Positions 1-64,000 of a stretch of DNA of 64,000 nt are shown one piece after another. A program made the translations under genes and the position numbers. This DNA is from Candidatus Villigracilaceae bacterium (GTDB lineage: Bacteria; Chloroflexota; Anaerolineae; Anaerolineales; Villigracilaceae): assembly GCA_026645935.1 (NCBI GenBank), contig JAPKMP010000004.1:108047-172046 (forward strand). Direction: 5' to 3'. A model generated the notes under the pieces. It did not search any database. It worked only from the letters and a program-made list of their open reading frames with translations, and had not been told where the DNA came from. How positions within the stretch are numbered: position 1 is the stretch's first letter; the number at the start of each line of letters is the position of its first letter.

Positions 1-2
1 AT

Positions 3-146
3 TCGAAATGCGTACTCGAAACCGGAAAGAAACAACCGGAGGCGATCCGGCTTTATGAAAAGAGCGGATATGAGCGGATCCCGAACTACGGTCAATATGC
101 AGGTGTGGAAAACAGCGTGTGTTTTGAGAAATACCTCGAAAAATAA
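3..146 (+). CDS. GNAT acetyltransferase, C-terminal fragment (cut by window start)
   Basis: The frame is open from the left edge to a TAA at 144-146 and encodes 47 residues. They contain AIRLYEKSGYERIP, which matches the last strand-helix unit of GNAT N-acetyltransferases (an LYxKxGF-like motif). The N-terminus and the acetyl-CoA loop lie outside the window, so the substrate cannot be inferred. The gene converges on the AOR gene, with about 25 bp between the two stop codons. Confidence 0.6.
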   Translation, partial: SKCVLETGKKQPEAIRLYEKSGYERIPNYGQYAGVENSVCFEKYLEK

Positions 147-171
147 ACCGCGAGCCGCCTTCCAATTTTCG

Positions 172-1995
172 TCATTTACCCCAAAGATCTTTCGCAACAT
201 CCTCCAAGCCCAGCTCCGCCAATTTTTCCCTTGTCGGTTTGCCTGTGCCCTGGTCCCAGCCGCGCGCTTCGTAATAAGCGAATAACATTCCTTCGAGATC
301 GGGGACAAATCCTTCCGAGCCGCCATCCGGGAAGGGAGTCAACAACGCTTTAGGGAGTTTATCGTTCTCGCAGGTCAATCCCATCCGGTTGTTGATCGCG
401 CGTTTGAGGTTCCAGCCGCGTTCGCCGAACTTCATCATTTCCCCGACGGTCCAATTTAAACCGCAGGCCGCATTGATGAGGGTGGCTTTTTCGCCCGCTT
501 CGACGTTTGCGAAGATGCACCATACAACAGAATTATCCACCGTGCGCCAATTCTGGTGGCGCGCCACATTGGCGGCTTTTTCCGCCTGCGCATGCCGCTC
601 GAAGAATTCGATCCCGAGTTCTTCGTGAGAATGCCCCCAGTCTACAAAGAAATAATCGGATTGGTTATGGCATGCGCCGCGCGGCGAGGTCGCATAGGAA
701 AGCGCCATGCCCGAAACCCCGCGCGGATCGTGATACGCAACTTCGAGACCATTGACCTGAACCGCTTCCTCTTCCGACCCGAAATGCGCGGCGAACCGCC
801 TCGATCCCTGCGCAAGCAAGTCTCCGATTCCTTCACGCGAGCCGATCAAACGCACCAAGGATTCAATCGCATCCACGTTGCCCCACTTCAACTCAATGCC
901 GCCTGTATCTTCTCTTGTAATTATTCCCTGTTCATACAGGTGAAACGCCAAACCGATCGTGTTACTCGCGCTGATCGTGTCCATGCCGTAGCGGTCGCAC
1001 AACTCGCCCAGATCGACGATCGCCTCGAGATTGTCGTTCAGCAGGTTCGCCCCGAAGCCGACCATGGTCTCGTGTTCGGGTCCCTTGCGCTTCGTTGAAT
1101 CCTTTGGAAGTTTCACAACCCGCCCGCAGGCGATCACACATCCCTGGCATGCGCTTCGACCGGTGAGGATCGTGTCGGTCATCTTTGCGCCGGAGACATC
1201 ATCGATGTTCGGGAAAACGCCGCTCGAATAGTATTTCACCGGCAATGCGCCGAGATATTCAGCGTAATTCGCCGCGCCTGCCGTGCCTACTTCGCGAATC
1301 ACCTTCGCTTCGTTATCATCGCGAAGTTTTCGATTCGCCTCCGAGCGCAGCGATTTGTAGTTTGGCAGATCGAACACGGGAATCTCGTTCGTCCCATGCA
1401 CGCCAACAGCTTTGAGATTCTTCGAGCCCATCACTGCGCCCAATCCCGTCCGCCCCGCCATGCGTCCATGATCGCACATGATCGAAGCGAACAGAACCTG
1501 TTTTTCTCCCGCCGGTCCGATGACGCAAACCCTCGCATCTTTGACCCCGACTTCCTCTTTGATCTTATCCTGCGCTGAATACGTATTCATCCCCCACAGA
1601 TGCGCCGCTTTCTTGATCTCCAGCCTGTTTCCGTTTAAATAAAGATAGATCGGCTCGGGTGCTTTACCCGTGACCCACAGCCCATCGTAACCGGCCGCGC
1701 GCAATTCCGGTCCCCAAAAGCCGCCGATGTTGGATTCCGCCCAAAGCCCTGTGGCGGGACTCTTTCCGCAGATGACGAATCGCCCCGTTGTCGGTCCGGA
1801 AGTGCCGGTCAGGGGTCCGGTCATGAACAGAAGGGGCGAATCAGGTTCGAGCGGATTGAGAGCCGCGGTCAGGGAGTCGTATAGGATCCGGGCGGCAAGG
1901 GTGGCGCCTCCGAGAAAATCCCTTTGCCATTTATCGGGAATCTGAAATTCTTCCGTTGCGCCGGTGGTCAGATCGATCTTGAGTATGGGTTGCAT
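172..1995 (-). CDS. Aldehyde:ferredoxin oxidoreductase, tungsten/molybdopterin family
   Basis: This is a 607-residue protein, the usual AOR length, oxidising aldehydes or related substrates with ferredoxin as acceptor in the cytoplasm. The N-terminal half has the family features GPLTGT and GRFVICGKSP. The CxxCxxxC cluster motif reads CQGCVIAC, and a fourth cysteine occurs in the C-terminal GLTCEND; these would ligate the [4Fe-4S] cluster. The start was taken at the ATG giving MQPILKIDL rather than the longer frame, because the SCP2 gene ends at 2003, only 7 bp upstream. The two genes are probably one transcript. The true substrate is not visible. Confidence 0.9.
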   Translation of the reverse strand: MQPILKIDLTTGATEEFQIPDKWQRDFLGGATLAARILYDSLTAALNPLEPDSPLLFMTGPLTGTSGPTTGRFVICGKSPATGLWAESNIGGFWGPELRAAGYDGLWVTGKAPEPIYLYLNGNRLEIKKAAHLWGMNTYSAQDKIKEEVGVKDARVCVIGPAGEKQVLFASIMCDHGRMAGRTGLGAVMGSKNLKAVGVHGTNEIPVFDLPNYKSLRSEANRKLRDDNEAKVIREVGTAGAANYAEYLGALPVKYYSSGVFPNIDDVSGAKMTDTILTGRSACQGCVIACGRVVKLPKDSTKRKGPEHETMVGFGANLLNDNLEAIVDLGELCDRYGMDTISASNTIGLAFHLYEQGIITREDTGGIELKWGNVDAIESLVRLIGSREGIGDLLAQGSRRFAAHFGSEEEAVQVNGLEVAYHDPRGVSGMALSYATSPRGACHNQSDYFFVDWGHSHEELGIEFFERHAQAEKAANVARHQNWRTVDNSVVWCIFANVEAGEKATLINAACGLNWTVGEMMKFGERGWNLKRAINNRMGLTCENDKLPKALLTPFPDGGSEGFVPDLEGMLFAYYEARGWDQGTGKPTREKLAELGLEDVAKDLWGK

Positions 1996-2002
1996 AACGA
2001 CT

Positions 2003-2413
2003 TCACATGATCTCTTTTGTAACTTCCTGGGCACACCGGACAAAATCCAATACGGTGGGCACATTGCGCATCATGTAACCCATGCTTCCCTTGACCTTCA
2101 ATTTACTTGTCATCATTGCCGTCATCGGGTTCATTTTTCCTGAAAGGATGGCGGTGATATTGTCGTAGGAAGCGGTCAGGATAAAGGTCGGGTTTGGATA
2201 TGTTTCAGGCCGGGGTTGGTAATCCACCTTGCGGCACCTGCCATGCCACAGTTCAAGGTAGAACGTGAGTTGTTCATTTAAATTCCCCTCGGGTTCGATG
2301 AAGAAGAATAGATCCCCCTCCCAGTTTTTGGCGATCTCGCCATAGCGTTCGTCTGAATTGAGTTTGTCCTCCAATCCCTTCAACCATTCCGCGCTCGGAA
2401 ATATTGCTGCCAT
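2003..2413 (-). CDS. SCP2 sterol-binding domain protein
   Basis: This 136-residue protein resembles the SCP2 lipid-binding fold, with AKNWEGDLFFFIEPEG near the front and PTFILTASYDNITAILSGK followed by MTSKLKVKGSM, typical of the fold's lipid tunnel region. An in-frame GTG lies 9 bp upstream, but it overlaps the GGAGGT Shine-Dalgarno, so the ATG at 2413 with ideal spacing is preferred. It lies directly upstream of the AOR gene. In Anaerolineae SCP2-like proteins often accompany oxidoreductases, perhaps as carriers of a hydrophobic substrate; that role is inference. Confidence 0.75.
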   Translation of the reverse strand: MAAIFPSAEWLKGLEDKLNSDERYGEIAKNWEGDLFFFIEPEGNLNEQLTFYLELWHGRCRKVDYQPRPETYPNPTFILTASYDNITAILSGKMNPMTAMMTSKLKVKGSMGYMMRNVPTVLDFVRCAQEVTKEIM

Positions 2414-2476
2414 TGGATGCACCTCCGGGGTAATGACATGTTCATTTTACCATTACGAAAATCGAGACTAAAATCC

Positions 2477-2505
2477 TTGCATAATTGAAAAAAATAGTCT
2501 ATGCT
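2477..2505 (+). promoter_or_regulatory. Sigma-70-type promoter for the amino-acid ABC operon
   Basis: TTGCAT at 2477-2482 and TATGCT at 2500-2505 are separated by 17 bp, which is the best spacing. They lie about 75 bp before the substrate-binding protein gene and no other gene is between. Confidence 0.5.
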
Positions 2506-2511
2506 TAACCT

Positions 2512-2563
2512 GCGGTAGGAAATCCTTCCGCGGCAGCGATTTCGCTGCCCAATCTTTTTATTT
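2512..2563 (+). promoter_or_regulatory. Two-hairpin leader with terminator-like end before the ABC operon
   Basis: Two stem-loops follow the predicted transcription start. The first pairs GCGG-AGGA with TCCT-CCGC around an AA loop. The second (2532-2549) pairs GGCAGCG with CGCTGCC around ATTT. It is followed by CAATCTTTTTATTT, a U-rich tail, so it could terminate transcription before the start codon at 2580. No leader peptide or known riboswitch class was recognised. Confidence 0.35.
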
Positions 2564-2579
2564 CTCTCTGGAGGAGAAA

Positions 2580-3488
2580 ATGAAAAAACTTTTAACCCTT
2601 GCCAGCCTGCTCGTGGCGGTCTCCCTCGTTCTCACCGCATGCGGGGGGGGAGGCTCTTCGGCCTCTGACCTGCTTGGCGCAATCGAAGAGCGGGGCTACG
2701 TTCTTGTCTCGACCGACCCGAACTATGCACCCCAATCCTTCCTCAACACCGAAGGCTCGCGCCCGTCGGATACCAAATGCCCAGGCGATGCCCTCACCAC
2801 TGCTGAAATGCAGGGCTTCGATGTGGATGTTGCGAAAGCCGTCGGCGAATACCTCGGCGTGGAAACCTGCTTCGCCACTCCCTCATGGGATGCCATCACC
2901 GCCGGTAACTGGGCAGACAAATGGGATGTCAGCGTCGGTTCGATGACCATCACTACCGCTCGGCAGAAGATTCTCGATTTCAGCGTGCCGTATTATTACA
3001 CCCCCGCAGTTGTGGCTGTTGCGGCTGATTCCGGCATCACCTCGTTGGATGGATTGTCCGGGCAGGCGGTTTGCGCGGGCGCTTCCACCACCTATGAGTT
3101 CTGGCTGAACAACGATATGGAAGGGCTTGGTCTGCCCGAATCCTCCATCTATGCCGAGGTTCCCGCTGACGTTACAGTTGTTCCGTTGGAAACCGACCAG
3201 GAATGCGCCCAGGCCATCGCCGCAGGACGCACCGATTTCGTCGCCTACGTGACGTCTGAAACCGTCGTGGATGCGAACCTCGCCGCCGGCATGCCGGTCG
3301 TGAAACTGGACGGCGCCGTGTACTCCGAGGACCTTGCCGCTGCGTTCGACAAGGGTTCCACGCTCGATACAACCTCCCTGCGCGCCAAGGTGGATGAACT
3401 CTTCACCGCCATGCACAGCGACGGCCGGCTCTCCGCGCTTTCAAACCAGTGGTTCGAAATCGACCTGACCCAAGCGCCCAACCAATAA
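2580..3488 (+). CDS. Amino-acid ABC transporter substrate-binding lipoprotein
   Basis: This 302-residue protein of SBP family 3 has a lipoprotein signal peptide with lipobox LTAC and Cys21 as the lipidated residue, followed by a Gly/Ser linker. The mature part has family landmarks: GYVLVSTDPNYAPQSF at the front, MQGFDVDVAKAVGEYLGV, and ILDFSVPYYYTPAVV. It should bind a polar amino acid outside the membrane and deliver it to the permease. A GGAGGAG Shine-Dalgarno precedes the ATG. An insert with two cysteines near the N-terminal lobe (residues about 62-75) is unusual for the family. Ligand identity is unknown; the DDAH-like gene at the operon end hints at arginine-type compounds. Confidence 0.9.
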   Translation: MKKLLTLASLLVAVSLVLTACGGGGSSASDLLGAIEERGYVLVSTDPNYAPQSFLNTEGSRPSDTKCPGDALTTAEMQGFDVDVAKAVGEYLGVETCFATPSWDAITAGNWADKWDVSVGSMTITTARQKILDFSVPYYYTPAVVAVAADSGITSLDGLSGQAVCAGASTTYEFWLNNDMEGLGLPESSIYAEVPADVTVVPLETDQECAQAIAAGRTDFVAYVTSETVVDANLAAGMPVVKLDGAVYSEDLAAAFDKGSTLDTTSLRAKVDELFTAMHSDGRLSALSNQWFEIDLTQAPNQ

Positions 3489-3507
3489 GCAAAGAGAGTT
3501 TATAATA

Positions 3508-3545
3508 GGGAAGCGGTGATTCTCCGCCGCTTCCCTTTTCTTTTG
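3508..3545 (+). terminator. Intra-operon hairpin with U tract
   Basis: GGGAAGCGG (3508-3516) pairs with CCGCTTCCC (3527-3535), followed by TTTTCTTTT. It lies between the binding-protein gene and the permease gene. Partial termination here would give more binding protein than membrane subunits, a common arrangement in ABC importers. Confidence 0.6.
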
Positions 3546-3567
3546 AACTCCGCTCTTGGAGGCAGAG

Positions 3568-4416
3568 ATGGCAACCACAACTCAGCAGGGCCAGGCGCCG
3601 CTTTCGCAGGCGGAACGTCTCTATCAGGCACAGCTTCGCAAGGAGCGCCAGTTCCGCGCGAATGTAGGTGTTTCATGGGCGATCCTGTTCTTTTTCCTGA
3701 TTTTTCTTTTCAGCGGGCAAAGCATCGAGGTGGGCTCCTTCAACTTCCAGACCATCGAACTGGATACCGCTTTCATCCTTAAAAACATAGCCTTCATCGC
3801 CGAAGGGTTGTGGCAGACCCTTCTTATTTCAGTCCTTTCGATCCTGTTCGCCATGATCCTGGCGTTACTTGCCGCGCTCGGCCGGCTTTCCACATTCCCG
3901 CCGATCTATGCAATCAGTACTTTTTATGTCTCATTGATCCGGGGAACGCCTCTTTATCTTCAGATCTTTTTCTTCTTCCTTGCTCTGCCTCAATTGGGAA
4001 TCATTCTTTCCGGGATCGTGGCCGGTGTGATGGCGCTCGGCTTGAACTACGGCGCGTACATGTCCGAGGTCTTTCGGGCGGGGCTGAGTTCCGTCGGGAA
4101 GGGCCAGAGAGAAGCCGCCATGGCGCTGGGAATGACTCCCGGTCAGACCATGAGGCGGATCGTGCTTCCACAGGCGTTACGTTTTGCCATTCCGCCCATG
4201 GGCAACGATTTCATCTCCATGACGAAGGACTCGGCTCTGGTCTCCGCCACCGGCTTCGTGCATGAACTGATGTGGAGAGCCACCAAGGTCGGGCGGGCGC
4301 AATTCAACAACCTCGAAGCGCTCATCATGGCAGCCATGTTCTATTGGACGCTGACCCTCATCCTGACTTATTTCCAGGGAAAACTCGAAGCGCGCCTCGC
4401 GAGGGGAGACCGGTGA
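3568..4416 (+). CDS. Amino-acid ABC transporter permease (HisM/GlnP type)
   Basis: A 282-residue inner-membrane permease. A cytoplasmic N-terminus is followed by one hydrophobic segment at about residues 35-50, then the family's five-helix core. The EAA loop reads [21 protein letters not shown], the contact site for the ATPase. [12 protein letters not shown] is also typical of polar amino-acid permeases. The ATG at 3568 is chosen over an upstream TTG because GGAGG sits at the right distance. It is 1 bp from the ATPase gene, so translation is likely coupled. Only one permease gene is present, so a homodimer is expected. Confidence 0.9.
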
Positions 4417-4417
4417 C

Positions 4418-5182
4418 ATGTCCCTGCCCATCGTAAAAATTTCCAACCTCGACAAGTATTTTGGCCGCCTGCATGTCCTGAGGAATATCGACCTCGAAGT
4501 GCCTGAACGCCAGGTGGTATGTCTCATTGGGCGCAGCGGATCAGGGAAGAGCACTCTTCTGCGCTGCATCAACTTTCTCGAAGATCCCTCACATGGGATC
4601 GTCGAAGTGGACGGCATCCGGGTGCCTGTTGAAGTAAAAGGCAAGGAGAGGCGGCAATTGGTCCATGACGTACGCCTGAAGACCGGCATGGTGTTCCAGG
4701 AATTCAACCTTTTCCCGCATATGAGCGTTTTGGAAAATGTGATCGAAGGACCGATCACCGTCAAAGGCATGGATAGAAAACTGGCTGTCGAACTCGCAGA
4801 GCAAAGCCTGGACAGCGTGGGCATGCTCTGGAAAAAGGACGAATTTCCCCTGCGCCTTTCTGGCGGACAAAAACAACGCGTCGCCATCGCCCGCGCGCTC
4901 ACCATGCAACCCCGCGTCATGCTATTCGACGAGCCAACCTCCGCGCTCGACCCTGAACTCATCGGCGAGGTCTTGAACGTGATGAAGAAGGTCGCCAGCG
5001 AAGGCATGACCATGATCGTCGTTACTCACGAAATGGGGTTTGCGCGCGAAGTGGCAGACCGCGTGCTGGTCATGTCTGAGGGTGAGTTGATCGAAGACGC
5101 CACGCCGGAAGATCTGTTCAACCAGCCGAAGGACCCGCGCACCAAAGCGTTGATCGACCGGTATCGCACAGGCGAACAATAA
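4418..5182 (+). CDS. Amino-acid ABC transporter ATP-binding protein (GlnQ/HisP type)
   Basis: A 254-residue ATPase with Walker [11 protein letters not shown]-loop [12 protein letters not shown], signature [15 protein letters not shown], Walker [15 protein letters not shown] and switch histidine VVTHEMGF, all intact. It energises the importer formed with the two upstream genes. An insert around residues 60-80, between Walker A and the Q-loop, makes it slightly longer than the standard 240 residues. A STAS gene follows 15 bp downstream in the same direction. Confidence 0.92.
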
Positions 5183-5197
5183 GAGAAGGGAATCACC

Positions 5198-5581
5198 ATG
5201 CCGAAAATCGATTTCAAATTGACGAGCGAGCAGATCGAACGCGAAGGAAAGGACCCCGTCACGGTCATCTCTGTGCAGGGCTGGCTGGATGCGCAAAGCG
5301 AGGGAAAATTGATAACCGCGGCGCAGGAGGCGCATGCGCAAGGCGCGCGATGTTTGATCGTAAATCTTGAAGATGTCAGTACGCTGACCAGCGCGGGTAT
5401 CCGCGCCCTTCAAAAGATTTACCTGCTTTTCAATCCCTCCGAGCATACCGTTCAAACATCCCGCATGCGGTTGTGCAACGCGCCGCCGCAGGTTTATCAC
5501 GTTTTATCCCTCACCGGTTTTCTCCAATCCTGCCCGAATTATGAAACCCTGCAAGCCGCTATGAACTCCCTCCCAGCATAA
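5198..5581 (+). CDS. STAS-domain protein (anti-sigma factor antagonist family)
   Basis: This 127-residue single-domain protein has the STAS core: VISVQGWLDAQSEGKLITAA, then LIVNLEDVSTLTSAGIRALQKIY. The Thr-Ser in STLTSAG is where anti-anti-sigma factors are phosphorylated. Its place between an ABC importer and a hydrolase is unusual; no sigma factor or kinase lies nearby. It may act as a MlaB-like accessory to the transporter or in partner switching elsewhere. It is preceded by a GAGAAGGGA ribosome site. Confidence 0.8.
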   Translation: MPKIDFKLTSEQIEREGKDPVTVISVQGWLDAQSEGKLITAAQEAHAQGARCLIVNLEDVSTLTSAGIRALQKIYLLFNPSEHTVQTSRMRLCNAPPQVYHVLSLTGFLQSCPNYETLQAAMNSLPA

Positions 5582-5593
5582 CCCTTCGTCATA

Positions 5594-6358
5594 ATGACCG
5601 TCGCAATCACACGCCAGGTCAGCCCGCGATTCAATGAGTGCGAGCTCACGCACATCGGTCGGACCCCCATTGATATCAATATTGCCCGGCAACAACACGA
5701 TGATTATATTCGTTTGCTCAAGGAGCTTGGCTGTAAAGTGATCGAACTTCCCGAGGAGCCGGGCCTGCCCGATTCTGTTTTCGTCGAAGACACGGCATTC
5801 ATCCTCCCCGAAGTTGCCGTTATCACAAGACCCGGCGCGGATTCACGTAAGCCTGAGATCGATTCGATCATCCCGGTCCTTGCCCCATACCGCCCGCTTC
5901 TGCACGTCGCACCTCCCGCCACATTGGATGGGGGAGATGTGCTCGTGGCCGGGAAACAGATCTTCATCGGTCTCTCTACCCGCAGCAACCGGGAGGCTGT
6001 CTCACAGTTGAATGCCCTGCTCGACGATTACGGTTATAAAGCCTGGGGCGTCGAACTGAAAGATTGCCTGCATTTGAAGACCGCAGTCACCCGCGTGGAT
6101 GATTCCACCCTGCTCATCAACAATGCATGGGTGGACTCTTCCAACTTCCCCGGCTTCGATCTCATCGAAGTGGACGCCTCGGAGCCCCTCGCCGCGAACT
6201 GCCTGCCCATCCGCGGCAGGATCATCCATCCGATCACTTTTCCAAAAACCCAGAAAAGACTCGAAGCGGAAGGATTTGATATCGTGCCTGTGGATTTGAG
6301 CGAACTCGCCAAAGCGGAAGGCGCGGTCACTTGCTGCAGTTTGATCGTCGATGGTTAA
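5594..6358 (+). CDS. Dimethylargininase / arginine-deiminase-fold hydrolase (DDAH-like)
   Basis: A 254-residue protein of the guanidino-group-modifying fold. Visible motifs are PDSVFVEDTAFIL with the substrate-binding Asp/Glu, LDGGDVLV, the catalytic histidine in LHLKTAVT, and the nucleophile cysteine near the C-terminus in AVTCCSLI. DDAHs convert methylated arginine to citrulline plus a methylamine; related enzymes hydrolyse arginine-like guanidines. It is the last gene of the importer operon, 12 bp after the STAS gene, so the imported substrate may be its substrate. The double cysteine leaves a small ambiguity about which is catalytic. Confidence 0.8.
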   Translation: MTVAITRQVSPRFNECELTHIGRTPIDINIARQQHDDYIRLLKELGCKVIELPEEPGLPDSVFVEDTAFILPEVAVITRPGADSRKPEIDSIIPVLAPYRPLLHVAPPATLDGGDVLVAGKQIFIGLSTRSNREAVSQLNALLDDYGYKAWGVELKDCLHLKTAVTRVDDSTLLINNAWVDSSNFPGFDLIEVDASEPLAANCLPIRGRIIHPITFPKTQKRLEAEGFDIVPVDLSELAKAEGAVTCCSLIVDG

Positions 6359-6400
6359 CTTTATTTTTCTCAAGAGATCGAATGCATCGTTAAAAAAATG

Positions 6401-6426
6401 AACTCCCTTTACGGGAGTTTGTTTTT
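6401..6426 (+). terminator. Bidirectional terminator between DDAH gene and tRNA-Leu
   Basis: AACTCCC (6401-6407) pairs with GGGAGTT (6413-6419). The plus strand continues TGTTTTT, and on the minus strand the stem is followed by CATTTTTTT. It can therefore end both the plus-strand operon and the minus-strand tRNA transcript. Confidence 0.7.
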
Positions 6427-6427
6427 G

Positions 6428-6509
6428 TGCGCTGGAGAGGACTTGAACCTCCACGTCTTGCGACACATGGCCCTCAACCATGCCTGTCTGCCAATTCCAG
6501 CACCAGCGC
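6428..6509 (-). tRNA. tRNA-Leu, anticodon GAG
   Basis: The minus strand gives an 82-nt class II tRNA. The acceptor stem GCGCTGG pairs with CCAGCGC and the discriminator is A. The anticodon loop TTGAGGG carries GAG. There is a long variable arm, and the T-arm contains GGTTCAAGTCC. CCA is not encoded. The gene decodes CUC/CUU. Confidence 0.93.
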
Positions 6510-6521
6510 AGAAGCAGGCGT

Positions 6522-6549
6522 ATTATAATCGCGTTACTTTTTCTGTCAA
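6522..6549 (-). promoter_or_regulatory. Consensus sigma-70 promoter for tRNA-Leu
   Basis: On the minus strand a perfect TTGACA (6549-6544) and a perfect TATAAT (6527-6522) are 16 bp apart, about 12 bp before the tRNA 5' end. This is the strongest promoter in the window. Confidence 0.85.
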
Positions 6550-6573
6550 GCAAACCGCACTGAGGAGACATAC

Positions 6574-7590
6574 ATGGCACGTATTGTAGTGGACGCAATG
6601 GGGAGCGACGAACATCCCATACCGGACGTGGAAGGCGGCGTGCAAGCCGCGCGCGAGTACGGCATTGATATCATTTTCGTCGGGGATGAGGCGAAGATCC
6701 GACCCGTTCTTGAAAAACAGAATATAGAAGGATTGAACATCCGGGTTGTGCATGCCCCTGAAATGCTGACAATGGAGGATAAGGGCGAGGCGCTGGTCTT
6801 GAAGGCGCGTTCAAAGGAACCGAAGGATTCCATGGCGATAGGCATGGACTTGGTCAAGAATGGAGAAGCGGATGCTTTCGTGACGGCGGGCAACACTGGC
6901 GCGGGCATGGTCACCGCCCTCTTCCGGCTCGGACGCATCCGCGGCGTGGATCGGCCCGCCCTGGCTCCCATCTTCCCGACGGCGACCGGTTCCTGCATTG
7001 TGCTCGATATCGGCGCCAACCCCGATTGCAAACCCGAGAACCTGATCCAATTCGGAATCCTTGGGAGCATTTATGCCGAGAAGGTGCGCGGCGTGAAGAA
7101 TCCCAAAGTGGGACTGGTGTCGAACGGCGAGGAGGAAGGCAAAGGGAACGAATTGGTCAAAGGCGCAACGCCTTTATTCAAAGCGTCGAAGTTGAATTAT
7201 TTCGGCAACGTCGAGGGCAAGGAAGTCATTGGCGGGAAAGTGGATGTGGCGGTGACAGACGGTTTTACAGGGAATGTCATGTTGAAGACCGCCGAAGCGG
7301 TGGGCAAACTCATCGTCGATTTCGTCCGCACGACCATCAAGAACGGGAATCTTGGGACGAAGATCGGCGGTCTGTTGGTTAAACCGGCATTGAGTTCGTT
7401 GAAAAAGTTAATGGATCCCGGCGAGCAGGGTGCGGCTCCGATGCTGGGCGTGAACGGGCTGGTGTTCATCGGTCACGGCCGATCGGATGCCTTTGCCATC
7501 AAGAATGCCGTGCGCGTGGCGAAGGAAGCCGTGGATGTGAACGTGCTGGATGCGATGAAGAGCGCCATCGAAGAAAGTTTGAAAAAATAG
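6574..7590 (+). CDS. plsX: Phosphate acyltransferase PlsX
   Basis: A 338-residue enzyme that makes acyl-phosphate from acyl-ACP for phosphatidate synthesis. Typical PlsX motifs are VVDAMGSDEHPIPDVEG at the start, DAFVTAGNTGAGM, LDIGANPDCKP, the VGLVSNGEEEGKGNELVK segment and DVAVTDGFTGNVMLKT. A GAGGAG ribosome site lies 6 bp before the ATG. It heads a tight run of four genes with gaps of 2 bp or less or overlaps, suggesting cotranscription with the membrane proteins downstream. Confidence 0.95.
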   Translation: MARIVVDAMGSDEHPIPDVEGGVQAAREYGIDIIFVGDEAKIRPVLEKQNIEGLNIRVVHAPEMLTMEDKGEALVLKARSKEPKDSMAIGMDLVKNGEADAFVTAGNTGAGMVTALFRLGRIRGVDRPALAPIFPTATGSCIVLDIGANPDCKPENLIQFGILGSIYAEKVRGVKNPKVGLVSNGEEEGKGNELVKGATPLFKASKLNYFGNVEGKEVIGGKVDVAVTDGFTGNVMLKTAEAVGKLIVDFVRTTIKNGNLGTKIGGLLVKPALSSLKKLMDPGEQGAAPMLGVNGLVFIGHGRSDAFAIKNAVRVAKEAVDVNVLDAMKSAIEESLKK

Positions 7591-7592
7591 CC

Positions 7593-8288
7593 ATGAAGAT
7601 CATCAAAAACGAGAACCTAATAAAAAGAAATGGAAAGATCGGGAATTGGGTCAGCCTGGGCGCGTTGTTGGTGCTCGGCGGCGGCATGTATATTTCCTTT
7701 ACAAGGCCGGACCTGTTCACCTATTCGCTGGTTTGTCTTGTCCTTGGCTTTACCATGACGCAGGTGGGCATGTACATGGGCAACCGCTGGGGCCGCTCGC
7801 CGCGCAGGGATGAAAAACTCGATGCCGGGTTGAAAGGCATGCACAGCGATTTCACCATTTACCATTATTCGACCCCGGCTTCGCATTTGCTCCTTGGTCC
7901 GGCAGGGGTCTGGGTCGTCCTGCCGTATCAACAGGCCGGGACGATCTATTTCGAAAAGAACCGTTGGAAACTTCGCGGCGGGGGGTTCATGCAGACGTAC
8001 ATGCGCATCTTCGGGCAGGAAGGACTGGGGCGTCCCGAACTCGATGCGGAGCACGAGACAGCGGCGCTGAAAAAATTCCTGCTTAAGAAAATGGAGGAAG
8101 ACGCCGTCCCGGAGATCAAACCCATACTTGTGTTCACCAACGACAACGTCGAGTTGGAGGCGGGCGACTCGCCCATCCCGGCTGTAAAGTTGAAACAGCT
8201 CAAGGGGTTCATGCGCGAGGAGTCGAAGAATCGCAAACTGTCCGCGCTTCAACTCCAGGAACTCAACCGGGTTTTGGAACCTTCGTAA
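7593..8288 (+). CDS. Hypothetical membrane-anchored protein
   Basis: This 231-residue protein has two hydrophobic segments at about residues 17-35 and 45-62, then a soluble region. GLKGMHSDFTIYHY and LLGPAGVWVVLPYQQAG loosely recall NERD-type domains that follow membrane anchors, but I cannot confirm nuclease residues. It sits 2 bp after plsX and its stop codon abuts the next ATG. The function is unknown. Confidence 0.7.
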   Translation: MKIIKNENLIKRNGKIGNWVSLGALLVLGGGMYISFTRPDLFTYSLVCLVLGFTMTQVGMYMGNRWGRSPRRDEKLDAGLKGMHSDFTIYHYSTPASHLLLGPAGVWVVLPYQQAGTIYFEKNRWKLRGGGFMQTYMRIFGQEGLGRPELDAEHETAALKKFLLKKMEEDAVPEIKPILVFTNDNVELEAGDSPIPAVKLKQLKGFMREESKNRKLSALQLQELNRVLEPS

Positions 8289-9662
8289 ATGTCGAATCTG
8301 TTCGCATCCCTGCGCGGACGCCGGGAATGGATGGTCTCTGCTGCCGTCCTTGTGATCATCCTCCTCTTATCCTTCCTGCGCGTAAAATTTTACGGCGATC
8401 CCGCCCTGTCCATCGCAGGCAACGACACGATATCATATGTGGAAGCGTCGCAGGTCCCGCTGTTCTCGGCGGAGATTTTCACAGGGCGGAGATTGCTGAC
8501 AACGAACCTCGTTTACAAAATGCTCGAGCCGGAGACCGGATATGAAATTCTGATCAACGGCTCGGTCGAAACGACACGGCGCGGGTATCAACCCGGGTTC
8601 GACCGCATCGTTATCCTCCAACTCGCTTTATCTCTGATCGGGTGGGGCATCCTTGCGTGGCTCGTTTCGCAGACTCTGCGAAGCGCATGGATGAAGGTCG
8701 CAAGCGCTGTTGTCATCCTCGCGTTCGCCTTCACCCCGCACATGGCGGATTGGGACAGCATCCTGATGTCCGAGTCGTTGACCTTCTCGCTGTTTGCGCT
8801 TCAACTTGCCCTGATGATCAAAATCGCGTTCGATCTGGTTCGAGATCCCGATGCGAAGATCACCGGCTGGCTGATCGCCTGGGGAGTGGTGTTTTTCTTT
8901 TGGATCTTCCTGCGCGATACGAATGTTTTCACCGCGTTGATGACCTTGATCATGATCGCAGTTTTGACGATAATTCCGCGTTACCGAAAGAAGAAAGCGC
9001 TTTGGGGAACGATGATTTTTCTCGCACTGGTGGTTCTCCTCGGACTTATCACCGCCCGCGCCAGCGTGCGGACGGTCGTTCAAATCAGGAACATTTATAA
9101 AGATGACATATTTCCAAACCCCGGTGTGGTGGCGGTATTTCAGAAGATGGGAATGCCGGTGGATAGTTTTTTTGCGCCCGAATTCGAACCCTGGCTGCAG
9201 ACCGAAGGCGCTTCGACTCTCATCCGGTTTATGATCTCCCACCCCGGGTATGTCGGGACGAAACTCTGGAACGACTTCCCCGATTCTTTCCAGGAGATTC
9301 AGCAGACATATTTCACAGCCCGCGACCTCAACCCGGCGCGTACCATCCTTTTTGAGATTGGCAATGCGCTCCATCCTGAGAATACGACCCCGTTTTTGGC
9401 AAGCATCCTGCCGTTGATCGGGCTGCTTCTTCTCGCTGCAAAAAACACAGGGGACAGCCGCCCCTGGGCATGGCTGGGACTTTGGCTGGTCTTCAGCGCG
9501 GCGTTGACTCTTATACCCACCATCCTCGGCGATACCTGGGCGTTGAACCGCCATGCCTTATATTCGACGATGATCTTCCGCCTGACGATGTGGCTCTTTC
9601 CCATCATCATTATCGATATCGCGCTTCGAAGGGAACCGGCGCCGGTCGACACCCCATCATGA
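8289..9662 (+). CDS. Polytopic membrane protein, first of two tandem paralogues
   Basis: A 457-residue protein with an N-terminal membrane helix (VSAAVLVIILLLSFLRV), then a large non-membrane loop, and several further helices, about ten in all. SIAGNDTISYVEAS, TGRRLLTTNLVYKML and FDRIVILQLALSLIGWGILAWL recur in the next gene at the same positions. The layout recalls glycosyltransferase-C or PMT-like proteins, but no catalytic Asp motif is certain. It overlaps the next gene by 4 bp (ATGA). Confidence 0.7.
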   Translation: MSNLFASLRGRREWMVSAAVLVIILLLSFLRVKFYGDPALSIAGNDTISYVEASQVPLFSAEIFTGRRLLTTNLVYKMLEPETGYEILINGSVETTRRGYQPGFDRIVILQLALSLIGWGILAWLVSQTLRSAWMKVASAVVILAFAFTPHMADWDSILMSESLTFSLFALQLALMIKIAFDLVRDPDAKITGWLIAWGVVFFFWIFLRDTNVFTALMTLIMIAVLTIIPRYRKKKALWGTMIFLALVVLLGLITARASVRTVVQIRNIYKDDIFPNPGVVAVFQKMGMPVDSFFAPEFEPWLQTEGASTLIRFMISHPGYVGTKLWNDFPDSFQEIQQTYFTARDLNPARTILFEIGNALHPENTTPFLASILPLIGLLLLAAKNTGDSRPWAWLGLWLVFSAALTLIPTILGDTWALNRHALYSTMIFRLTMWLFPIIIIDIALRREPAPVDTPS

Positions 9663-11032
9663 AATTCCTCAAGACCCATTCCGCCAGCCTGATCATCCTG
9701 CTCGTCTTCACGGTTGGAATCTACATCCGCGCCTCCTGGTATGGGGACCTGCGGCTTTCCATTGCCAACGCCGAGACCGATAGTTACATCTCCGCCTCGC
9801 GCGCCTCGATTTTTTCGTGGAAGATCTTCGCGGGTCAGCGTCTTTTCACCACCAATCTGATCTACAAGCTTGCCGATGATCCCGCGAACTGCGCGATCAC
9901 CTCGTTTGGGAAACCCGGCTTGGGCGAAGAGGACGCGAGGGAGATCCAACCCTGCTTTGACAGGATCGCGCTTTTACAGAACTACCTTTCGGTCTTCGGC
10001 TGGTGCTTTCTCGGCTGGATGCTGGCGCGCTGGTTGAAAAATCCGTTCGTCAAAATATTCGGCGCAACGTCGATCATGGTTTTCGGTTTTACGCCCCAGA
10101 TCGCCGAATGGGACAGCGTGCTCAGCCCCGAGTCGCTTTCGCTTTCGATGTTCGCGATTCTGCTTGGTCTTGCGCTTGAGGTCGTCTTTCGCGCAGCCTC
10201 GGCTGATGAACCGTTCAAACCCATTACAGACAAAGCCCTTTTAGCCGTCTTGATGGTCTGGTATTTTCTCTGGGTCTTCGTGCGCGACGTTCATCTTTAC
10301 GCAATTCCGATCACCCTTTTATTGATCGTTCCATTGTTCTTGCTAAAAAAATACAAAACAGCGAGACCTTTGTATTATGCGTCAACCGCCTTGATGATTT
10401 TCTTCGTCGTCGGGTATCTCTCCGCGCGGGACAGCCTTCGCGCGACCCGCTTCCCGTTGATGAACTCACTCGACGAGTACATCCTGCCCTATCCCGCCCG
10501 GGTGGAATTCTTCAAGCAATATGGCATGCCGGAGAAAGAAGCGCCGGATTACAAGGATGCCCCGGTCTACCAAGCTTGGGCGGACGAGAACGCCTCCAAA
10601 GCCTACGCTATGTTCCTGCTCACGCACCCGGGATTCGTCGTCACCACCCTTTGGTGGAATCTCGATATGCTCAGCGACGAATACACCCAGCCCTACTTTT
10701 TCACAAACGAAATCCAAAACCGTGAATATCTTTTGACCTTGGGCGAGATGGTCAACCCGCAGACTGGGGCGGTCTACCTGCTGACATTCGCCATCGTTCT
10801 TGTCTTCATCTTTCAAGCATTACAACACCGCGCGCTGCGGCTCTCCGCCTGGGCTTGGCTGGCGGTCTGCGTCTATGGAATTGCCGCCGGGACCTTGTTC
10901 ATCAGTTACTTTGGCGACACTGCCGGGATTCGACGTCACATCATGCCGTCGGTGGAAATGTTCCGTTTATATCTGTGGGTGTTTCTGTTGCCGTTTTTGG
11001 ATTTATCGTTGAGTGGAGGGAGTGAAGAGTAG
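9659..11032 (+). CDS. Polytopic membrane protein, second tandem paralogue
   Basis: This protein is also exactly 457 residues and is clearly homologous to its upstream neighbour: SIANAETDSYISASRAS, AGQRLFTTNLIYKL, FDRIALLQNYLSVFGW, and an AEWDSVLSPESLSLSMF segment matching ADWDSILMSESLTFSLF. The start is the ATG overlapping the previous stop codon. A longer upstream frame exists but runs inside the preceding gene. A cell-surface polymer or lipid role is possible but not shown. Confidence 0.7.
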   Translation: MKFLKTHSASLIILLVFTVGIYIRASWYGDLRLSIANAETDSYISASRASIFSWKIFAGQRLFTTNLIYKLADDPANCAITSFGKPGLGEEDAREIQPCFDRIALLQNYLSVFGWCFLGWMLARWLKNPFVKIFGATSIMVFGFTPQIAEWDSVLSPESLSLSMFAILLGLALEVVFRAASADEPFKPITDKALLAVLMVWYFLWVFVRDVHLYAIPITLLLIVPLFLLKKYKTARPLYYASTALMIFFVVGYLSARDSLRATRFPLMNSLDEYILPYPARVEFFKQYGMPEKEAPDYKDAPVYQAWADENASKAYAMFLLTHPGFVVTTLWWNLDMLSDEYTQPYFFTNEIQNREYLLTLGEMVNPQTGAVYLLTFAIVLVFIFQALQHRALRLSAWAWLAVCVYGIAAGTLFISYFGDTAGIRRHIMPSVEMFRLYLWVFLLPFLDLSLSGGSEE

Positions 11033-11116
11033 ATGCAATACACGAAACATTGGATGATTGTTTTTGGATTACGCTCCTAATGGCGACAGCCCTCTGGCAT
11101 TTGGGAAGCCGCAATC

Positions 11117-11518
11117 TCATTCTCGAATGCTTCTTTCCACATCGTCCCGCCCGATTCTCTGAACGGGTTTCATATCTTTTGCAGGGAAAACACGACGGTA
11201 TTCCAATCGACGCCGACCAAAATTGAACAGCAGACCCACGGGCGCGCCTGTGGCTTTCAAGTAATTGATGACCTGCGCCAATTCGTCGTTCGTGAGTTGA
11301 TGGCTGAATGCTTTGATCTCCACAACGACCTGTTGATTAGGAAACAAGTCCAGATAGAAGGTTGCCACATTTTCTCCTTCATATTCGACATGGACTTCAT
11401 ATGCGTTCTCGTAGACTTCCTCTTTGAAGCCGTAACCGATTTTATTATGAACTTCCATCGCCAATCCGATGAGTTTGTAGGTCAGCTCATTTCCAGTTGC
11501 ATCTGTGACCAGTGGCAT
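11117..11518 (-). CDS. GxxExxY-family protein (PD-(D/E)XK-like fold)
   Basis: This 133-residue protein carries the family-defining GYGFKEEVYENAY, then LDLFPNQQVVVEIKAF with the E-x-K active-site element, and the C-terminal VGLLFNFGRRRLEYRRV. Members are widespread in MAGs and are predicted PD-(D/E)XK nucleases of unknown role. It stands alone on the minus strand between two plus-strand groups. The expected D before the ExK reads LDLFP, so the catalytic set looks complete. Confidence 0.8.
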   Translation of the reverse strand: MPLVTDATGNELTYKLIGLAMEVHNKIGYGFKEEVYENAYEVHVEYEGENVATFYLDLFPNQQVVVEIKAFSHQLTNDELAQVINYLKATGAPVGLLFNFGRRRLEYRRVFPAKDMKPVQRIGRDDVERSIRE

Positions 11519-11748
11519 AAGTTATCTCCTCTATGGTTGAAATCGACTCAATGTGAAATGATACGTGATGGTGAGAAAACCGTCCACGAATAAGGTCAAC
11601 ACGAATAAACGAATCCTCAACCAATATGTTGCGAACAACTGATGCCTGCTCAAATTCGTATATTCGTTCCACATTCGTGGATGGTTCTTGCCTGTTATAC
11701 TTCGCATATCCGTCATTGTGCTTGCTTGATTTCGTTAGGGAGTCTTTC

Positions 11749-12813
11749 ATGAAAAAACTCAACTTCATATTCTTCATCGCCGTGTATCTTCTTGCATCCT
11801 GCGCCGCCCCGCCGACGCAGGTGACGGTCACTTCCGAAGTGACCGTCACATTGACACCTGCTCCAACGCCGACGCAACATCCCAAATTTGCCGCGCTTCA
11901 ACAAACGATCGCCGCCTCGGGCGGACGCTTCACCTTGCAAGCGGACGGCATGATCTACGACGGCGAGACCCCCATCCCCGGCTTGACCGTCGCCCCGGAC
12001 GGCACAATGAGCCTGAGCGTAAACGGCAAGACCGTGACCATTGACCCCGCCGACGTGGATTTTGACGATGAAAAAGGCATAACCATAGTCGGCTACAAAT
12101 GGGACCAAGCCGCCAACGACGGTGCGGGCGCGTGGGTGGAGGCGAACGAGACCGTGACTGCCAACTTTAACCTAGGCGTGGTACTCGCTCCCGGTGAGCC
12201 AAATGAGGATGGGTCGAGGAATATCGAGACTTTTGCCCCACCAGAAGAATTTGCGGATAACGAGGGCGCAGTAGCGAAATGGCTCAACTATTTTGACGCC
12301 GAGCGGCTGGGATTTGACCCTGGTGCAACCCAGTGGATACTGACTGAGGATGGGAGAGCGGTGCTAGTGGATAGTGCTGACCACAACAAAGTTGTAGCCG
12401 AGTGGAAAGATATATCCTGGATAGGCAAAGCGGCGATTGTGTGGAACTGGGCAAACTTTGTTGAGGCGGACGGGGAGAATGTGCTATTTGATGTGTGTAA
12501 GGCTTGGGAAACTAAGTGGAAGAACGGTATCCCAGTGGATCTAGATGGGGTATTAGACTTTATACAACTGCTGAAATCGAGAGAGAGTGCATGGATTATC
12601 AATGGTTCAGACATGATGTATGGGGATGGAAAGTCGCACCTTCGAATTCTTTCGTTGGATGGGGGTATTTTTTCTGCTGATGGCAAGAGTATGATTTATT
12701 ATCGACAATTTCAATCTCCAATAGAGGATGGTGAAGGATTTGTGGTTACTAGGGATGAAAAAGGTAATTCCGTCATACTTTATGTCGATAACATGGTGTG
12801 GGAGTCGTATTAA
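11749..12813 (+). CDS. Lipoprotein with constant-looking N-terminus and compositionally different C-terminus
   Basis: A 354-residue secreted lipoprotein with lipobox LASC and Cys19, followed by a Thr/Pro-rich linker. Residues about 45-130 (ADGMIYDGETPIPGL, SLSVNGKTVTIDPADVDFD) form a small repeated beta unit. From about position 12180 the DNA becomes less GC-rich, with G-run-rich codons like the next two genes, so the 3' two thirds may be of different origin. The ATG at 11749 has AGGGA upstream; a longer frame begins before it. The function is unknown. It is the first gene of a three-gene group ending in a Hint protein. Confidence 0.65.
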   Translation: MKKLNFIFFIAVYLLASCAAPPTQVTVTSEVTVTLTPAPTPTQHPKFAALQQTIAASGGRFTLQADGMIYDGETPIPGLTVAPDGTMSLSVNGKTVTIDPADVDFDDEKGITIVGYKWDQAANDGAGAWVEANETVTANFNLGVVLAPGEPNEDGSRNIETFAPPEEFADNEGAVAKWLNYFDAERLGFDPGATQWILTEDGRAVLVDSADHNKVVAEWKDISWIGKAAIVWNWANFVEADGENVLFDVCKAWETKWKNGIPVDLDGVLDFIQLLKSRESAWIINGSDMMYGDGKSHLRILSLDGGIFSADGKSMIYYRQFQSPIEDGEGFVVTRDEKGNSVILYVDNMVWESY

Positions 12814-12859
12814 ATGTCATATAGGTGAATGAGTTTGGTTTTTGTGCTATTGTGAATAT

Positions 12860-13402
12860 GTGAAGAATAAGTGGGGAAAGGTGTCACTATTAGTTACTTT
12901 GATCATAATCTTGGCGGGGGGATTTTTTTGGTGGAGCGGTGGGATGTCACTCGTTCAACTTTATCGAGAATATTTGACTCAAGATATACCGGACAAAGAG
13001 TATAACTGGCAAGACTTTACCGACCGGGGAGGCGGGGAGCGGCTTCACGGATATTATGCAGGTAGCGTGGGGGAAAGCGTGTATGTATGGACACTGGGGG
13101 GACTGCGACGATTTCGTCACCAGCAGATCACGAGTGTGTATTACTACATGGATGTGTGTGGGGCAATAGAGAGGCTTGTGGAGGCTAAGGCAGTGGGGAG
13201 AGAGATGAGTAGTCTGCCGAGTGAGCCACTGATGACGTTTGACCTAGTGCAGTGGCGAGGCGCGGTACGGCGGGGGGACTATATGTGGGTCAAGAGAGTG
13301 GGGGAGGGCGCTGAGAGTAAGGTGATAGATAAGATCTGGGCGAGCAATAATTATCATTATCCGTACGGTGGAGTGACGCGTACCGAGTGTCAAGCAAGAT
13401 GA
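12860..13402 (+). CDS. Hypothetical protein with N-terminal membrane anchor
   Basis: This protein is about 180 residues from the GTG; an upstream TTG would add six. One hydrophobic segment (SLLVTLIIILAGGFFWW) is followed by an extracytoplasmic domain with a cysteine in YYYMDVCGAIERLVEAK. No family was recognised. It overlaps the next gene by 4 bp (ATGA), so it is translationally coupled to the Hint protein and could assist it or protect against it. Codon use is G-run rich and unlike plsX or dinG. Confidence 0.55.
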   Translation: MKNKWGKVSLLVTLIIILAGGFFWWSGGMSLVQLYREYLTQDIPDKEYNWQDFTDRGGGERLHGYYAGSVGESVYVWTLGGLRRFRHQQITSVYYYMDVCGAIERLVEAKAVGREMSSLPSEPLMTFDLVQWRGAVRRGDYMWVKRVGEGAESKVIDKIWASNNYHYPYGGVTRTECQAR

Positions 13403-14670
13403 GGCACATATTGGTTCTAATCATGGTTCTGTTTGGATTTGCGATGAGTGTTGGTGAGGTGAGTGCGGACTGTTCAGTAGAGAGTTGTGGTGAAGTCTGC
13501 GTAGGTTCAGACTGTACTCCGAAATACTGCTACACATGTGAGGGTACGACGCAGGTCGATACCTGTCCGCCGAATCAGCATTTGACACCGAATGGGGGGT
13601 GTCAGGAGAATGGGACGGAGGGGGATGATACGTGTTTTCCGGCGGGGACACAAATCAGTATGGCGGATGGGAGCAGGAAAAAGATTGAGGAGGTGCAGGT
13701 GGGGGACGTGGTGATGAGTCAGAGCGCGGCGGGAGCGCGGGGGAGCAGCCGGGTGGAAGCGCTGATCCGACCAGTCTCAGACAATATGTGTCGGATTGAG
13801 TTTGAGAACGGGGAGAGCCTAGAAGTCACCAAGTCGCATCCATTCCTGACCGACGGCGGGTGGCGAGCCATTGATGAGGTGGCGGCAAGGAGAGAGCAGA
13901 CGGATCTGCAGATCCAAAAGTTAGAGCGGGGCGATTCGCTTTACAAAGAGGATGGGGGGAGGGCGGAGGTGACGGAGATCACCTGCTGGAATGAGCAGGT
14001 ACAGGTCTATAACTTTACGGTTGACAACGACCACACCTATTTTGCCGAAGGGTATCTAGCACACAATAAGGGGGCGGTGCCGACTGATTGCAGAGCGCCG
14101 AAAAACTGTCCCGCAAATAATAGCTGTGTACCCACGGCTACCAATAACTGTGCGAATGATTGGTGCACACCTCGCGGTAGTTACGCGTGTTATCCCGTCA
14201 ATATTAACACTAATAGTTATGTCGACCACTATGTGGTCTCTCGCGCGCAGTATGAGCGGAATTGCCAGATAGGCAATGCTCAGTCACTGGTGCAAACCTT
14301 TGCTTACGATACATGGACATGGTACCTCAGGGAGTACAATTGCTGCCCTGCGGGAATGGTAAGTACATATACCTACATACAACCTGCTGATACCTACCAT
14401 ACAGTAAGTCAATGCGATCACGAATCAACGATCAACTGCTGGCCCGGCACATTTGTCTCATGGACACCCTCATATTGGTGTGGCAGATCACCCAAAGACG
14501 AAGAGGGTAACCGAGAAGATTGGTATGTCGGCACCAAAAGGTGCCGCCCTGCGCGGGCTAGGGTTTATTCGTGTGTCTCTATTTGTAATTCGACGGCGCC
14601 CACAAACCTGAGTGTGGCGCAGGGGGCGAGCGGGACGGGGAATAAATCACATATGGTACACTTGTTCTAA
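13399..14670 (+). CDS. Secreted Cys-rich protein with internal Hint (intein-like) domain
   Basis: A 423-residue protein with a signal peptide (about residues 1-23). The Hint domain spans about 79-223. It starts at Cys79 in CFPAGTQISMADGS, has block B TKSH (144-147) and ends YLAHN with Asn223. The residue after the Asn is Lys, not Cys/Ser/Thr, so splicing is not expected but self-cleavage is possible, as in bacterial intein-like and polymorphic-toxin Hint proteins. The region after it has many cysteines. The C-terminus is abrupt and the stop codon is 1 bp before the dinG-like ATG, which suggests a truncated longer protein. Confidence 0.8.
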   Translation: MRHILVLIMVLFGFAMSVGEVSADCSVESCGEVCVGSDCTPKYCYTCEGTTQVDTCPPNQHLTPNGGCQENGTEGDDTCFPAGTQISMADGSRKKIEEVQVGDVVMSQSAAGARGSSRVEALIRPVSDNMCRIEFENGESLEVTKSHPFLTDGGWRAIDEVAARREQTDLQIQKLERGDSLYKEDGGRAEVTEITCWNEQVQVYNFTVDNDHTYFAEGYLAHNKGAVPTDCRAPKNCPANNSCVPTATNNCANDWCTPRGSYACYPVNINTNSYVDHYVVSRAQYERNCQIGNAQSLVQTFAYDTWTWYLREYNCCPAGMVSTYTYIQPADTYHTVSQCDHESTINCWPGTFVSWTPSYWCGRSPKDEEGNREDWYVGTKRCRPARARVYSCVSICNSTAPTNLSVAQGASGTGNKSHMVHLF

Positions 14671-14671
14671 T

Positions 14672-17473
14672 ATGACCCACCTCGTATCACTCGACATCGA
14701 AACCACAGGCTTGGATGAAGACCGTGACGCGATCATCGAGGTCGCCGCGGTGCGTTTCAACGGGCGGCGCAAGGAAGACGAATTCAACACGCTCATCAAT
14801 CCCGGCAGGCACATCCCCGATTTCATCACAGGGCTGACCGGCATCGACGATGCGATGGTGCGCCAGGCGCCGCGCCTGCGCGACGTCGCCCATGAACTCA
14901 TCGCCTTCGTTGGCGATGCGCCCATCATCGGTCATAACGTCAAATTCGATGTCGGTTTTTTGCGCAAGGCGGGTCTCTTCGAATATCAACAAACCATCGA
15001 CACGCTCGAGCTTGCTTCCGTGCTTTTGCCCACTGCAAGTCGTTACAACCTGGGAGCGCTCGGCAAGCAGCTCGGCATTCCGCTCCCTGCCACGCACCGC
15101 GCCCTCGACGACGCATTGGTCACCCACGCCTGTTATCTGAAACTTTTAGAACTCGCCGCAGAACTTCCGCTCGAAACTCTCGAAGAGATCGCCGACCTTG
15201 GGAATTTTGCGCCCTGGGATGCGAACTGGGTATTCGAACAAGCCTTGCGCGCGAAGACGAAGGAGGGCATCAAGCCGAAGCAGACAAAACACCGCGCCTC
15301 ACATCCCAAGCCGATGCTTGATTCCGCGTCCGGGCAGGATGCCCCGCCGATCACGCGAACCGAAGAACCGATCCCGCTCGACCCGGAGGAAGCTGCATCG
15401 ATACTTGAATACGGCGGACCATTCTCGCAATACTTCGAATCCTACGAACATCGCGGCGAGCAGGTGGAGATGCTCAAAGCGGTGGCAAACGCCCTTTCGA
15501 CAGGCAACCATCTCATGGTCGAGGCGGGAACCGGCGTTGGAAAAAGTTTTGCTTATCTCGTCCCGGCCGCGTTGTTCGCTTATCAGAACAATACGCGGGT
15601 CATCGTCTCGACGAATACGATCAACCTGCAGGATCAACTCATCAAAAAGGATATTCCCGATCTGCAAGCCGCGTTGAATTTGGATGTGCGCGCGGCTGTG
15701 TTGAAGGGACGTTCCAATTATCTTTGCCCGCGCCGCCTGCAATACCTCCGCTCGCATGGACCGGGCAACACGACCGAGATGCGCGTGCTGGCGAAGATCA
15801 TCGTCTGGCAATTGGAGAATGTCACCGGCGACCGAAACGATCTGAATTTGCAGGGTCCGCTCGAACGCGAGGTGTGGGCGAGACTCTCGGCGGAGGACGA
15901 TAACTGCACGACAGAGACATGCCTCGGGCGGATGGGAGGCGCGTGTCCTTTTTATCGCGCAAAACAGGCGGCGCAGAATTCGCATCTGCTGATCGTCAAT
16001 CATGCCTTGCTGCTTTCCGATGTTTCGACGGGGAGCAAGGTATTGCCCGAATACGATTACCTGGTCATCGATGAAGCGCATCACATGGAAACGGCCGTGA
16101 CGAACGCGCTTTCGTTTCGCATGACCCAGGGCGATCTCGACCGCATGTTGAAGGAATTGGGCGGCTCGTCGGCGGGATTGCTCGGCACGATCCTGACTGA
16201 CACGCATGACTCTTTGCGCCCCTCCGATTTTGGTTTGTTGCAGCAAAAGTCGAAACGCGCCACCGACCAGGCGTTTCGTGTCGAGCAACTATCGAAGGAG
16301 TTTTTCGTTTATCTCGGCGAGTTCATCGCCGCGCAGCGCGAGGGACAACCGCAAAGCAATTATTCGTGGCAGATGCGCATCACGCCATCCGCGCGCACCC
16401 TGCACGGCTGGGACGATCTCGAAATGCTGTGGGGGCAGATCAGCGAATCGATGACGAACCTGCTGAAAACGCTGGATGAGATCTATAAAAATCTCGGCGA
16501 GTTGTACAACGACGGCCACGACCAGTTGGAAGACGTGATGGGCAGTTTGAGCACGTTGATTCGCCGCCTGACCGAAGCCGAAGCCGCCGCTTCCGGTTTG
16601 ATGCATAACCCCACCAACGACCTGATCTATTGGATCGAAGTCAACCCGCGCGGGGAAAAACTCTCGCTCAATGCCGCGCCTTTGCGCGTGGGACCGCTCG
16701 TCCAAAAATATCTTTGGTATGAAAAAGCCAGCGTGGTGCTGGCGTCCGCCACATTGACGACTCATGGCGAGTTCGACTACATCCGCAACACGCTCGACGC
16801 GAACGAAGTGGATGTGCTCGCGCTCGGCTCCCCGTTCGATTATGAATCAAGCACGTTGTTATACGTCGCCAGCGATATGCCCGAGCCGAATGCGTTCAAC
16901 TATCAGCAAATGCTCGACCGCGCCATCGTCTCCACCGCCAAAGCCACCGGCGGGCGGATGCTTGTGCTGTTCACTTCGTATGCCGCGTTGAAGAAGACTT
17001 CGCAAGCCATCACAGGTCCGCTCGCGCGGGAGGATATTTTTGTCTACGAACAGGGCGAAGGGACATCGCCGACGGCATTGCTTGAATCTTTCAAAACGAC
17101 GGATCGCGCCGTTCTGCTCGGAACCCGTTCGTTTTGGGAGGGCGTGGATGTGCCCGGCGATTCGCTTTCGGTTGTCGTGATCACGAAGTTGCCTTTCGAT
17201 GTCCCGTCAGATCCCATCATCTCGGCGCGCTCCGAACTCTACGAGGATTCCTTCAATCAATATTATCTGCCCGAAGCGATTCTGAAATTCCGCCAGGGAT
17301 TCGGGCGCCTTATCCGCACCGCATCGGACCGCGGCGTGGTCGCCATTTTGGACCGGCGCGTGTTGACCAAGCAATACGGCAGGCTGTTCCTTGAATCCCT
17401 GCCGCAATGCACTGCGAGACAGGGTCCAATTGCGAATCTTCCGAAGATGGCAGGTGAGTGGCTGGGGATGTGA
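14672..17473 (+). CDS. dinG: DinG-family helicase with N-terminal DnaQ-like 3'-5' exonuclease
   Basis: A 933-residue cytoplasmic protein. Residues 1-170 are a DEDDh exonuclease: SLDIETTGLDE, IIGHNVKFDVGFL and HRALDDALVT. The helicase follows with Walker A EAGTGVGKS, four iron-sulphur cysteines (CPRRL, CTTETC, GGACPFY), DEAH in VIDEAHHME, and C-terminal motifs LFTSYAAL, GTRSFWEGVDVPGD and RQGFGRLIRT. This exonuclease-helicase order is the Gram-positive/Chloroflexi DinG form, acting in DNA repair. The start is the ATG giving MTHLVSLD; the longer frame runs into the Hint gene. Confidence 0.92.
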   Translation: MTHLVSLDIETTGLDEDRDAIIEVAAVRFNGRRKEDEFNTLINPGRHIPDFITGLTGIDDAMVRQAPRLRDVAHELIAFVGDAPIIGHNVKFDVGFLRKAGLFEYQQTIDTLELASVLLPTASRYNLGALGKQLGIPLPATHRALDDALVTHACYLKLLELAAELPLETLEEIADLGNFAPWDANWVFEQALRAKTKEGIKPKQTKHRASHPKPMLDSASGQDAPPITRTEEPIPLDPEEAASILEYGGPFSQYFESYEHRGEQVEMLKAVANALSTGNHLMVEAGTGVGKSFAYLVPAALFAYQNNTRVIVSTNTINLQDQLIKKDIPDLQAALNLDVRAAVLKGRSNYLCPRRLQYLRSHGPGNTTEMRVLAKIIVWQLENVTGDRNDLNLQGPLEREVWARLSAEDDNCTTETCLGRMGGACPFYRAKQAAQNSHLLIVNHALLLSDVSTGSKVLPEYDYLVIDEAHHMETAVTNALSFRMTQGDLDRMLKELGGSSAGLLGTILTDTHDSLRPSDFGLLQQKSKRATDQAFRVEQLSKEFFVYLGEFIAAQREGQPQSNYSWQMRITPSARTLHGWDDLEMLWGQISESMTNLLKTLDEIYKNLGELYNDGHDQLEDVMGSLSTLIRRLTEAEAAASGLMHNPTNDLIYWIEVNPRGEKLSLNAAPLRVGPLVQKYLWYEKASVVLASATLTTHGEFDYIRNTLDANEVDVLALGSPFDYESSTLLYVASDMPEPNAFNYQQMLDRAIVSTAKATGGRMLVLFTSYAALKKTSQAITGPLAREDIFVYEQGEGTSPTALLESFKTTDRAVLLGTRSFWEGVDVPGDSLSVVVITKLPFDVPSDPIISARSELYEDSFNQYYLPEAILKFRQGFGRLIRTASDRGVVAILDRRVLTKQYGRLFLESLPQCTARQGPIANLPKMAGEWLGM

Positions 17474-17546
17474 AGACTCAAAGATGTGTAAACATGGCGA
17501 CAATATTCTTTTAGTGACTGTCACCTGCCATAAAAGTTAATCCTCC

Positions 17547-18422
17547 GTGCCCAACATTTACTTCATCCTCTTCGAACTCATCATCTATATCCAATTCATC
17601 CTCTGCCTCAATCACGCTATCAAACATGGAACGAAAAACCTGCTGAAGTTCGCCTTTGGCATCCTCTTCGGCGTGATGCTCGAACTGGCGACCATCCGTC
17701 AGTTGAACGCCTACGAATACGGCCGATTCCTTCTCATGGTATTGGATGTTCCGCTTTGCATCGGCGTGGCGTGGAGTTGCATCATCTACGCCGTCATGGA
17801 ATTTTCCGATGCAACCAGCCTGCCTTATTTTCTCCGCCCTGTGCTCGACGGTCTGCTTGCGCTCAATATCGACCTTGCCCTCGATGCCGTTGCCATCCGC
17901 TTTGGGTTTTGGGATTGGGGACAGGGATTGGAATTTCAATACTTCGGCGTGCCGTATGCCAATTTCTGGGCATGGTTTTGGGTTGTGTTCTTCTTCTCGC
18001 TCGGTTATCGGTGGCTTGCGCGGCGAACGGATTGGACCGGCAGGTGGCTCTCCGCCCCATTCGCGTTCATCGTTGGGTTGGCTGGGGTACTCGGGACGAA
18101 TGCCTTTATCGTCTTTGTCGTTCCGTGGAATTTTGTAATCACGGTTGTCTTCGTCACTCTTTCGCTTGCCCTGATCCTCGTCCTGCTCCACCGTCCAAAG
18201 TTCAATTTGTTACCCGTTCACCCGATCGCGTTTTGGATTCCCTTCCTTACCCATGCTTATGTATTGATCGCCGGGGCGGTTTCGGGAATCATTTTTCATC
18301 CCATCGCGCTCCTGGCTGTCGGCGTCGTCATGCTTGGAATCTCACTCTTCCTGCATGGCAGGACAACACTGCGTTTTCTCCGAATGCCAGAAAAAGACGT
18401 TGATCGATATATCATCCTGTAA
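17547..18422 (+). CDS. Carotenoid biosynthesis (CruF/DUF422-like) membrane protein
   Basis: This 291-residue protein has about eight hydrophobic helices. LDVPLCIGVAWSCIIYAVME and LRPVLDGLLALNIDLALDAVAIR, with FGFWDWG, match the DUF422/CruF family, which hydrates the end group of acyclic carotenoids (a C-1',2' hydratase). No other carotenoid gene is in the window, so the pathway cannot be checked here. The start codon is GTG with no clear Shine-Dalgarno. The gene lies alone between dinG and the sigma factor. Confidence 0.7.
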   Translation: MPNIYFILFELIIYIQFILCLNHAIKHGTKNLLKFAFGILFGVMLELATIRQLNAYEYGRFLLMVLDVPLCIGVAWSCIIYAVMEFSDATSLPYFLRPVLDGLLALNIDLALDAVAIRFGFWDWGQGLEFQYFGVPYANFWAWFWVVFFFSLGYRWLARRTDWTGRWLSAPFAFIVGLAGVLGTNAFIVFVVPWNFVITVVFVTLSLALILVLLHRPKFNLLPVHPIAFWIPFLTHAYVLIAGAVSGIIFHPIALLAVGVVMLGISLFLHGRTTLRFLRMPEKDVDRYIIL

Positions 18423-18575
18423 AAACGTATAAGATTCGTGAAATGGAGAATTTCAGTGGGAAATGTGATGTCTCTCTCCCGTTCAAATTCCGACAATTTT
18501 GTCATGTTATACTGGGTGAAACTTCTCAAACCCGGCGGTGTTATATGGAACAAGTCCGCCGGTAAGGTTTCTCAT

Positions 18576-19148
18576 TTGTCGGATCAGGATTACAACGAAG
18601 AGGATGTGCTTGCCCGCGCGTCGCATGGCGACCGCGAAGCGTTCGGTCGATTGTACGAACGCTATGCGGAACGAATCTTCAACTATGTGTACTATCGCAC
18701 CGGGAACCAGCACGACGCCGAAGATCTGACGGCGCGAGTCTTCCAGCGGGCGATGAACCATATCCGCAATTACACCGACCGGGGCGTGCCGTTTTCGGCG
18801 TGGTTATACCGCATTGCGCACAATCTCGTGGCGAACTGGCACCGCGACCGCTCGCGCAAGCAGGAAATCCCCATCGACGACCTGCCCATCCTGCCGACCA
18901 AGGGCGACCATCCCGAAAGGAACCTCGTCCGCTCGCAGGAACAGGATTCGTTGTTGAAGATGATCCGCAAACTCCCGCCGGAGAGGCAGAACCTGCTGAT
19001 TCTGAAATTCGTCGAGGATATGTCCAATGCCGAGATCGGCAGGATCATGGGTAGAAGCGAAGGCGCCGTGAAGAGCCTTTACCACCGCACATTACTGGCG
19101 CTTCGAGATCAACTGGAAGATCAAAACCTAAACCTTGAAGGAGAGTGA
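18576..19148 (+). CDS. ECF-type RNA polymerase sigma factor
   Basis: A 190-residue sigma factor of the sigma-70 ECF group. Region 2 reads FGRLYERYAERIFNYVYYRTG then DAEDLTARVFQRA, and region 4 reads LPPERQNLLILKFVEDMS then EIGRIMGRSEGAVKSL. The frame is open from 18438, but the first 46 residues look non-coding, so the TTG at 18576 is preferred; this choice is uncertain. It is 3 bp before the DegV gene. A small one-helix protein at 20126 could be its anti-sigma. Confidence 0.85.
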   Translation: MSDQDYNEEDVLARASHGDREAFGRLYERYAERIFNYVYYRTGNQHDAEDLTARVFQRAMNHIRNYTDRGVPFSAWLYRIAHNLVANWHRDRSRKQEIPIDDLPILPTKGDHPERNLVRSQEQDSLLKMIRKLPPERQNLLILKFVEDMSNAEIGRIMGRSEGAVKSLYHRTLLALRDQLEDQNLNLEGE

Positions 19149-19151
19149 ACC

Positions 19152-20003
19152 ATGGCAGTACGAATCGTGACCGACGGCGCAGTGGACATCCCTGCGGAAT
19201 GGTACAAGGAATACGACCTGCAGCGGATTCCGATCAACGTGCACTTCGGCGAAGAAAAGACCTATATTCAGGACGTGGAACTGAGCCAGGACGAATTCTA
19301 CAACCTCGTGGCGGGCGGGACGCTTCCGCACCCGAAGACATCGCAGCCCTCCCCGCATCAATTCGTGGAATTCTACAAGAAGATCGCCCAACCCGGCGAT
19401 ACGATCCTTTCGATCCATATCACCAGCAAACTTTCCGGGACGTACGCTTCGTCCGTTTCGGCGGCGGAGGAATTGAAAGGCACGTATAACATCGTGCCGG
19501 TGGATACCTTGTGCGGCTCGATGGGGACCGCGTTCATGTGCCGTTCCGCGCGCATGATGGAACGCGCGGGGAAAAGCGTGGATGAGATCGTGAAGTTCAT
19601 CGAAGGCGTGCGCGGCAAAACGCATGTCATCCTGACTCTTGATACGCTCGATTATGCCAAACGCAGCGGGCGCGTCGGGACGCTTTCGGCGGCGGTGGCT
19701 TCGCTTCTCAACGTCAAACCGATCGCCATGTTGAAAGACGGCGTCGTGGACATGGTGGACCGCGTCCGCGCGCGCAAGGTCGCGATCGAGCGCGTGATCG
19801 AACTCGGAAAGGAAGCCGTTGGCAATGCGCCGGTTTCGATGGGCGTCGTGCATGCGCGCGATGAAGCCTCCTGCAAGATGCTCCTTGAAGAGGCGAAGAA
19901 GAATTTCAACGTCAAGGAAACCTTCATGGCGGACCTCGCCATATCGCTTGCCATCAACTTCGGACCCGGCACGGTGGGATTGGTGTTGTATCCTGCCGAG
20001 TGA
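19152..20003 (+). CDS. DegV-family fatty-acid-binding protein
   Basis: A 283-residue protein with the DegV layout: VRIVTDGAVDIPAEW at the start, the PKTSQPSPHQFVEFYKK segment, and ILSIHITSKLSGTYASS with the serine that binds the lipid carboxylate. FakB-like DegV proteins present fatty acids to a kinase (FakA) for phospholipid synthesis. No FakA gene is in the window. It lies directly behind the sigma factor, so it may be part of its regulon. Confidence 0.9.
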   Translation: MAVRIVTDGAVDIPAEWYKEYDLQRIPINVHFGEEKTYIQDVELSQDEFYNLVAGGTLPHPKTSQPSPHQFVEFYKKIAQPGDTILSIHITSKLSGTYASSVSAAEELKGTYNIVPVDTLCGSMGTAFMCRSARMMERAGKSVDEIVKFIEGVRGKTHVILTLDTLDYAKRSGRVGTLSAAVASLLNVKPIAMLKDGVVDMVDRVRARKVAIERVIELGKEAVGNAPVSMGVVHARDEASCKMLLEEAKKNFNVKETFMADLAISLAINFGPGTVGLVLYPAE

Positions 20004-20125
20004 TCGCATCATCGGCGTTCCCTTGCGCGTGAAACGTCCCGAAGGTTTTCGAATATCGAGATTATCGTTCCCTCGATCCTTCGGGACGGTGTTGTAACAT
20101 AAAAATCCTTGCGAATAAAATTTCC

Positions 20126-20395
20126 ATGAACGACGACCCGACATTCTCCTCCCAAGACTCCGACCTGCAATCCCTCGAAACGCATCTCTCGCGGACCCTG
20201 AAGCGGGTGACGCCTCCGAGCGGCATGGTCGAACGCCTGAGAAGCCGCATTCAGATGCCGAGCCGCTCCGAGATCACGCTGCGGCTTTCGGATTGGAACA
20301 GGTTGTTCCTCGTCTTCGGCGGGGTGATGTCTGGGATGCTGATCATTGTCACCCTGGCGCGGGCGTTGTATTACTTTGCCGGACGCAGAACATAA
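20126..20395 (+). CDS. Small single-pass membrane protein, possible anti-sigma factor
   Basis: This 89-residue protein has a charged N-terminus and one membrane helix (VFGGVMSGMLIIVTLARALYY, shortened here to its core GGVMSGMLIIVTLA) near the C-terminus. TPPSGMVERLRSRI is the kind of segment seen in small membrane-bound partners of ECF sigma factors. It follows the sigma-DegV pair and is ended by a terminator. There is no zinc-binding HxxxCxxC motif, so the anti-sigma role is only inferred from position and shape. Confidence 0.5.
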   Translation: MNDDPTFSSQDSDLQSLETHLSRTLKRVTPPSGMVERLRSRIQMPSRSEITLRLSDWNRLFLVFGGVMSGMLIIVTLARALYYFAGRRT

Positions 20396-20416
20396 CGTAA
20401 GTCGATAAGAATGAAA

Positions 20417-20450
20417 GAAGCCCCCGGAATTTTCCGGGGGCTTCTGATTT
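20417..20450 (+). terminator. Strong GC hairpin terminator
   Basis: GAAGCCCCCGG (20417-20427) pairs with CCGGGGGCTTC (20434-20444). The U tract is weak (TGATTT). It closes the sigma-DegV-membrane protein group. Confidence 0.6.
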
Positions 20451-20452
20451 AT

Positions 20453-20487
20453 GTCATTCTGAGGAGCGGAGCGACGAAGAATCTTAC
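20453..20487. repeat. Half-copy of the GTCATTCTGAG intergenic repeat
   Basis: TGTCATTCTGAGGAGCGGAG followed by CGACGAAGAATCTT matches one arm of the palindromic element found complete at 63307-63399 and in shorter form at 63149-63198. Confidence 0.6.
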
Positions 20488-20503
20488 CGTTGTTTGGAAG
20501 CCG

Positions 20504-20833
20504 TTAATTTTTCATCAGCCAATCGCATAATAATTTTGATTCCGCGATCAAATCCGCCTCGATGGGGAGTTTGAACTCTTCGGTGACGCGCAAGGTCAAA
20601 TGATCGGCGACCAGGTTCAGGTCGGGGGGGAGAGGCGCCTGCTCCTTAATGAGATTCAGCAAATCGTGGGCGGAGCGGCTTGGGGGACGTATCCCCTTGC
20701 GGACGAGATAATCCCGGATCGCAACTCCCGCCGCGCGGCGCGCGCAAACCCGCGCCTGACCCTCGTTGCCGTTCGCTCTCGCCTTTTCGGCTTGTTCGAA
20801 TTCGCGTTTTATCTCATTCGATGTATCATCCAT
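20504..20833 (-). CDS. HEPN-domain-like protein
   Basis: This 109-residue, mostly helical protein resembles HEPN domains: NEIKREFEQAEKARANGNEG, ARRAAGVAIRDYLVRKG and SAHDLLNLIKE. HEPN proteins often work with nucleotidyltransferase partners or as RNases, but the canonical RxxxxH motif is not clear here and no MNT gene is adjacent. The second in-frame ATG is used because the longer version adds only six residues. The gene is divergent from the S41 protease. Confidence 0.55.
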   Translation of the reverse strand: MDDTSNEIKREFEQAEKARANGNEGQARVCARRAAGVAIRDYLVRKGIRPPSRSAHDLLNLIKEQAPLPPDLNLVADHLTLRVTEEFKLPIEADLIAESKLLCDWLMKN

Positions 20834-20892
20834 GCCGCGATTATATAACACGCGCAGGGTATAATGCTGGATAATTTAAAGGAGGCTGTAGG

Positions 20893-23406
20893 ATGAACAA
20901 CAAACGGCTTGTTTTGTTTACAGGGGTTGTTATCCTGAGTTTGATGATTTCTGCTTGCGGGGGAGTGAAGCCGGTCGAAGGGACGGATAAACCGGCGGCG
21001 ACCGAACCGGGCGCTGAACTTGTAATGGAAGACGGAACCGGACCGACGGTCGTGACCGGCAAGGTCGAATATACCAACCTGTTCTTTACGATGGGTGTCG
21101 CGGAGCCTGTGATCATCCTGGAAGATCAGGGTGGTTTTGTCACGCGCGACCGCGACTTCCTGATGCCGCTCGAATCGCAGACGCTTGCCCAGATCACATC
21201 GGATTTTTACACGTCGCCGTTTACCTACTCGCTTACGCTTCCGTCTGAACCGAAAGGGACGCTCAACGACGTCGACCATGACGGCGCGAAGGATACCGGC
21301 GTGATGATCTTTGCGGTGGCGTATTGGACGAATACCTGGGGCGACCCGTACCTCGAACAACGCGACCTGTACGGAGGCGGCTGGTCCAGCGCGTATGCCT
21401 CGACCCGGGTGAGCGACCAGAGCGATAATTATTTGGAGGTATTTGGCGGGCAGTATCTGGTCTTTGCGCCCGACGGGAACCAGCAGTTCCCCTCCGATTT
21501 CGGCGGGGACGAAAAATTATTCACCGACGACGACCCGCTCATGGACCTGCCCGCGGGCTGGTCTGTGATCGATATGGATCAATCTCCATTCATCATCGAC
21601 CGTTCGGAAAGCCCGACACTCGACCTGTACGAACCCGAAGAGTCTTCGCTGGATGATTTCACGCAAATGTCCTATACAGAGGCGTTCGACGCGATGCTGG
21701 ATAAATTCCGCAGGGAATACGCCTTTACCGAATTCAAGGACATCGATTGGGACGAACGCGAAAGCGAATTCCGCCCGCGGTTCGAGGAGGCGGAAAAGGC
21801 AAAGGACGCGCATTTGTTCGCGCTGGCGCTGCGCGATTTTCTCTGGTCGATCCCCGATACGCACGTCGGCATGGATACGACGGCGATCAACGAAGATTTT
21901 GCCGCGGATACCGCGGGCGGCATCGGCCTGGCATTGGGCGAAACCAGCGACGGGATGATCTTTGCCCGGTATGTGACGCCGAACAGCCCGGCGGACAATG
22001 CGGGGATCGACTTCGGCGCGGAGATCGTTTCTTTGGATGGAACACCCGTCGATGAATTTGTTTCGGTTGTTGTGCCATGGTCTTCGCCGTTCAGCAACCC
22101 GGAGATCAAACGGTTACAGCAATTGCGTTATGCCACGCGCTTCCGGCTCGAAAAGGGCGAGGTGGAAATCACGTTTGTGAACCCGGGTGGGACGGGGAAA
22201 ACCGCAACTCTTGCCGTGGTTTCGGAACGCGATAGCTTCAGTGTGACTTCGTTTGCATACGGTCAGCCGCTGGTGTCCCTGCCTGTCGAGTTCGAAATCC
22301 TACCGGGCGGATACGGCTATATCAAGATCAGCAGTTTTTCCGACAACGCGATTTTGACCATCCAGGCATGGGAATATGCCATGCAAACCTTCAACGAGAA
22401 TGAAATCCCCGGCGTGATCATCGATATGCGCCAGAATGGCGGCGGGAGCGGCTGGCTGGCGGACCAGATGGCGGCGTATTTCTTCAGTGAAGAGATCAAG
22501 ACCGGCACCGGGGCTTCGTACGACGAAGCGAGCGGCGAATTCTTTACCGATCCGGAATACGAAGCATTGATGTATCCGCCGCGCGAAGCATTGCAATATA
22601 AAGGTCCTGTGGTGGTGATGGTTGGACCCAATTGCGTCAGCGCCTGCGAGTTTTTCTCGTATGATATGACCATCGACGACCGCGCCATTATCGTGGGGCA
22701 GTACCCAACCTCGGGCGGAGGCGGAGGCGTGGAGGCCTTCCTGATGCCGGAAGATACTTATGTTCAGTTGACGGTCTCGCGTCAGATGGATGCGGACGGG
22801 AACATTCATATCGAGGGCGGAGGCGTGGCTCCCGATGTGCGCGTGCCTGTGACGATTGAATCGGTTCAGCGCGAACTGGCGGGCGAGGATGTCATCCTCG
22901 AAGCGGCTGTGAAAGTCATCAGCCAGCCGAAGGGCGCAGGCGTGACTCCTTCCGCGCCGCCGAAGATCGCGTCGCAGGCAGAGGCGGAGAATGCATTTTC
23001 GTCAGCCGCCGCCTTCCTTGAGGACAAGGCGCGCGAGCAATATTCCCCCGAGGAAGTTTCCCAGCCTGGCGTGTTCACCTATACGGTTCCGCTGGCGAAG
23101 TCCGAAACCTTGATCTGGGGCTACTTCTGGTGTACGACCACACAGGAAATTCTCGATCAGAATTTCAGTCAGATCGAAGTGAACTTCGAGTTGAATGGAG
23201 AGGCGGTTCCGCTCGATAAGTTTGTCATCGCCGACCTGCCCTCCGGCGCGACTCAATGCCGCGTGATCTATACCGCGCTCTCCGACTGGAAATCCGGCGA
23301 GCATCACTTGGCCACCTCCGCCACCTTCAAGACTCCCATCAACGACGGGATGGGCGATTACCCGGCGGGGAATTACGTTTCGGAGTATTCGGTCTTCGTG
23401 CCGTAG
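20893..23406 (+). CDS. S41-family (tail-specific) protease lipoprotein with PDZ domain
   Basis: A large 837-residue secreted protease. The lipobox is ISAC, with Cys22 lipidated. The PDZ domain lies around residues 340-380 (SPADNAGIDFGAEIVSLDG), followed by the S41 core: PGGYGYIKISSFSDNA, VIIDMRQNGGGSGW, and the nucleophile in GPNCVSACEFFSY near residue 580. VAPDVRVPV is the usual core end. The first 270 residues and the last 150 are additional beta-rich regions. AAAGGAGG precedes the ATG and a TATAAT lies near 20860. Confidence 0.88.
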   Translation: MNNKRLVLFTGVVILSLMISACGGVKPVEGTDKPAATEPGAELVMEDGTGPTVVTGKVEYTNLFFTMGVAEPVIILEDQGGFVTRDRDFLMPLESQTLAQITSDFYTSPFTYSLTLPSEPKGTLNDVDHDGAKDTGVMIFAVAYWTNTWGDPYLEQRDLYGGGWSSAYASTRVSDQSDNYLEVFGGQYLVFAPDGNQQFPSDFGGDEKLFTDDDPLMDLPAGWSVIDMDQSPFIIDRSESPTLDLYEPEESSLDDFTQMSYTEAFDAMLDKFRREYAFTEFKDIDWDERESEFRPRFEEAEKAKDAHLFALALRDFLWSIPDTHVGMDTTAINEDFAADTAGGIGLALGETSDGMIFARYVTPNSPADNAGIDFGAEIVSLDGTPVDEFVSVVVPWSSPFSNPEIKRLQQLRYATRFRLEKGEVEITFVNPGGTGKTATLAVVSERDSFSVTSFAYGQPLVSLPVEFEILPGGYGYIKISSFSDNAILTIQAWEYAMQTFNENEIPGVIIDMRQNGGGSGWLADQMAAYFFSEEIKTGTGASYDEASGEFFTDPEYEALMYPPREALQYKGPVVVMVGPNCVSACEFFSYDMTIDDRAIIVGQYPTSGGGGGVEAFLMPEDTYVQLTVSRQMDADGNIHIEGGGVAPDVRVPVTIESVQRELAGEDVILEAAVKVISQPKGAGVTPSAPPKIASQAEAENAFSSAAAFLEDKAREQYSPEEVSQPGVFTYTVPLAKSETLIWGYFWCTTTQEILDQNFSQIEVNFELNGEAVPLDKFVIADLPSGATQCRVIYTALSDWKSGEHHLATSATFKTPINDGMGDYPAGNYVSEYSVFVP

Positions 23407-23412
23407 GTCGAA

Positions 23413-23457
23413 AAAAACAACATCCCGCGAAGAAGCGGTGGGCGGGATGTTGTTTTT
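23413..23457 (+). terminator. Rho-independent terminator after the S41 gene
   Basis: A long stem pairs AAAAACAACATCCCGC (23413-23428) with GCGGGATGTTGTTTTT (23442-23457). The run of T follows directly, and the complementary A run would serve the other strand. Confidence 0.8.
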
Positions 23458-23478
23458 AAAGATCAGGTGACGATGTAA

Positions 23479-24390
23479 ATGACCTACGGCTTCACCGGCG
23501 AGACGACTGACGCCAATGGACTGATTTATTTGCGTGCCAGATACTACAACCCTGTGGATGCAAGGTTTATGTCACGGGATACGTGGGGCGGGGATTACAA
23601 CCGTCCGCTTTCGCAGAACCGGTGGATGTATGTGGAGGGGAATCCGGTCAATTTTGTGGATCCGAGCGGGCATATTGCCGAGGGGATCGAAGCTAAAAAG
23701 GCTGATATTATCAGAGATAAATTAAAATTGAACTATGGCGTAGAAATCCGCAAAGATTGGGGATATGTCTTATATTATGCGCCCCGCTCGGTCGTTGTTA
23801 CATGCAAGTGGAATAAAGGGAATTGGAGATCGCTTGATGAGTTGTCCTATGTGTATAAGAGCGTAAAAAACACCGCTGATACAATGGGAGGTCCGGCAAA
23901 ATTCAGAAGAGCAATGAAAAACCGCCCTGTTTATGTTACACGTTACAATATCACCTCGGATAATCTAACTTACTACGCCTTGCCTTTGGCTGACATAGTT
24001 TTAACAAACTATAGATTTAAAAATGAGAAATACGTTACATATACCTTTTCTCATGAGCTAGGGCATATTTGGGATATTCGGAGCGGGTTTGCACTTAGTA
24101 GAAATATGGCGGAAACCATCAGTACCTATTACTGTGCTGGACTCGACCAGGGGGGATTGTGGGGGCAAAATGGACAAGGTTGTTTTTATGATATTGCTGC
24201 TGGAAAGGAACCGCCTCCCGGAAAGAGAGATTTATCTGAAAATTATGCAGGCACGAACGCAAAGGAAGATTGGGCTGAGGCGTTTGGCAGTTACGTTTAT
24301 CCTCATTATTGGAAAAACACCCAGACGACAGTGGCATTAGGACCATTGAGGAAACAATATGTGCATGACAAAATTTCATCAATCCCTTAA
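23479..24390 (+). CDS. Orphan Rhs tip: Rhs core remnant fused to HExxH toxin-like domain
   Basis: A 303-residue protein. Residues 1-64 are the end of an Rhs core (YGFTGETTD, YLRARYYNPVDARFMSRD, NPVNFVDPSG), where variable toxin tips begin. The tip has a zincin motif HELGH at 192-196 with candidate third ligands in EDWAEAF (Glu263/Glu267), so it is predicted to be a metallopeptidase. Tip codons are AT-richer than the Rhs part. AGGTGA stands 8 bp before the ATG, so the fragment may still be translated. It overlaps the downstream lipoprotein gene by 32 bp. Confidence 0.75.
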   Translation: MTYGFTGETTDANGLIYLRARYYNPVDARFMSRDTWGGDYNRPLSQNRWMYVEGNPVNFVDPSGHIAEGIEAKKADIIRDKLKLNYGVEIRKDWGYVLYYAPRSVVVTCKWNKGNWRSLDELSYVYKSVKNTADTMGGPAKFRRAMKNRPVYVTRYNITSDNLTYYALPLADIVLTNYRFKNEKYVTYTFSHELGHIWDIRSGFALSRNMAETISTYYCAGLDQGGLWGQNGQGCFYDIAAGKEPPPGKRDLSENYAGTNAKEDWAEAFGSYVYPHYWKNTQTTVALGPLRKQYVHDKISSIP

Positions 24391-25024
24391 ATATCTGTTG
24401 ACTCTGTCTATATTTCTGTTATCCGGGTGCGAATTGAATCCGGGACCCGTTCCTCAGAATATTGATAGGAGTTTTACAGAAGAAGAACTATGCAATCCTC
24501 CGTGTTGGCATGGCTTGGTCATCAATACATCCACTACAAATGATGTCATATCCACTTTGAATACCCTTCCTTTTGTTGAACACGGCAATTACCACGAAAT
24601 GTCAACTGTTTGGACGGATGGCAACCCAGCAACACACTTATTGTTTTATTGCGCGTCTGATCCATCTGAGTTGTGTGGATATGCAATACTATCTAACAAC
24701 GTATTGAAAAGCTTATGGACTAATCTCGAATATGACCTCATGTTGATAGATGTAGTGAATAGAATAGGCAACCCTGAGTATATAGAATATGAATGGCCCA
24801 GCCTTTCAGGGGAGTGTGCGATTACTGTGCTGTGGAACAGTTTAGGTGTCCTAGCGACATTTTATGACGATAGCACAAATAATCAATGCGAGGTTCTTCT
24901 TTCTGGTGAGAAGTTGTCAAGAGATATACTTGTACATTCAATAGGGTATTCCTCGTTTGAGGGCTTCGGTCCGATAGGCGATTGTTGCACCAGGATTTCA
25001 TGGGTTGGATTTAATGATGAGTGA
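24359..25024 (+). CDS. Lipoprotein, candidate immunity protein of the Rhs tip
   Basis: This 221-residue protein has signal LTLSIFLLSGC, with the lipidated Cys at about residue 24. A PPCWHGLVINTSTTNDVISTL segment (given here as CNPPCWHGL) and several cysteines follow. It overlaps the toxin-like gene and shares its AT-richer composition, the usual arrangement of toxin and immunity gene. No known immunity family was recognised, so the role is inferred from position only. A second in-frame ATG two codons later is equally possible. Confidence 0.6.
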   Translation: MCMTKFHQSLKYLLTLSIFLLSGCELNPGPVPQNIDRSFTEEELCNPPCWHGLVINTSTTNDVISTLNTLPFVEHGNYHEMSTVWTDGNPATHLLFYCASDPSELCGYAILSNNVLKSLWTNLEYDLMLIDVVNRIGNPEYIEYEWPSLSGECAITVLWNSLGVLATFYDDSTNNQCEVLLSGEKLSRDILVHSIGYSSFEGFGPIGDCCTRISWVGFNDE

Positions 25025-25054
25025 CATAAATCGATAAGCCCAAGTGGAATAGAT

Positions 25055-25794
25055 GTGCCAACTCTTCTTGCATTCCTCGGCGTGCCCAAACTCGCGGTAT
25101 TGAAACCCCTGCCGAGACTCTCCCTTCCACAGCAGACTCTCCAAACCGTGACGATTGACTACACCTACGACCCGCTAAACCGCCTCACCGCTGCGGACTA
25201 TTCGACCGGAGACTACTATCACTACGCTTATGATTCCGTCGGCACCCGCCTGTCACAGGATGGCATGGTCGGCGGTCAACCGTCTGTGGTCAATTACGTC
25301 TACGACGACGCCAATCGGCTTGCAAGCGTGAATGGAGTCAACTACACTTTCGACGACAACGGAAATTTATTGAGTGACGGTGCGAATACCTATGTCTATG
25401 ATTCTGCCAATCGCTTGGTCTCGGTCAACTCTCTGAGACTTATCAGTACAACGGATTTGGCGACAGGTTGACTCAAAACGGGACGCACTACATTCTTGAT
25501 CTTAATTCAAGCTTAATGCAAGTTCTCGATGATGGGACAAACTCATACCTGTATGGTCCTTCGGCAGGCTCAGGAGGCAGGATTGCGCAAACCAACACGA
25601 TGACCGAATACTTCCTCGGTGATGCCCTGGGCAGTGTGAGACAATTGTCCATGACCGATGGCGAAATTTCTCTCGCACAGAGTTACGACCCCTATGGGAA
25701 TGTGACCTACACGGCTGGGACCTCGTCAACTCCCTACGGTTTCACGGGCGAGACGACGGATGCCAACGGGTTGGTCTATCTGCGGGCGCGGTGA
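25055..25794 (+). pseudogene. Rhs/YD-repeat core fragment with a CT-repeat frameshift
   Basis: YD repeats are clear: YTYDPLNRLTAADYSTGDY, YVYDDANRLASVNGV, FDDNGNLLSDGANTYVYD. The first frame runs to 25471. The second (to 25794) continues the same protein as ETYQYNGFGDRLTQNG, then YFLGDALGSVRQL and YGFTGETTDANGLVYLRAR. The frames join if one CT is removed from the CTCTCT at 25429-25434. The sequence stops right after YLRAR, so the tip is missing, and the N-terminal bulk of a normal Rhs protein is also absent. Confidence 0.8.
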
Positions 25795-25800
25795 TTTCCC

Positions 25801-26484
25801 CTAATCCACAAACCGATACTTGAGCAGCGCCCAGACCGCCTCGAAGGCGTCGTGCAGTTTGATCTTCTTGCCTTGCGAGTAATCGCGCGGATTGAAGGTG
25901 ATCGGCACTTCGAAGATGCGGTATTTGCGTTTGAGAATTTTCGCAGTGAATTCCGGCTCGAAGTTGAAACTATTGGCGCGGATGACCATTCCCTGAATGA
26001 CTTCGCGGCGGAAGACTTTGTAACCCGTTTCCATGTCGGTCAGGATCGTGTCGTAGAGAATGTTCGTCATCAGCGTGAGCAATTTGTTTGCCATCAGATG
26101 CCAGAACATGGTCACGCGGTGTGCCCTGCCGAGAAAGCGCGAGCCGTACACCACATCCGCCAAGCCTTCTTCGATGGGGCGCAGCAATTCAGGGTAATCG
26201 CGCGGATCATATTCAAGGTCGGCGTCCTGGATCAAAAGCACATCGCCCTTTGCCGCAGACATGCCCGTGCGGACCGCGGCTCCCTTGCCCTGGTTCTTTT
26301 CATGCAGGATCACGCGCAGCCCCTTCCTGCCCTCCAATTTTTTCAGGATGTCGCGCGTGCCGTCCTTCGAACCGTCGTCCACGAGGATGATCTCGTGGGC
26401 TTTTTTGGTCGCCTGGACGCGCTTCAGGATCGTCTCGATGCTTTCGGCTTCGTTATAAACGGGGATTATGATGGATAGTTTCAT
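25801..26484 (-). CDS. Family 2 glycosyltransferase (dolichyl-phosphate mannose synthase-like)
   Basis: A 227-residue GT-A enzyme with no membrane helices. It has MKLSIIIPVYNEAESIETIL at the start, LVDDGSKDGTRDIL, and the metal-binding DADLEYDP. It should transfer a sugar from a nucleotide sugar to polyprenyl phosphate or a similar acceptor. The compact size resembles DPM1-like proteins. It converges on the broken Rhs gene, with 6 bp between the stop codons, so the Rhs truncation point is at the edge of this gene. Confidence 0.88.
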   Translation of the reverse strand: MKLSIIIPVYNEAESIETILKRVQATKKAHEIILVDDGSKDGTRDILKKLEGRKGLRVILHEKNQGKGAAVRTGMSAAKGDVLLIQDADLEYDPRDYPELLRPIEEGLADVVYGSRFLGRAHRVTMFWHLMANKLLTLMTNILYDTILTDMETGYKVFRREVIQGMVIRANSFNFEPEFTAKILKRKYRIFEVPITFNPRDYSQGKKIKLHDAFEAVWALLKYRFVD

Positions 26485-26602
26485 AGCGGCTGGATTATAA
26501 ACGAAAAGAGGTATAATCCCGCCCGTTCGTGTTCTGGAAATAGCGAATAAAGCTTTGAATGCTCGTCGAACCCACTTTCGGATGGACGGTAAACATCAAC
26601 GA

Positions 26603-27421
26603 ATGAATAGCGAACCACTATTGCAGGTAAAATGCTTTTTGCTGGATATGGACGGAACGTTCAACCTGGGGGAGGGGATCATCGACGGGTCCCTGTATTT
26701 TATCGACACCCTCAACGAACTGAACATCGACTATTTGTTCCTGACCAATAATTCCTCGAAGCACCGCGGGATTTATGCGGATAAGATCACGCGCCTCGGG
26801 CTCCCCATTTCGGAAGAGAAGGTGTTTACAGCCGGGGAGGCGACCGCCCTGTATCTCGCCAGGGAGCATCCCTCTGCGTCCGTGTATGTCGTCGGGACGC
26901 CTGCGCTCGAAGAAGAGTTCAGTCATCACGGCTTCCTCCTCGAAGAGAAAAATCCTCAACTGGTTGTGCTCGGGTTCGACACCACGCTGACCTATCTAAA
27001 ACTTTGGAAGCTGTGCGACTTCGTCCGCGCCGGGCTGCCTTATATCGCGACCCACCCCGATTTCAACTGTCCGACTGAAACGGGGTACATGCCGGATATT
27101 GGCGCCATGATCGCCTTTGTCCGTGCGGCCACGGGGCGCGACCCGGATCTTGTCGTCGGAAAGCCCAACCGTATGATCGTGGATGCCGTGACGCAGAAAT
27201 ACGGTTATGAAATCCCTGAAATGTCGATGGTGGGCGACCGCCTTTACACCGATATCGCCCTCGGGCAGACGTCCGGAATCACCACCTGCCTGGTATTGAG
27301 CGGTGAAACAAGCCGGGATGACCTCGCGGATTCCCCGTTCCAGCCAACGTACACCTTCGCAAACCTGAGAGCGATCGCAGACTGGCTCAAAGCGCATGGA
27401 AGGCGAAGAGCGGATCGATGA
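26603..27421 (+). CDS. HAD-IIA family hydrolase (NagD-like phosphatase)
   Basis: A 272-residue phosphatase with motif I FLLDMDGTFNLGEG, motif II FLTNNSSK, motif III lysine in VVGKPNRMIVDAV and motif IV VGDRLYTDIALG. These intact HAD motifs and the C2 cap class suggest a phosphatase for sugar or nucleotide phosphates. In-frame TTG (26555) and ATG (26582) codons lie upstream without a ribosome site; 26603 fits family alignments best. A TATAAT near 26512 is a likely -10 box. Confidence 0.85.
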   Translation: MNSEPLLQVKCFLLDMDGTFNLGEGIIDGSLYFIDTLNELNIDYLFLTNNSSKHRGIYADKITRLGLPISEEKVFTAGEATALYLAREHPSASVYVVGTPALEEEFSHHGFLLEEKNPQLVVLGFDTTLTYLKLWKLCDFVRAGLPYIATHPDFNCPTETGYMPDIGAMIAFVRAATGRDPDLVVGKPNRMIVDAVTQKYGYEIPEMSMVGDRLYTDIALGQTSGITTCLVLSGETSRDDLADSPFQPTYTFANLRAIADWLKAHGRRRADR

Positions 27422-27516
27422 TTCGATGAAATGTATGATTCCAAGACTGGAACCTTGGACTATAATTTTTTAAAGCCGTGACTCAGATTCCTTTCCCAAT
27501 CGATAGAGGATAAAAA

Positions 27517-28728
27517 ATGTTCAATGAATTGATCGCAGCAATGGAGGAGGCCATCCAAGTGCTTCGCCGCGAGCCGCAGAAGACCGTGCAGCTCTTCCAT
27601 CACAACGACGCGGACGGTTTGACCTCGGGCGCCATCCTTACCCGCGCCCTTGAAAGGCAGGGATATACCGTCAAACGCTACTGTTTGGAGAAACCATATC
27701 CCGCCGTGTTGAGAAAAGTGTACGAACAGGAGGGTGGCATCATCATCTTTGCCGATTTCGCGGGTCGGATCGCTCCGATGCTTTCGGACCTGAACCGGGG
27801 CAGGAATCTCACCCTGATTCTCGACCACCACGTCGCCGAAGAATCGACCGATGAACGGGTGATCAACCTCGACCCTGACCTCTTCGGGTTGAAGGGAGAC
27901 CGCGATATATCCGCCTCGACCACCTGTTATCTTTTTGCGCTGACCCTGGACCCGATCAACCGGGACATGGCTCATATCGCGGCGGTCGGCGCAGTCGGCG
28001 ACGGCTTCTTCGTCGACGGTGAATTGGTCAGCCAGAACCGCGACGTCGCGCTCGAAGCCGTCCAACAGGGGCGGATGGAAATACGAAAGCATGACAAAGG
28101 GGAAGAATATTTCCTCATCGGTGAAAAAGGCCGCATTCCCGTCCTTGATTTCAGCGATATCCTCGATATTTTAGGCGGGGTGGGCTACTACCAGGGCGGA
28201 CCGGATATGGGAGTCCGCGTGTGTCTCGAAGGCGTCTCGCCTAAGTCGGAACGTATGGTCGAGGAGCTGAAAGCCGTCCGCACGAAAATATTCGAGGATG
28301 AAATTACCCGGCTCAAGTCCGGTGGGATGCGGCAATCGCCGCGCATCCAGTGGTTCAACGTCGAGAAGCGCTTCTTCCCAATGGGGGTCAAAATGATCGG
28401 CGCGTTCTGCGATGTGATCCGGTTCACCGATTTGATCGATCCTCATAAATATCTTGCCGGCTTTCAATTGATTCCCGATGAGATACCCGGTTTCGGTGAG
28501 ATCAAGTTTAACGAGGTGAAAATCTCCATGCGGGTGTCCCCGATCATGGAGGAAGAGATCCGCGCGGGGAAGGCAATGGGACTCAACATCTTCCTCCCCG
28601 AAGCGACAGGCAGGTTGGGAGGCTTTTCCGACGCCTGTCACACCCTGACGGCTGCGACCACGGTCGCCATCGGCAGGGAAGAACCGCTGATTTCAGAGAT
28701 GGAAAAAATTCTAAAAGGAGATTCGTAA
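27517..28728 (+). CDS. DHH-family phosphoesterase (RecJ-like)
   Basis: A 403-residue protein with HHNDADGLTSGAIL (motif I), ADFAGR (motif II) and LDHHVAEES (the DHH motif). The C-terminal half is not a standard RecJ OB fold, so it may be a DHH nuclease or small phosphodiesterase of the type common in archaea and Chloroflexota. GAGGATAAAAA precedes the ATG, and a TATAAT lies near 27461. Its stop codon overlaps the mevalonate kinase ATG by one base. Confidence 0.82.
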   Translation: MFNELIAAMEEAIQVLRREPQKTVQLFHHNDADGLTSGAILTRALERQGYTVKRYCLEKPYPAVLRKVYEQEGGIIIFADFAGRIAPMLSDLNRGRNLTLILDHHVAEESTDERVINLDPDLFGLKGDRDISASTTCYLFALTLDPINRDMAHIAAVGAVGDGFFVDGELVSQNRDVALEAVQQGRMEIRKHDKGEEYFLIGEKGRIPVLDFSDILDILGGVGYYQGGPDMGVRVCLEGVSPKSERMVEELKAVRTKIFEDEITRLKSGGMRQSPRIQWFNVEKRFFPMGVKMIGAFCDVIRFTDLIDPHKYLAGFQLIPDEIPGFGEIKFNEVKISMRVSPIMEEEIRAGKAMGLNIFLPEATGRLGGFSDACHTLTAATTVAIGREEPLISEMEKILKGDS

Positions 28729-29663
28729 TGTCTCAAGGAACTGGTTTTGGCAAGACGATCCTCATCGGGGATCAATTCGTTTTGGATGAAGTGCCCGCGA
28801 TCGTTTCGGCGATTCCCTTCGAAACGATAACGACGGTCGAAAGGACGAGCGGCAAAGGCTGGACGCTGGAGGATAACCGCATCGAAGCGCCCGGCTACAA
28901 GGAAAAGAAAAAGGAACAGCAGGTCGGGTCGATCAACAAGATTCTCGAGGTCATGAACATCGATGTCGGAAAGAATCCGATCAAGATCACGGTTGCGGGA
29001 AACCTTCTGGCGGGTAGCGGCGTGGGCGCCAGCGCCGCAAGCTGCGTTTCGCTCGCCCGCGCATTGAACGAAGAGTTCAAATTGGGTTACACCATCGAAG
29101 AGATCAACCGCGTCGCCTGGCAGGGTGAGTTTCCTTATCACGGCGTGGCGAGCGGCGTGGATAACACCGCCTCTACCTACGGCGGCCTTCTCCGTTTTTG
29201 GCTGAAGGATGGAAAGCAGAATTTCGAGCGGATCAAGACTCCCAAGTCCTTCGAGATCGTATTGTGCAACAGCGGCATCACGGCCAACACCGCTGCGTTG
29301 GATGAATTTATCGAAGTGCAAAAGAAGGACAATCCCAAACTTTTCCGCTCGCGGCTGGATACGATCATCGCTCAGGGCGCGGATTTGAAAGAGGCTCTCG
29401 AAGAAGGCGACCTCGTCAAAGCGGGCGGGATCATGACCGAGAACCACAAGCTCCTGATCGATATGGACATGTCCCATGAGATTCTCGACGTATTGTGCAA
29501 AATGGCTCTCGAGAATGGCGCGTTGGGCGCGAAGGTCACAGGCGGGGGCAGGGGCGGGTATATGATCGCTCTGACTCCCGGCAGGGACCTTCAAGATAAA
29601 GTTGCCTCCGCCTTCGAAAAGGCTGGGTACAACCTGATCATCAAGACCGCGATCGGCGGATAA
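28728..29663 (+). CDS. GHMP kinase, mevalonate kinase-like
   Basis: This 311-residue protein has the ATP loop LLAGSGVGASAASCVSLARA, the substrate motif GEFPYHGVASGVDNTAS and the C-terminal KVTGGGRGGYMIAL. This set resembles mevalonate kinases used for isoprenoid synthesis; some Chloroflexota use a mevalonate-type route. Galacto- or homoserine-kinase function cannot be excluded. AAAAGGAG precedes the start and the TAATG overlap with the DHH gene implies coupled translation. Confidence 0.8.
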   Translation: MSQGTGFGKTILIGDQFVLDEVPAIVSAIPFETITTVERTSGKGWTLEDNRIEAPGYKEKKKEQQVGSINKILEVMNIDVGKNPIKITVAGNLLAGSGVGASAASCVSLARALNEEFKLGYTIEEINRVAWQGEFPYHGVASGVDNTASTYGGLLRFWLKDGKQNFERIKTPKSFEIVLCNSGITANTAALDEFIEVQKKDNPKLFRSRLDTIIAQGADLKEALEEGDLVKAGGIMTENHKLLIDMDMSHEILDVLCKMALENGALGAKVTGGGRGGYMIALTPGRDLQDKVASAFEKAGYNLIIKTAIGG

Positions 29664-29711
29664 CCTGTTTGACGCCCGCATCACAGGGCACCTCAGGTTC
29701 ACTGGACGGGA

Positions 29712-29747
29712 TACACCCGCGGAAGGAGATTTCGCGGGTGTAGTTTT
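29712..29747 (+). terminator. Terminator after the mevalonate kinase gene
   Basis: TACACCCGCG (29712-29721) pairs with CGCGGGTGTA (29733-29742), followed by GTTTTG. Confidence 0.65.
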
Positions 29748-29897
29748 GCCCTGGTGGTCGACAGTAAATCAGACCTCCGCCTTTCGGCCCTGCAAGGTCG
29801 TGAAAGATTCATGACAATCGTTTGCTGGAAACAGAGCGGAAAACGAAACGAAGTATAATCGGCTGTGCATTACGCAATTTTTCATTATTAGGAAACG

Positions 29898-31244
29898 GTG
29901 AAAAAAATGGTCGTCAAACAACCGGGAACCGGACAAATCCCCCCTGCGCCTTCCGGCGGCTTTACCCCGCCTCAGATCAACACTCTGGAAGATACAGGGC
30001 TTTCCCCGCTCTGGCTTCAGGATTTGATTCTCAAAGTGTTGTACTTCCGCGGTTATCTCACCGGCAGCAAGGTATCGGATGAGATCACGCTCCCGTTCGC
30101 CGGGGTGACCGATCAACTTCTCACAACGCTCAAGCAGGAAAAACTCATCGAAATTAAATCCTCGCAGGGCGGCTTGGGCGAAGGTTCCTACACCTACGGT
30201 ATCACAAGTGCGGGCATCGTCCGGGCGCGCGAAGCGCTGGAACGCAGTCAATACGCAGGACCCGCTCCCGTTCCCTTCGAAGTGTATAACGAATCCATCC
30301 GCCGACAAAAGAGCGGACGCGTCGCCGTGACCACCCGCACCATGCGGCAGATCCTTTCGCAATTGGTCATCTCCGAAGCGACCTTTCAGCGGCTCGGACC
30401 CGCGCTCAACTCGGGCACTTCTATCTTCATGTACGGACCTCCCGGCAACGGCAAGACCAGCATCGCGCGCGCCTTCGGCAACCTCGTCCTCAGTCAAACG
30501 ATGTTTATTCCGTATGCGTTGTATTTGGACGGTCAGGTTATCAAAGTGTACGATGCGGTCAGTCACAGCCTTGCGCCGGATACCGACCCCAACTCGAACC
30601 CGACCGGAACCTTGCGCGGCTCGAGCCGCCGCGACCCGCGCTGGATAAAGATTCGCCGCCCCTTCATCGTCGTCGGTGGTGAGTTGACTCTCGAAGGTCT
30701 CGACCTCGTATTCGACGACACAACAAAATTCTACGAAGCGCCCTTCCAGGTGAAAGCCAACGGCGGAATCCTCTTGATCGATGACTTCGGCCGCCAGCAA
30801 GTCCGACCGCGCGACCTGCTCAACCGCTGGATCGTGCCGCTCGAAAACCGCGTGGATTTTCTCCGCCTCCACACCGGGCGGAAAGTGGAAGTGCCCTTCG
30901 ATGTGTTGATCGTCTTCTCGACCAACCTCCCGCCGAAAGACCTCGTGGATGAAGCCTTCCTCCGCCGCCTGCGTCACAAGATCGAGATCGGCGATCCTTC
31001 GTTCGAAGAATACCGCGAAATTTTCAAGCGCGTCTCGCAGGACAAGCGCATCGAATACAACGACCAGGGTCTTGCGTACCTCCTGCAGGAGTGGTACATC
31101 AAACGCAACCGTAAACTGCGCGCCTCGCATCCGCGCGACCTCTGCGACCAGATTCTCGACATCGCCTCGTACATGGCGGTGCCTCCTTCGATGAACCGGG
31201 AGATGATCGACCGCGCCGCCCTCGCTTATTTCGTGGATATTTAA
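29898..31244 (+). CDS. AAA+ ATPase with N-terminal winged-helix-like region
   Basis: A 448-residue protein. Residues about 25-120 look like a winged helix (LILKVLYFRGYLTGSKV, LLTTLKQEKLIEI). The AAA core has Walker A GPPGNGKTS, Walker B GGILLIDDFGRQ, sensor 1 VIVFSTNLPP and arginine-finger region DEAFLRRLRHKIE. It may be a regulatory or chaperone-like ATPase; no partner gene is adjacent. The start is GTG at 29898 or ATG at 29907. A TATAAT at about 29853 may be the promoter. Confidence 0.85.
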   Translation: MKKMVVKQPGTGQIPPAPSGGFTPPQINTLEDTGLSPLWLQDLILKVLYFRGYLTGSKVSDEITLPFAGVTDQLLTTLKQEKLIEIKSSQGGLGEGSYTYGITSAGIVRAREALERSQYAGPAPVPFEVYNESIRRQKSGRVAVTTRTMRQILSQLVISEATFQRLGPALNSGTSIFMYGPPGNGKTSIARAFGNLVLSQTMFIPYALYLDGQVIKVYDAVSHSLAPDTDPNSNPTGTLRGSSRRDPRWIKIRRPFIVVGGELTLEGLDLVFDDTTKFYEAPFQVKANGGILLIDDFGRQQVRPRDLLNRWIVPLENRVDFLRLHTGRKVEVPFDVLIVFSTNLPPKDLVDEAFLRRLRHKIEIGDPSFEEYREIFKRVSQDKRIEYNDQGLAYLLQEWYIKRNRKLRASHPRDLCDQILDIASYMAVPPSMNREMIDRAALAYFVDI

Positions 31245-31277
31245 CCCGCTTCGGACTGCGCCTCAGCCTGAATCTTC

Positions 31278-32030
31278 ATGCTTGACAATTTCCCACGCCC
31301 CATCCTTCTCGCGCATCGCGGCGACTCGTCGCATGCGCCGGAGAATACGCTCCCCGCATTTGCTTCGGCTCTCCAAAAAGGCGCCGATGGCGTCGAACTC
31401 GATGCGCAGCTCACCGCTGACGGTCATGTGGTGGTGTTTCATGACCCCGATGTCAAACGCACCACAGACGGCGAAGGACGAATCTCTTCTCTTTCGATTG
31501 AAACCGTCCGCACCCTGGATGCGGGCTCATGGTTCAGCCCGGCCTTCAGCGGCACAAAAGTGCCGTTGCTTGAGGATGTGTTCGAATCCATGGGCAGGGA
31601 TAAACTGATCAACATCGAATTGAAGAACTATTCCACCCCCTTCAACGGGCTGGCTTTGAAAGTATGCGAGTTGGTCAGGCGCCATAATAATGGCAGCCAG
31701 ATCATCCTTTCATCGTTTTTCGCCTTCAATTTGAAAATAGCCGCACGGGAATTGCCCGGAATTCAACTCGGTTTGCTTGCATTGCCAGGCTGGCGCGGAT
31801 CATGGGCGCGTTCCTTCAGCTTTATGTTCGGAAACTATCAGGCATTGCATCTGCATCATTCGGATACGACGCGGGAACAAATCCAGCGCGCACATCGCAT
31901 AAAACGCCGCGTCCATGTCTGGACGGTGAATTCTCCGGAGGAGATTCGGCGTCTGAGCGATTGGGATGTGGACGGCATCATCACGGCCGATCCGGGCGCG
32001 GCGGTGCGGGCGCTTGGACGGGCGAAGTGA
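31278..32030 (+). CDS. Glycerophosphodiester phosphodiesterase
   Basis: This 250-residue enzyme has the GDPD signature LLAHRGDSSHAPENTLPAF and DGVELDAQLTADGHVVVFHD, containing the catalytic His pair and metal-binding Glu/Asp. It splits glycerophosphodiesters into glycerol-3-phosphate and an alcohol. No signal peptide is seen, so a cytoplasmic site is likely. It lies 33 bp after the ATPase gene, without a clear ribosome site. Confidence 0.9.
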   Translation: MLDNFPRPILLAHRGDSSHAPENTLPAFASALQKGADGVELDAQLTADGHVVVFHDPDVKRTTDGEGRISSLSIETVRTLDAGSWFSPAFSGTKVPLLEDVFESMGRDKLINIELKNYSTPFNGLALKVCELVRRHNNGSQIILSSFFAFNLKIAARELPGIQLGLLALPGWRGSWARSFSFMFGNYQALHLHHSDTTREQIQRAHRIKRRVHVWTVNSPEEIRRLSDWDVDGIITADPGAAVRALGRAK

Positions 32031-32160
32031 AACTCCCCGAATGCCGGAAGCAAACCCGGGCGGAGTCGGATGCGGAATCTCATTGGCGTCGTTTGAACAA
32101 CGGCGTCGATTTTTCTTTGTGTGTTGATGAAAACCATGGAGATTTTTCATTCCTTTATGT

Positions 32161-32166
32161 TATAAG
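32161..32166 (+). promoter_or_regulatory. -10 box close to the GH3 start codon
   Basis: TATAAG at 32161-32166 is 9 bp before the ATG at 32176 and there is no Shine-Dalgarno, so the mRNA would have almost no leader. Confidence 0.4.
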
Positions 32167-32175
32167 AGTGGGTGA

Positions 32176-34938
32176 ATGCGGCTGATTCGAATCCTTTTCC
32201 TGTTTTTGGTTGTGCTTTCCATTTTGCCAATTTCCGCACAGGCGCAAACTCCAACTCCGCCTGCCGCGGTCCGGTTGTTGTTGGATTCGATGTCGCCGGA
32301 GGAGCGTGTTGGGCAATTGTTCCTGGTCGCGTTCACAGGGACGGGTACCGGGACCGATTCCCAGATATACGAACTGATCGCGCGCCGTCATGTTGGCGGC
32401 GTGGTCTTGATGAGGGAGAATGAAAATTTTGTCGATGGCGATACACTGGCGGAGGCGGGACGCCTGGTTGAATCGCTCCAGCGGATCGAATGGGATGCCG
32501 CCACCAAATCAGCGACCGATCCCGTCACCGGGAACATCCTGCGGTTTGCCTACGTGCCTTTATTCATCGGTATTTCGCAGGAGGGTGACGGATATCCCGC
32601 CGACCAGATCCTCAACGGGCTGACTCCCCTGCCCAGCGAGATGGCGATCGGCGCAACCTGGGACACGGAATATGCAAAGGATGTAGGCGAAACGCGCGGG
32701 CTGGAGATCTCCAGATTGGGTTTCAACTTATTCTTCGGCCCTTCATTGGATACGCTTGAATCCCCGGCTGAAGCGGGGGGTGATCTGGGGACGCGAGTCT
32801 TTGGGGGCGATCCTTTCTGGGTGGGGGAAATGGGGCGGGCTTATATCCGCGGGCTCCACCGCGGCTCGAACGGGAACCTGCTGGTGATCGCCAAACATTT
32901 TCCCGGCGCGGGGGGAGCGGACCGCCTTCCGCAAGAGGAAGTATCCACAGTGCGAAAATCACTCGAGCAGTTGAAACAGGTGGAACTCGCGCCCTTCTTT
33001 GCAGTAACCGGGAAAGCCGAACTGCCGGAAGAAGTCGTGGATGGCTTGCTCGTTTCTCACATCCGCTACCAGGGCTTTCAAGGAAATATCCGCGCCACCA
33101 CCCGCCCGATCAGTTTCGACCAGCAGGCACTGGGTCAGATTCTGGCATTGCCTGAATTTGCGGAATGGTACGCGAACGGGGGGTTATTGGTCAGCGATAA
33201 TCTCGGCACAAAAGCCGTTCGCGATTTTTACGCCACCGGCGGGGGTTTATTCCAGGGGCGTATCGCCGCGCGCGATTCATTTCTCGCCGGCAACGACCTG
33301 TTGTATCTTGGCAATATCAAAGGCGATGATTCCCCTGACAGCTATACGTCTGTCATCCGCACGCTCGAATTTTTTGCGCAGAAATACCGCGAAGACCCTG
33401 CATTTGCCCAGCGGGTGGATGCTTCGGTAACGCGCATCCTCATGGCAAAACTGCGGTTGTACGATAACTTTACGCTCAACAATGTGATCGTTGATTCCGG
33501 TGACAATCCGTCCCTGCCGGAGACGGAATCTGCCAGTCCCGAACCTGGAACGGACATCACCTTTCAAATCGCGCGGAGCGCAGCCACACTAGTCAGCCCG
33601 AGTCAGCAGGACCTCGCTTCGATCCTGCCGTCTCCGCCCCAGCCCAATGACCGATTGGTGTTCATCACGGATTCAGTCAGCGCGGCGCAATGCTCGGGTT
33701 GTTCGTCCCAGCCCCAACTGGCGGTCGATGCGCTGCAAAAGGCGGCTTTGCGGCTTTACGGTCCGCAGGGTGGGAATCAAGTTGAGGAGTTCCGCCTCAA
33801 ATCGTATTCCTTCGAGAATTTGACGGCATTATTGGATGCGCCCGATGAGAATCAATTTGTGGCGGACGATCTCGATGCCGCTGATTGGGTCCTGCTCGCG
33901 GTGACCGATTCATCGCAAGGCGAGGCTGTTCTCATCGGCCGTCTTCTGCGCGAACGCCCCGACCTGTTGTTGAATAAACAATTGATCCTGTTCTCGTTCG
34001 GCGCGCCTTATTACTTCGATACCACCACACTGTCCCGTTTCACCGCTTATTACGCGCTCTACAGCAAACAATCCCAGTTCGTGGATGTTGCGGTTCGACT
34101 TCTTTATCAGGAACTGACTCCATCGGGCGCTTCGCCGGTATCGATCCCTGCTGTTGGATACGACCTGATCACGGTCATGTCGCCGAATCCGGTCCAGATC
34201 ATCCCGCTCTTTCTGGACCTGCCGATTGCCTCTGTCACCCCGGATGCGCTCAACACACCCGAGCCGACTCTTGCGCCTCTTTTCCGCATCGGAGATACGA
34301 TCTCGATTCGCACTGGTGTGATTATGGATCACAACGGCAACCGCGTCCCCGATGGGACGGTGGTGCGCTTTGCCATGTTGTTGACCGGTGAAGGCGGGGG
34401 AATCCTACAGCAAGTGGAAGCGGTGACGACAGACGGCGTGGCGCGGGCGGCATTCGGATTGGACAAGCCCGGCTTGCTGGAGATTCGCGTTTCCAGCGAA
34501 CCGGCTGTAATTTCAGAGGTACTTCAGCTCGATGTTTCCCAATCCGGCGCAGTGGCAGTGACCCTGGTCGTACCGGAACTCACTCAATCTGCCCAGCCGA
34601 CGCCTCTCCCGACGGTCCCGGAGGAACCCGACGACTTCATAACCCAGGAAGGTTACCCGAGAATATCGGCGTGGTCGTTATCCATGCTGTTCGTACTGTT
34701 GGGCTCGGGGGCATTCTTTGTCATTGCCTCGCGATTCGCCAAGCGGACTTCCGCTTTGCGTTGGGCGCTCGGCATGTTGCTGGGCGGCCTGTTTGCATAT
34801 AACCTTCTGGCGCTCGGGTTTTTCAACCTCTCCGAATGGCTTGCCGAAGCAGGCGTCTCGGGGGTGATCTCCGTCACGTTGGCGGGTCAGGTGCTGGGGC
34901 TGGCGGGCGGCTGGATCTGGTCGCGCGCCGGAAAATAG
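32176..34938 (+). CDS. Family 3 glycoside hydrolase-like membrane protein (NagZ-related)
   Basis: A 920-residue protein. The signal peptide ends near residue 23. The GH3 barrel follows (SPEERVGQLFLVAFTG, MRENENF, LSRLGFNLFFGPSLD-like text at ISRLGFNLFFGPSLD), with KHFPGAGG near residue 239 and the nucleophile region LLVSDNL near 339. In NagZ enzymes KHFPGHG is followed by a D-S-H triad supplying the acid/base; here neither that histidine nor the triad is present. A second domain and a beta region follow, then three C-terminal membrane helices. It may act on peptidoglycan, or be a non-catalytic relative. Confidence 0.78.
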   Translation: MRLIRILFLFLVVLSILPISAQAQTPTPPAAVRLLLDSMSPEERVGQLFLVAFTGTGTGTDSQIYELIARRHVGGVVLMRENENFVDGDTLAEAGRLVESLQRIEWDAATKSATDPVTGNILRFAYVPLFIGISQEGDGYPADQILNGLTPLPSEMAIGATWDTEYAKDVGETRGLEISRLGFNLFFGPSLDTLESPAEAGGDLGTRVFGGDPFWVGEMGRAYIRGLHRGSNGNLLVIAKHFPGAGGADRLPQEEVSTVRKSLEQLKQVELAPFFAVTGKAELPEEVVDGLLVSHIRYQGFQGNIRATTRPISFDQQALGQILALPEFAEWYANGGLLVSDNLGTKAVRDFYATGGGLFQGRIAARDSFLAGNDLLYLGNIKGDDSPDSYTSVIRTLEFFAQKYREDPAFAQRVDASVTRILMAKLRLYDNFTLNNVIVDSGDNPSLPETESASPEPGTDITFQIARSAATLVSPSQQDLASILPSPPQPNDRLVFITDSVSAAQCSGCSSQPQLAVDALQKAALRLYGPQGGNQVEEFRLKSYSFENLTALLDAPDENQFVADDLDAADWVLLAVTDSSQGEAVLIGRLLRERPDLLLNKQLILFSFGAPYYFDTTTLSRFTAYYALYSKQSQFVDVAVRLLYQELTPSGASPVSIPAVGYDLITVMSPNPVQIIPLFLDLPIASVTPDALNTPEPTLAPLFRIGDTISIRTGVIMDHNGNRVPDGTVVRFAMLLTGEGGGILQQVEAVTTDGVARAAFGLDKPGLLEIRVSSEPAVISEVLQLDVSQSGAVAVTLVVPELTQSAQPTPLPTVPEEPDDFITQEGYPRISAWSLSMLFVLLGSGAFFVIASRFAKRTSALRWALGMLLGGLFAYNLLALGFFNLSEWLAEAGVSGVISVTLAGQVLGLAGGWIWSRAGK

Positions 34939-35030
34939 TACTTTCAATTCATATTCACCCGCAAAAAGAGTGATATTATCCTGATGGGGATGTCATTCCT
35001 ATCACGACGAGGTCAGGAGAAATACGATTC

Positions 35031-36059
35031 ATGGAATCAAACAGTAAAACTGCGAAAACCGGAAAACCACCCAAGGCAAAACAACCGCCCATTCTATTCG
35101 ATAAGACCCAGGCGATCATCCACGACCTGACGAAAAAACTCGGCGGCACCCTGGTCACCTATTTCAACAACCCGCGCGGAAGCGTCTGTCACGACGATGT
35201 GCTGGCACTGTTCGAGCTTTTGGAAAAGATCGGCCACCAGAAGACCATTTATCTCTTCATCAAATCCAGCGGCGGCAATGGACAATCCTCCCTGAGAATC
35301 GTGAACCTATTGAGGCAGTATTGCGACGACATCGTTGCGGTCATTCCATTGGAATGCGCCTCCGCTGCGACCATGATCACGCTTGGGGCGAACGAAATCC
35401 ATATGGGTCCCATGGCCTATCTTACCTCCGTGGACACTTCACTCACACATTCGCTTTCGCCCATCGACCGCGACAACGACCGCGTCAGCGTCAGCCTGGA
35501 TGAACTGAACCGCGTTGTGAGACTCTGGCAGGCTCAAAAATCCGATTCGAACGAAAATCCATACCAGCAGCTCTTCCAGCATGTGCATCCGCTTGTCATC
35601 GGCGCGGTGGATCGCGCAGAATCCCTTTCCATCATGTTGTGCAAGGAATTGCTCGCCTATCACATAAAAGAGGAATCCGTTGCGGAACAGATCGCGTCCA
35701 CCCTCAATTCGAAATATCCATCGCACGGGTATCCGATTCTATTCGAGGAGGCGCGGCGCATCGGCTTGAAGGTCAATCATCTCAAGCCGGAGATCAATTC
35801 GAAACTGCTCGAACTCAACGAACTCTATAGCGAAATGGGTCAGCGCGCCACCACGGATTTCGACGACACTCACGCCCACGGGAACGAAATCCTGAACATT
35901 TGGGAATCGACCGATGTGCTTGTTTATTACCAGCAGGATAAGGATTGGTTTTATCGGACTGAGGAACGGCGCTGGATATCACTCAATGACAATAGCAGTT
36001 GGAGGCGGGTGGAGAGGAAGGGGAACCGGGTGGAGAAATCCATCATCCACATTGCGTGA
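35031..36059 (+). CDS. ClpP-fold serine protease-like protein (SDH family)
   Basis: This 342-residue soluble protein has a ClpP/crotonase-like core: IYLFIKSSGGNGQSSLRIV, then VAVIPLECASAATMITLGAN, where the serine after ECA is the probable nucleophile, and ANEIHMGPMAYLTSVD. This resembles the SDH-proteinase family (sppA-like but without membrane helices). The last 60 residues are charged and may form a separate domain. It is monocistronic, ended by the terminator at 36068. Confidence 0.75.
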   Translation: MESNSKTAKTGKPPKAKQPPILFDKTQAIIHDLTKKLGGTLVTYFNNPRGSVCHDDVLALFELLEKIGHQKTIYLFIKSSGGNGQSSLRIVNLLRQYCDDIVAVIPLECASAATMITLGANEIHMGPMAYLTSVDTSLTHSLSPIDRDNDRVSVSLDELNRVVRLWQAQKSDSNENPYQQLFQHVHPLVIGAVDRAESLSIMLCKELLAYHIKEESVAEQIASTLNSKYPSHGYPILFEEARRIGLKVNHLKPEINSKLLELNELYSEMGQRATTDFDDTHAHGNEILNIWESTDVLVYYQQDKDWFYRTEERRWISLNDNSSWRRVERKGNRVEKSIIHIA

Positions 36060-36067
36060 GACCGCGA

Positions 36068-36095
36068 GACACAGCCCCCAGCTGTGTCTTTTTTT
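36068..36095 (+). terminator. Rho-independent terminator
   Basis: GACACAGC (36068-36075) pairs with GCTGTGTC (36081-36088), followed by seven T. Confidence 0.88.
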
Positions 36096-36121
36096 AGCTA
36101 GAATCGATATTAACAAAACCT

Positions 36122-36149
36122 TTGCAAAACCTTTGCACTGTGGTATAAT
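36122..36149 (+). promoter_or_regulatory. Promoter of a leaderless gene
   Basis: TTGCAA (36122-36127) and TATAAT (36144-36149) are 16 bp apart. The ATG at 36156 begins 7 bp after the -10 box, where transcription should start. A direct repeat AAAACCTTTGC overlaps the -35 region. Confidence 0.65.
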
Positions 36150-36155
36150 CTAACT

Positions 36156-36755
36156 ATGTCGAATAATACTCAACTCAAATTCAACGACCCGGCTCCAGAC
36201 CTCACCCTTCTGGATAAGAACGGGAAGCCAATACGGCTCTCTTCCCTTTGGAAGAAGAAGGTACTCGTCCTTGCCTTCACACGTCATTTTGGATGTCCGC
36301 AATGCAAGGAGATGATCGACCAATTGATAGACGCGCATCAGACCCTGACCGAGCGCGGACTCCAGCTTGCAATCGTTTCTCACGCCTCTGCCGAATCGGC
36401 CAAAGCCTTCTGCGACCAGCGCGCGCCGGATGCGATCTGCCTTGCCGACGTGGACCGTTCCGCCTATCTCGCTTATGGCTTGTATCGCGGCACCTTCTGG
36501 CAGACTCTTCTCTCGCCCCGCATCTGGCTTTCGAACCGCAGGCTTGCCCGTGAAAAAGGGTTCAAACCCGATCTCCCATACCCGGGCCAGGATGCGTATC
36601 AAATGTCCGGCACCTTCGTCATCGGCATGGATGGACGCATCCGCCTGCCTTATTACTACGAAGACATCGCCGATCATCCGCCTGTGGATTTGCTTCTGCA
36701 CGGCATCATGGGCGTGGATTGGAAGAACCCTTTCGACACGAAGTCGTTGGTCTAG
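36156..36755 (+). CDS. Peroxiredoxin-like (AhpC/TSA, Prx-like2) protein
   Basis: A 199-residue thioredoxin-fold protein. It has NDPAPDLTLLDKNGKPIRLS, then FTRHFGCPQC, where the CPQC pair marks Prx-like2 proteins, and MSGTFVIGMDGRIRLPYYY near the end. It probably reduces peroxides or acts as a thiol oxidoreductase in the cytoplasm. No Shine-Dalgarno is present and the -10 box touches the start, so it is likely leaderless. The ABC exporter genes begin 11 bp downstream. Confidence 0.8.
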   Translation: MSNNTQLKFNDPAPDLTLLDKNGKPIRLSSLWKKKVLVLAFTRHFGCPQCKEMIDQLIDAHQTLTERGLQLAIVSHASAESAKAFCDQRAPDAICLADVDRSAYLAYGLYRGTFWQTLLSPRIWLSNRRLAREKGFKPDLPYPGQDAYQMSGTFVIGMDGRIRLPYYYEDIADHPPVDLLLHGIMGVDWKNPFDTKSLV

Positions 36756-36766
36756 GAAGAAATGAT

Positions 36767-37927
36767 ATGAATAGTGTTTTTATTGCCGCCTATCTTGCCC
36801 TCAAGGAAGTGATTCGCAACCGCGGAAGGTTCCTGATGGTGGCCCTGGTCATTGCGCTGATCACCGTGTTGGTCCTCTTCATCGCCGCGCTGGGGGAGGG
36901 GTTGTCGGATGCAAACCGGCAGTATGTCGCCAATCTCGACGCGCAGTTGATCGTCTTTCTTGAAAAATCCGATTACAGCATCACCGCCAGCCGCCTCGAG
37001 ACGAACACCATCAAAGCTGTGAGGCGTGTGGAAGGGGTGGCGGATGCCGGTCCCATTTACACGTCCAATTCCGAAATTGTCTCACTTCCTGAGCCGTTGA
37101 AGATCTCAATGTTGGGCGTGGAAGCGGAACGACCCGGCATGCCGCCTCTGCTGGGCGGACGTTATTTCCGCGGAGGTGAGGCGCGCGAAGCCGTCATGGA
37201 TATGAGCGTGGCACAGCGCACCAACCTGCAGATCGGCGATGTGATCGAGATTCGCTCCACGCAGGGTACCGAAGATGAGTTCTTCACATTGACCATCGTG
37301 GGACTTGTGGATAAACAGGCGTACTTTTTCCAACCAACCATTTTTGTCCCCCCGTCCACGTGGGAACTGATCCGTCCGCAACCTGAAGCAGACCTGAGCA
37401 GTGACACGCCTTATCCGAATATCGTTGCCGTCAAGTTGCAGGATCCATCCCAGATCGAAGAAATGAAAATGCGCTTGCAGGAACGGGTTCCCAATATCGA
37501 AGTTGCCGATATTGAAACCACCATCAATAACATTCCCGGTTATTCGGCGCAGCAAGGGACAGTCCAAACCCAGGGCGCCTTTACACTGCTGATCGGTATT
37601 TTGGTCATTGGGGGGTTTTTCCAGATCCAGGTACTTCAAAAAGTGCCGCAGATCGGCGTCTTGAAAGCCATTGGGTCCTCGAATTTTGTGGTCGGACTCT
37701 CCGCCGTGATCCAGATCATATTTGTGACCGCCATGGGAGTTGGGATCGGTGCCACGTTGAACTATCTTTTTTCGCTGGGTTTGCCTCCCACCATTCCGCT
37801 GGCGTTCAATGGCACGCGTTCCCTGATTGCCATCGCATTGCTTCTTTTCATCGGTCCATTGGGAGGGCTGGTGTCCATCATCTATGCAGTTCGTATCGAG
37901 CCGCTCAAGGCTCTAAGGTTAGGTTAG
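36767..37927 (+). CDS. FtsX-type ABC permease (DevC/MacB-like)
   Basis: A 386-residue permease. The first membrane helix lies at about residues 18-42, then a large extracytoplasmic MacB-like domain (VEGVADAGPIYTSNSEI, LQIGDVIEIRS), then three helices in the last 130 residues. GVLKAIGSSNFVV is the coupling-helix region. The start at 36767 gives MNSVFIAAYLALKE, with GGAAGA upstream. It works with the ATPase 3 bp downstream as an exporter or lipoprotein-type mechanotransducer; no membrane-fusion protein gene is adjacent. Confidence 0.85.
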   Translation: MNSVFIAAYLALKEVIRNRGRFLMVALVIALITVLVLFIAALGEGLSDANRQYVANLDAQLIVFLEKSDYSITASRLETNTIKAVRRVEGVADAGPIYTSNSEIVSLPEPLKISMLGVEAERPGMPPLLGGRYFRGGEAREAVMDMSVAQRTNLQIGDVIEIRSTQGTEDEFFTLTIVGLVDKQAYFFQPTIFVPPSTWELIRPQPEADLSSDTPYPNIVAVKLQDPSQIEEMKMRLQERVPNIEVADIETTINNIPGYSAQQGTVQTQGAFTLLIGILVIGGFFQIQVLQKVPQIGVLKAIGSSNFVVGLSAVIQIIFVTAMGVGIGATLNYLFSLGLPPTIPLAFNGTRSLIAIALLLFIGPLGGLVSIIYAVRIEPLKALRLG

Positions 37928-37930
37928 AAA

Positions 37931-38659
37931 ATGTCTGATGTTGCATTGGAAGTCCGCGACCTGGTCAAGACGTTCACCCTGGACGGCGCAGCCATCAACG
38001 CGGTGAATCAGGTATCGTTTCAAGTGAAATTCGGTGAGTTTGTGGCGTTGGTCGGACCCAGCGGTTCCGGCAAGACAACCCTGCTTTCCATCCTTGCCGC
38101 GCTTTTGACTCCCACCAGCGGACAGGTCGTTATCGATGGGCAAAATCTTGCTCTAATGAGCGAGAAAGAGCGCGTGAAGCTGCGCCGCGAAAGGATCGGT
38201 TTTACGTTTCAAGCGAATAACCTGATCCCTTATCTATCCGCCCGGGAGAACGTGGAATTCATGCTGCGCCTGAACGGAAAAATCGAGCATGGCAGCCGCA
38301 TCCGTTCAGATGAACTGCTCGCCCGGCTCGGCCTGGCTGAACGGTTGCATAATCTCCCTGCTCAAATGTCCGGCGGTCAACAGCAGAGAGTGGCAATCGC
38401 CCGGGCTTTGATCCACAACCCGGCGCTGGTCCTGGCGGATGAACCCACCGCCTCCCTCGATACTGAACGCGCATTTCAAGTGGTGGAGACTTTTGCCAAT
38501 CTGATCCATGAAAATGGGCGGGCGGGAATTATCGTCACGCATGATTTGCGCATGTGCCAATTCGTCGACCGCGTCTTGCAAATGCAGGATGGCAATCTTG
38601 TGCGGGTGTACGAAACGAAAAAGGAAATCCGTGAACTTGTTAGCGCAGCTGTTCACTGA
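37931..38659 (+). CDS. ABC transporter ATP-binding protein (LolD/DevA-like)
   Basis: A 242-residue ATPase with Walker A GPSGSGKTT, Q-loop FQANNLIPYLS, signature [15 protein letters not shown], Walker B LVLADEPTASLDT and switch VTHDLRM. It pairs with the FtsX-type permease immediately upstream. The family drives export of lipids, lipoproteins or peptides. A bidirectional terminator follows. Confidence 0.9.
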   Translation: MSDVALEVRDLVKTFTLDGAAINAVNQVSFQVKFGEFVALVGPSGSGKTTLLSILAALLTPTSGQVVIDGQNLALMSEKERVKLRRERIGFTFQANNLIPYLSARENVEFMLRLNGKIEHGSRIRSDELLARLGLAERLHNLPAQMSGGQQQRVAIARALIHNPALVLADEPTASLDTERAFQVVETFANLIHENGRAGIIVTHDLRMCQFVDRVLQMQDGNLVRVYETKKEIRELVSAAVH

Positions 38660-38680
38660 TAAAAAAATTTCAGATAATTC

Positions 38681-38713
38681 AAAAAGGCATCCGGAGAAAT
38701 CGGATGCCTTTTT
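38681..38713. terminator. Bidirectional terminator between ABC exporter and glnA
   Basis: AAAAAGGCATCCG (38681-38693) pairs with CGGATGCCTTTTT (38701-38713), giving T runs on both strands between the two convergent genes. Confidence 0.88.
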
Positions 38714-38743
38714 GATTGCCGGTTAAAAACCGGTGATACCTGA

Positions 38744-40087
38744 CTACGCCGTTTCGAGATATCGTTCGATCTCGTAATCCGTAACGCGTAAACGGAACTC
38801 GTCCCACTCTTCCCACTTCGCGCGCAGGTAGGCTTCGGTGAGGTAATTGCCGAGGGAGTTCTTGATCACATCGTCCTTCGACAGTTCGGTCAGGGATTCA
38901 GCCAGGGAGCCGGGCAGTTCGGTCACACCCAGCTTGGCGCGTTCCTCCTTGTCAAGGTGGTACAGGTTGATGTTGTTCAACGGCTTGGACGGCTTCGCAC
39001 CCTTATCGATGCCGTCAAGCGCGGCGGCAAGCATGGAAGCAAATGCCAGATACGGATTGCAGGACGGATCGGGGAAGCGCAGTTCGGCGCGGACGGATTT
39101 TTCGCGCCCTTCCGTATAGCGCGGAATGCGGATCAGCGCGGAGCGGTTCTGCTGCGCCCAGCCGATGTAAACGGGAGCCTCATAACCGGGGACCAAGCGC
39201 TTGTAAGAGTTCACGGTCGGCGCAACCACACCGGCGAGTGCGCGGGCATGTTCGAGCTGACCGGCGATGAAGGCGTATGCCAGCGGGGAGAGGTGGGCTT
39301 CGTCCTTGGCGTCGAAGAACAGGTTCTTTCCGCTCTTGATATCGAAGAGACTCTGGTGACAGTGCATGCCGGAGCCATTGATGCCGAAGACAGGCTTGGG
39401 CATGAATGAGGCGGTGAGTCCGTGCTGGGCGGCGATGGCTTTGACGGTGTATTTTAAGGTCAGGACGTTATCGGCGGTCTTCAGCGCATCCGCAAAGCGG
39501 AAATCGATCTCGTGCTGGCCGAGCGCCACTTCATGGTGCCCAACTTCCACATCGAGCCCCATCGCATCGAGTGCATCCATCAACGCCGTGCGTACGACAA
39601 CCGCTTCATCGAAAGAGGAGAAATCGAAATAACCGCCGGTATCGTGGGGGACAGGGTGAACGCCATTGCTGCCGTTCGGTCCTTTGAAGAGAAAGAACTC
39701 CGGCTCGGGACCGATGTTGAACTTCCAGCCCCGCTCGTCGATCTTTTTGAGGATGCGCTTTAGTGCCCCGCGCGGATCGCCTTCGAAGGGTTCACCGGCT
39801 GGGGTGAAAATATCGCAGAACACGCGCGCCCGGCGGGACTCCGCCGAAGACCACGGCAGCACCGCGTAAGTATCGGGATCGATCTTGAGGCGCATATCGC
39901 TTTCCTGAATGCGCGCAAACCCTTCCACCGACGAACCGTCGAACCATGCGCCGTCATTCAGCACATCCTCGAGGTGACGAATGGGCATATCCACGCTCTT
40001 GACCGCGCCGAGCACATCCGTGAACTGGAGCGAAAGGAACTTGACATTATCTTCCTTTACTTTTTTGATTAGATCTTTTCCGTCCAT
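38744..40087 (-). CDS. glnA: Glutamine synthetase type I
   Basis: A 447-residue cytoplasmic enzyme that forms glutamine from glutamate, ammonia and ATP. Motifs include NIGPEPEFFLFK, the ATP-binding NGSGMHCHQSLF, and RIPRYTEGREKSVRAELRFP with the binding arginines. Length and the C-terminal NLYHLDKEER fit the alpha subtype, which lacks the adenylylation tyrosine motif of enterobacterial GS, so control is probably by feedback or binding partners. AAAGGAG lies before the ATG. The gene is monocistronic and ends at a bidirectional terminator. Confidence 0.95.
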   Translation of the reverse strand: MDGKDLIKKVKEDNVKFLSLQFTDVLGAVKSVDMPIRHLEDVLNDGAWFDGSSVEGFARIQESDMRLKIDPDTYAVLPWSSAESRRARVFCDIFTPAGEPFEGDPRGALKRILKKIDERGWKFNIGPEPEFFLFKGPNGSNGVHPVPHDTGGYFDFSSFDEAVVVRTALMDALDAMGLDVEVGHHEVALGQHEIDFRFADALKTADNVLTLKYTVKAIAAQHGLTASFMPKPVFGINGSGMHCHQSLFDIKSGKNLFFDAKDEAHLSPLAYAFIAGQLEHARALAGVVAPTVNSYKRLVPGYEAPVYIGWAQQNRSALIRIPRYTEGREKSVRAELRFPDPSCNPYLAFASMLAAALDGIDKGAKPSKPLNNINLYHLDKEERAKLGVTELPGSLAESLTELSKDDVIKNSLGNYLTEAYLRAKWEEWDEFRLRVTDYEIERYLETA

Positions 40088-40152
40088 TTTTTATCTCCTT
40101 TTTGATTTGAAATTTTCATTATGCCTTCTATTACCGATGGATTCCAAACTGG

Positions 40153-41082
40153 TCACTTTCCACTTGAGAAAACCTCCTCCGCCTCTTTCTGGACCCGAGG
40201 CCTGCCCCTGCTGTTGATGAATATGACTGCGCCGATGATGATCGCGGTCGCCAGCCAGATGCGCGGCTCCAGCGCTTCGTTTCCAAATAGATATCCAAGG
40301 ATCACGGCCACGATCGGGTTGACATATGCATACGTGGCGACGAGTGAGATCGGCGCGTTTTGCAGCAGCCAGATGTACGACCCGAACCCGATGATCGACC
40401 CGATGGTGATGAGATAAACCAGCCCGATCAACGACCGCGTCGACGTCTCAGCCGGGTTCCATCCGTTCAATTCGCCCGTCAACAACGAGACGACGATCAA
40501 GCCGATACTGCCCATGAGCATTTCCGCGCCTGTCGTCATAAATGACGATTTCGGCAAATCCGCTGACTTGCTGTAAATCGAGCCGATCGCCCACAAAATA
40601 CATGCGGTAAGCAGGGCGATCACGCCGAAGGGATCCAGTTTCATCCCGCCGCCCGAGAATTCGGCGGGTCCAACCAGAATAAATATGCCAAGAAAACCGA
40701 TCGCCAGGCCGGTGATCGCCTGCCACGTGGGTTTGAATCCGCCCGGGCGCATCGCCTCGAGGATAACCAGCCAGAGAGGAACAGTGGCAATGGTCAAGGC
40801 AGCAATGCCGGATGGGATGAATTGTTCCGCCCAGGAGACAAGCCCATTTCCGCCCAACAACAACAGGTTGCCGATGATGAATGTGGAGCCCCACTGCCTG
40901 CGGGTGGGCATTTCCTGCCCGGCGGCTTTCTGCCAAAGCAGGATGATCACGCCCGAAATGAGGAATCGTATCGCCGCATGAAAGAACGGAGGGATGGTCT
41001 CGATGGCGACTTTGATTCCGAAATACGTCGAACCCCAAACGATATAAAGTGTGATTAACGCGAGCCAGATTTTTGATTTCAT
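40153..41082 (-). CDS. EamA/DMT-family transporter
   Basis: A 309-residue protein with ten predicted membrane helices in two EamA repeats. IVWGSTYFGIKVAIETIPPF opens the first, and PISLVATYAYVNPIVAVILG marks the second repeat, both typical of drug/metabolite exporters. The substrate is not predictable. AAAGGA precedes the ATG. It lies downstream of the Ada-like gene on the same strand, with a perfect hairpin in between. Confidence 0.88.
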   Translation of the reverse strand: MKSKIWLALITLYIVWGSTYFGIKVAIETIPPFFHAAIRFLISGVIILLWQKAAGQEMPTRRQWGSTFIIGNLLLLGGNGLVSWAEQFIPSGIAALTIATVPLWLVILEAMRPGGFKPTWQAITGLAIGFLGIFILVGPAEFSGGGMKLDPFGVIALLTACILWAIGSIYSKSADLPKSSFMTTGAEMLMGSIGLIVVSLLTGELNGWNPAETSTRSLIGLVYLITIGSIIGFGSYIWLLQNAPISLVATYAYVNPIVAVILGYLFGNEALEPRIWLATAIIIGAVIFINSRGRPRVQKEAEEVFSSGK

Positions 41083-41106
41083 TCTTTTCCTTTGGCTTTC
41101 TTCTCA

Positions 41107-41137
41107 GACCTGACAGGTCTAAAAGGCCTGTCAGGTC
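41107..41137. terminator. Perfect 11-bp hairpin between the Ada-like and DMT genes
   Basis: GACCTGACAGG (41107-41117) pairs perfectly with CCTGTCAGGTC (41127-41137). No U tract follows on the minus strand, so it may be a repeat element or a weak terminator. Confidence 0.45.
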
Positions 41138-41144
41138 ATTTGAT

Positions 41145-41987
41145 TCATTCCATCACCGCAAGTTCCCTTGCAAGGATCGCTTTCTTCCTTGCGGAACCAT
41201 ACAAGTAATTTCCGATCTCGCCGCTTTTGCGGATCACCCGATGGCACGGGATGAGATAAGCGATCGGATTGTCTCCCACCGCGCTTCCCACTGCGCGGAC
41301 AGCGCGCGGGTTGCCGATATGAGTAGCGATCTGCTCATACGTGGTCAGCGCGCCGGGTGGGACGCTGAGAAGCGCCTCCCAGACCTTGATCTGGAAATTC
41401 GTCCCGCGAAGGTGGAGCTTGAGAGGAGCATCAGGCTTCCCGTCCAGGAAGATGCGGTTGACGAGCGGAACGGTACTGGCGTAATCCTCGGTCATGCTTG
41501 CGTGCTTCCAATGGCTCACCAGATTGTCGACCGCCCTGCCTTCGCTTCCATCGATAAACCCGAGGTGGCAGATTCCGCGCTCGGTTGTGGCGATCAGGCA
41601 TTTCCCGAACGGCGTAACGTGGATCCCATACCGGATGGTGACACCTTCTCCGCGCGACTTGTACTCGCCAGGGGTCACGGCTTCGGTGTTGACGAAAAGG
41701 TCATGGAGCCGACCCAAGCTCGATAGCCCGACCTGATGCGTGGTATCCAGCAGATTCTCCGACCGGTCGAGGATTTCCTTTGCCTGTTCCTTTGTCAGGA
41801 ATTGCATGAAGCGTTTGGGGCTGATCCCCGCCCAGCGGGTGAACAGGCGTTGAAAGTGATACTCGCTCAGCCCCACAGCCGAGGCGATCTCCGCCAGTTC
41901 GGGCTGATTCTGCACATTGGCTTCGATGTACTCAATGGCTTGTTCGATCAGCCGATAGTGTTGTAAAGGTTCGAGTTCTTTTTCCAT
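41145..41987 (-). CDS. Ada-like: AraC domain fused to O6-methylguanine-DNA methyltransferase
   Basis: A 280-residue protein. Residues 1-100 are an AraC-type helix-turn-helix (ELAEIASAVGLSEYHFQRLF, FTRWAGISPKRFMQFL), and the C-terminal half is a methyltransferase with active site IPCHRVIRKSGEIGNY. It removes alkyl groups from guanine O6 and may activate repair genes. The Ada N-terminal zinc domain with the phosphotriester cysteine is absent. The start has AAAAGGAG 6 bp upstream; a longer frame to 42062 has no ribosome site. Confidence 0.9.
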   Translation of the reverse strand: MEKELEPLQHYRLIEQAIEYIEANVQNQPELAEIASAVGLSEYHFQRLFTRWAGISPKRFMQFLTKEQAKEILDRSENLLDTTHQVGLSSLGRLHDLFVNTEAVTPGEYKSRGEGVTIRYGIHVTPFGKCLIATTERGICHLGFIDGSEGRAVDNLVSHWKHASMTEDYASTVPLVNRIFLDGKPDAPLKLHLRGTNFQIKVWEALLSVPPGALTTYEQIATHIGNPRAVRAVGSAVGDNPIAYLIPCHRVIRKSGEIGNYLYGSARKKAILARELAVME

Positions 41988-42583
41988 ATCAATCTCCTTT
42001 TCTTGCACGAGATTGTATTTGGCGTTCCCGATGCCTGCGACCCGATTCTTGCTCATTTTCACTCTCTCTTGCTCCCGCTTGGGAGAGGGAAGGGTGAGGG
42101 CAAAATAAAACAGACACGCCTGGGCATGTCTGTTTTATCCGCTTCGGTATTTAAAACAAATGCCCTTCCAAACAAACAGGCAAAACTGCCCGCTCACTAC
42201 GCTCACTTGTCCCGCCTGTTGCCATGCGGTTTTCGTGGATACGCTTTCTTTGGAAGGGAGAAGGAAGCCGGTGAACCGGCTTCAGAGGCATCCGCTGATC
42301 TATCCGATTTTCTCGCTCTTTCTCCCCTCGGGAGAGGGGTGAGAGCGATTAGCGTCCCGTTCGCACGGGAGAACCTCCACCTCGTGATCCCGTTGTTGGT
42401 TGATTAACCCGAAGGGCGTATCGAAACCAAAAGCGGGACCCAGCCGCTAAATCTCCGTTTATTCGATTGTGATCCCAACCAGACAATGGCGGCGATTTTA
42501 CACGCAGGCAGGGAGTTCGTCAAGTGGCGAATCGGTGTATGGTTCTCGATTGGCGGGTCTTGCGGCGATTCATTGATCTTGAT
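41988..42583. other. Intergenic stretch with repeat fragments, no convincing gene
   Basis: About 600 bp without a supported gene. It holds a stem ATAAAACAGACA / TGTCTGTTTTAT (42105-42138) and two fragments of the CCCTCTCCC-type repeat (GGGAGAGGGAAGGGTGAGGG at 42081-42100, CCCCTCGGGAGAGGGGTGAG at 42327-42345). An inverted pair CCCTTCCAAA / TTTGGAAGGG lies around 42160-42260. Short open frames here show no ribosome site. Confidence 0.5.
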
Positions 42584-42620
42584 AAAAAAGACCCGACAGG
42601 TACTGAACCTGTCGGGTCTT
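42584..42620 (-). terminator. Strong minus-strand terminator of the ncRNA
   Basis: On the minus strand GACCCGACAGG pairs with CCTGTCGGGTC (42590-42600 with 42608-42618), followed by six U (42589-42584). The plus strand has no U tract, which fixes the direction. Confidence 0.85.
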
Positions 42621-42805
42621 CGATACTCGGTACCCCGCACATGCCGTGTATTGCCGGGTTTTGAACCTGCTTGCGCAGGTGGGTCCTGACCGGGAAACGC
42701 CGCCTTGGCTCAGGCCTATCGCGTTATTTCCGTTGAGATAAGGACCCTTTTATGAGGTGTTGGCTCAAAACGTAAGTGCAATATCACGCACATCGCAGGG
42801 CATGG
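42621..42805 (-). ncRNA. ssrS: Structured small RNA, candidate 6S RNA
   Basis: The minus strand, about 185 nt, has nested complementary segments. A long interrupted closing stem joins CCATGCCCTGCG...GTGATATTG to CAATACACGGC...GGGGTACC. Inside it GTTTTGAGCC pairs with GGTTCAAAAC. GGGTCC pairs with GGACCC around the apical part. A small hairpin CCTGC-GCAA-GCAGG sits on the 3' side. Closing stem, bubble with a 3' hairpin, apical stem and this length match 6S RNA architecture. A -10-like TATAAG (42813-42808) precedes it and a strong terminator follows. The class assignment is not certain; that it is an RNA gene is more secure. Confidence 0.55.
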
Positions 42806-42954
42806 TTCTTATACCATAATCCAAAGCACAAGGAAAGAAATTGACGGATTAATCCTTCTCATGAAACAATTGCCTTGAGAGGAATTCTATGCTATAGAAA
42901 GAAGGATGTCCCCGCCTCTATATTCGACGGGGAGATTTGAATCCCGTTTTCCGC

Positions 42955-44298
42955 TTACGGATACACCCTTTTGATCGTCCTTGGGAAGGGAATCGCCTCG
43001 CGGATGTGCTCGATGCCGCACAGCCAGGCGACGACCCTTTCCACGCCCATGCCGAATCCCGAGTGGGGAACCGAGCCGTATTTCCTTAATTCCAAATACC
43101 ACTTGAACGCTTCCTCGGGCAGACCCTCCTTTTTGATTCTCGCCAACAACGCGTCATGGTCAGACATACGCTCCGAGCCGCCGCAAACCTCGCCGTAACC
43201 TTCCGGCGCAAGAAGATCCACCGATTTGCAGATTTCAGGACGGCCCGGCCACGGCTCCATGTAAAAGGCTTTGACCGCGCTGGGATAACCATAGACGAAG
43301 AGCGGTTTTTCATTCAATTTGGTCAGCTCCACTTCGTGGGGCGCGCCGAAGTCCATGCCCCATTCGAATTTGAGCAATTCCTTCTTATCGGGGTCGGTCT
43401 CTTTTTCGTAGAGTTCGATCAGAAACTTTGCAGCATCATCGTAGGACATGCGCGGGAACGGCGCGGAGATATTCTCCAATTTTGTCACATCTCTGCCTAG
43501 CGATTTTAACTCGGCGGCGCAATCCCTCAACACAGACTGGACGATGTAGGAGATCATCCCTTCTTCCACTTCCATCAAACCGTCCAGGTCACAGAAGGCG
43601 ATCTCGGGTTCGAGCATCCAGAACTCGGTCAGGTGGCGGCGGGTCTTCGATTTCTCCGCGCGGAAGGTGGGACCGAAGCAATAGACCTTTCCAAAAGCAA
43701 AGATATTGGCTTCGTTGTAGAGTTGCCCCGTTTGCGCAAGAAAAGCCGATCCTTCATCGAAATATTCGGTTTCAAAAAGAGTCGTCGTCCCTTCGGCGGC
43801 GGCGGGGGTCAGGATGGGGGTGTCAAGGTTGAAGAAACCCTGACCATCCAAATACTCACGGACAGCCGACATGACCCGCACACGCACGCGCAAGATAGCC
43901 CATTGACTTTGCATCCGAATCCACAGGTGACGATGGTCGAGCGCGAAATCCACGCCGTGGTCTTTGAGCGCCATCGGGTAGTCGATATCTGCGGCTTGGA
44001 CGACCTGCAAGTCCTTGATGCCAACCTCGAACCCGCCGGGGATGCCGGGCGCGCGCTTATCCTCGCGCACGGCGCCAGTGATGACCACCGACGATTCCTG
44101 CGGCAAGTGGGTTATCAGGTCGAAGGTTTCAGGTTGAAGGTCTCCTTTGAAGGCAACACATTGGATGAAGCCCGAGCCGTCGCGCACGAGCAAAAAGACC
44201 AGCTTGCCCTTATCCGTGCGGTTATAGACCCAGCCTTTTAAGATGACATCCTGCCCGACGTGGTTTGATATTTTTGAAACGCTGACGTGTTCGGTCAT
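42955..44298 (-). CDS. asnS: Asparaginyl-tRNA synthetase
   Basis: A 447-residue class IIb synthetase. The N-terminal OB fold ([20 protein letters not shown]) binds the anticodon. The catalytic core has motif 2 [21 protein letters not shown] (cited as [14 protein letters not shown]) and motif 3 [15 protein letters not shown], ending [10 protein letters not shown], as AsnRS does. It charges tRNA-Asn directly, in parallel with the AspRS plus GatCAB route also encoded here. The start MTEHVSVSK has AAAGGA upstream; the longer frame runs through a gatB remnant. Confidence 0.95.
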
Positions 44299-44326
44299 GA
44301 AAAATCCTTTGTGTAAAATTTTCCCT

Positions 44327-44357
44327 ATTATATTTGAAATGACACAAATTGCGTCAA
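44327..44357 (-). promoter_or_regulatory. Promoter for asnS
   Basis: On the minus strand TTGACG (44357-44352) and a perfect TATAAT (44332-44327) are 19 bp apart, longer than ideal. The -35 element lies at the tail of a gatB remnant. Confidence 0.5.
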
Positions 44358-44421
44358 TTCTTTCGCTCTGCCAACCTTTCATCCCGTTCGGTCTACTTGC
44401 ATTGCCTTTCGTCGCTCTCGC
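44351..44421 (-). pseudogene. Remnant copy A of the gatB 3' end
   Basis: The minus strand encodes [12 protein letters not shown], matching Gat[13 protein letters not shown], and the DNA continues similar to the gatB tail (GGCAGAGCGAAAGAA versus GGCGGGGCGAAAGAA). It is too short to function and lies before asnS. Confidence 0.65.
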
Positions 44422-44445
44422 AACATGACCCATTAAAAATATTGT

Positions 44446-44527
44446 TGCCATCCTGAGCAATAACGCCGCATCTCCGGAGGGAAAGGGTCTCTGGGAGAAT
44501 CGTACAGATGCTTCGCTCAGCATGGCA
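44446..44527. repeat. Degenerate copy of the GTCATCCTGAG repeat
   Basis: TGCCATCCTGAGC at one end and GCTCAGCATGGCA at the other form terminal inverted repeats, a diverged form of the element seen at 63307-63399. Confidence 0.5.
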
Positions 44528-44544
44528 TGAGTTAAATTCTACTT

Positions 44545-44616
44545 CTTCTGTTCTTCCAACTCCTTCACCCTCAACATCTTCGCAATGTTCGAGTCGGCTT
44601 TGCCTTGGTAGCATGA
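44545..44616 (-). pseudogene. Remnant copy B of the gatB 3' end
   Basis: The minus strand reads GKADSNIAKMLRVKELEEQKK then stop (first part GKADSNIAKMLRVKEL), matching the GatB tail [21 protein letters not shown] ([16 protein letters not shown]). One base is missing just before it, which breaks the frame. Confidence 0.65.
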
Positions 44617-44637
44617 CGAGGGCCTAGGAACTCATAA

Positions 44638-45054
44638 TTATTTTCTCAGCTTCTTTGTTACCTTCACCGATTCAACAATGATCTCTTTGAGCACTTTCTT
44701 GTCCACGTCCGCCAGTTTTTTGATGTACAAACAAACTTTTGCCGTGGAATGTTTGCCAAGTTTTTTGAGCAGGCTTTTATATCCTTTAATGTCGGGGTCG
44801 ATATAAAGAGTGAGGTACTGTTTGCGCGGCGAGAAGGCTATCAGGGGCCAGGGCAGTTGGCTTCCATTTGCATAAGTCAGCATATATTCGCCAAAGCCCA
44901 CAATACTAGTGCCCCACATGGCAGGCTCGCTTTTGGCGGCTTGCTCCATCATCTTCACGATCTCAAAGCAGTCGGCGCGGGTCCCTTCGTTGGGGATGCT
45001 CTCCAGAAACGCCTTGACACTTGCATTAGTTTTTTGAGTTTTTGGCTCTGCCAT
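44638..45054 (-). CDS. DUF1801 (YdhG-like) protein
   Basis: A 138-residue protein with the DUF1801 pattern: VKAFLESIPNEGTRADCFEI, MWGTSIVGFGEYMLTYANG and FSPRKQYLTLYI. Its biochemical role is unknown; the fold is CyaY/frataxin-like in some members. It lies between gatB and the gatB remnants, 104 bp downstream of gatB. Confidence 0.85.
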   Translation of the reverse strand: MAEPKTQKTNASVKAFLESIPNEGTRADCFEIVKMMEQAAKSEPAMWGTSIVGFGEYMLTYANGSQLPWPLIAFSPRKQYLTLYIDPDIKGYKSLLKKLGKHSTAKVCLYIKKLADVDKKVLKEIIVESVKVTKKLRK

Positions 45055-45158
45055 CGGGTCAACTCCTTATTCTTAAAGGTGGAGTGATTTTAGCATATCC
45101 GTTCTATTTTTCGCAGGTCAAATTGCCCCTCTTCGAGGACTTCGCAATCCGACGATTG

Positions 45159-46661
45159 TTATTTCTTTCGCCCCGCCAACCCCTTCACCATCAACTCCTT
45201 CGCCACGTTTGGGTCGGCTTTGCCTTTTGTCGCCCTCGCCACCTGACCCATGAACCACTGGAACAAGGTCTCTTTGCCTGCGTTGTACTCGTCCACTTCT
45301 TTGGGGTTGTCGTTGAGGATCTTTGTCACGATCTCTTGAATGGCATCTACATCGGTCATCTGCAAGAGATTCTTTTCTTTGACGATCTGCGCCGGGTCGC
45401 CGCCGTTCTTGAAGAGTTCGGTCAGCACGGTCTTGCCTGCGCTCGCGCCGATGGTCTTGTCGGTCACCATGTCGATCAGTTTGGCAAGCGTTTCGGGCGC
45501 GAGGGTCACATCGTCTATGCTCAAGCCTGAGTCATTCAAGTAACGCATGAACTCGCCCGCGATCCACGAGTGGATTGTCTTGGCGGGGCTTTTCGAATTC
45601 GCGACGACGCTCTCGAAGTAGTTGGCGAGAGTCCGCTCGGAGGTGAGGAAACGCGCCTCGGACGGAGTCAAGCCAAAGTCCGAAATGAAGCGGGCGGTCT
45701 TTGCTTCCGGCAGTTCGGGCAGTTGACTCCGAATCGACTCGATCCATGCATCCGATAATTGAAGGGGAGGAAGATCAGGCTCGGGGAAATAGCGATAGTC
45801 GTGCGCCTCTTCCTTCGACCGTTGACTGGTCGTCACGCCCCGCACATCGTCCCAGCCGAGAGTTTCCTGCACGACCGTGCCGCCTTCTTCATAAATTTTG
45901 ATCTGGCGTTCGATCTCATATTGCGAAGCCCGGACGAGCGCACGGAAGCTGTTGAGATTTTTTATTTCTGTGCGCGTGCGAAATTCATCGCTACCGACGG
46001 GGCGTACAGAAATGTTCGCCTCGAAACGCAGCACACCTTTTTCCATATCGCCAGAGTTCACGCCGAGGTAACGCAAAATCGCGCGGACTTTCGTGGCGTA
46101 ATCGAGCGCGGCTTCGACGGAGCGCATATCTGGCTCGGAGACGATCTCAAGCAACGGGACGCCCGCGCGGTTGAAATCGACCAGCGCATAATTTTTTTCG
46201 TGCGATAGTTTGGCGGTGTCCTCTTCGATGTGAACGCGGCGAACGCGAACCCTCATCCCCAGCCCTTCTCCCGGGGGGAGAAGGGAGCCAGAGTCCCCCT
46301 CTCCCTTTGGGAGAGGGGTTAGGGGTGAGGGCGAAATGTCCATCCAACCCTTCTCGCAAATCGGAAGTTCATACTGCGAGATCTGATAGCCTTTGGGCAG
46401 GTCGGGGTAATAATAATTTTTACGGGCAAAGGTGTTGTGCTTGTTGATGGAGCAGTTCAACGCGAGACCAACCAACGCGGCAAGTTCTGTCGCTTTTTTG
46501 TTGACGACGGGCATAGCCCCAGGTAAACCTGTGCATGTGGGGCAGATGTTTGTGTTCGGCTCAGGCGCGGAAGCATAATCCGCAGAACAGCCGCAGAACA
46601 TTTTGGATTTGGTGAGCAGTTCGCCGTGAATTTCAAGTCCGATGATGGGTTCGTATTTCAT
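45159..46661 (-). CDS. gatB: Asp/Glu-tRNA amidotransferase subunit B with an in-frame repeat insertion
   Basis: A 500-residue GatB, the tRNA-binding kinase subunit of GatCAB, which converts Asp-tRNA-Asn and Glu-tRNA-Gln to the amide forms. Family motifs: [20 protein letters not shown], the zinc cysteines CGC and [22 protein letters not shown] and [20 protein letters not shown]. Between GWMDI and RRVHIEEDT about 30 residues (110-139) come from a repeat. The C-terminal YqeY-like tail is intact. gatC and gatA are 3-5 kb upstream on the same strand. Confidence 0.93.
46245..46334 (-). repeat. CCCTCTCCC-type palindromic repeat inside gatB
   Basis: About 90 bp containing CCCTCATCCCCAGCCCTTCT and CCCCCTCTCCCTTTGGGAG followed by AGGGGTTAGGGGTGAGGGC. 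It is translated as [13 protein letters not shown] and [13 protein letters not shown]. The length is a multiple of three and there is no stop codon. Related fragments lie at 42081 and 42327. Confidence 0.8.
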
Positions 46662-46745
46662 GGTTTGTTAGTCTCGCAATTTGCAGTTTATAAATAGAAC
46701 ACTCGTGCTATAATGTTTTTCAGTCACATCTCAAGGAGTAACTTT

Positions 46746-47234
46746 ATGAATGCAGATGCCTTTCGTCATTTTTATAACTATCACTTCGCCGAGAACCGCA
46801 AGGTCTGGGAGTATGTCGCTTCGCTGACCTTCGAACAGTTCGCGCAACCTGTGTATTATTCGCGTGGCTCGGTTCGGGAACAGATCATCCATCTCATTGA
46901 CGCTGAACAGGTTTGGTTCTGTGAACTGCGTGACGTTATGCCTTCGGATCCGCTGCCTGCTTCCGACACGGATGACCGAGATGCCATCCGTGTATATTGG
47001 GATACCGTTGAACAAAATATCCGTTTCTATCTCACTGAGCTACGTGACGATATGTTGTTTACCAAGCCGATCAAAGAACCAGAAGAGGATCAAGTCCTTG
47101 CCGTGTGGCAGGTACTTCTCCATGTGGCTAATCATGCCACCGATCATCGCGCGCAACTGCTGCGCGCCTTGCACGATCTGGGCGTGGACACGAAATCTCA
47201 GGATTACATTTTTTACGCGTACGATCATCCGTGA
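46746..47234 (+). CDS. DinB-family protein
   Basis: This 162-residue four-helix protein has the DinB metal-binding histidines in REQIIHLIDAEQVWF and VANHATDHRAQLLRAL. DinB/YfiT proteins are thiol- or metal-dependent enzymes of broad function. AAGGAG lies before the ATG and a TATAAT near 46708 serves as -10 box, divergent from gatB. Confidence 0.85.
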   Translation: MNADAFRHFYNYHFAENRKVWEYVASLTFEQFAQPVYYSRGSVREQIIHLIDAEQVWFCELRDVMPSDPLPASDTDDRDAIRVYWDTVEQNIRFYLTELRDDMLFTKPIKEPEEDQVLAVWQVLLHVANHATDHRAQLLRALHDLGVDTKSQDYIFYAYDHP

Positions 47235-47313
47235 CCATCGACGATTGACGGTGGACGATGGGTAAAGTTAAAAGTCGAAGGCCTATGGTCAATCGTCCGT
47301 CATCCATCGTCGT
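47232..47313. repeat. CCATCGACGATTGACGG intergenic repeat
   Basis: CCATCGACGATTGACGGTGG and ACGATGG on one side and CGTCCGTCATCCATCGTCG on the other form an imperfect inverted repeat between two convergent genes. Confidence 0.5.
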
Positions 47314-47342
47314 AAAGTCAGTTGTGCTTGCTCCAATTCGTT

Positions 47343-48212
47343 TTATAAACCTGTAACCACGATTCCGACAACTGCCGTGGCTACGCCAATTCCTTGTGTT
47401 TTGGTGATTCTTTCTTTAAGGAAAATGATCGCCAATGCAATTGTGACTATTGACAGGGCGGAGGCGATGGGAGTGATCAAGATTGCGTCTCCGATGGTCA
47501 AGCCGTAGTTGACAACGGCGACTGCGCCCGCTTCGATCACGCCCATGATGAAGATGGCGGCTGCGGTTTTTCCAGCGGTGCCTGCCAGACCCATTCCGCG
47601 TTTTGAAAGTGCGAAAAAGAACAGCATAAAAACAACGATGCCCAACTTGATCAATGCCGTGCTGACCAGCCAGCCGACCTGCTCCACGATGATCTCGCTG
47701 ACATTCCAGTAAATGCCGAAGAAGAAGGCTCCCGCAATGGCTTCCCTGACTCCTGAAGAGAGTTGAAACTTTCGCCCTTGAATTTCGCTCCAGTTCAGGG
47801 AGGCGAGCGTCACGCCTGCCAGAATCATCAAGACGCCGACTGTTTGGGTGGCGGAGAGGCGCTGTCCCATGAAGGTGAAGGCAAAAAACATGGTAAATAC
47901 TGCCCACAAGTTCATGGTGGCGGCAACAATGGACATGTTGCCAACCTCAAAGCCTTTGAAGAAGAACAGATAACCAGCCGAGTAAAGAAGCGCTGCGACG
48001 GGGAACAGGAAAATCACACCTGAAGGGATGTCCATGCTGAGGGATACGAATATGGCGAGCAATAGCATCGATGCCAACCCTGCCAACTGTGACCAGAAAA
48101 ACGATTTGTAAGGTCCGATCTGCTTGGCGAAGACGCCGCCCAGAAAATCATACAGTCCCCACCCGAACATGCCTGTTATGCCCGACAAGATGCTGATGAT
48201 CGTGATGCTCAT
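47343..48212 (-). CDS. EamA/DMT-family transporter
   Basis: This 289-residue protein has about ten membrane helices in two EamA halves. GMFGWGLYDFLGGVFAKQIG opens the protein and SALSIVTIALAIIFLKERIT ends the second half. The substrate is unknown. Its ATG overlaps the gatA stop codon (ATGA), so it is the last gene of the aspS-gatA train and may be translated by coupling. Confidence 0.87.
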   Translation of the reverse strand: MSITIISILSGITGMFGWGLYDFLGGVFAKQIGPYKSFFWSQLAGLASMLLLAIFVSLSMDIPSGVIFLFPVAALLYSAGYLFFFKGFEVGNMSIVAATMNLWAVFTMFFAFTFMGQRLSATQTVGVLMILAGVTLASLNWSEIQGRKFQLSSGVREAIAGAFFFGIYWNVSEIIVEQVGWLVSTALIKLGIVVFMLFFFALSKRGMGLAGTAGKTAAAIFIMGVIEAGAVAVVNYGLTIGDAILITPIASALSIVTIALAIIFLKERITKTQGIGVATAVVGIVVTGL

Positions 48213-49669
48213 AGGTTTGGTTGCCGCTTATGCCAATCGGTCACTTGCTGGTAGGCGTGCGCGACTTGGAACAGAGTTGCCTCATCCAAGTGCTTGCCGA
48301 TGAGTTGCATACCGACGGGCATGTTGTCTGAGAAGCCAGCGGGGAGTGCGAGGGCAGGGACGCCAGCGGGATTCGTCGCAACGACGTAAATATCGGAGAG
48401 GTACATTTCGAGCGGGTCGCTGGTCTTCTCGCCAAGTTTGAACGCCGTAGTGGGACAGGTCGGGGCGAGGAGAATGTCAACTTTGGAAAAAGCAGTTTCA
48501 AAGTCCCGACGAAGAAGCGTACGCACTTTTTGTGCTTTCAAGTAATACGCGTCGTAATATCCAGCCGAGAGAGCATACGCACCAAGCATGATTCGGCGCT
48601 TGACTTCATCCCCAAAACCTTCGTGGCGAGTCTTGAGATAGATGTCGATGACATCCTTCGCACCATCCGAAACGGAGAGACCAAAGCGCGTGCCGTCCAT
48701 GCGGGCGAGGTTGGAACTGGCTTCTGCAAAGAGCAGGAGATAATAAACGGGCAAGCCGTATTTGGTGTGGGGGAGCGAGACTTCGTGAATCTCCATGCCG
48801 AGTTTTTCGTAGGTGCGAATGGCTTCCTGCAGCGCGGACTCAACGCCCGCTTCCATACCTGCCACGAAATATTCTTTCGGGATGCCGAGCTTCATTCCCT
48901 TGACGGGTTTGTTGATATTTGCGGTGTAGTTGGGGACTGGCGATTGGTATGTAGTGCTGTCATGCGGGTCGTGACCTGCAATGTGTTCAAGGACGGTTGC
49001 ACAGTCGTAGGCATTGCGGGCCATGGGACCGATGGAGTCAAATGATGAGACTAAGGCGATAAGTCCATAACGCGAGACTCGTCCATAGGTGGGCTTGATA
49101 CCTGTCACGTTGCAAAAACCCGCGGGCATGCGAACGGAGCCGCCTGTGTCTTCGCCGATGGTGAAGGTGGCAAGACTTGCCGACATCGCCGCGGCGGAAC
49201 CTCCGCTTGAACCACCAGGGACGCGATCCAAATCCCAAGGGTTGTGGGTGTTGAAGAACGCGGAGTTTTCGCACGAGGAGCCCATGCCGAACTCGTCCAT
49301 GTTGGTCTTGCCGACGAGAACTGCGCCAGAATCAGCGAGTTTGTTCGTGACGGTGGAGTTATACTGTGGGATGTAGTTCTCGAGAATCTTCGAGGAGCAA
49401 GTAGTGCGGACTCCGCGCGTGGAGATGCAGTCCTTCATTGAGAAGGGTATGCCGGTCAGTGGGGTGACGTTTTCGCCTTTGGCAATGCGCTCATCGGCAT
49501 TCCTGGCTTGTTCGAGCGCGAGTTCATCCGTGACCGTAACATAGGACTTGACCTTCTTGTCCACTTCATGGATGCGGTTAAGCATGGCTTGCGTCAGTTC
49601 GACGGAGGAGATTTTCCTGGTGGTGAGAAGTTCGTGAGCTTCTCGGATGGTGAGGTTGTGTAGTTGCAT
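48209..49669 (-). CDS. gatA: Asp/Glu-tRNA amidotransferase subunit A
   Basis: A 486-residue amidase that frees ammonia from glutamine for GatB. The Ser-cisSer-Lys triad is in place: Lys in GIPFSMKDCISTRG, serines in DRVPGGSSGGSAAA, and FTIGEDTGGSVRMPAGFC. The start MQLHNLTIREA was chosen; the longer frame runs through a palindromic repeat. It follows gatC after a 54-bp gap filled by that repeat and overlaps the downstream DMT gene. Confidence 0.95.
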   Translation of the reverse strand: MQLHNLTIREAHELLTTRKISSVELTQAMLNRIHEVDKKVKSYVTVTDELALEQARNADERIAKGENVTPLTGIPFSMKDCISTRGVRTTCSSKILENYIPQYNSTVTNKLADSGAVLVGKTNMDEFGMGSSCENSAFFNTHNPWDLDRVPGGSSGGSAAAMSASLATFTIGEDTGGSVRMPAGFCNVTGIKPTYGRVSRYGLIALVSSFDSIGPMARNAYDCATVLEHIAGHDPHDSTTYQSPVPNYTANINKPVKGMKLGIPKEYFVAGMEAGVESALQEAIRTYEKLGMEIHEVSLPHTKYGLPVYYLLLFAEASSNLARMDGTRFGLSVSDGAKDVIDIYLKTRHEGFGDEVKRRIMLGAYALSAGYYDAYYLKAQKVRTLLRRDFETAFSKVDILLAPTCPTTAFKLGEKTSDPLEMYLSDIYVVATNPAGVPALALPAGFSDNMPVGMQLIGKHLDEATLFQVAHAYQQVTDWHKRQPNL

Positions 49670-49675
49670 GGCGCA

Positions 49676-49729
49676 AAATAATTGGTAATTGGGGATTGGT
49701 AAATGGTAATTACCATTTACCAATTACTG
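49676..49729. repeat. Palindromic TTGGTAAATGGTAA repeat between gatC and gatA
   Basis: TTGGTAAATGGTAA is followed directly by TTACCATTTACCAA, a perfect 28-bp palindrome, with further ATTGGTAATTGG units beside it. The gatC stop codon TAA lies inside the repeat. A matching fragment (AATTACCATTTACC) ends the window. Confidence 0.75.
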
Positions 49730-50026
49730 TTCTTCCCCTAACACAGTAGGCACTTTGACATACCCGCGCTCTGAATTTGGCGCGTTCTTGAGGAATTCTT
49801 CGCGGCTCATGGACGGTTTAACTTCGTCTTCGCGCAGCACGTTTTCGGCGTTGGCGATATCCGAAGCGGGCGGGATGTTTTCCGTATCCACTTCGTTAAG
49901 CATGTTGAAGTAGTCAATAATGGAAGAAAATTGTCCGCTGAATTTTTGCGCTTCCTCTTCGGAGATTCCGAGGCGAACGAGAAATGCGACGTGCTTGACG
50001 GTATTGGTATCGATGGTTTGGGTCAT
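49724..50026 (-). CDS. gatC: Asp/Glu-tRNA amidotransferase subunit C
   Basis: This 100-residue subunit stabilises GatA-GatB. It has VKHVAFLVRLGISEEEAQKF, FNMLNEVDTENIPPASDIAN and LREDEVKPSMSREEFLKNAP, the typical GatC order, and ends EEQ just inside a palindromic repeat. It lies upstream of gatA. Confidence 0.93.
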   Translation of the reverse strand: MTQTIDTNTVKHVAFLVRLGISEEEAQKFSGQFSSIIDYFNMLNEVDTENIPPASDIANAENVLREDEVKPSMSREEFLKNAPNSERGYVKVPTVLGEEQ

Positions 50027-50036
50027 AAATCCTCTT

Positions 50037-50112
50037 TACCATGAAGTGTCACAAAGCAACACGAAGGAAAAGATTTAAGGACTTTGTGCATGTTCGTGAC
50101 TCTTTGTGGTGA
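50037..50112. repeat. CACAAAG/CACGAAGG-type intergenic repeat
   Basis: TGTCACAAAGCAACACGAAGG and GACTTTGTGCATGTTCGTGA then CTCTTTGTGG form an imperfect inverted repeat between dapB and gatC. A sister copy lies at 55479-55548. Confidence 0.6.
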
Positions 50113-50120
50113 ATTGCTTT

Positions 50121-50930
50121 CTACGTCTCAAAGTTCAACACACTATCCAATCCGCGGCGCAGACCGACAAACGAACTGACTTTGCGGATTGCCAATAAAG
50201 AACCATCCACATAAGGCTGGGCGCTGGTCCCTGAATCGTGACGGAGGGTCAGCCGTTGGTCGGGCATACCGAAGATGACTTCAGCCGAAATGGTGTAACT
50301 GGGCAATCGTAGGGAGTGTACCTGCGAACCGCTCATCCGTGCACCGCGCGTCTCTTTGACGCCTTGTGTTTCTTCCAAGAGCACGGTCAGCTCCGAAGAG
50401 CGGACTTTTGACAGCCGATTCGCCAACTCACGCACCGTTCCGCTGGGGGAGTCCTTTTTGCCATCGCTGGCGTAGTCAATGATCTCCCATTGCGGGATGA
50501 AACGCGCCGCAATCTCGGCGAACTTTTGAAGCAGGACAACGGTCAAGGCAAAGTTGCCGACAGCCAGAACGCCGCGCTGAGATTTGTCAGCGGAAAATGC
50601 AATTTCGGTGTAGTCTTCGTCCGTCAATCCCGATGTGCCAACCACGACATGCGCTCCGTGCTGCAAGGCGCTCAACACGTTTAATTTCGCCACATCCGGC
50701 TTTGTGAATTCAAAGAACACATCACACGGTTGAGCTTCCAATGCTTCCTGTGCCGTTGCATAAATGGGGCAGGCCAAACTTGACTCGTTCAACGCTTCGC
50801 CAAGCGTCTTGCCAGCATGGGTGCGTGAAACCGCAGAGATCAGCACAATGTCATCTGATTTTGCAATTGTTCTGGCAACCGCAGACCCCGCCCAACCTGT
50901 AGCGCCAGCAAGACAAACTCGAATGGTCAT
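50121..50930 (-). CDS. dapB: 4-hydroxy-tetrahydrodipicolinate reductase
   Basis: A 269-residue enzyme of lysine/diaminopimelate synthesis. The NAD(P) motif reads VCLAGATGWAGSAVA, with DVFFEFTKPDVAKLN and VVVGTSGLTDEDY; the C-terminal domain begins near ALTVVLLQKFAEIAA. It overlaps the mazF-like gene by 4 bp (ATGA). It draws on the aspartate pathway, which fits its place in the aspS-gatCA train. One family motif, the catalytic E(L)HHxxK-type histidines, reads YASDGKKDSPSGT, so it is a divergent member. Confidence 0.82.
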   Translation of the reverse strand: MTIRVCLAGATGWAGSAVARTIAKSDDIVLISAVSRTHAGKTLGEALNESSLACPIYATAQEALEAQPCDVFFEFTKPDVAKLNVLSALQHGAHVVVGTSGLTDEDYTEIAFSADKSQRGVLAVGNFALTVVLLQKFAEIAARFIPQWEIIDYASDGKKDSPSGTVRELANRLSKVRSSELTVLLEETQGVKETRGARMSGSQVHSLRLPSYTISAEVIFGMPDQRLTLRHDSGTSAQPYVDGSLLAIRKVSSFVGLRRGLDSVLNFET

Positions 50931-51286
50931 AAATATGCTTCCTTCTCGTGATGTTGGGTCATGACCTGTAAAAAACGCAAACCAGCCAGCACTTGCTGAA
51001 TCCTTTGCTCGGTCAATGTCCCGATATATTCACCTAATAGTATTTCGTCCACTGTATTGACTTGTGACGCAACGATGACACTTTGTTTTGGAAGACCAGC
51101 TTCACCTTTATCGAGCAGCACATTGCCAGGGTCTTTGGCGCGCTTTAGGTTTGTAGTCAAAGCACAAACGGTCACTTTATTTTGTACGTTGACCTGAATG
51201 ACAACATGCGGATGAATGTGATCGGATTCAATCCCGTTTGTTTTATTTGGTGTGATCCAAAACACATCACCTTGTTTGGCGCTCAT
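50927..51286 (-). CDS. MazF/PemK-family toxin
   Basis: This 119-residue protein is a probable mRNA endonuclease. It has the MazF opening KQGDVFWITPN, then HPHVVIQVNVQ, CALTTNLKRAKDPGNVLL and LPKQSVIVASQVNTVDE. The usual MazE antitoxin is missing; a 73-residue protein is encoded 11 bp upstream instead. It overlaps dapB by 4 bp, so the pair sits inside a housekeeping gene train. Confidence 0.85.
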   Translation of the reverse strand: MSAKQGDVFWITPNKTNGIESDHIHPHVVIQVNVQNKVTVCALTTNLKRAKDPGNVLLDKGEAGLPKQSVIVASQVNTVDEILLGEYIGTLTEQRIQQVLAGLRFLQVMTQHHEKEAYL

Positions 51287-51297
51287 TAACACATTGC

Positions 51298-51519
51298 CTA
51301 ACTTTTTGATTGTGCTTTCCGTTGCTCATCGTTCTCTTCCAACTGTTTGCGTATCCAGCGCATCAGATTGATCGCCTTGTGCTCGGGCTTGAAATAAGCG
51401 CCAACTGTTTCTTCGAATGGAACAGGAAAACGAAAACCATCGACGTCATACCACAGCGCTCCGTCGGTGCAGTATACAAACTTCGCTGTTTTATTGACGA
51501 TCAATTCTTTTATGTTCAT
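51298..51519 (-). CDS. Small protein paired with MazF-like toxin, candidate antitoxin
   Basis: A 73-residue protein: FVYCTDGALWYDVDGFRFPV, FEETVGAYFKPEHKAINLMR and a charged tail. It lacks the AbrB/MazE or ribbon-helix-helix pattern. Similar small proteins with an LWY...FPVP pattern occur beside PemK/MazF genes elsewhere (recollection, not checked). Proximity suggests an antitoxin role. Confidence 0.6.
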   Translation of the reverse strand: MNIKELIVNKTAKFVYCTDGALWYDVDGFRFPVPFEETVGAYFKPEHKAINLMRWIRKQLEENDEQRKAQSKS

Positions 51520-51544
51520 GGTTTCCTTTCCTTTCTTTTTTATC

Positions 51545-53308
51545 CTAACTAAATTTGATATGTAGTTCTTTCAACTGCTTCGGCTCTACCTCAGACGGAG
51601 CATCCGCCATCACGTCGCGTCCATTCTGGTTCTTCGGGAAGGCGATCACTTCGCGGATGTTCGGTTCGTCCGCCAGCAGCATCACGAGCCGGTCAATACC
51701 GGGAGCCATGCCGCCGTGCGGGGGAGCGCCATACTCGAACGCCTCCAGCATGTGACCGAATTTCTTCTGAATGTCCTCATCGCTCAAGCCGAGCAACTGG
51801 AACATCTTCATCTGAATATCGCGGCGGTGAATACGGATCGAGCCTGAGGCGGTCTCATATCCGTTACACACCATGTCATATGCATCCGAAAGCACCGCGC
51901 CAGGATCGGTATCGAACTTCGGCAGGTCTTCCATCTTCGGCATCGTGAACGGATGATGTTCCGACTCCCATGTTTGCGTTTCTTCATTGAACGCAAAGAA
52001 CGGGAAGTCCACCACCCACGCGAAAGCCATCATATTTTTATCTGCCAAATCCAACTTATCGCGGAACCACAAGCGCAGTCCGCCGAGAGTTTTATTTGCA
52101 ATAGCTCGAGCATCAGAAGCGAAGACGATCAGATCGCCGACTCCTGTTCCCGTTTTTTCTTTCAACGCTGCCAGTTCTTCCTCCTTAAAGAACTTTGCCG
52201 CGCTTCCTTTCACGCCCTCGGCTGTTACCGCCAAATAGGGCATTCCCTTCGCCCCAAACGACTTCGCCACTTCTGTGAGCGCATCGAGCTCCTTGCGAGA
52301 CATCTCCGCAGACTTGGGCGCGACGATGCACTTGATCACGCCACCCGCCTCCAACGCGGACTGGAAGACCTTGAACTCGCTCTTCGCCAAAATATCGGTG
52401 ACGTCGATCAACTCCATGCCGAAGCGCAGGTCGGGCTTGTCTGTGCCGAAGCGTTCAAGCACTTCTTTATAAGAGAACTTGGGCCACGGCGAAGAAAACA
52501 ACTTCTTATGAGGCGCTACTTCTGGCAGCATCGCTGTGAACAGACCTTCGACCAGATCCAACACATCGTCGCGTTGCACGAAAGACATCTCAAGGTCTAG
52601 CTGTGTGAATTCGGGCTGACGGTCGCCGCGCAGATCTTCGTCACGGAAGCAGCGCGCGATCTGGAAGTATCTGTCCATGCCTGCCACCATCAGCAATTGC
52701 TTCAACTGCTGGGGCGACTGGGGCAATGCGTAGAACTGACCCGGGTAAATGCGGGAAGGGACGAGGTAATCGCGCGCGCCTTCGGGAGTCGCTTTGAACA
52801 TGATCGGCGTTTCGATCTCAATGAAGCCTTTTTCATCAAGATAGTCGCGCATGTACTTGACGATCTTATGCCTCAGCACCATATTCCTGGTCAGGCGTTC
52901 ACGGCGCAGGTCAATGTAACGATATTTCAAACGCATGTTCTCGTCAGGCAGGTCATTGTCGGTATTGACCATGAACGGCGGAGTCCTGGATGGGTTGAGT
53001 ACGATCACATTCCTGGCAATGACTTCTACTTCGCCCGTTTCCATTTTTGGATTTTCCATCCCTTCAGGGCGTTTTTGTGCCACGCCTTCGATCTGCAAAA
53101 CCCACTCATTGCGCACATCTGCAACGAGATCGAGCATTTCTGTGGGCAGATCGGGATTGATGGTGACCTGAACAATGCCTGCGCGGTCACGCAGGTCAAA
53201 GAATGCCACCCCACCGTGATCGCGGCGTCGATTTACCCAGCCTGCAAGTGTGACGGTCTGCCCGGCATGGCTGGCTCTTAATTCTCCACAAAGATGAGTT
53301 CTGTACAT
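51545..53308 (-). CDS. aspS: Aspartyl-tRNA synthetase, predicted non-discriminating
   Basis: A 587-residue bacterial-type AspRS: OB fold, class II core, GAD insertion (about residues 290-410) and motif 3 [18 protein letters not shown]. In the anticodon-binding domain His31 (RRRDHGG) and Gly83 (RPEGMEN) match residues known from Pseudomonas aeruginosa AspRS to allow charging of both tRNA-Asp and tRNA-Asn; discriminating E. coli AspRS has Leu and Lys there. With GatCAB it would give Asn-tRNA-Asn. GGAGG precedes the ATG. An attenuator-like leader lies upstream. Confidence 0.95.
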
Positions 53309-53329
53309 ACTTGCGCCTCCGAAAGGATT

Positions 53330-53422
53330 ATGTCATTGCGAGCAGGAGCGGGACGGGGCAATCTCAAGATCGACGGGGAGATTGCTTCGAGCGGAATTGT
53401 GCCGCTCTCGCAAATAACATGG
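53330..53422. repeat. GTCATTGCGAG palindromic repeat in the aspS leader region
   Basis: TGTCATTGCGAGCAGGAGCG at one end and CGCTCTCGCAAATAACATGG at the other, with GGCAATCTC and GAGATTGC in the middle, form a long inverted repeat. It lies between the attenuator terminator and the aspS start codon and would fold in the mRNA. Confidence 0.7.
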
Positions 53423-53430
53423 AATAGATA

Positions 53431-53465
53431 AAATAAATCGCCCTGCGCTTCTGCGTCGGGCGATT
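53431..53465 (-). terminator. Attenuator terminator upstream of aspS
   Basis: On the minus strand AATCGCCC (53465-53458) pairs with GGGCGATT (53443-53436), with an inner CGC/GCG helix and AGAA loop, then TATTTTATC. It shares TCGCCC with an alternative antiterminator helix. Confidence 0.75.
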
Positions 53466-53510
53466 GGCTTGACTTGATTTGCTTTGTCAACTAGCAAGGC
53501 TTCGCCCAAC
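53455..53510 (-). promoter_or_regulatory. Antiterminator helix of the aspS leader
   Basis: GTTGGGCGA (53510-53502), inside the leader-peptide frame, can pair with TCGCCCGAC (53463-53455) over 9 bp with one G-U pair. This pairing uses the 5' arm of the terminator, so the two structures exclude each other. Confidence 0.7.
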
Positions 53511-53574
53511 GATAGGGTAGATCGTCATTATCATTATTATTATCGTTGTTGGCAAAGTGGATCGGGTGCTGCAT
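53491..53574 (-). CDS. 27-residue Asn/Asp-rich leader peptide of aspS
   Basis: ATG at 53574 to TAG at 53493-53491. The peptide starts MQHPIHFA, has residues 9-18 NNDNNNDNDD and ends LPYRWAKPC. A perfect TATAAT (53589-53584) lies 9 bp upstream, so the message is nearly leaderless. A ribosome stalled on the Asn/Asp codons (53550-53521) leaves GTTGGGCGA free to form the antiterminator; one that reads to the stop codon covers it and the terminator forms. This is the trp-type attenuation layout, here for aspS. It is too short for usual gene calling. Confidence 0.8.
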   Translation of the reverse strand: MQHPIHFANNDNNNDNDDLPYRWAKPC

Positions 53575-53583
53575 CGTGGCGGG

Positions 53584-53589
53584 ATTATA
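53584..53589 (-). promoter_or_regulatory. -10 box of the aspS leader
   Basis: A perfect TATAAT on the minus strand. Position -35 holds only CGAACA (three of six consensus bases) at 17 bp. Confidence 0.6.
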
Positions 53590-53878
53590 GCATGAGAAGC
53601 CGCAATTGTTCGAGGCAAGTTGCTAAACGCTTTGATTCTCGTCTGCGCGTAGCCAACTTGTCGGAAGAGCTAGTCTGAAGCCGAATCAGCCCAATAGTGA
53701 GCATTTTTTGGCAGGATTCAAGCAAAGGGAGGATAAATGCAACCAATGGGCTGCCCGGATACAGGTCCGTAATGAGGCGGGGAACTTGATCCATTAATGA
53801 GATTCCAATACTCATCCGTTATCATGCGTTTTCGCATCATGAATCGAACGGCTGTTTTGCCGAAGTAAGGAGGTTCCA
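53590..53878. other. Intergenic stretch between the aspS leader and the small membrane protein gene
   Basis: About 290 bp with no supported gene. A GGGAGGATAAATG at 53732 opens only an 11-codon frame. CATGCGTTTTCGCATCATGA-like inverted bases lie near 53825. The promoter of the 46-residue protein is presumably here. Confidence 0.4.
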
Positions 53879-54019
53879 ATGGTTACCACAATATTCATTA
53901 CCGGTATCGCTCTTTTCGTATTGTACGGCTTGATTTCATCGACCGAAAAAGTATTGAGCGCCCGCAAGAAATATGTCGTGATCGACGAACGCATAGTGGA
54001 TCATCGTTCGCGGTTGTGA
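53879..54019 (+). CDS. 46-residue small membrane protein
   Basis: ATG at 53879 with an ideal AGGAGG (53868-53873) upstream, and TGA at 54019. The N-terminal part (TTIFITGIALFVLYGLIS) is one membrane helix, followed by a charged tail with KVLSARKKYVVIDERIV. The frame, ribosome site and following hairpin support a real gene. The function is unknown. Confidence 0.65.
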   Translation: MVTTIFITGIALFVLYGLISSTEKVLSARKKYVVIDERIVDHRSRL

Positions 54020-54040
54020 GGCATGCGTACGTGTATTGAA

Positions 54041-54075
54041 GAGGAGGGCGCCCGACAGGCGCTCTCCTCATTTAA
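54041..54075 (+). terminator. Hairpin after the small membrane protein gene
   Basis: GAGGAGGGCGCC pairs with GGCGCTCTCCTC (one G-T) around CGACA (54041-54069), followed by ATTTAAT. Confidence 0.6.
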
Positions 54076-54253
54076 TGGGATGTCTGGAAAGAATTCTTCT
54101 ATTGCATGCAGCATCAGAAAGAATTATTTCAGGTCCTTCGGTGATCCCTTCTGTATAACAATAACAGGTTCGCAGGGAGGCTATTCGAATAATGAGAAAA
54201 ACTGTACGAACAAGCGGTGACCCTCCTCCTGAGCATTCAGCAATTCCCCCTGC

Positions 54254-54259
54254 TATAAT
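54254..54259 (+). promoter_or_regulatory. -10 box close to a glycosyltransferase start
   Basis: TATAAT ends 9 bp before the ATG at 54269 and no Shine-Dalgarno is present, so the mRNA is probably leaderless. Confidence 0.5.
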
Positions 54260-54268
54260 TTCCCTGAC

Positions 54269-55495
54269 ATGAAGATTTTACTCATCAACCAGGTCTTTGT
54301 CTCACCCGAGGAGCCGGGGCATACCCGTCATTTCGAGATGGGTGAATTCCTCAAAGAACGCGGACACGAACTTATCATCGTCGCCAGCGATCTGAATTAT
54401 CAGACAGGGCAACGCACTGTGGAGCGCAGCGGACTATACACCGAGCAGAACTTTGACGGTATCCGCGTTTTGCGTTCATACATGTACCCTGCCATTCATC
54501 GCAGCTATTTCTGGAGGGTGATCGCCTTCTTCAGTTTTATGTTCTCATCCATACTCACCGCCCTGCGCCTCAGAGACGTGGACCTGGTGCTGGGTACCAC
54601 GCCCCCGATCTTTCAAGCCGTTTCAGCCTGGGTGGTGGCAGCCTTGCGCCGCAAACCGTTCCTGCTCGAAGTGCGTGACCTGTGGCCCGAGTTCGGCATC
54701 AGCATGGGCGTCCTAAAAAATCCCGTCATCATCGCACTCTCGCGCTGGCTTGAAAACTTTCTCTACAAACGCGCCACGCACATCCTCGTCAACTCACCTG
54801 CCTATCGTGAGTACATGCTTGCCAAAGGCGTGCCCGCCGACAAAGTCACCTACATCCCCTACGGCTCCGACGTGGACATGTTCAACCCCTCCATCGACGG
54901 CTCGTCCATTCGCAAAGAACTCAACCTCGCAGATAAATTCGTAGTCTTGTATGCGGGCGCGTTGGGGCAGGCGAATGATATTGATACCTTGCTGCGTGCG
55001 GCAGAAAGATTGAAGAAAGAAGAAAGAATTAATTTATTATTATTCGGCGACGGCAAAGAAAAAACACGCCTCGAAGCCGAAGCCAGAAACAAAGATCTCA
55101 CCAACGTCATCTTCGCGGGCACGCGCCCCAAAAAGGATATGCCCCGCATCGTCGCTTCCGCGGATGCCTGCCTCGCCATCTTGCAGGACATCCCCGCTTT
55201 TCGCACCACCTACCCGAACAAGGTCTTCGACTACATGGCGGCTGGTCGCGCCAGCATCATCGTCATCGACGGCATCACCCGCGAGTTGATCGAGTTGTCG
55301 CACGGCGGTGTTTACGTCCACCCGGCGGATGATGCCATGCTTGCACAGAAAATTCTCGAACTCTCGCAGAACCCCGCACAGGTCAAAAAGATGGGTGCAT
55401 CTGCCCGCGAGTATCTCGTGAAGAATTTAGATCGCAGAGATAAGTTGAACGAAACTTTGGGCTTGCTAAAATCATTAACCACAAAGGAGCACTAA
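54269..55495 (+). CDS. Family 4 glycosyltransferase (WbuB/WcaI-like)
   Basis: A 408-residue GT-B enzyme. The N-terminal acceptor domain opens ILLINQVFVSPEEPGHTRHF. The C-terminal donor domain has VVLYAGALGQANDIDTLLRA, LLLFGDGKEKTRLEAEA and the DYMAAGRASIIVIDG region. It should add a sugar to a surface polysaccharide precursor. The last residues TTKEH and the stop codon come from a CACAAAG-type repeat. It starts the polysaccharide gene group. Confidence 0.87.
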   Translation: MKILLINQVFVSPEEPGHTRHFEMGEFLKERGHELIIVASDLNYQTGQRTVERSGLYTEQNFDGIRVLRSYMYPAIHRSYFWRVIAFFSFMFSSILTALRLRDVDLVLGTTPPIFQAVSAWVVAALRRKPFLLEVRDLWPEFGISMGVLKNPVIIALSRWLENFLYKRATHILVNSPAYREYMLAKGVPADKVTYIPYGSDVDMFNPSIDGSSIRKELNLADKFVVLYAGALGQANDIDTLLRAAERLKKEERINLLLFGDGKEKTRLEAEARNKDLTNVIFAGTRPKKDMPRIVASADACLAILQDIPAFRTTYPNKVFDYMAAGRASIIVIDGITRELIELSHGGVYVHPADDAMLAQKILELSQNPAQVKKMGASAREYLVKNLDRRDKLNETLGLLKSLTTKEH

Positions 55496-55548
55496 GGGTC
55501 ACAAAGGTTTTTTCCTTCGTGTTACTTCGTGACCCTTCGTGGTTGAAT
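55479..55548. repeat. CACAAAG/CTTCGTG intergenic repeat
   Basis: ACCACAAAGGAGCACTAAGG and CTTCGTGACCCTTCGTGG form an imperfect inverted repeat. It begins inside the glycosyltransferase reading frame and gives its TAA. Same family as 50037-50112. Confidence 0.65.
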
Positions 55549-55553
55549 TTTTC

Positions 55554-56417
55554 ATGAAAGTACTCGTCACCGGCGCAACGGGATTCACAGGTTCGCGCGT
55601 TGTTCCCCTTCTCCTCCAAAGCGGATTCCAAGTCCGCGTCTTTGTGCGCCCCACAAGCGACCAGTCGCCTCTTTCCCCGCTGACAGTGGAGTGGGCGACG
55701 GGTGACTTTGCCAACCCTGAAACCTTCACCGCCGCCCTGCGCGGCGTGGATGCGCTTGTCAACATCGCATCACTCGGCTTCGGGCACGCAGAATCAATTC
55801 TAAAGTCCATGAAAGAGGCGGGCGTGAGGCGCGGAATCTTCATCAGCACCACCGCCATCTTCACCCAGTTGAATGCGGGCAGCAAATCCATCCGCCTTGC
55901 CGCCGAAGAAGCCATCCAATCTAGCGGACTGGACTACACCATCCTGCGCCCGACCATGATCTACGGCACTCCGCGTGACCGCAACATGTGGCGCTTGATT
56001 CGTTTATTGAAGATTACGCCCGTTATGCCCATCTTCGGGGACGGTGAGTCTTTGCAACAGCCCATCTTCGTGGACGATGTTGCGCAAGCCGTGCTGCTGG
56101 CTTTGCAAAACGACACGACCATCGGCAGGAGTTACAACATCGCAGGCAAAACCCCGTTGACGTATAACCAGGTGATCGACACGGTTGCGAATGCACTTGG
56201 CAAACGCGTTTGGAAGTTGCACCTGCCTTACATGCCCATCGTCCGCGCCCTGCAATTTACTGAACGGATGAAACTCCGCCTGCCCATCAAAGCCGAGCAA
56301 GTGTTGCGCTTGAACGAGAACAAAGCCTTTTCTTATGAAGAAGCACGGCAAGACTTTGCTTTCAGTCCGCGCAGTTTTGAAGAGGGAATCCGAACCGAGA
56401 TTGCCAATATCCAATAG
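55554..56417 (+). CDS. NAD-dependent epimerase/dehydratase family (atypical SDR)
   Basis: A 287-residue Rossmann protein: VLVTGATGFTGSRVVPLLL binds the cofactor, and LRPTMIYGTPRDRNMWRLIR lies in the middle. A classic YxxxK active site is not obvious; the family resembles NDUFA9/UbiH-linked atypical SDRs, which often do not catalyse epimerisation. It may modify a nucleotide sugar given its neighbours. The ATG at 55554 gives the conserved start; AATTTTTC upstream holds no ribosome site. Confidence 0.8.
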   Translation: MKVLVTGATGFTGSRVVPLLLQSGFQVRVFVRPTSDQSPLSPLTVEWATGDFANPETFTAALRGVDALVNIASLGFGHAESILKSMKEAGVRRGIFISTTAIFTQLNAGSKSIRLAAEEAIQSSGLDYTILRPTMIYGTPRDRNMWRLIRLLKITPVMPIFGDGESLQQPIFVDDVAQAVLLALQNDTTIGRSYNIAGKTPLTYNQVIDTVANALGKRVWKLHLPYMPIVRALQFTERMKLRLPIKAEQVLRLNENKAFSYEEARQDFAFSPRSFEEGIRTEIANIQ

Positions 56418-56462
56418 CCTCCAGCCTTTCGATGGGTGTATGATGAAAGAGTGGAGGCAAAC

Positions 56463-56888
56463 ATGGGCACCTATCAGATCAAGCAAGTCGAAAAGATCGA
56501 AGACCCGATTTGGGAAGTCATCGGCGGCGGGATCAACTCCTTCAATGAAGAACAAGCCGGGGCGGAAAATGCGAAGCGGATTTGTTTCGTCGTCTACGAT
56601 GCAGATGAAAAAATCGCTGGCGGAGTCATCGCCCTCACTTATTGGGACTGGCTCTACATCGACCTAATGTGGCTGCGACCAGACATCCGCCGCAAAGGCT
56701 ACGGCAGCCGCCTGCTGGCGCTCGCCGAAGAGGAAGCCCGCAAGCGCGGCGTAAAACACGCCTACTTGGACACGTTCAGTTTCCAAGCCCCAGAGTTTTA
56801 CAAGAAGCAAGGCTATCAAGTGTTTGGGGAACTCAAAGATTTCCCACGCGGACATCAACGTTATTTTTTGACGAAAGAGTTGAGCTAG
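56463..56888 (+). CDS. GNAT-family N-acetyltransferase
   Basis: This 141-residue protein has the acetyl-CoA loop RPDIRRKGYGSRLLALAEEE and C-terminal APEFYKKQGYQVFGEL. IAGGVIALTYWDWLYIDLMW forms the central strands. The substrate is unknown; in this gene group an amino sugar is possible. GGAGGCAAAC precedes the ATG. Confidence 0.9.
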   Translation: MGTYQIKQVEKIEDPIWEVIGGGINSFNEEQAGAENAKRICFVVYDADEKIAGGVIALTYWDWLYIDLMWLRPDIRRKGYGSRLLALAEEEARKRGVKHAYLDTFSFQAPEFYKKQGYQVFGELKDFPRGHQRYFLTKELS

Positions 56889-56924
56889 ACTCAAACACTC
56901 CAAGTCGCTTAGATTTCATGTCTT

Positions 56925-56956
56925 TCCTTTGCGTCTCTGCGCCTTTGCGTTAATCC
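56925..56956. repeat. CTTTGCGTCTCTGCGCCTTTGCG repeat
   Basis: A short tandem-like block of TTTGCGTC / CTGCGCC / TTTGCGTT units between the GNAT and zinc-ribbon genes. Confidence 0.5.
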
Positions 56957-57016
56957 TTTTGTCAATTTTGTAGAGTGACAACTCGGATTAAATCCAAAAC
57001 TTGACCATCCATATCG

Positions 57017-57022
57017 TATAAT
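57017..57022 (+). promoter_or_regulatory. -10 box next to the zinc-ribbon gene start
   Basis: TATAAT ends 8 bp before the ATG at 57031; no Shine-Dalgarno. Confidence 0.5.
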
Positions 57023-57030
57023 TTCAGCCT

Positions 57031-57744
57031 ATGAGAGCCTTCACTTGCCCCAACTGCGGAGCCGCGCTTTCTGCGGCTGCCCTAAAAAATGACATTGCCA
57101 CTTGCGAATTTTGCGGCACATCCTTTCGCGTGTCCAAAACCGCCACCCCCGAACCAGACATGGGTGACCTGCTCCTCGGCGCGGACTTTGCAAATGAGAC
57201 TCTGCCCGGCTGGGAGATCATCCGCGATGGCGAGATTTCATTTCACAAAGGCAATCCCCCCGAGTTGCGCGGATTTTATAAGCCCAAGATCAATTCGTAT
57301 TATGTGTTGATAAGCTCCGGCTTCTTAGATGACTTTGACGCCAGCGTTACCATCAAATTCACCGAAGGCGACGAGAAGTTGATCACGGCTGGATTCTTCC
57401 CGCGCATGACAAATGATGGCGGGTACGCAGTCTACATCTCCCCGTTGGGACAATACAACATCGGCTTCTTTACGAAAGAATCCAACAGCGCTGACCTCAA
57501 ATGGAACATCCTCGTAGATTGGACCTCTCACACCTCCCTCCGCAAAGGCAAAGACGTGACCAACCGCCTGCGCGTCATCATGGACGGCGAAAAAATGCGC
57601 GTGTACCTCAACGGCGTGCTGGCGACTTCGCTCAAAGATAACCGCTACAAAATGGGCAAATTGCACGTCGTTTGTGAACCCAACGGCGAGACGAATTTGG
57701 GCGTCGCCTACTCCGATTTGCAGGTGAGAGAGGTTGTGAGATAG
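57031..57744 (+). CDS. Zinc-ribbon plus lectin-like (LamG/DUF1080-like) domain protein
   Basis: A 237-residue protein. The N-terminal zinc ribbon has CPNCG (6-10) and CEFCG (about 29-33). A beta-sandwich domain follows (VLISSGFLDDFDASVTIKF, AGFFPRMTNDGGYAVYIS, VYLNGVLATSLKD). It has no signal peptide. The last 68 bp (57677-57744), encoding EPNGETNLGVAYSDLQVREV and the stop codon, recur twice downstream. It is probably leaderless. Its role is unknown, but its 3' end seems to be a site where other genes have been added. Confidence 0.75.
   Translation: MRAFTCPNCGAALSAAALKNDIATCEFCGTSFRVSKTATPEPDMGDLLLGADFANETLPGWEIIRDGEISFHKGNPPELRGFYKPKINSYYVLISSGFLDDFDASVTIKFTEGDEKLITAGFFPRMTNDGGYAVYISPLGQYNIGFFTKESNSADLKWNILVDWTSHTSLRKGKDVTNRLRVIMDGEKMRVYLNGVLATSLKDNRYKMGKLHVVCEPNGETNLGVAYSDLQVREVVR
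57677..57744 (+). repeat. 68-bp repeat, copy A (3' end of the zinc-ribbon gene)
   Basis: Starts AACCCAACGGCGAGACGAAT and ends GTTGTGAGATAG. It differs from copy C at 2 of 68 positions and from copy B at 5, with no gaps. Confidence 0.95.
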
Positions 57745-57759
57745 ACAAGTTCAACGGTG

Positions 57760-57765
57760 TATAAT
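57760..57765 (+). promoter_or_regulatory. -10 box of cassette 1
   Basis: TATAAT 16 bp after copy A. The next ATG (57784) also has GAGGTGA as a ribosome site. Confidence 0.45.
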
Positions 57766-57783
57766 TGACGCGTGAGGTGATTT

Positions 57784-58014
57784 ATGGTTACACCAACAAC
57801 ATCTGATGTCTTAAAAATGCTTCGTCAACTCCCGCCAAATGAGCAGTTACGGATTATTTCGCTTGCCCTGCCTGAAATCGAGAAAAGTTTGGGCAAACAG
57901 GTTCGTGTACGTAAATCCCTGCGCGGATTGTGGATTGGCGCTGGGATTAATTCAAAAGATATTTCCGAGGCGCGCAAGGGGATGATGAACAACTTCCCTC
58001 GGGGTGATATTTAA
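57784..58014 (+). CDS. Antitoxin-like protein of VapBC pair
   Basis: A 76-residue protein: MVTPTTSDVLKMLRQLPPNE, then a basic stretch (KQVRVRKSLRGLWIGAGI) and an acidic/charged tail. No clear DNA-binding fold is visible, but size and a 1-bp overlap with a PIN toxin gene fit an antitoxin. Confidence 0.7.
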   Translation: MVTPTTSDVLKMLRQLPPNEQLRIISLALPEIEKSLGKQVRVRKSLRGLWIGAGINSKDISEARKGMMNNFPRGDI

Positions 58015-58415
58015 TGACGGATTACGTTGCTGATACGCATGCGCTGATCTGGTATTTGGAAAACAGCCCTCGCCTTGGTTCACAAGCCCGCGCCGCATTT
58101 GACGCTTGTGACCAAGGCGAGATTTGTATTTATGTGCCGACGATTTGTTTGGTTGAAATCGTTTACTTGATGGAGAAGGGACGCATTTCCCCTGAAATGA
58201 AGTCTATGTTGGAAGCGGAATTGAAATCAGGCGAAAGTGGATTGGTGATAGCTGATCTCGATATGGATGTTGTAGAGCAGATTGCCAATGTTTTACGAGA
58301 TGACATTCCCGACCTGCCAGATCGTGTCATTGCTGCAACTGCGTTGGCATTGAATCTGCCTTTAATTAGTCGAGACAGGAAGATTGTATTGAGCGGGTTA
58401 GAGACAATTTGGTAA
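58014..58415 (+). CDS. VapC-like PIN-domain toxin
   Basis: This 133-residue PIN protein has acidic metal ligands Asp7 (VADTHALIWYL), Glu48 (CLVEIVYL), Asp103 (DLPDRVIAATAL) and Asp121 (LISRDRKI), all in place. It is a predicted ribonuclease toxin inhibited by the upstream protein. The pair lies between 68-bp repeat copies A and B. Confidence 0.88.
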   Translation: MTDYVADTHALIWYLENSPRLGSQARAAFDACDQGEICIYVPTICLVEIVYLMEKGRISPEMKSMLEAELKSGESGLVIADLDMDVVEQIANVLRDDIPDLPDRVIAATALALNLPLISRDRKIVLSGLETIW

Positions 58416-58423
58416 CGTAGTCC

Positions 58424-58491
58424 AACCCAACGGCGAGACGAATCTAGACGTCGCCTACTCAGATTTGCAGGTGAGAGAGGTTGTGAGGTAG
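58424..58491 (+). repeat. 68-bp repeat, copy B
   Basis: Same length as copy A. It encodes the same peptide except Gly to Asp, plus a stop codon, but there is no gene body before it. It differs from copy C at 3 positions and from copy A at 5. Confidence 0.95.
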
Positions 58492-58528
58492 CCGAAGCTT
58501 CAGTTTTAGTCTGCAGTTTTCGGGAGGG

Positions 58529-58534
58529 TATAAT
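58529..58534 (+). promoter_or_regulatory. -10 box of cassette 2 (leaderless type)
   Basis: GGTATAATTCAATTAATGGA: TATAAT ends 7 bp before ATG 58542. Nearly the same string recurs at 59278-59296. Confidence 0.65.
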
Positions 58535-58541
58535 TCAATTA

Positions 58542-58877
58542 ATGGAACTTCCAAATAAATCCAAAGCGCAAGTTTCTGTAACGAAAATCGTAAATTATTT
58601 GCTTTCAGAAACTCATCCCTTGGGAAAATCGAAGGCAAGATTTTTTCGTTCTCATGGATTCAAGGATGAAAACGTTGCTGAACTGGCAAGTGGATTTTTA
58701 TTGATCGCGAGAAATTCACAAGTGGAACGTTCCGAGTGGTCGTTGTTTGGCGTGAAGTACGTTATTAATGGCGAATTGAGTACACCGAATGGTGATATGA
58801 TTCGAGTGAGAACGATTTGGATTATAGAAAACAACTCTGATCTTCCTCGTTTTGTGACGGCGTATCCAGCCGGGTAA
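58542..58877 (+). CDS. DUF6883-like protein, possible toxin
   Basis: This 111-residue protein shows the DUF6883 pattern: LPNKSKAQVSVTKIVNYLLS, HPLGKSKARFFRSHGF, FGVKYVINGELSTPNG and IRVRTIWIIENNSDLPRFVT, ending TAYPAG. Family members often stand beside DUF4926 proteins, as here, and are suspected toxin-antitoxin pairs. DNA is AT-richer than the preceding polysaccharide genes. Confidence 0.7.
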   Translation: MELPNKSKAQVSVTKIVNYLLSETHPLGKSKARFFRSHGFKDENVAELASGFLLIARNSQVERSEWSLFGVKYVINGELSTPNGDMIRVRTIWIIENNSDLPRFVTAYPAG

Positions 58878-58888
58878 GGAGTAAGAAG

Positions 58889-59113
58889 ATGATAAAAGAA
58901 TTAGATATTGTGGTGCTAGCCAAGGATTTGAAAGAATACCACCTTGAACGCGGGGATGTGGGTGCAGTTGTGCATGTATACGAAGACGGCAAAGCCTATG
59001 AAGTTGAATTTGTAACTGGCGAGGGGGAAACCATCACCGTAGCGACACTGCCTATCAGTGATATTCGCCCCATGCAGCGCGCGGATATACTGCATGTTCG
59101 ATCGTACGCGTGA
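58889..59113 (+). CDS. DUF4926-like protein, possible antitoxin/immunity
   Basis: A 74-residue SH3-like beta protein: DIVVLAKDLKEYHLERGDVG, AVVHVYEDGKAYEVEFVTGE. It starts 11 bp after the DUF6883 gene with GGAG upstream. Pairing with DUF6883 is recurrent in genomes (recollection), supporting a neutralising role. A hairpin ACTCGGAGATTT / AAATCTCCGAGT follows at about 59125-59152. Confidence 0.75.
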   Translation: MIKELDIVVLAKDLKEYHLERGDVGAVVHVYEDGKAYEVEFVTGEGETITVATLPISDIRPMQRADILHVRSYA

Positions 59114-59124
59114 GTAATACAAAA

Positions 59125-59155
59125 CTCGGAGATTTCCAAAATCTCCGAGTTTTGT
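59125..59155 (+). terminator. Hairpin after the DUF4926 gene
   Basis: AAAACTCGGAGATTT pairs with AAATCTCCGAGTTTT, with CC/A in the loop. The trailing TTTTGTAT suits a terminator. Confidence 0.7.
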
Positions 59156-59171
59156 ATATGGCAAGTTGCCG

Positions 59172-59239
59172 AACCCAACGGCGAGACGAATTTGGGCGTC
59201 GCCTACTCAGATTTGCAGGTGAGAGAGGTTGTGAGGTAG
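59172..59239 (+). repeat. 68-bp repeat, copy C
   Basis: 66 of 68 bases equal copy A; both differences are at synonymous codon positions. No gene body precedes it. Cassette 3 follows. Confidence 0.95.
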
Positions 59240-59279
59240 TTGAAGATTTTGGTCTCAATACGTGAAGGTTTGGGGAAGG

Positions 59280-59285
59280 TATAAT
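59280..59285 (+). promoter_or_regulatory. -10 box of cassette 3 (leaderless type)
   Basis: GGTATAATTCAATAAATGGA: TATAAT ends 7 bp before ATG 59293. This is the same module as in cassette 2, with one base changed. Confidence 0.65.
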
Positions 59286-59292
59286 TCAATAA

Positions 59293-61824
59293 ATGGACTT
59301 TACTGATTTGGTTTCTCTCAGCTATGAACGAGGAAAACGTATCCTTGAAAAGCGGAACGCTGATATTCTCAAGGAAAACGGGCAATTTTTTACGCCCCCA
59401 TCTGTTGCTCGTCATATGGCAAAGCAGTTGGGGCAAATTCAGAATGGTGCGTCACTACTTGAGCCTGCAATTGGCTCTGGGGTATTGGTTTGTGCCGTAA
59501 TTGAGCGACTAATTGCTGAGAAACGCTCACTTGAAATATCAATTACGGCTTACGAAACGGATAATGAACTATGTGAATTAAGTCGGGAAATTTTGAAGTT
59601 TGCGAGCAAGGAAGCTTATAAGGTTGGAATAAAAATTAATTGGCAAGTGTTTCAGGAAGATTTTGTGCTTGCATGTATTCCTGACAATCAACCCTCCTTG
59701 TTCGATTCGAGTAAATCAAGAAAAAAAACGTTTACTCATATTATTAGTAATCCGCCTTATTTCAAACTCAATGCAGAAGATATACGTGTAAAAGCTGTTT
59801 ACGGAAAATTAAGCGGACATACAAACATCTATACATTGTTCATGGCTCTTTCTGCAAAGTTGCTTTTGCCAGAAGGAAAAGCAACTTTTATTGTTCCGCG
59901 CAGTTTCTGCTCAGGTGTTTATTTCTCAGAATTTCGGCGTGACTTACTTAAGGATGTCACGCCATTTTCGCTTCATATCTTTCAATCTCGAAATGATGTT
60001 TTCAAAAAAGATGCAGTTCTGCAGGAAAATGTAATTTTTTCTTTTGAGAAATTATCTCAGCCACAAGCGAACCGATATTGGGCTGGCTATATAAATATTT
60101 CATCGTCTAATGACGATAAAAATTTGGAGGAAGGAATTATCTCTCGTCAGGTTTCTTATAAATATTTTTTAAGTGACCACAATGGGCTTCTCCAATTCCG
60201 ATTGCCAACTGGGATGCTTGATGAGCAAATCTTGGATACTGTTGATAAGTGGAAAGACACACTTGAAAAACTCGGTTTTCAAGTGTCAACGGGGCGAGTT
60301 GTGCCTTTTCGAGCAAAGCAGCTACTAAAAGAACGAGTGAAGGCAGGAAATGGAACTGCACCTTTGCTGTGGATGCAAAATGTTAAATCTTATCAGGTTG
60401 AATATCCGCTTGAAGGCTTTGAGAAACCACAAGCGGTTTCAGTAAATGATCCTTCTTTGCTTGTTCCAAATGCAAATTATGTTTTATTACGTCGTTTTAG
60501 CGCAAAGGAAGACCGCCGTCGCCTGATTTCCGCTCCGTTCATTGGTGAAGAGTTTGAATTTGAACAAATCGGTTTCGAGAATCACTTGAATGTGATATTT
60601 AGAAAAACAGGGATACTTTCTACTTCTGAGACTATTGGTCTTTCTGCTATCTTGAATAGCGCAATCATTGATCGTTACTTTCGAATTGTGAATGGTAATA
60701 CTCAAGTTAATGCGGCAGAGTTAAGGATATTGCCTATCCCTCCGTTAGAAGTAGTAAAGAATATTGGCGAGAAAATTCAAACAACTCAGGCAGATATACC
60801 AGAAAAAATTGAGAATATTATTTTCTCCATTCTTTCGGCATCAAAATTGCTTACAGAAGACTTTCCGATGATACAGGAGACAAGAATTACAATGGGAAAA
60901 ATCGAACAGGCTCAGGAAATCTTGGAGGCACTTGGTTTGCCTTCTGCACAACAGAATGAAGTATCTGCTTTGACAATGTTATCTTTGGCGCAATTGTCTG
61001 AGAGAACGCAATGGCGGGAGGCAACGAATCCAATGCTACGCGTTCATGATATTCTGGTTGAGATAAAACAGAGATATGGACGGGAATATGCAGAAAACAG
61101 CCGCGAAACTATTCGTCGTAAGGTACTGCATCAGTTTGAACAGGCTGGCATTGTGCTTCGGAATGAAGATGATCCTGCCCGCCCGACAAATAGCGGATTA
61201 ACAAACTATAAATTATCCGAAGCCGCTTTAGCGGTGATTTGTTCCTACGGTAGCCCCAAATGGCAATCTCAACTCAAAAGATTTATTGAGCAACAAGGAA
61301 AATTGCTAGATGTTTATCAAAAAGCTAAAGAACACAACAAAATTCCTCTGCATGTTGCGGAAGGAATTGAATATAAACTTTCCCCCGGAAAGCATAACAA
61401 GCTAGAAGTGGCAATTGTCGAAGAATTTGGTCCGCGCTTTGCCCCAGGCGCAAAACTAATTTATCTGGGCGATACCGCAAAGAAAACGTTAATTCTCGAT
61501 GAAATCGTTTTTAATAAGCTGGGAATTCCTTCGTCTGAACACGGAAAATTCCCTGATGTGATTTTGTATGATGCAAAACGTAAATGGCTGTTTCTGATTG
61601 AAGCAGTAACGGCGCATGGTCCAGTCTCGCCTAAACGACATGTTGAACTTGAAAAACTTTTTTCTAACTGCAAAGCAGGGAAAATCTATGTGACAGCTTT
61701 CTTGGATTTTGCAACTTACAAAAAATATTCAAATGATATTGCTTGGGAAACCGAAGTTTGGATTGCAGAAATGCCTTCCCATATGATTCATCTCAATGGG
61801 GATAAATTTTTGGGTCCGCGATAA
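59293..61824 (+). CDS. Fused restriction-modification enzyme: N6-adenine methylase + BsuBI/PstI-type endonuclease
   Basis: An 843-residue protein. Residues 1-533 are a gamma-class adenine methyltransferase: FFTPPSVARHMA, LLEPAIGSGVLVCAV (SAM) and catalytic NPPY at 153-156. Residues 534-843 match a whole BsuBI/PstI-family endonuclease: IEQAQEILEALGLP opens it, a helix-turn-helix part follows, then GKFPDVILYDAKRKWLFLIE, AVTAHGPVSPKRHVELEK and WIAEMPSHMIHLNGD. Known members cut CTGCAG. Methylase and nuclease are normally separate genes. Met534 (ATG 60892) has AGGAGA 11 bp upstream, a possible second start. The gene is AT-rich. Confidence 0.88.
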   Translation: MDFTDLVSLSYERGKRILEKRNADILKENGQFFTPPSVARHMAKQLGQIQNGASLLEPAIGSGVLVCAVIERLIAEKRSLEISITAYETDNELCELSREILKFASKEAYKVGIKINWQVFQEDFVLACIPDNQPSLFDSSKSRKKTFTHIISNPPYFKLNAEDIRVKAVYGKLSGHTNIYTLFMALSAKLLLPEGKATFIVPRSFCSGVYFSEFRRDLLKDVTPFSLHIFQSRNDVFKKDAVLQENVIFSFEKLSQPQANRYWAGYINISSSNDDKNLEEGIISRQVSYKYFLSDHNGLLQFRLPTGMLDEQILDTVDKWKDTLEKLGFQVSTGRVVPFRAKQLLKERVKAGNGTAPLLWMQNVKSYQVEYPLEGFEKPQAVSVNDPSLLVPNANYVLLRRFSAKEDRRRLISAPFIGEEFEFEQIGFENHLNVIFRKTGILSTSETIGLSAILNSAIIDRYFRIVNGNTQVNAAELRILPIPPLEVVKNIGEKIQTTQADIPEKIENIIFSILSASKLLTEDFPMIQETRITMGKIEQAQEILEALGLPSAQQNEVSALTMLSLAQLSERTQWREATNPMLRVHDILVEIKQRYGREYAENSRETIRRKVLHQFEQAGIVLRNEDDPARPTNSGLTNYKLSEAALAVICSYGSPKWQSQLKRFIEQQGKLLDVYQKAKEHNKIPLHVAEGIEYKLSPGKHNKLEVAIVEEFGPRFAPGAKLIYLGDTAKKTLILDEIVFNKLGIPSSEHGKFPDVILYDAKRKWLFLIEAVTAHGPVSPKRHVELEKLFSNCKAGKIYVTAFLDFATYKKYSNDIAWETEVWIAEMPSHMIHLNGDKFLGPR

Positions 61825-61836
61825 ACAGAAATTGCC

Positions 61837-62844
61837 GTGACATCCCTCCTCATCTTCGCACTCCTCACCATCCTCTCCGCCCTCGGCGTGTGGATCATCC
61901 GTCAATACGCCGAACGCCGCCGCATCATGGACCATCCCAACGAACGCAGTTCCCATTCCGCGCCCACGCCGCGCGGCGGGGGACTGTCCATCGTCATCGT
62001 CGTCCTCGTGGCGGGATGTGTTACAGCATTCCAAGCCAACCTAATTCATAGCCTCATCTACCTTGTTTGTGGTGCAGTCATTGCCTACCTCGGCTGGCGA
62101 GACGACCTCCATTCGCTCAGCCCACGTGTCCGCTTTGCCGTGCAAGGCTTGGTCGCGCTCGTGTCCGTGCTCGGCATGGGCTATTTCAAATCCGTCACCA
62201 TTCCGCTCTTCGGGCAACTTCCGCTCGGCATTGTCGGCTTCATCATCACCATCCTTTGGATTGTCGGTCTCACCAACGCCTACAACTTCATGGACGGCAT
62301 CGACGGCATTGCGGGCGGTGTCGCTCTCTCCGCCGCCCTCGGTTGGATGTTCCTCGCCACGCGCACGAACAATCACTTTGTCTATTGGGTCGCGCTCGCC
62401 GTCGCCGCAGGCAGCCTCGGCTTTCTCTTTCACAACTGGTCACCCGCCAAAATCTTCATGGGCGACGCAGGCAGCACCTTCCTCGGTTACACCTTCGCCG
62501 TCCTGCCGCTCCTCTCCGCCGACGCAGGCGGCGACGCCCTCATGCTCGGCACCCTTCTGATGTGGACCTTCATCATGGACGCGGGCGTCACCTTCATCCG
62601 CCGCGCCCTCAAACGCGAGAACGTCTTTGCCGCGCATCGCACGCACCTCTATCAACGTCTCGTCATCGGCGGCTACAAACACGCCCAAGTCAGCGCCCTC
62701 TACATTCTGCTCACCCTCCTCGCCGCCGCCCTCGCCTACGCCTGGTCCTGGGGTCAACCCTACGCCCCGCCTCTAATCATCATCGGACTTCCGCTTCTCT
62801 GGCTGATCCTGTCTCGATATACAGCTAAAATAGGACGCGGATAA
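61837..62844 (+). CDS. Polyprenyl-phosphate GlcNAc-1-phosphate transferase (WecA/MraY family)
   Basis: A 335-residue membrane enzyme with ten or so helices that loads a sugar phosphate onto undecaprenyl phosphate to start a surface polymer. Family marks: HSAPTPRGGGLSIV, YLGWRDDLHSLSPRVRF (DDxxxL), NAYNFMDGIDGIAGG, KIFMGDAGSTFLGY and the C-terminal HLYQRLV. The start is GTG, 12 bp after the R-M gene. The last residues and the stop codon lie in a GGACGCGGATAAACGC repeat. Confidence 0.92.
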   Translation: MTSLLIFALLTILSALGVWIIRQYAERRRIMDHPNERSSHSAPTPRGGGLSIVIVVLVAGCVTAFQANLIHSLIYLVCGAVIAYLGWRDDLHSLSPRVRFAVQGLVALVSVLGMGYFKSVTIPLFGQLPLGIVGFIITILWIVGLTNAYNFMDGIDGIAGGVALSAALGWMFLATRTNNHFVYWVALAVAAGSLGFLFHNWSPAKIFMGDAGSTFLGYTFAVLPLLSADAGGDALMLGTLLMWTFIMDAGVTFIRRALKRENVFAAHRTHLYQRLVIGGYKHAQVSALYILLTLLAAALAYAWSWGQPYAPPLIIIGLPLLWLILSRYTAKIGRG

Positions 62845-62899
62845 ACGCAGATGGACGCTGATTTTTTTTCCGCGTTTTCCGCGCTTGTCCGCGTCCCAT
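62832..62899. repeat. GGACGCGGATAAACGC intergenic repeat
   Basis: GGACGCGGATAAACGCAGAT, TGGACGCTGATTTT and, on the other side, CCGCGTTTTCCGCGCTTGTC then CGCGTCC form an imperfect inverted repeat that starts inside the WecA-like gene. Confidence 0.65.
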
Positions 62900-62905
62900 A
62901 AACTC

Positions 62906-64000
62906 ATGATCAATCGGATAAAAACCCTCGCCTCGCTCTTCCTCGAACTTGGTCCACGCTGGTCAGCCTTTCGCCTCGCCTACGCCTTCCGCCTCCGCAG
63001 CGGACTCATCCGCCTGCAGACCCCACAATACGCGTGGAGCGACCGTCCGCTCAAGCATTGGCTCAAACCAAATATCCCCTCCGATTCTGACTCATACACC
63101 ACATGGCGTAAAACAAATGCGCCTAAATTTTTCTTTGATGATATCAACCGTCCTGAGCGGAGCGACGAACGTTCTTTTCGTCGCGCAGTCGAAGGACGCT
63201 GGGATACACAACCCGCCATCGAAGAAGCAAACAAACTCCTCAACGGCGAACCCAAATACTTCTCCCACGAATATCGCAAAACAGGCTTTCCACCCGCTTG
63301 GAATCATGTCATCCTGAGTGGCGCCTCGCGCCACGAAGGATCTCTACCAATGCCATCAGAGATTCTTCGGTCGCGAAGAACGCTCCCTCAGAATGACAAT
63401 ACCAAACACTGGTCTCAAATCTCCGACGACTCCGCCACCGACATCAAATTCATCTGGGAACCGAACCGCTTTGCCTTCGTCTACACCCTCGTCCGCGCCT
63501 ATGTCATCACCCAAGACGAAAAATACCCCCAAGCCTTCTGGGGACTCATCCAAGACTGGGCGGACAATAATCCCCCCAACACCGGCGTCAACTGGAAAGA
63601 CGGACAAGAGATCGCCCTCCGTCTCATGGCATGGACATTTGGCTTCTACGCCTTCATAGAATCTCCATCCACCACCAATCTACAAATTTCCCAATTTACC
63701 CAATACCTGGCATCCCAAGCCGAACGCATCTACAAAAACATCGGCTACGCCATCTCCACCCGCAGCAACCACACCATCAGCGAAACCTTCGGTCTGTGGA
63801 TGGTTGGTCTGCTCTTCCCCGAACTCAACCACGCGGAAAAATACTTCACCCTCGGCAAACGCCTGCTCGAGGAAGAAGCCGCCAAACAAATCTTCCCCGA
63901 TGGCAGTTATTCCATGTACTCCCTCAACTATCATCGCTTCATTCTGCATCTCTATCTCTACGCCATCCAACTTGGCGAGCTCAATCAATTACCATTTACC
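62906..64000 (+). CDS. Heparinase II/III-like protein, N-terminal part (runs off the window)
   Basis: The frame is open for 365 codons from ATG 62906 to the window edge, so the gene is incomplete. Conserved heparinase parts: LASLFLELGPRWSAFRLAYA, EPKYFSHEYRKTGFPPAW, HWSQISDDSATDIKFIWEPN, NPPNTGVNWKDGQEIALRLM, SNHTISETFGLWMVGLLFPE and FPDGSYSMYSLNYHRF. It should be an alginate/heparin-type lyase or a related polysaccharide enzyme of the surface gene group. Two stretches (residues about 82-98 and 134-165) come from palindromic repeats inserted without breaking the frame. Confidence 0.82.
   Translation, partial: MINRIKTLASLFLELGPRWSAFRLAYAFRLRSGLIRLQTPQYAWSDRPLKHWLKPNIPSDSDSYTTWRKTNAPKFFFDDINRPERSDERSFRRAVEGRWDTQPAIEEANKLLNGEPKYFSHEYRKTGFPPAWNHVILSGASRHEGSLPMPSEILRSRRTLPQNDNTKHWSQISDDSATDIKFIWEPNRFAFVYTLVRAYVITQDEKYPQAFWGLIQDWADNNPPNTGVNWKDGQEIALRLMAWTFGFYAFIESPSTTNLQISQFTQYLASQAERIYKNIGYAISTRSNHTISETFGLWMVGLLFPELNHAEKYFTLGKRLLEEEAAKQIFPDGSYSMYSLNYHRFILHLYLYAIQLGELNQLPFT
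63149..63198. repeat. Short GTCCTGAGCGGAGCGACGAA element inside the heparinase-like gene
   Basis: CGTCCTGAGCGGAGCGACGA and TCGTCGCGCAGTCGAAGGACG form an inverted repeat around TTCTTT. It is read as RPERSDERSFRRAVEGR. Its left arm matches the intergenic element at 20453. Confidence 0.75.
63307..63399. repeat. Complete GTCATCCTGAG element inside the heparinase-like gene
   Basis: About 93 bp with ends TGTCATCCTGAG and CTCAGAATGACA, and inner GATCTCT / AGAGATTC. It is read in frame as VILSGASRHEGSL then PSEILRSRRTLPQND. Flanking residues rejoin a normal heparinase alignment. Confidence 0.85.

Follow-up and report, generated by a model that had tools for sequence, protein, structure and literature searches.

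A candidate leader-peptide attenuator with an asparagine and aspartate codon run upstream of aspS in Chloroflexota

In the 64,000-nucleotide stretch of Chloroflexota DNA that we analysed (the window), aspS, which encodes AspRS, is preceded by a short reading frame containing an uninterrupted run of Asn and Asp codons and then by a terminator. This arrangement raises the question of whether the principle of leader-peptide attenuation, set out in the portions available to us of PMC2659441 and PMC1183508, has here been put to the control of a tRNA synthetase gene. We conclude, with a probability of about 0.88 and from sequence comparison and predicted folds, that the aspS leader is likely to be a ribosome-mediated transcription attenuator that raises readthrough when charging of Asn- or Asp-tRNA falls. 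The elements on which this reading is built are as follows.

53589-53584, minus strand: -10 box TATAAT, 9 nt 5' of the leader ATG.
53574-53491, minus strand: leader peptide ATG frame MQHPIHFANNDNNNDNDDLPYRWAKPC, 27 codons plus stop, predicted to be leaderless or nearly so.
53557-53541, minus strand: segment 1 (CTTTGCC..CAACGAT), pairing with segment 2; from the fold, a predicted anti-antiterminator or pause helix.
53550-53521, minus strand: regulatory codon run NNDNNNDNDD, leader codons 9-18, ten consecutive Asn/Asp codons.
53514-53500, minus strand: segment 2, TATCGTTGGGCGAAG, holding the antiterminator 5' arm CGTTGGGCGA at 53511-53502.
53465-53454, minus strand: segment 3, with the antiterminator 3' arm TCGCCCGACG at 53463-53454, overlapping the terminator 5' arm AATCGCCC at 53465-53458.
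53443-53436, minus strand: segment 4, the terminator 3' arm GGGCGATT.
53435-53426, minus strand: U-rich tract TATTTTATCT, directly after the terminator 3' arm.

The TATAAT, the 27-codon frame, NNDNNNDNDD at residues 9-18 and the terminator with its U-rich tail all lie on the minus strand where the original prediction had placed them. That prediction had also described a 9-bp antiterminator using the 5' arm of the terminator; such a helix is present, with the correction that its core, GTTGGGCGA (53510-53502) with TCGCCCGAC (53463-53455), extends to 10 bp including one G-U. The antiterminator duplex is calculated at -17.5 kcal/mol, compared with -18.4 kcal/mol for the terminator hairpin, in which AATCGCCC / GGGCGATT is joined by 3 additional inner pairs. 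Across both strands of the 64 kb, the leader is the only frame between 8 and 45 codons long to combine a TATAAT-like box (5-13 nt upstream, matching at 5 of 6 letters) with either a terminator after it or a stretch of 10 residues in which one residue occurs at least 5 times. A simple consensus scanner called no promoter at the leader TATAAT, and the same scanner, whose rule takes loops of 3-8 nt, did not list the leader terminator, giving an overlapping plus-strand hairpin instead. Between the terminator and aspS there is a dispersed repeat (53413-53330) with partial copies at four other sites in the genome; the DNA of this gap varies among relatives, and its spacing in the genus is 60-176 nt.

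Conservation of the leader was assessed in as much as 450 nt of DNA upstream of aspS in 47 of 57 genomes of the same genus, together with hand-picked loci from the rest of the family (46), other families of the order (22), other orders of the class (40) and other classes of the phylum (40). A frame with at least 6 Asn/Asp in 10 residues precedes aspS at 46 of the 47 genus loci and 38 of the 46 family loci, and further out at 8/22 order and 4/40 class loci, while the same frame arises in 0.21% (genus), 0.22% (family), 0 (order) and 0 (class) of dinucleotide shuffles. None of the 40 loci from other classes of the phylum reached 6 Asn/Asp in 10; two reached 5, both without a terminator. The sole genus miss, G025, is clipped by a contig end, yet its run is readable. 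These counts keep in the denominators four loci with short upstream DNA (L170, 67 nt; L211, 213 nt; L072, 231 nt; L150, 299 nt) and retain L147, whose Glu- and Gly-rich frame is probably no real leader; L131, which scores 5, is counted at cut-off 5 alone, and L119, L129, L130, L132 and L185, scoring below 5, are not counted though Asn/Asp codons can be read in them by eye. When residue pairs were ranked by matches at 7 of 10, Asn plus Asp came top in genus and family and level with two other pairs in the order set; in the class set it is outscored by Arg plus Ser and by Gly plus Arg. DNA similarity alone recovered the leader region in 32 of the 37 genomes searched within the genus and in 2 of 24 outside it. 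Records sharing 77-94% AspRS identity are for the most part metagenome genomes with the titles Anaerolineales, Anaerolineae or Chloroflexi, and the class and phylum names follow those titles. An RNA model (R1), built partly from the same loci against which it was searched, gave 48 strong matches (E ≤ 3.9e-20), one per genome, in 48 of the 57 genus genomes; 47 of these are aspS upstream regions already sampled and the 48th match lies in G021. Further copies of the element per genome were considered and rejected, the remaining R1 matches being weak (E ≥ 4.2e-5) and many of them the opposite strand of the same site.

If the frame is read by ribosomes, the run should be kept as codons and not merely as a DNA repeat. 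An earlier codon count delimited the run by its Asn/Asp residues, making its outcome partly true by construction, and the count given here is instead independent of residue: it is anchored on the segment 2 motif and covers eight codons in the majority frame (3 genus and 9 family loci lack the anchor). In this stretch 293 of 296 AAN/GAN codons at 44 genus loci are AAY/GAY, with 3 AAR/GAR and 0 stops, and at 37 family loci the figure is 197 of 197, with 0 AAR/GAR and 0 stops, making 490/493 for the two sets together. The third position is often T and often C (AAT 327, AAC 148, GAT 144 and GAC 107 in 85 leaders), and 9-11 codons separate the last Asn/Asp codon from the stop in 46/46 genus and 36/39 family leaders. 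Because AAR and GAR are avoided, T and C are mixed and the distance to the stop is kept, selection on the run acts at the codon level; the size of the Asn/Asp cluster ranges from 5 to 13 among genus leaders, with the order and number of N and D varying freely. The stretch that follows behaves differently: GGGCGAAGC is conserved, yet among the leaders holding it 5 of 44 (genus) and 6 of 30 (family) read it in a shifted frame and end YRWAKPC in place of VGRSFAG. As GGGCGAAGC is kept even where the reading frame differs, selection on it acts at the level of RNA. By these comparisons, the Asn/Asp run is conserved as codons and the stretch following it as RNA in two reading frames.

The helices were compared at loci taken as leader-bearing when they had at least 5 Asn/Asp in 10. 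Downstream of the run a terminator is found at 46/46 genus, 38/39 family, 7/10 order, 7/8 class and 0/2 phylum leader loci. With the whole upstream region scored at one cut-off, leader loci give 46/46, 38/39, 8/10, 7/8 and 0/2 from genus to phylum, against 1/1, 3/7, 2/12, 8/32 and 0/38 at control loci with no Asn/Asp leader; these numbers reflect that single cut-off, a first comparison having judged leaderless control loci by a stricter one (15 vs 13) than leader loci. The duplex between segments 2 and 3, at loci with a terminator, stands out from shuffles (p ≤ 0.05) in 40/46 genus and 33/38 family leaders and, outside the family, in 4/7 order and 2/7 class leaders. In almost every genus and family leader its arms are kept and can pair. 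In alignment A1 (72 sequences) pairing is kept in 91.4% of cells for the antiterminator and 98.4% for the terminator; the terminator covariation score is reached by 0/500 shuffles, and the antiterminator score for pairing plus covariation, with arms nearly invariant, is matched by 33/500. One antiterminator pair in A1, where 33/500 shuffles score as high, shows UG, UA and CG, and no antiterminator pair in that alignment has changed on both sides relative to its commonest pair. Covariation was dropped as the main proof, the arms holding too little variation. In some distant loci the three-arm logic can be seen by eye in other letters, as GGGGCGGC / GCCGCCCC in L168 and as CGGGCGGT / ACCGCCCG in L185 (4 of 10, not counted as a leader). 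Relatives had been expected to show Asn/Asp-rich frames with covarying helices: frames and arms are indeed conserved, but covariation in the alignment is weak. Conservation of the run and helices in close relatives, whose absence had been named beforehand as refuting, was thus examined, and the attenuator reading survived.

A third helix, 1:2 (53557-53541 with 53514-53500), appears in the fold of the window leader and, added to 2:3 and 3:4, completes the three-helix set; it is significant at p ≤ 0.05 in 34 of 46 leaders of the genus and 27 of 39 of the family and, beyond the family, in 0/10 order and 2/8 class leaders. If the edge of the ribosome is assumed to lie 12 nt past the start of the A-site codon, a ribosome stalled anywhere from codon 9 to codon 18 leaves the 9-nt antiterminator arm wholly uncovered, and one from codon 19 onward starts to cover it. 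Under that assumed edge, the geometry agrees with the original proposal that the arm lies 3' of the Asn/Asp run and is left free by a stalled ribosome. Folds cut before segment 4, with a stall in the run, give the antiterminator in 46/46 genus, 38/38 family, 6/7 order and 5/7 class leaders. With the ribosome at the stop, minimum-energy folds leave segment 3 free in 32/46, 23/38, 6/7 and 5/7 of the same sets, and with no ribosome in only 19/46, 10/38, 0/7 and 1/7. Folds of the window leader that include segment 4 always give the terminator, at every ribosome position, and antitermination would therefore have to be kinetic.

The position of the promoter bears on how a ribosome would reach the frame. 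Taking the last in-frame ATG before the run as the leader start, TATAAT lies 7-10 nt before the ATG in 46/46 genus leaders and 7-20 nt before it in 39/39 family leaders; an exact TATAAT within 40 nt of the ATG is present in 9/10 order and 2/8 class leaders. Transcription usually starts 6-8 nt after the -10 box. Were transcription to begin at that distance from TATAAT here, the message would carry hardly any 5' untranslated sequence, which makes a leaderless frame probable.

In the mechanism that we propose, RNA polymerase would start at or beside the leader AUG, with a ribosome following. Scarcity of Asn-tRNA-Asn or Asp-tRNA-Asp would stall this ribosome within the ten-codon Asn/Asp run, holding helix 1:2 open and segment 2 unpaired, whereupon segment 2 would pair with segment 3 as the antiterminator before segment 4 exists and polymerase would continue into aspS. 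When both tRNAs are charged, the ribosome would proceed to the stop and mask segment 2, and segments 3 and 4 would form the terminator. Were there no translation, helix 1:2 could capture segment 2, so that the terminator could form then too. We infer all four of the start site, the stalling, the termination and the charging response. The trp-operon logic originally suggested for an Asn/Asp leader and aspS is supported by conservation, codon-level selection, complementary arms and stall geometry, and the sequence-based support for regulation is strong in genus and family and thinner beyond.

Could the RNA alone be the switch, with the short frame incidental? Helices that are conserved nearly letter for letter would fit binding of AspRS to the leader of its own gene, a T-box or a riboswitch of unknown type, and there are precedents in one Clostridium acetobutylicum aspS placed under T-box control in the available text of PMC2494555 and in a structured aspS leader predicted in Shewanella, for which the part of PMC2659441 available to us mentions no peptide. 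Such a switch would not, however, explain codon-level selection on the Asn/Asp run; moreover, neither the T-box covariance model nor any other Rfam family matched 53300-53700 at E ≤ 10, and 12 related loci had no Rfam match at the gathering score. We regard an RNA-only switch as unlikely to a marked degree.

The run is also low-complexity DNA, a dispersed repeat lies immediately downstream of the terminator, and 14 of 90 aspS loci without such a leader (five sets pooled) have terminators upstream, all of which would suit a constitutive early terminator or plain promoter region in which the Asn/Asp codons are a functionless AT-rich repeat. A plain DNA repeat, however, would neither shun AAR and GAR (3 of 493 AAN/GAN codons, motif-anchored) nor preserve the frame or the 9-11 codon distance to the stop, making this explanation very improbable indeed. 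Nor is it at all probable that the nascent poly-Asn/Asp peptide arrests the ribosome, or acts as a small protein, in place of codon-by-codon sensing of charged tRNA. Arrest peptides need fixed residues; here N and D follow one another in any order and in differing numbers (clusters of 5 to 13 among genus leaders), and, unlike in arrest peptides, the residues that come after the run change with the frame. What speaks for a role of the peptide is that leader peptides acting in trans have been reported, as described in the accessible part of PMC7298713. The ribosome-mediated attenuator is accordingly the reading under which we consider why both Asn and Asp would be sensed, for which the genes of the neighborhood are informative.

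53308-51545, minus strand: aspS, bacterial-type AspRS with H31 and RPEG.
50026-49724, minus strand: gatC (NCBIfam model), downstream of aspS on the same strand.
49723-48209, minus strand: gatA (NCBIfam model), downstream of aspS on the same strand.
46661-45159, minus strand: gatB (NCBIfam model), downstream of aspS on the same strand.
44298-42955, minus strand: asnS (NCBIfam model), downstream of aspS on the same strand.
42804-42628, minus strand: 6S RNA (73.2 bits), just downstream of asnS.

The H31 and RPEG of the window AspRS align with 4wj3 and 4rmf, whose chains are named Asp/Asn ligase, and 1efw has L31. We take H31 and RPEG of 4wj3 and 4rmf to be marks of a nondiscriminating AspRS and L31 of 1efw to mark a discriminating one; on that alignment, the window AspRS bears nondiscriminating-type anticodon-domain residues. 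Most fetched loci stop short of residue 31, with about 24 codons of aspS each; H31 is present in all 36 leader-bearing loci that reach it, and one aspS copy of G211 has F31. GlnRS (glnS) passes the cut-off in 9 of 9 genus genomes tested, and GatCAB should therefore be dispensable for Gln-tRNA. Homologues of asnB occur in 47 of 57 genus genomes (38 above cut-off), so transamidation is not the sole source of Asn. Among 19 genomes tested, asnS is above cut-off in 16. It follows aspS on the same strand at a distance of about 4-13 kb in the 9 genomes of the genus, and of about 0.1 kb in G168, G211 and G133; the two genes are far apart in G497 and on different contigs in G504, G518 and G361. G138 has no asnS over the cut-off, though its leader has both Asn and Asp. 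In an order-level sample, 94 of 300 genomes had no match to the window AspRS at E ≤ 1e-60; some are fragmented and several are near-complete f13 genomes, which suggests another AspRS type in the latter.

In G211 (L352, 949-8682) aspS is present twice, on either side of gatC, gatA and gatB, and an Asn/Asp leader precedes each copy. One copy, with gatC, gatA and gatB downstream, specifies an AspRS with H31, and its leader, MKPELLFALNNNNNNNDDRMAAVGRSASG, is mainly of Asn codons; the other, with asnS downstream, specifies one with F31, and its leader, MKSRLPFANNNDDNDDRRIVGRSLAG, has Asn and Asp in equal number. Two aspS matches near each other are found in G229 as well. Between aspS and dapB in the window (51519-50927) there are two frames, one of 73 aa that matched no family and one with a weak resemblance, below cut-off, to MazF; both are present in L352 and L353 and absent from L348, L351 and L355. 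In the upstream direction of asnS within the window, no leader was seen on reading its DNA and none was found by the window-wide frame rule.

Sensing of both Asn and Asp fits a putative nondiscriminating-type AspRS clustered with gatCAB and asnS: the enzyme would presumably charge both tRNAs, one enzyme feeding both sensed pools. A lone nondiscriminating AspRS alongside GatCAB, AsnRS and GlnRS is described for Bdellovibrio in the available part of PMC4206432. We would put at only slightly better than even the fuller proposition that this is a leaderless dual-specificity attenuator, old within its class, Anaerolineae, that reads pooled tRNA-Asn/tRNA-Asp charging and thereby adjusts a nondiscriminating AspRS (accompanied by GatCAB and, in some lineages, by an immediately neighbouring AsnRS) to the need for the two amino acids together.

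The literature searched contained, among the matches listed, no Asn/Asp leader peptide and no aspS leader-peptide attenuator; PubMed 20198868 (2010) lay outside that search. The original view that this is not a described system holds insofar as no counterpart appeared in the literature searched, but given PubMed 20198868 priority cannot be asserted. Attenuation of aminoacyl-tRNA operons is the subject of that 2010 paper, which PMC4833913 cites, to go by the part of the latter available. If the attenuator is real, the list of amino acids for which leader peptides are known to act as sensors would gain Asn and Asp, classical attenuation would extend to a tRNA synthetase gene of Chloroflexota, and it would be tied both to the translation of leaderless messages and to the two ways of making Asn-tRNA. 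A run kept as codons beside a stretch kept as RNA in two frames offers a natural test case, and small leader frames are easily overlooked by genome annotation.

The details of leader-peptide attenuation are known from the trp, his, leu, thr and phe attenuators of Proteobacteria and from pheST of E. coli. Like these, the aspS leader has a frame with regulatory codons, overlapping 1:2, 2:3 and 3:4 helices and a terminator before the first gene; unlike them, it would sense Asn plus Asp, has aspS as its gene, is found in Chloroflexota and is predicted to be leaderless. In a T-box, the RNA binds tRNA directly, without a leader peptide. The Clostridium acetobutylicum aspS gene under such control (one of its aspS genes, per the available text of PMC2494555) shares with ours the gene, the tRNA-charging signal and antitermination, and differs in binding tRNA directly where the Chloroflexota leader has an Asn/Asp peptide frame. 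The predicted Shewanella leader resembles it as a structured RNA with a terminator upstream of aspS, and differs in that the accessible part of PMC2659441 mentions no leader peptide for that gene. Mycobacteria have leaderless short frames of cysteine codons (Canestrari 2020, as described in the portion available of PMC9031893), which likewise place contiguous codons of the sensed amino acid in a leaderless frame and attenuate downstream expression; as that portion has it, they differ in sensing cysteine, in the genes concerned and in regulating downstream translation, whereas the aspS leader has a conserved intrinsic terminator. In Bacillus, hisZ and a paralogue of hisS have His leader peptides (PMC2965389, in part), and Streptomyces avermitilis trpS2 has a candidate attenuator (PMC1262725, in part); there too leader-peptide attenuation has been proposed for an aminoacyl-tRNA synthetase gene, in those cases with a single amino acid, another gene and other phyla. 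Set beside these systems, the aspS leader is apparently a case of classical attenuation with a new sensed pair, a new target gene and a new phylum.
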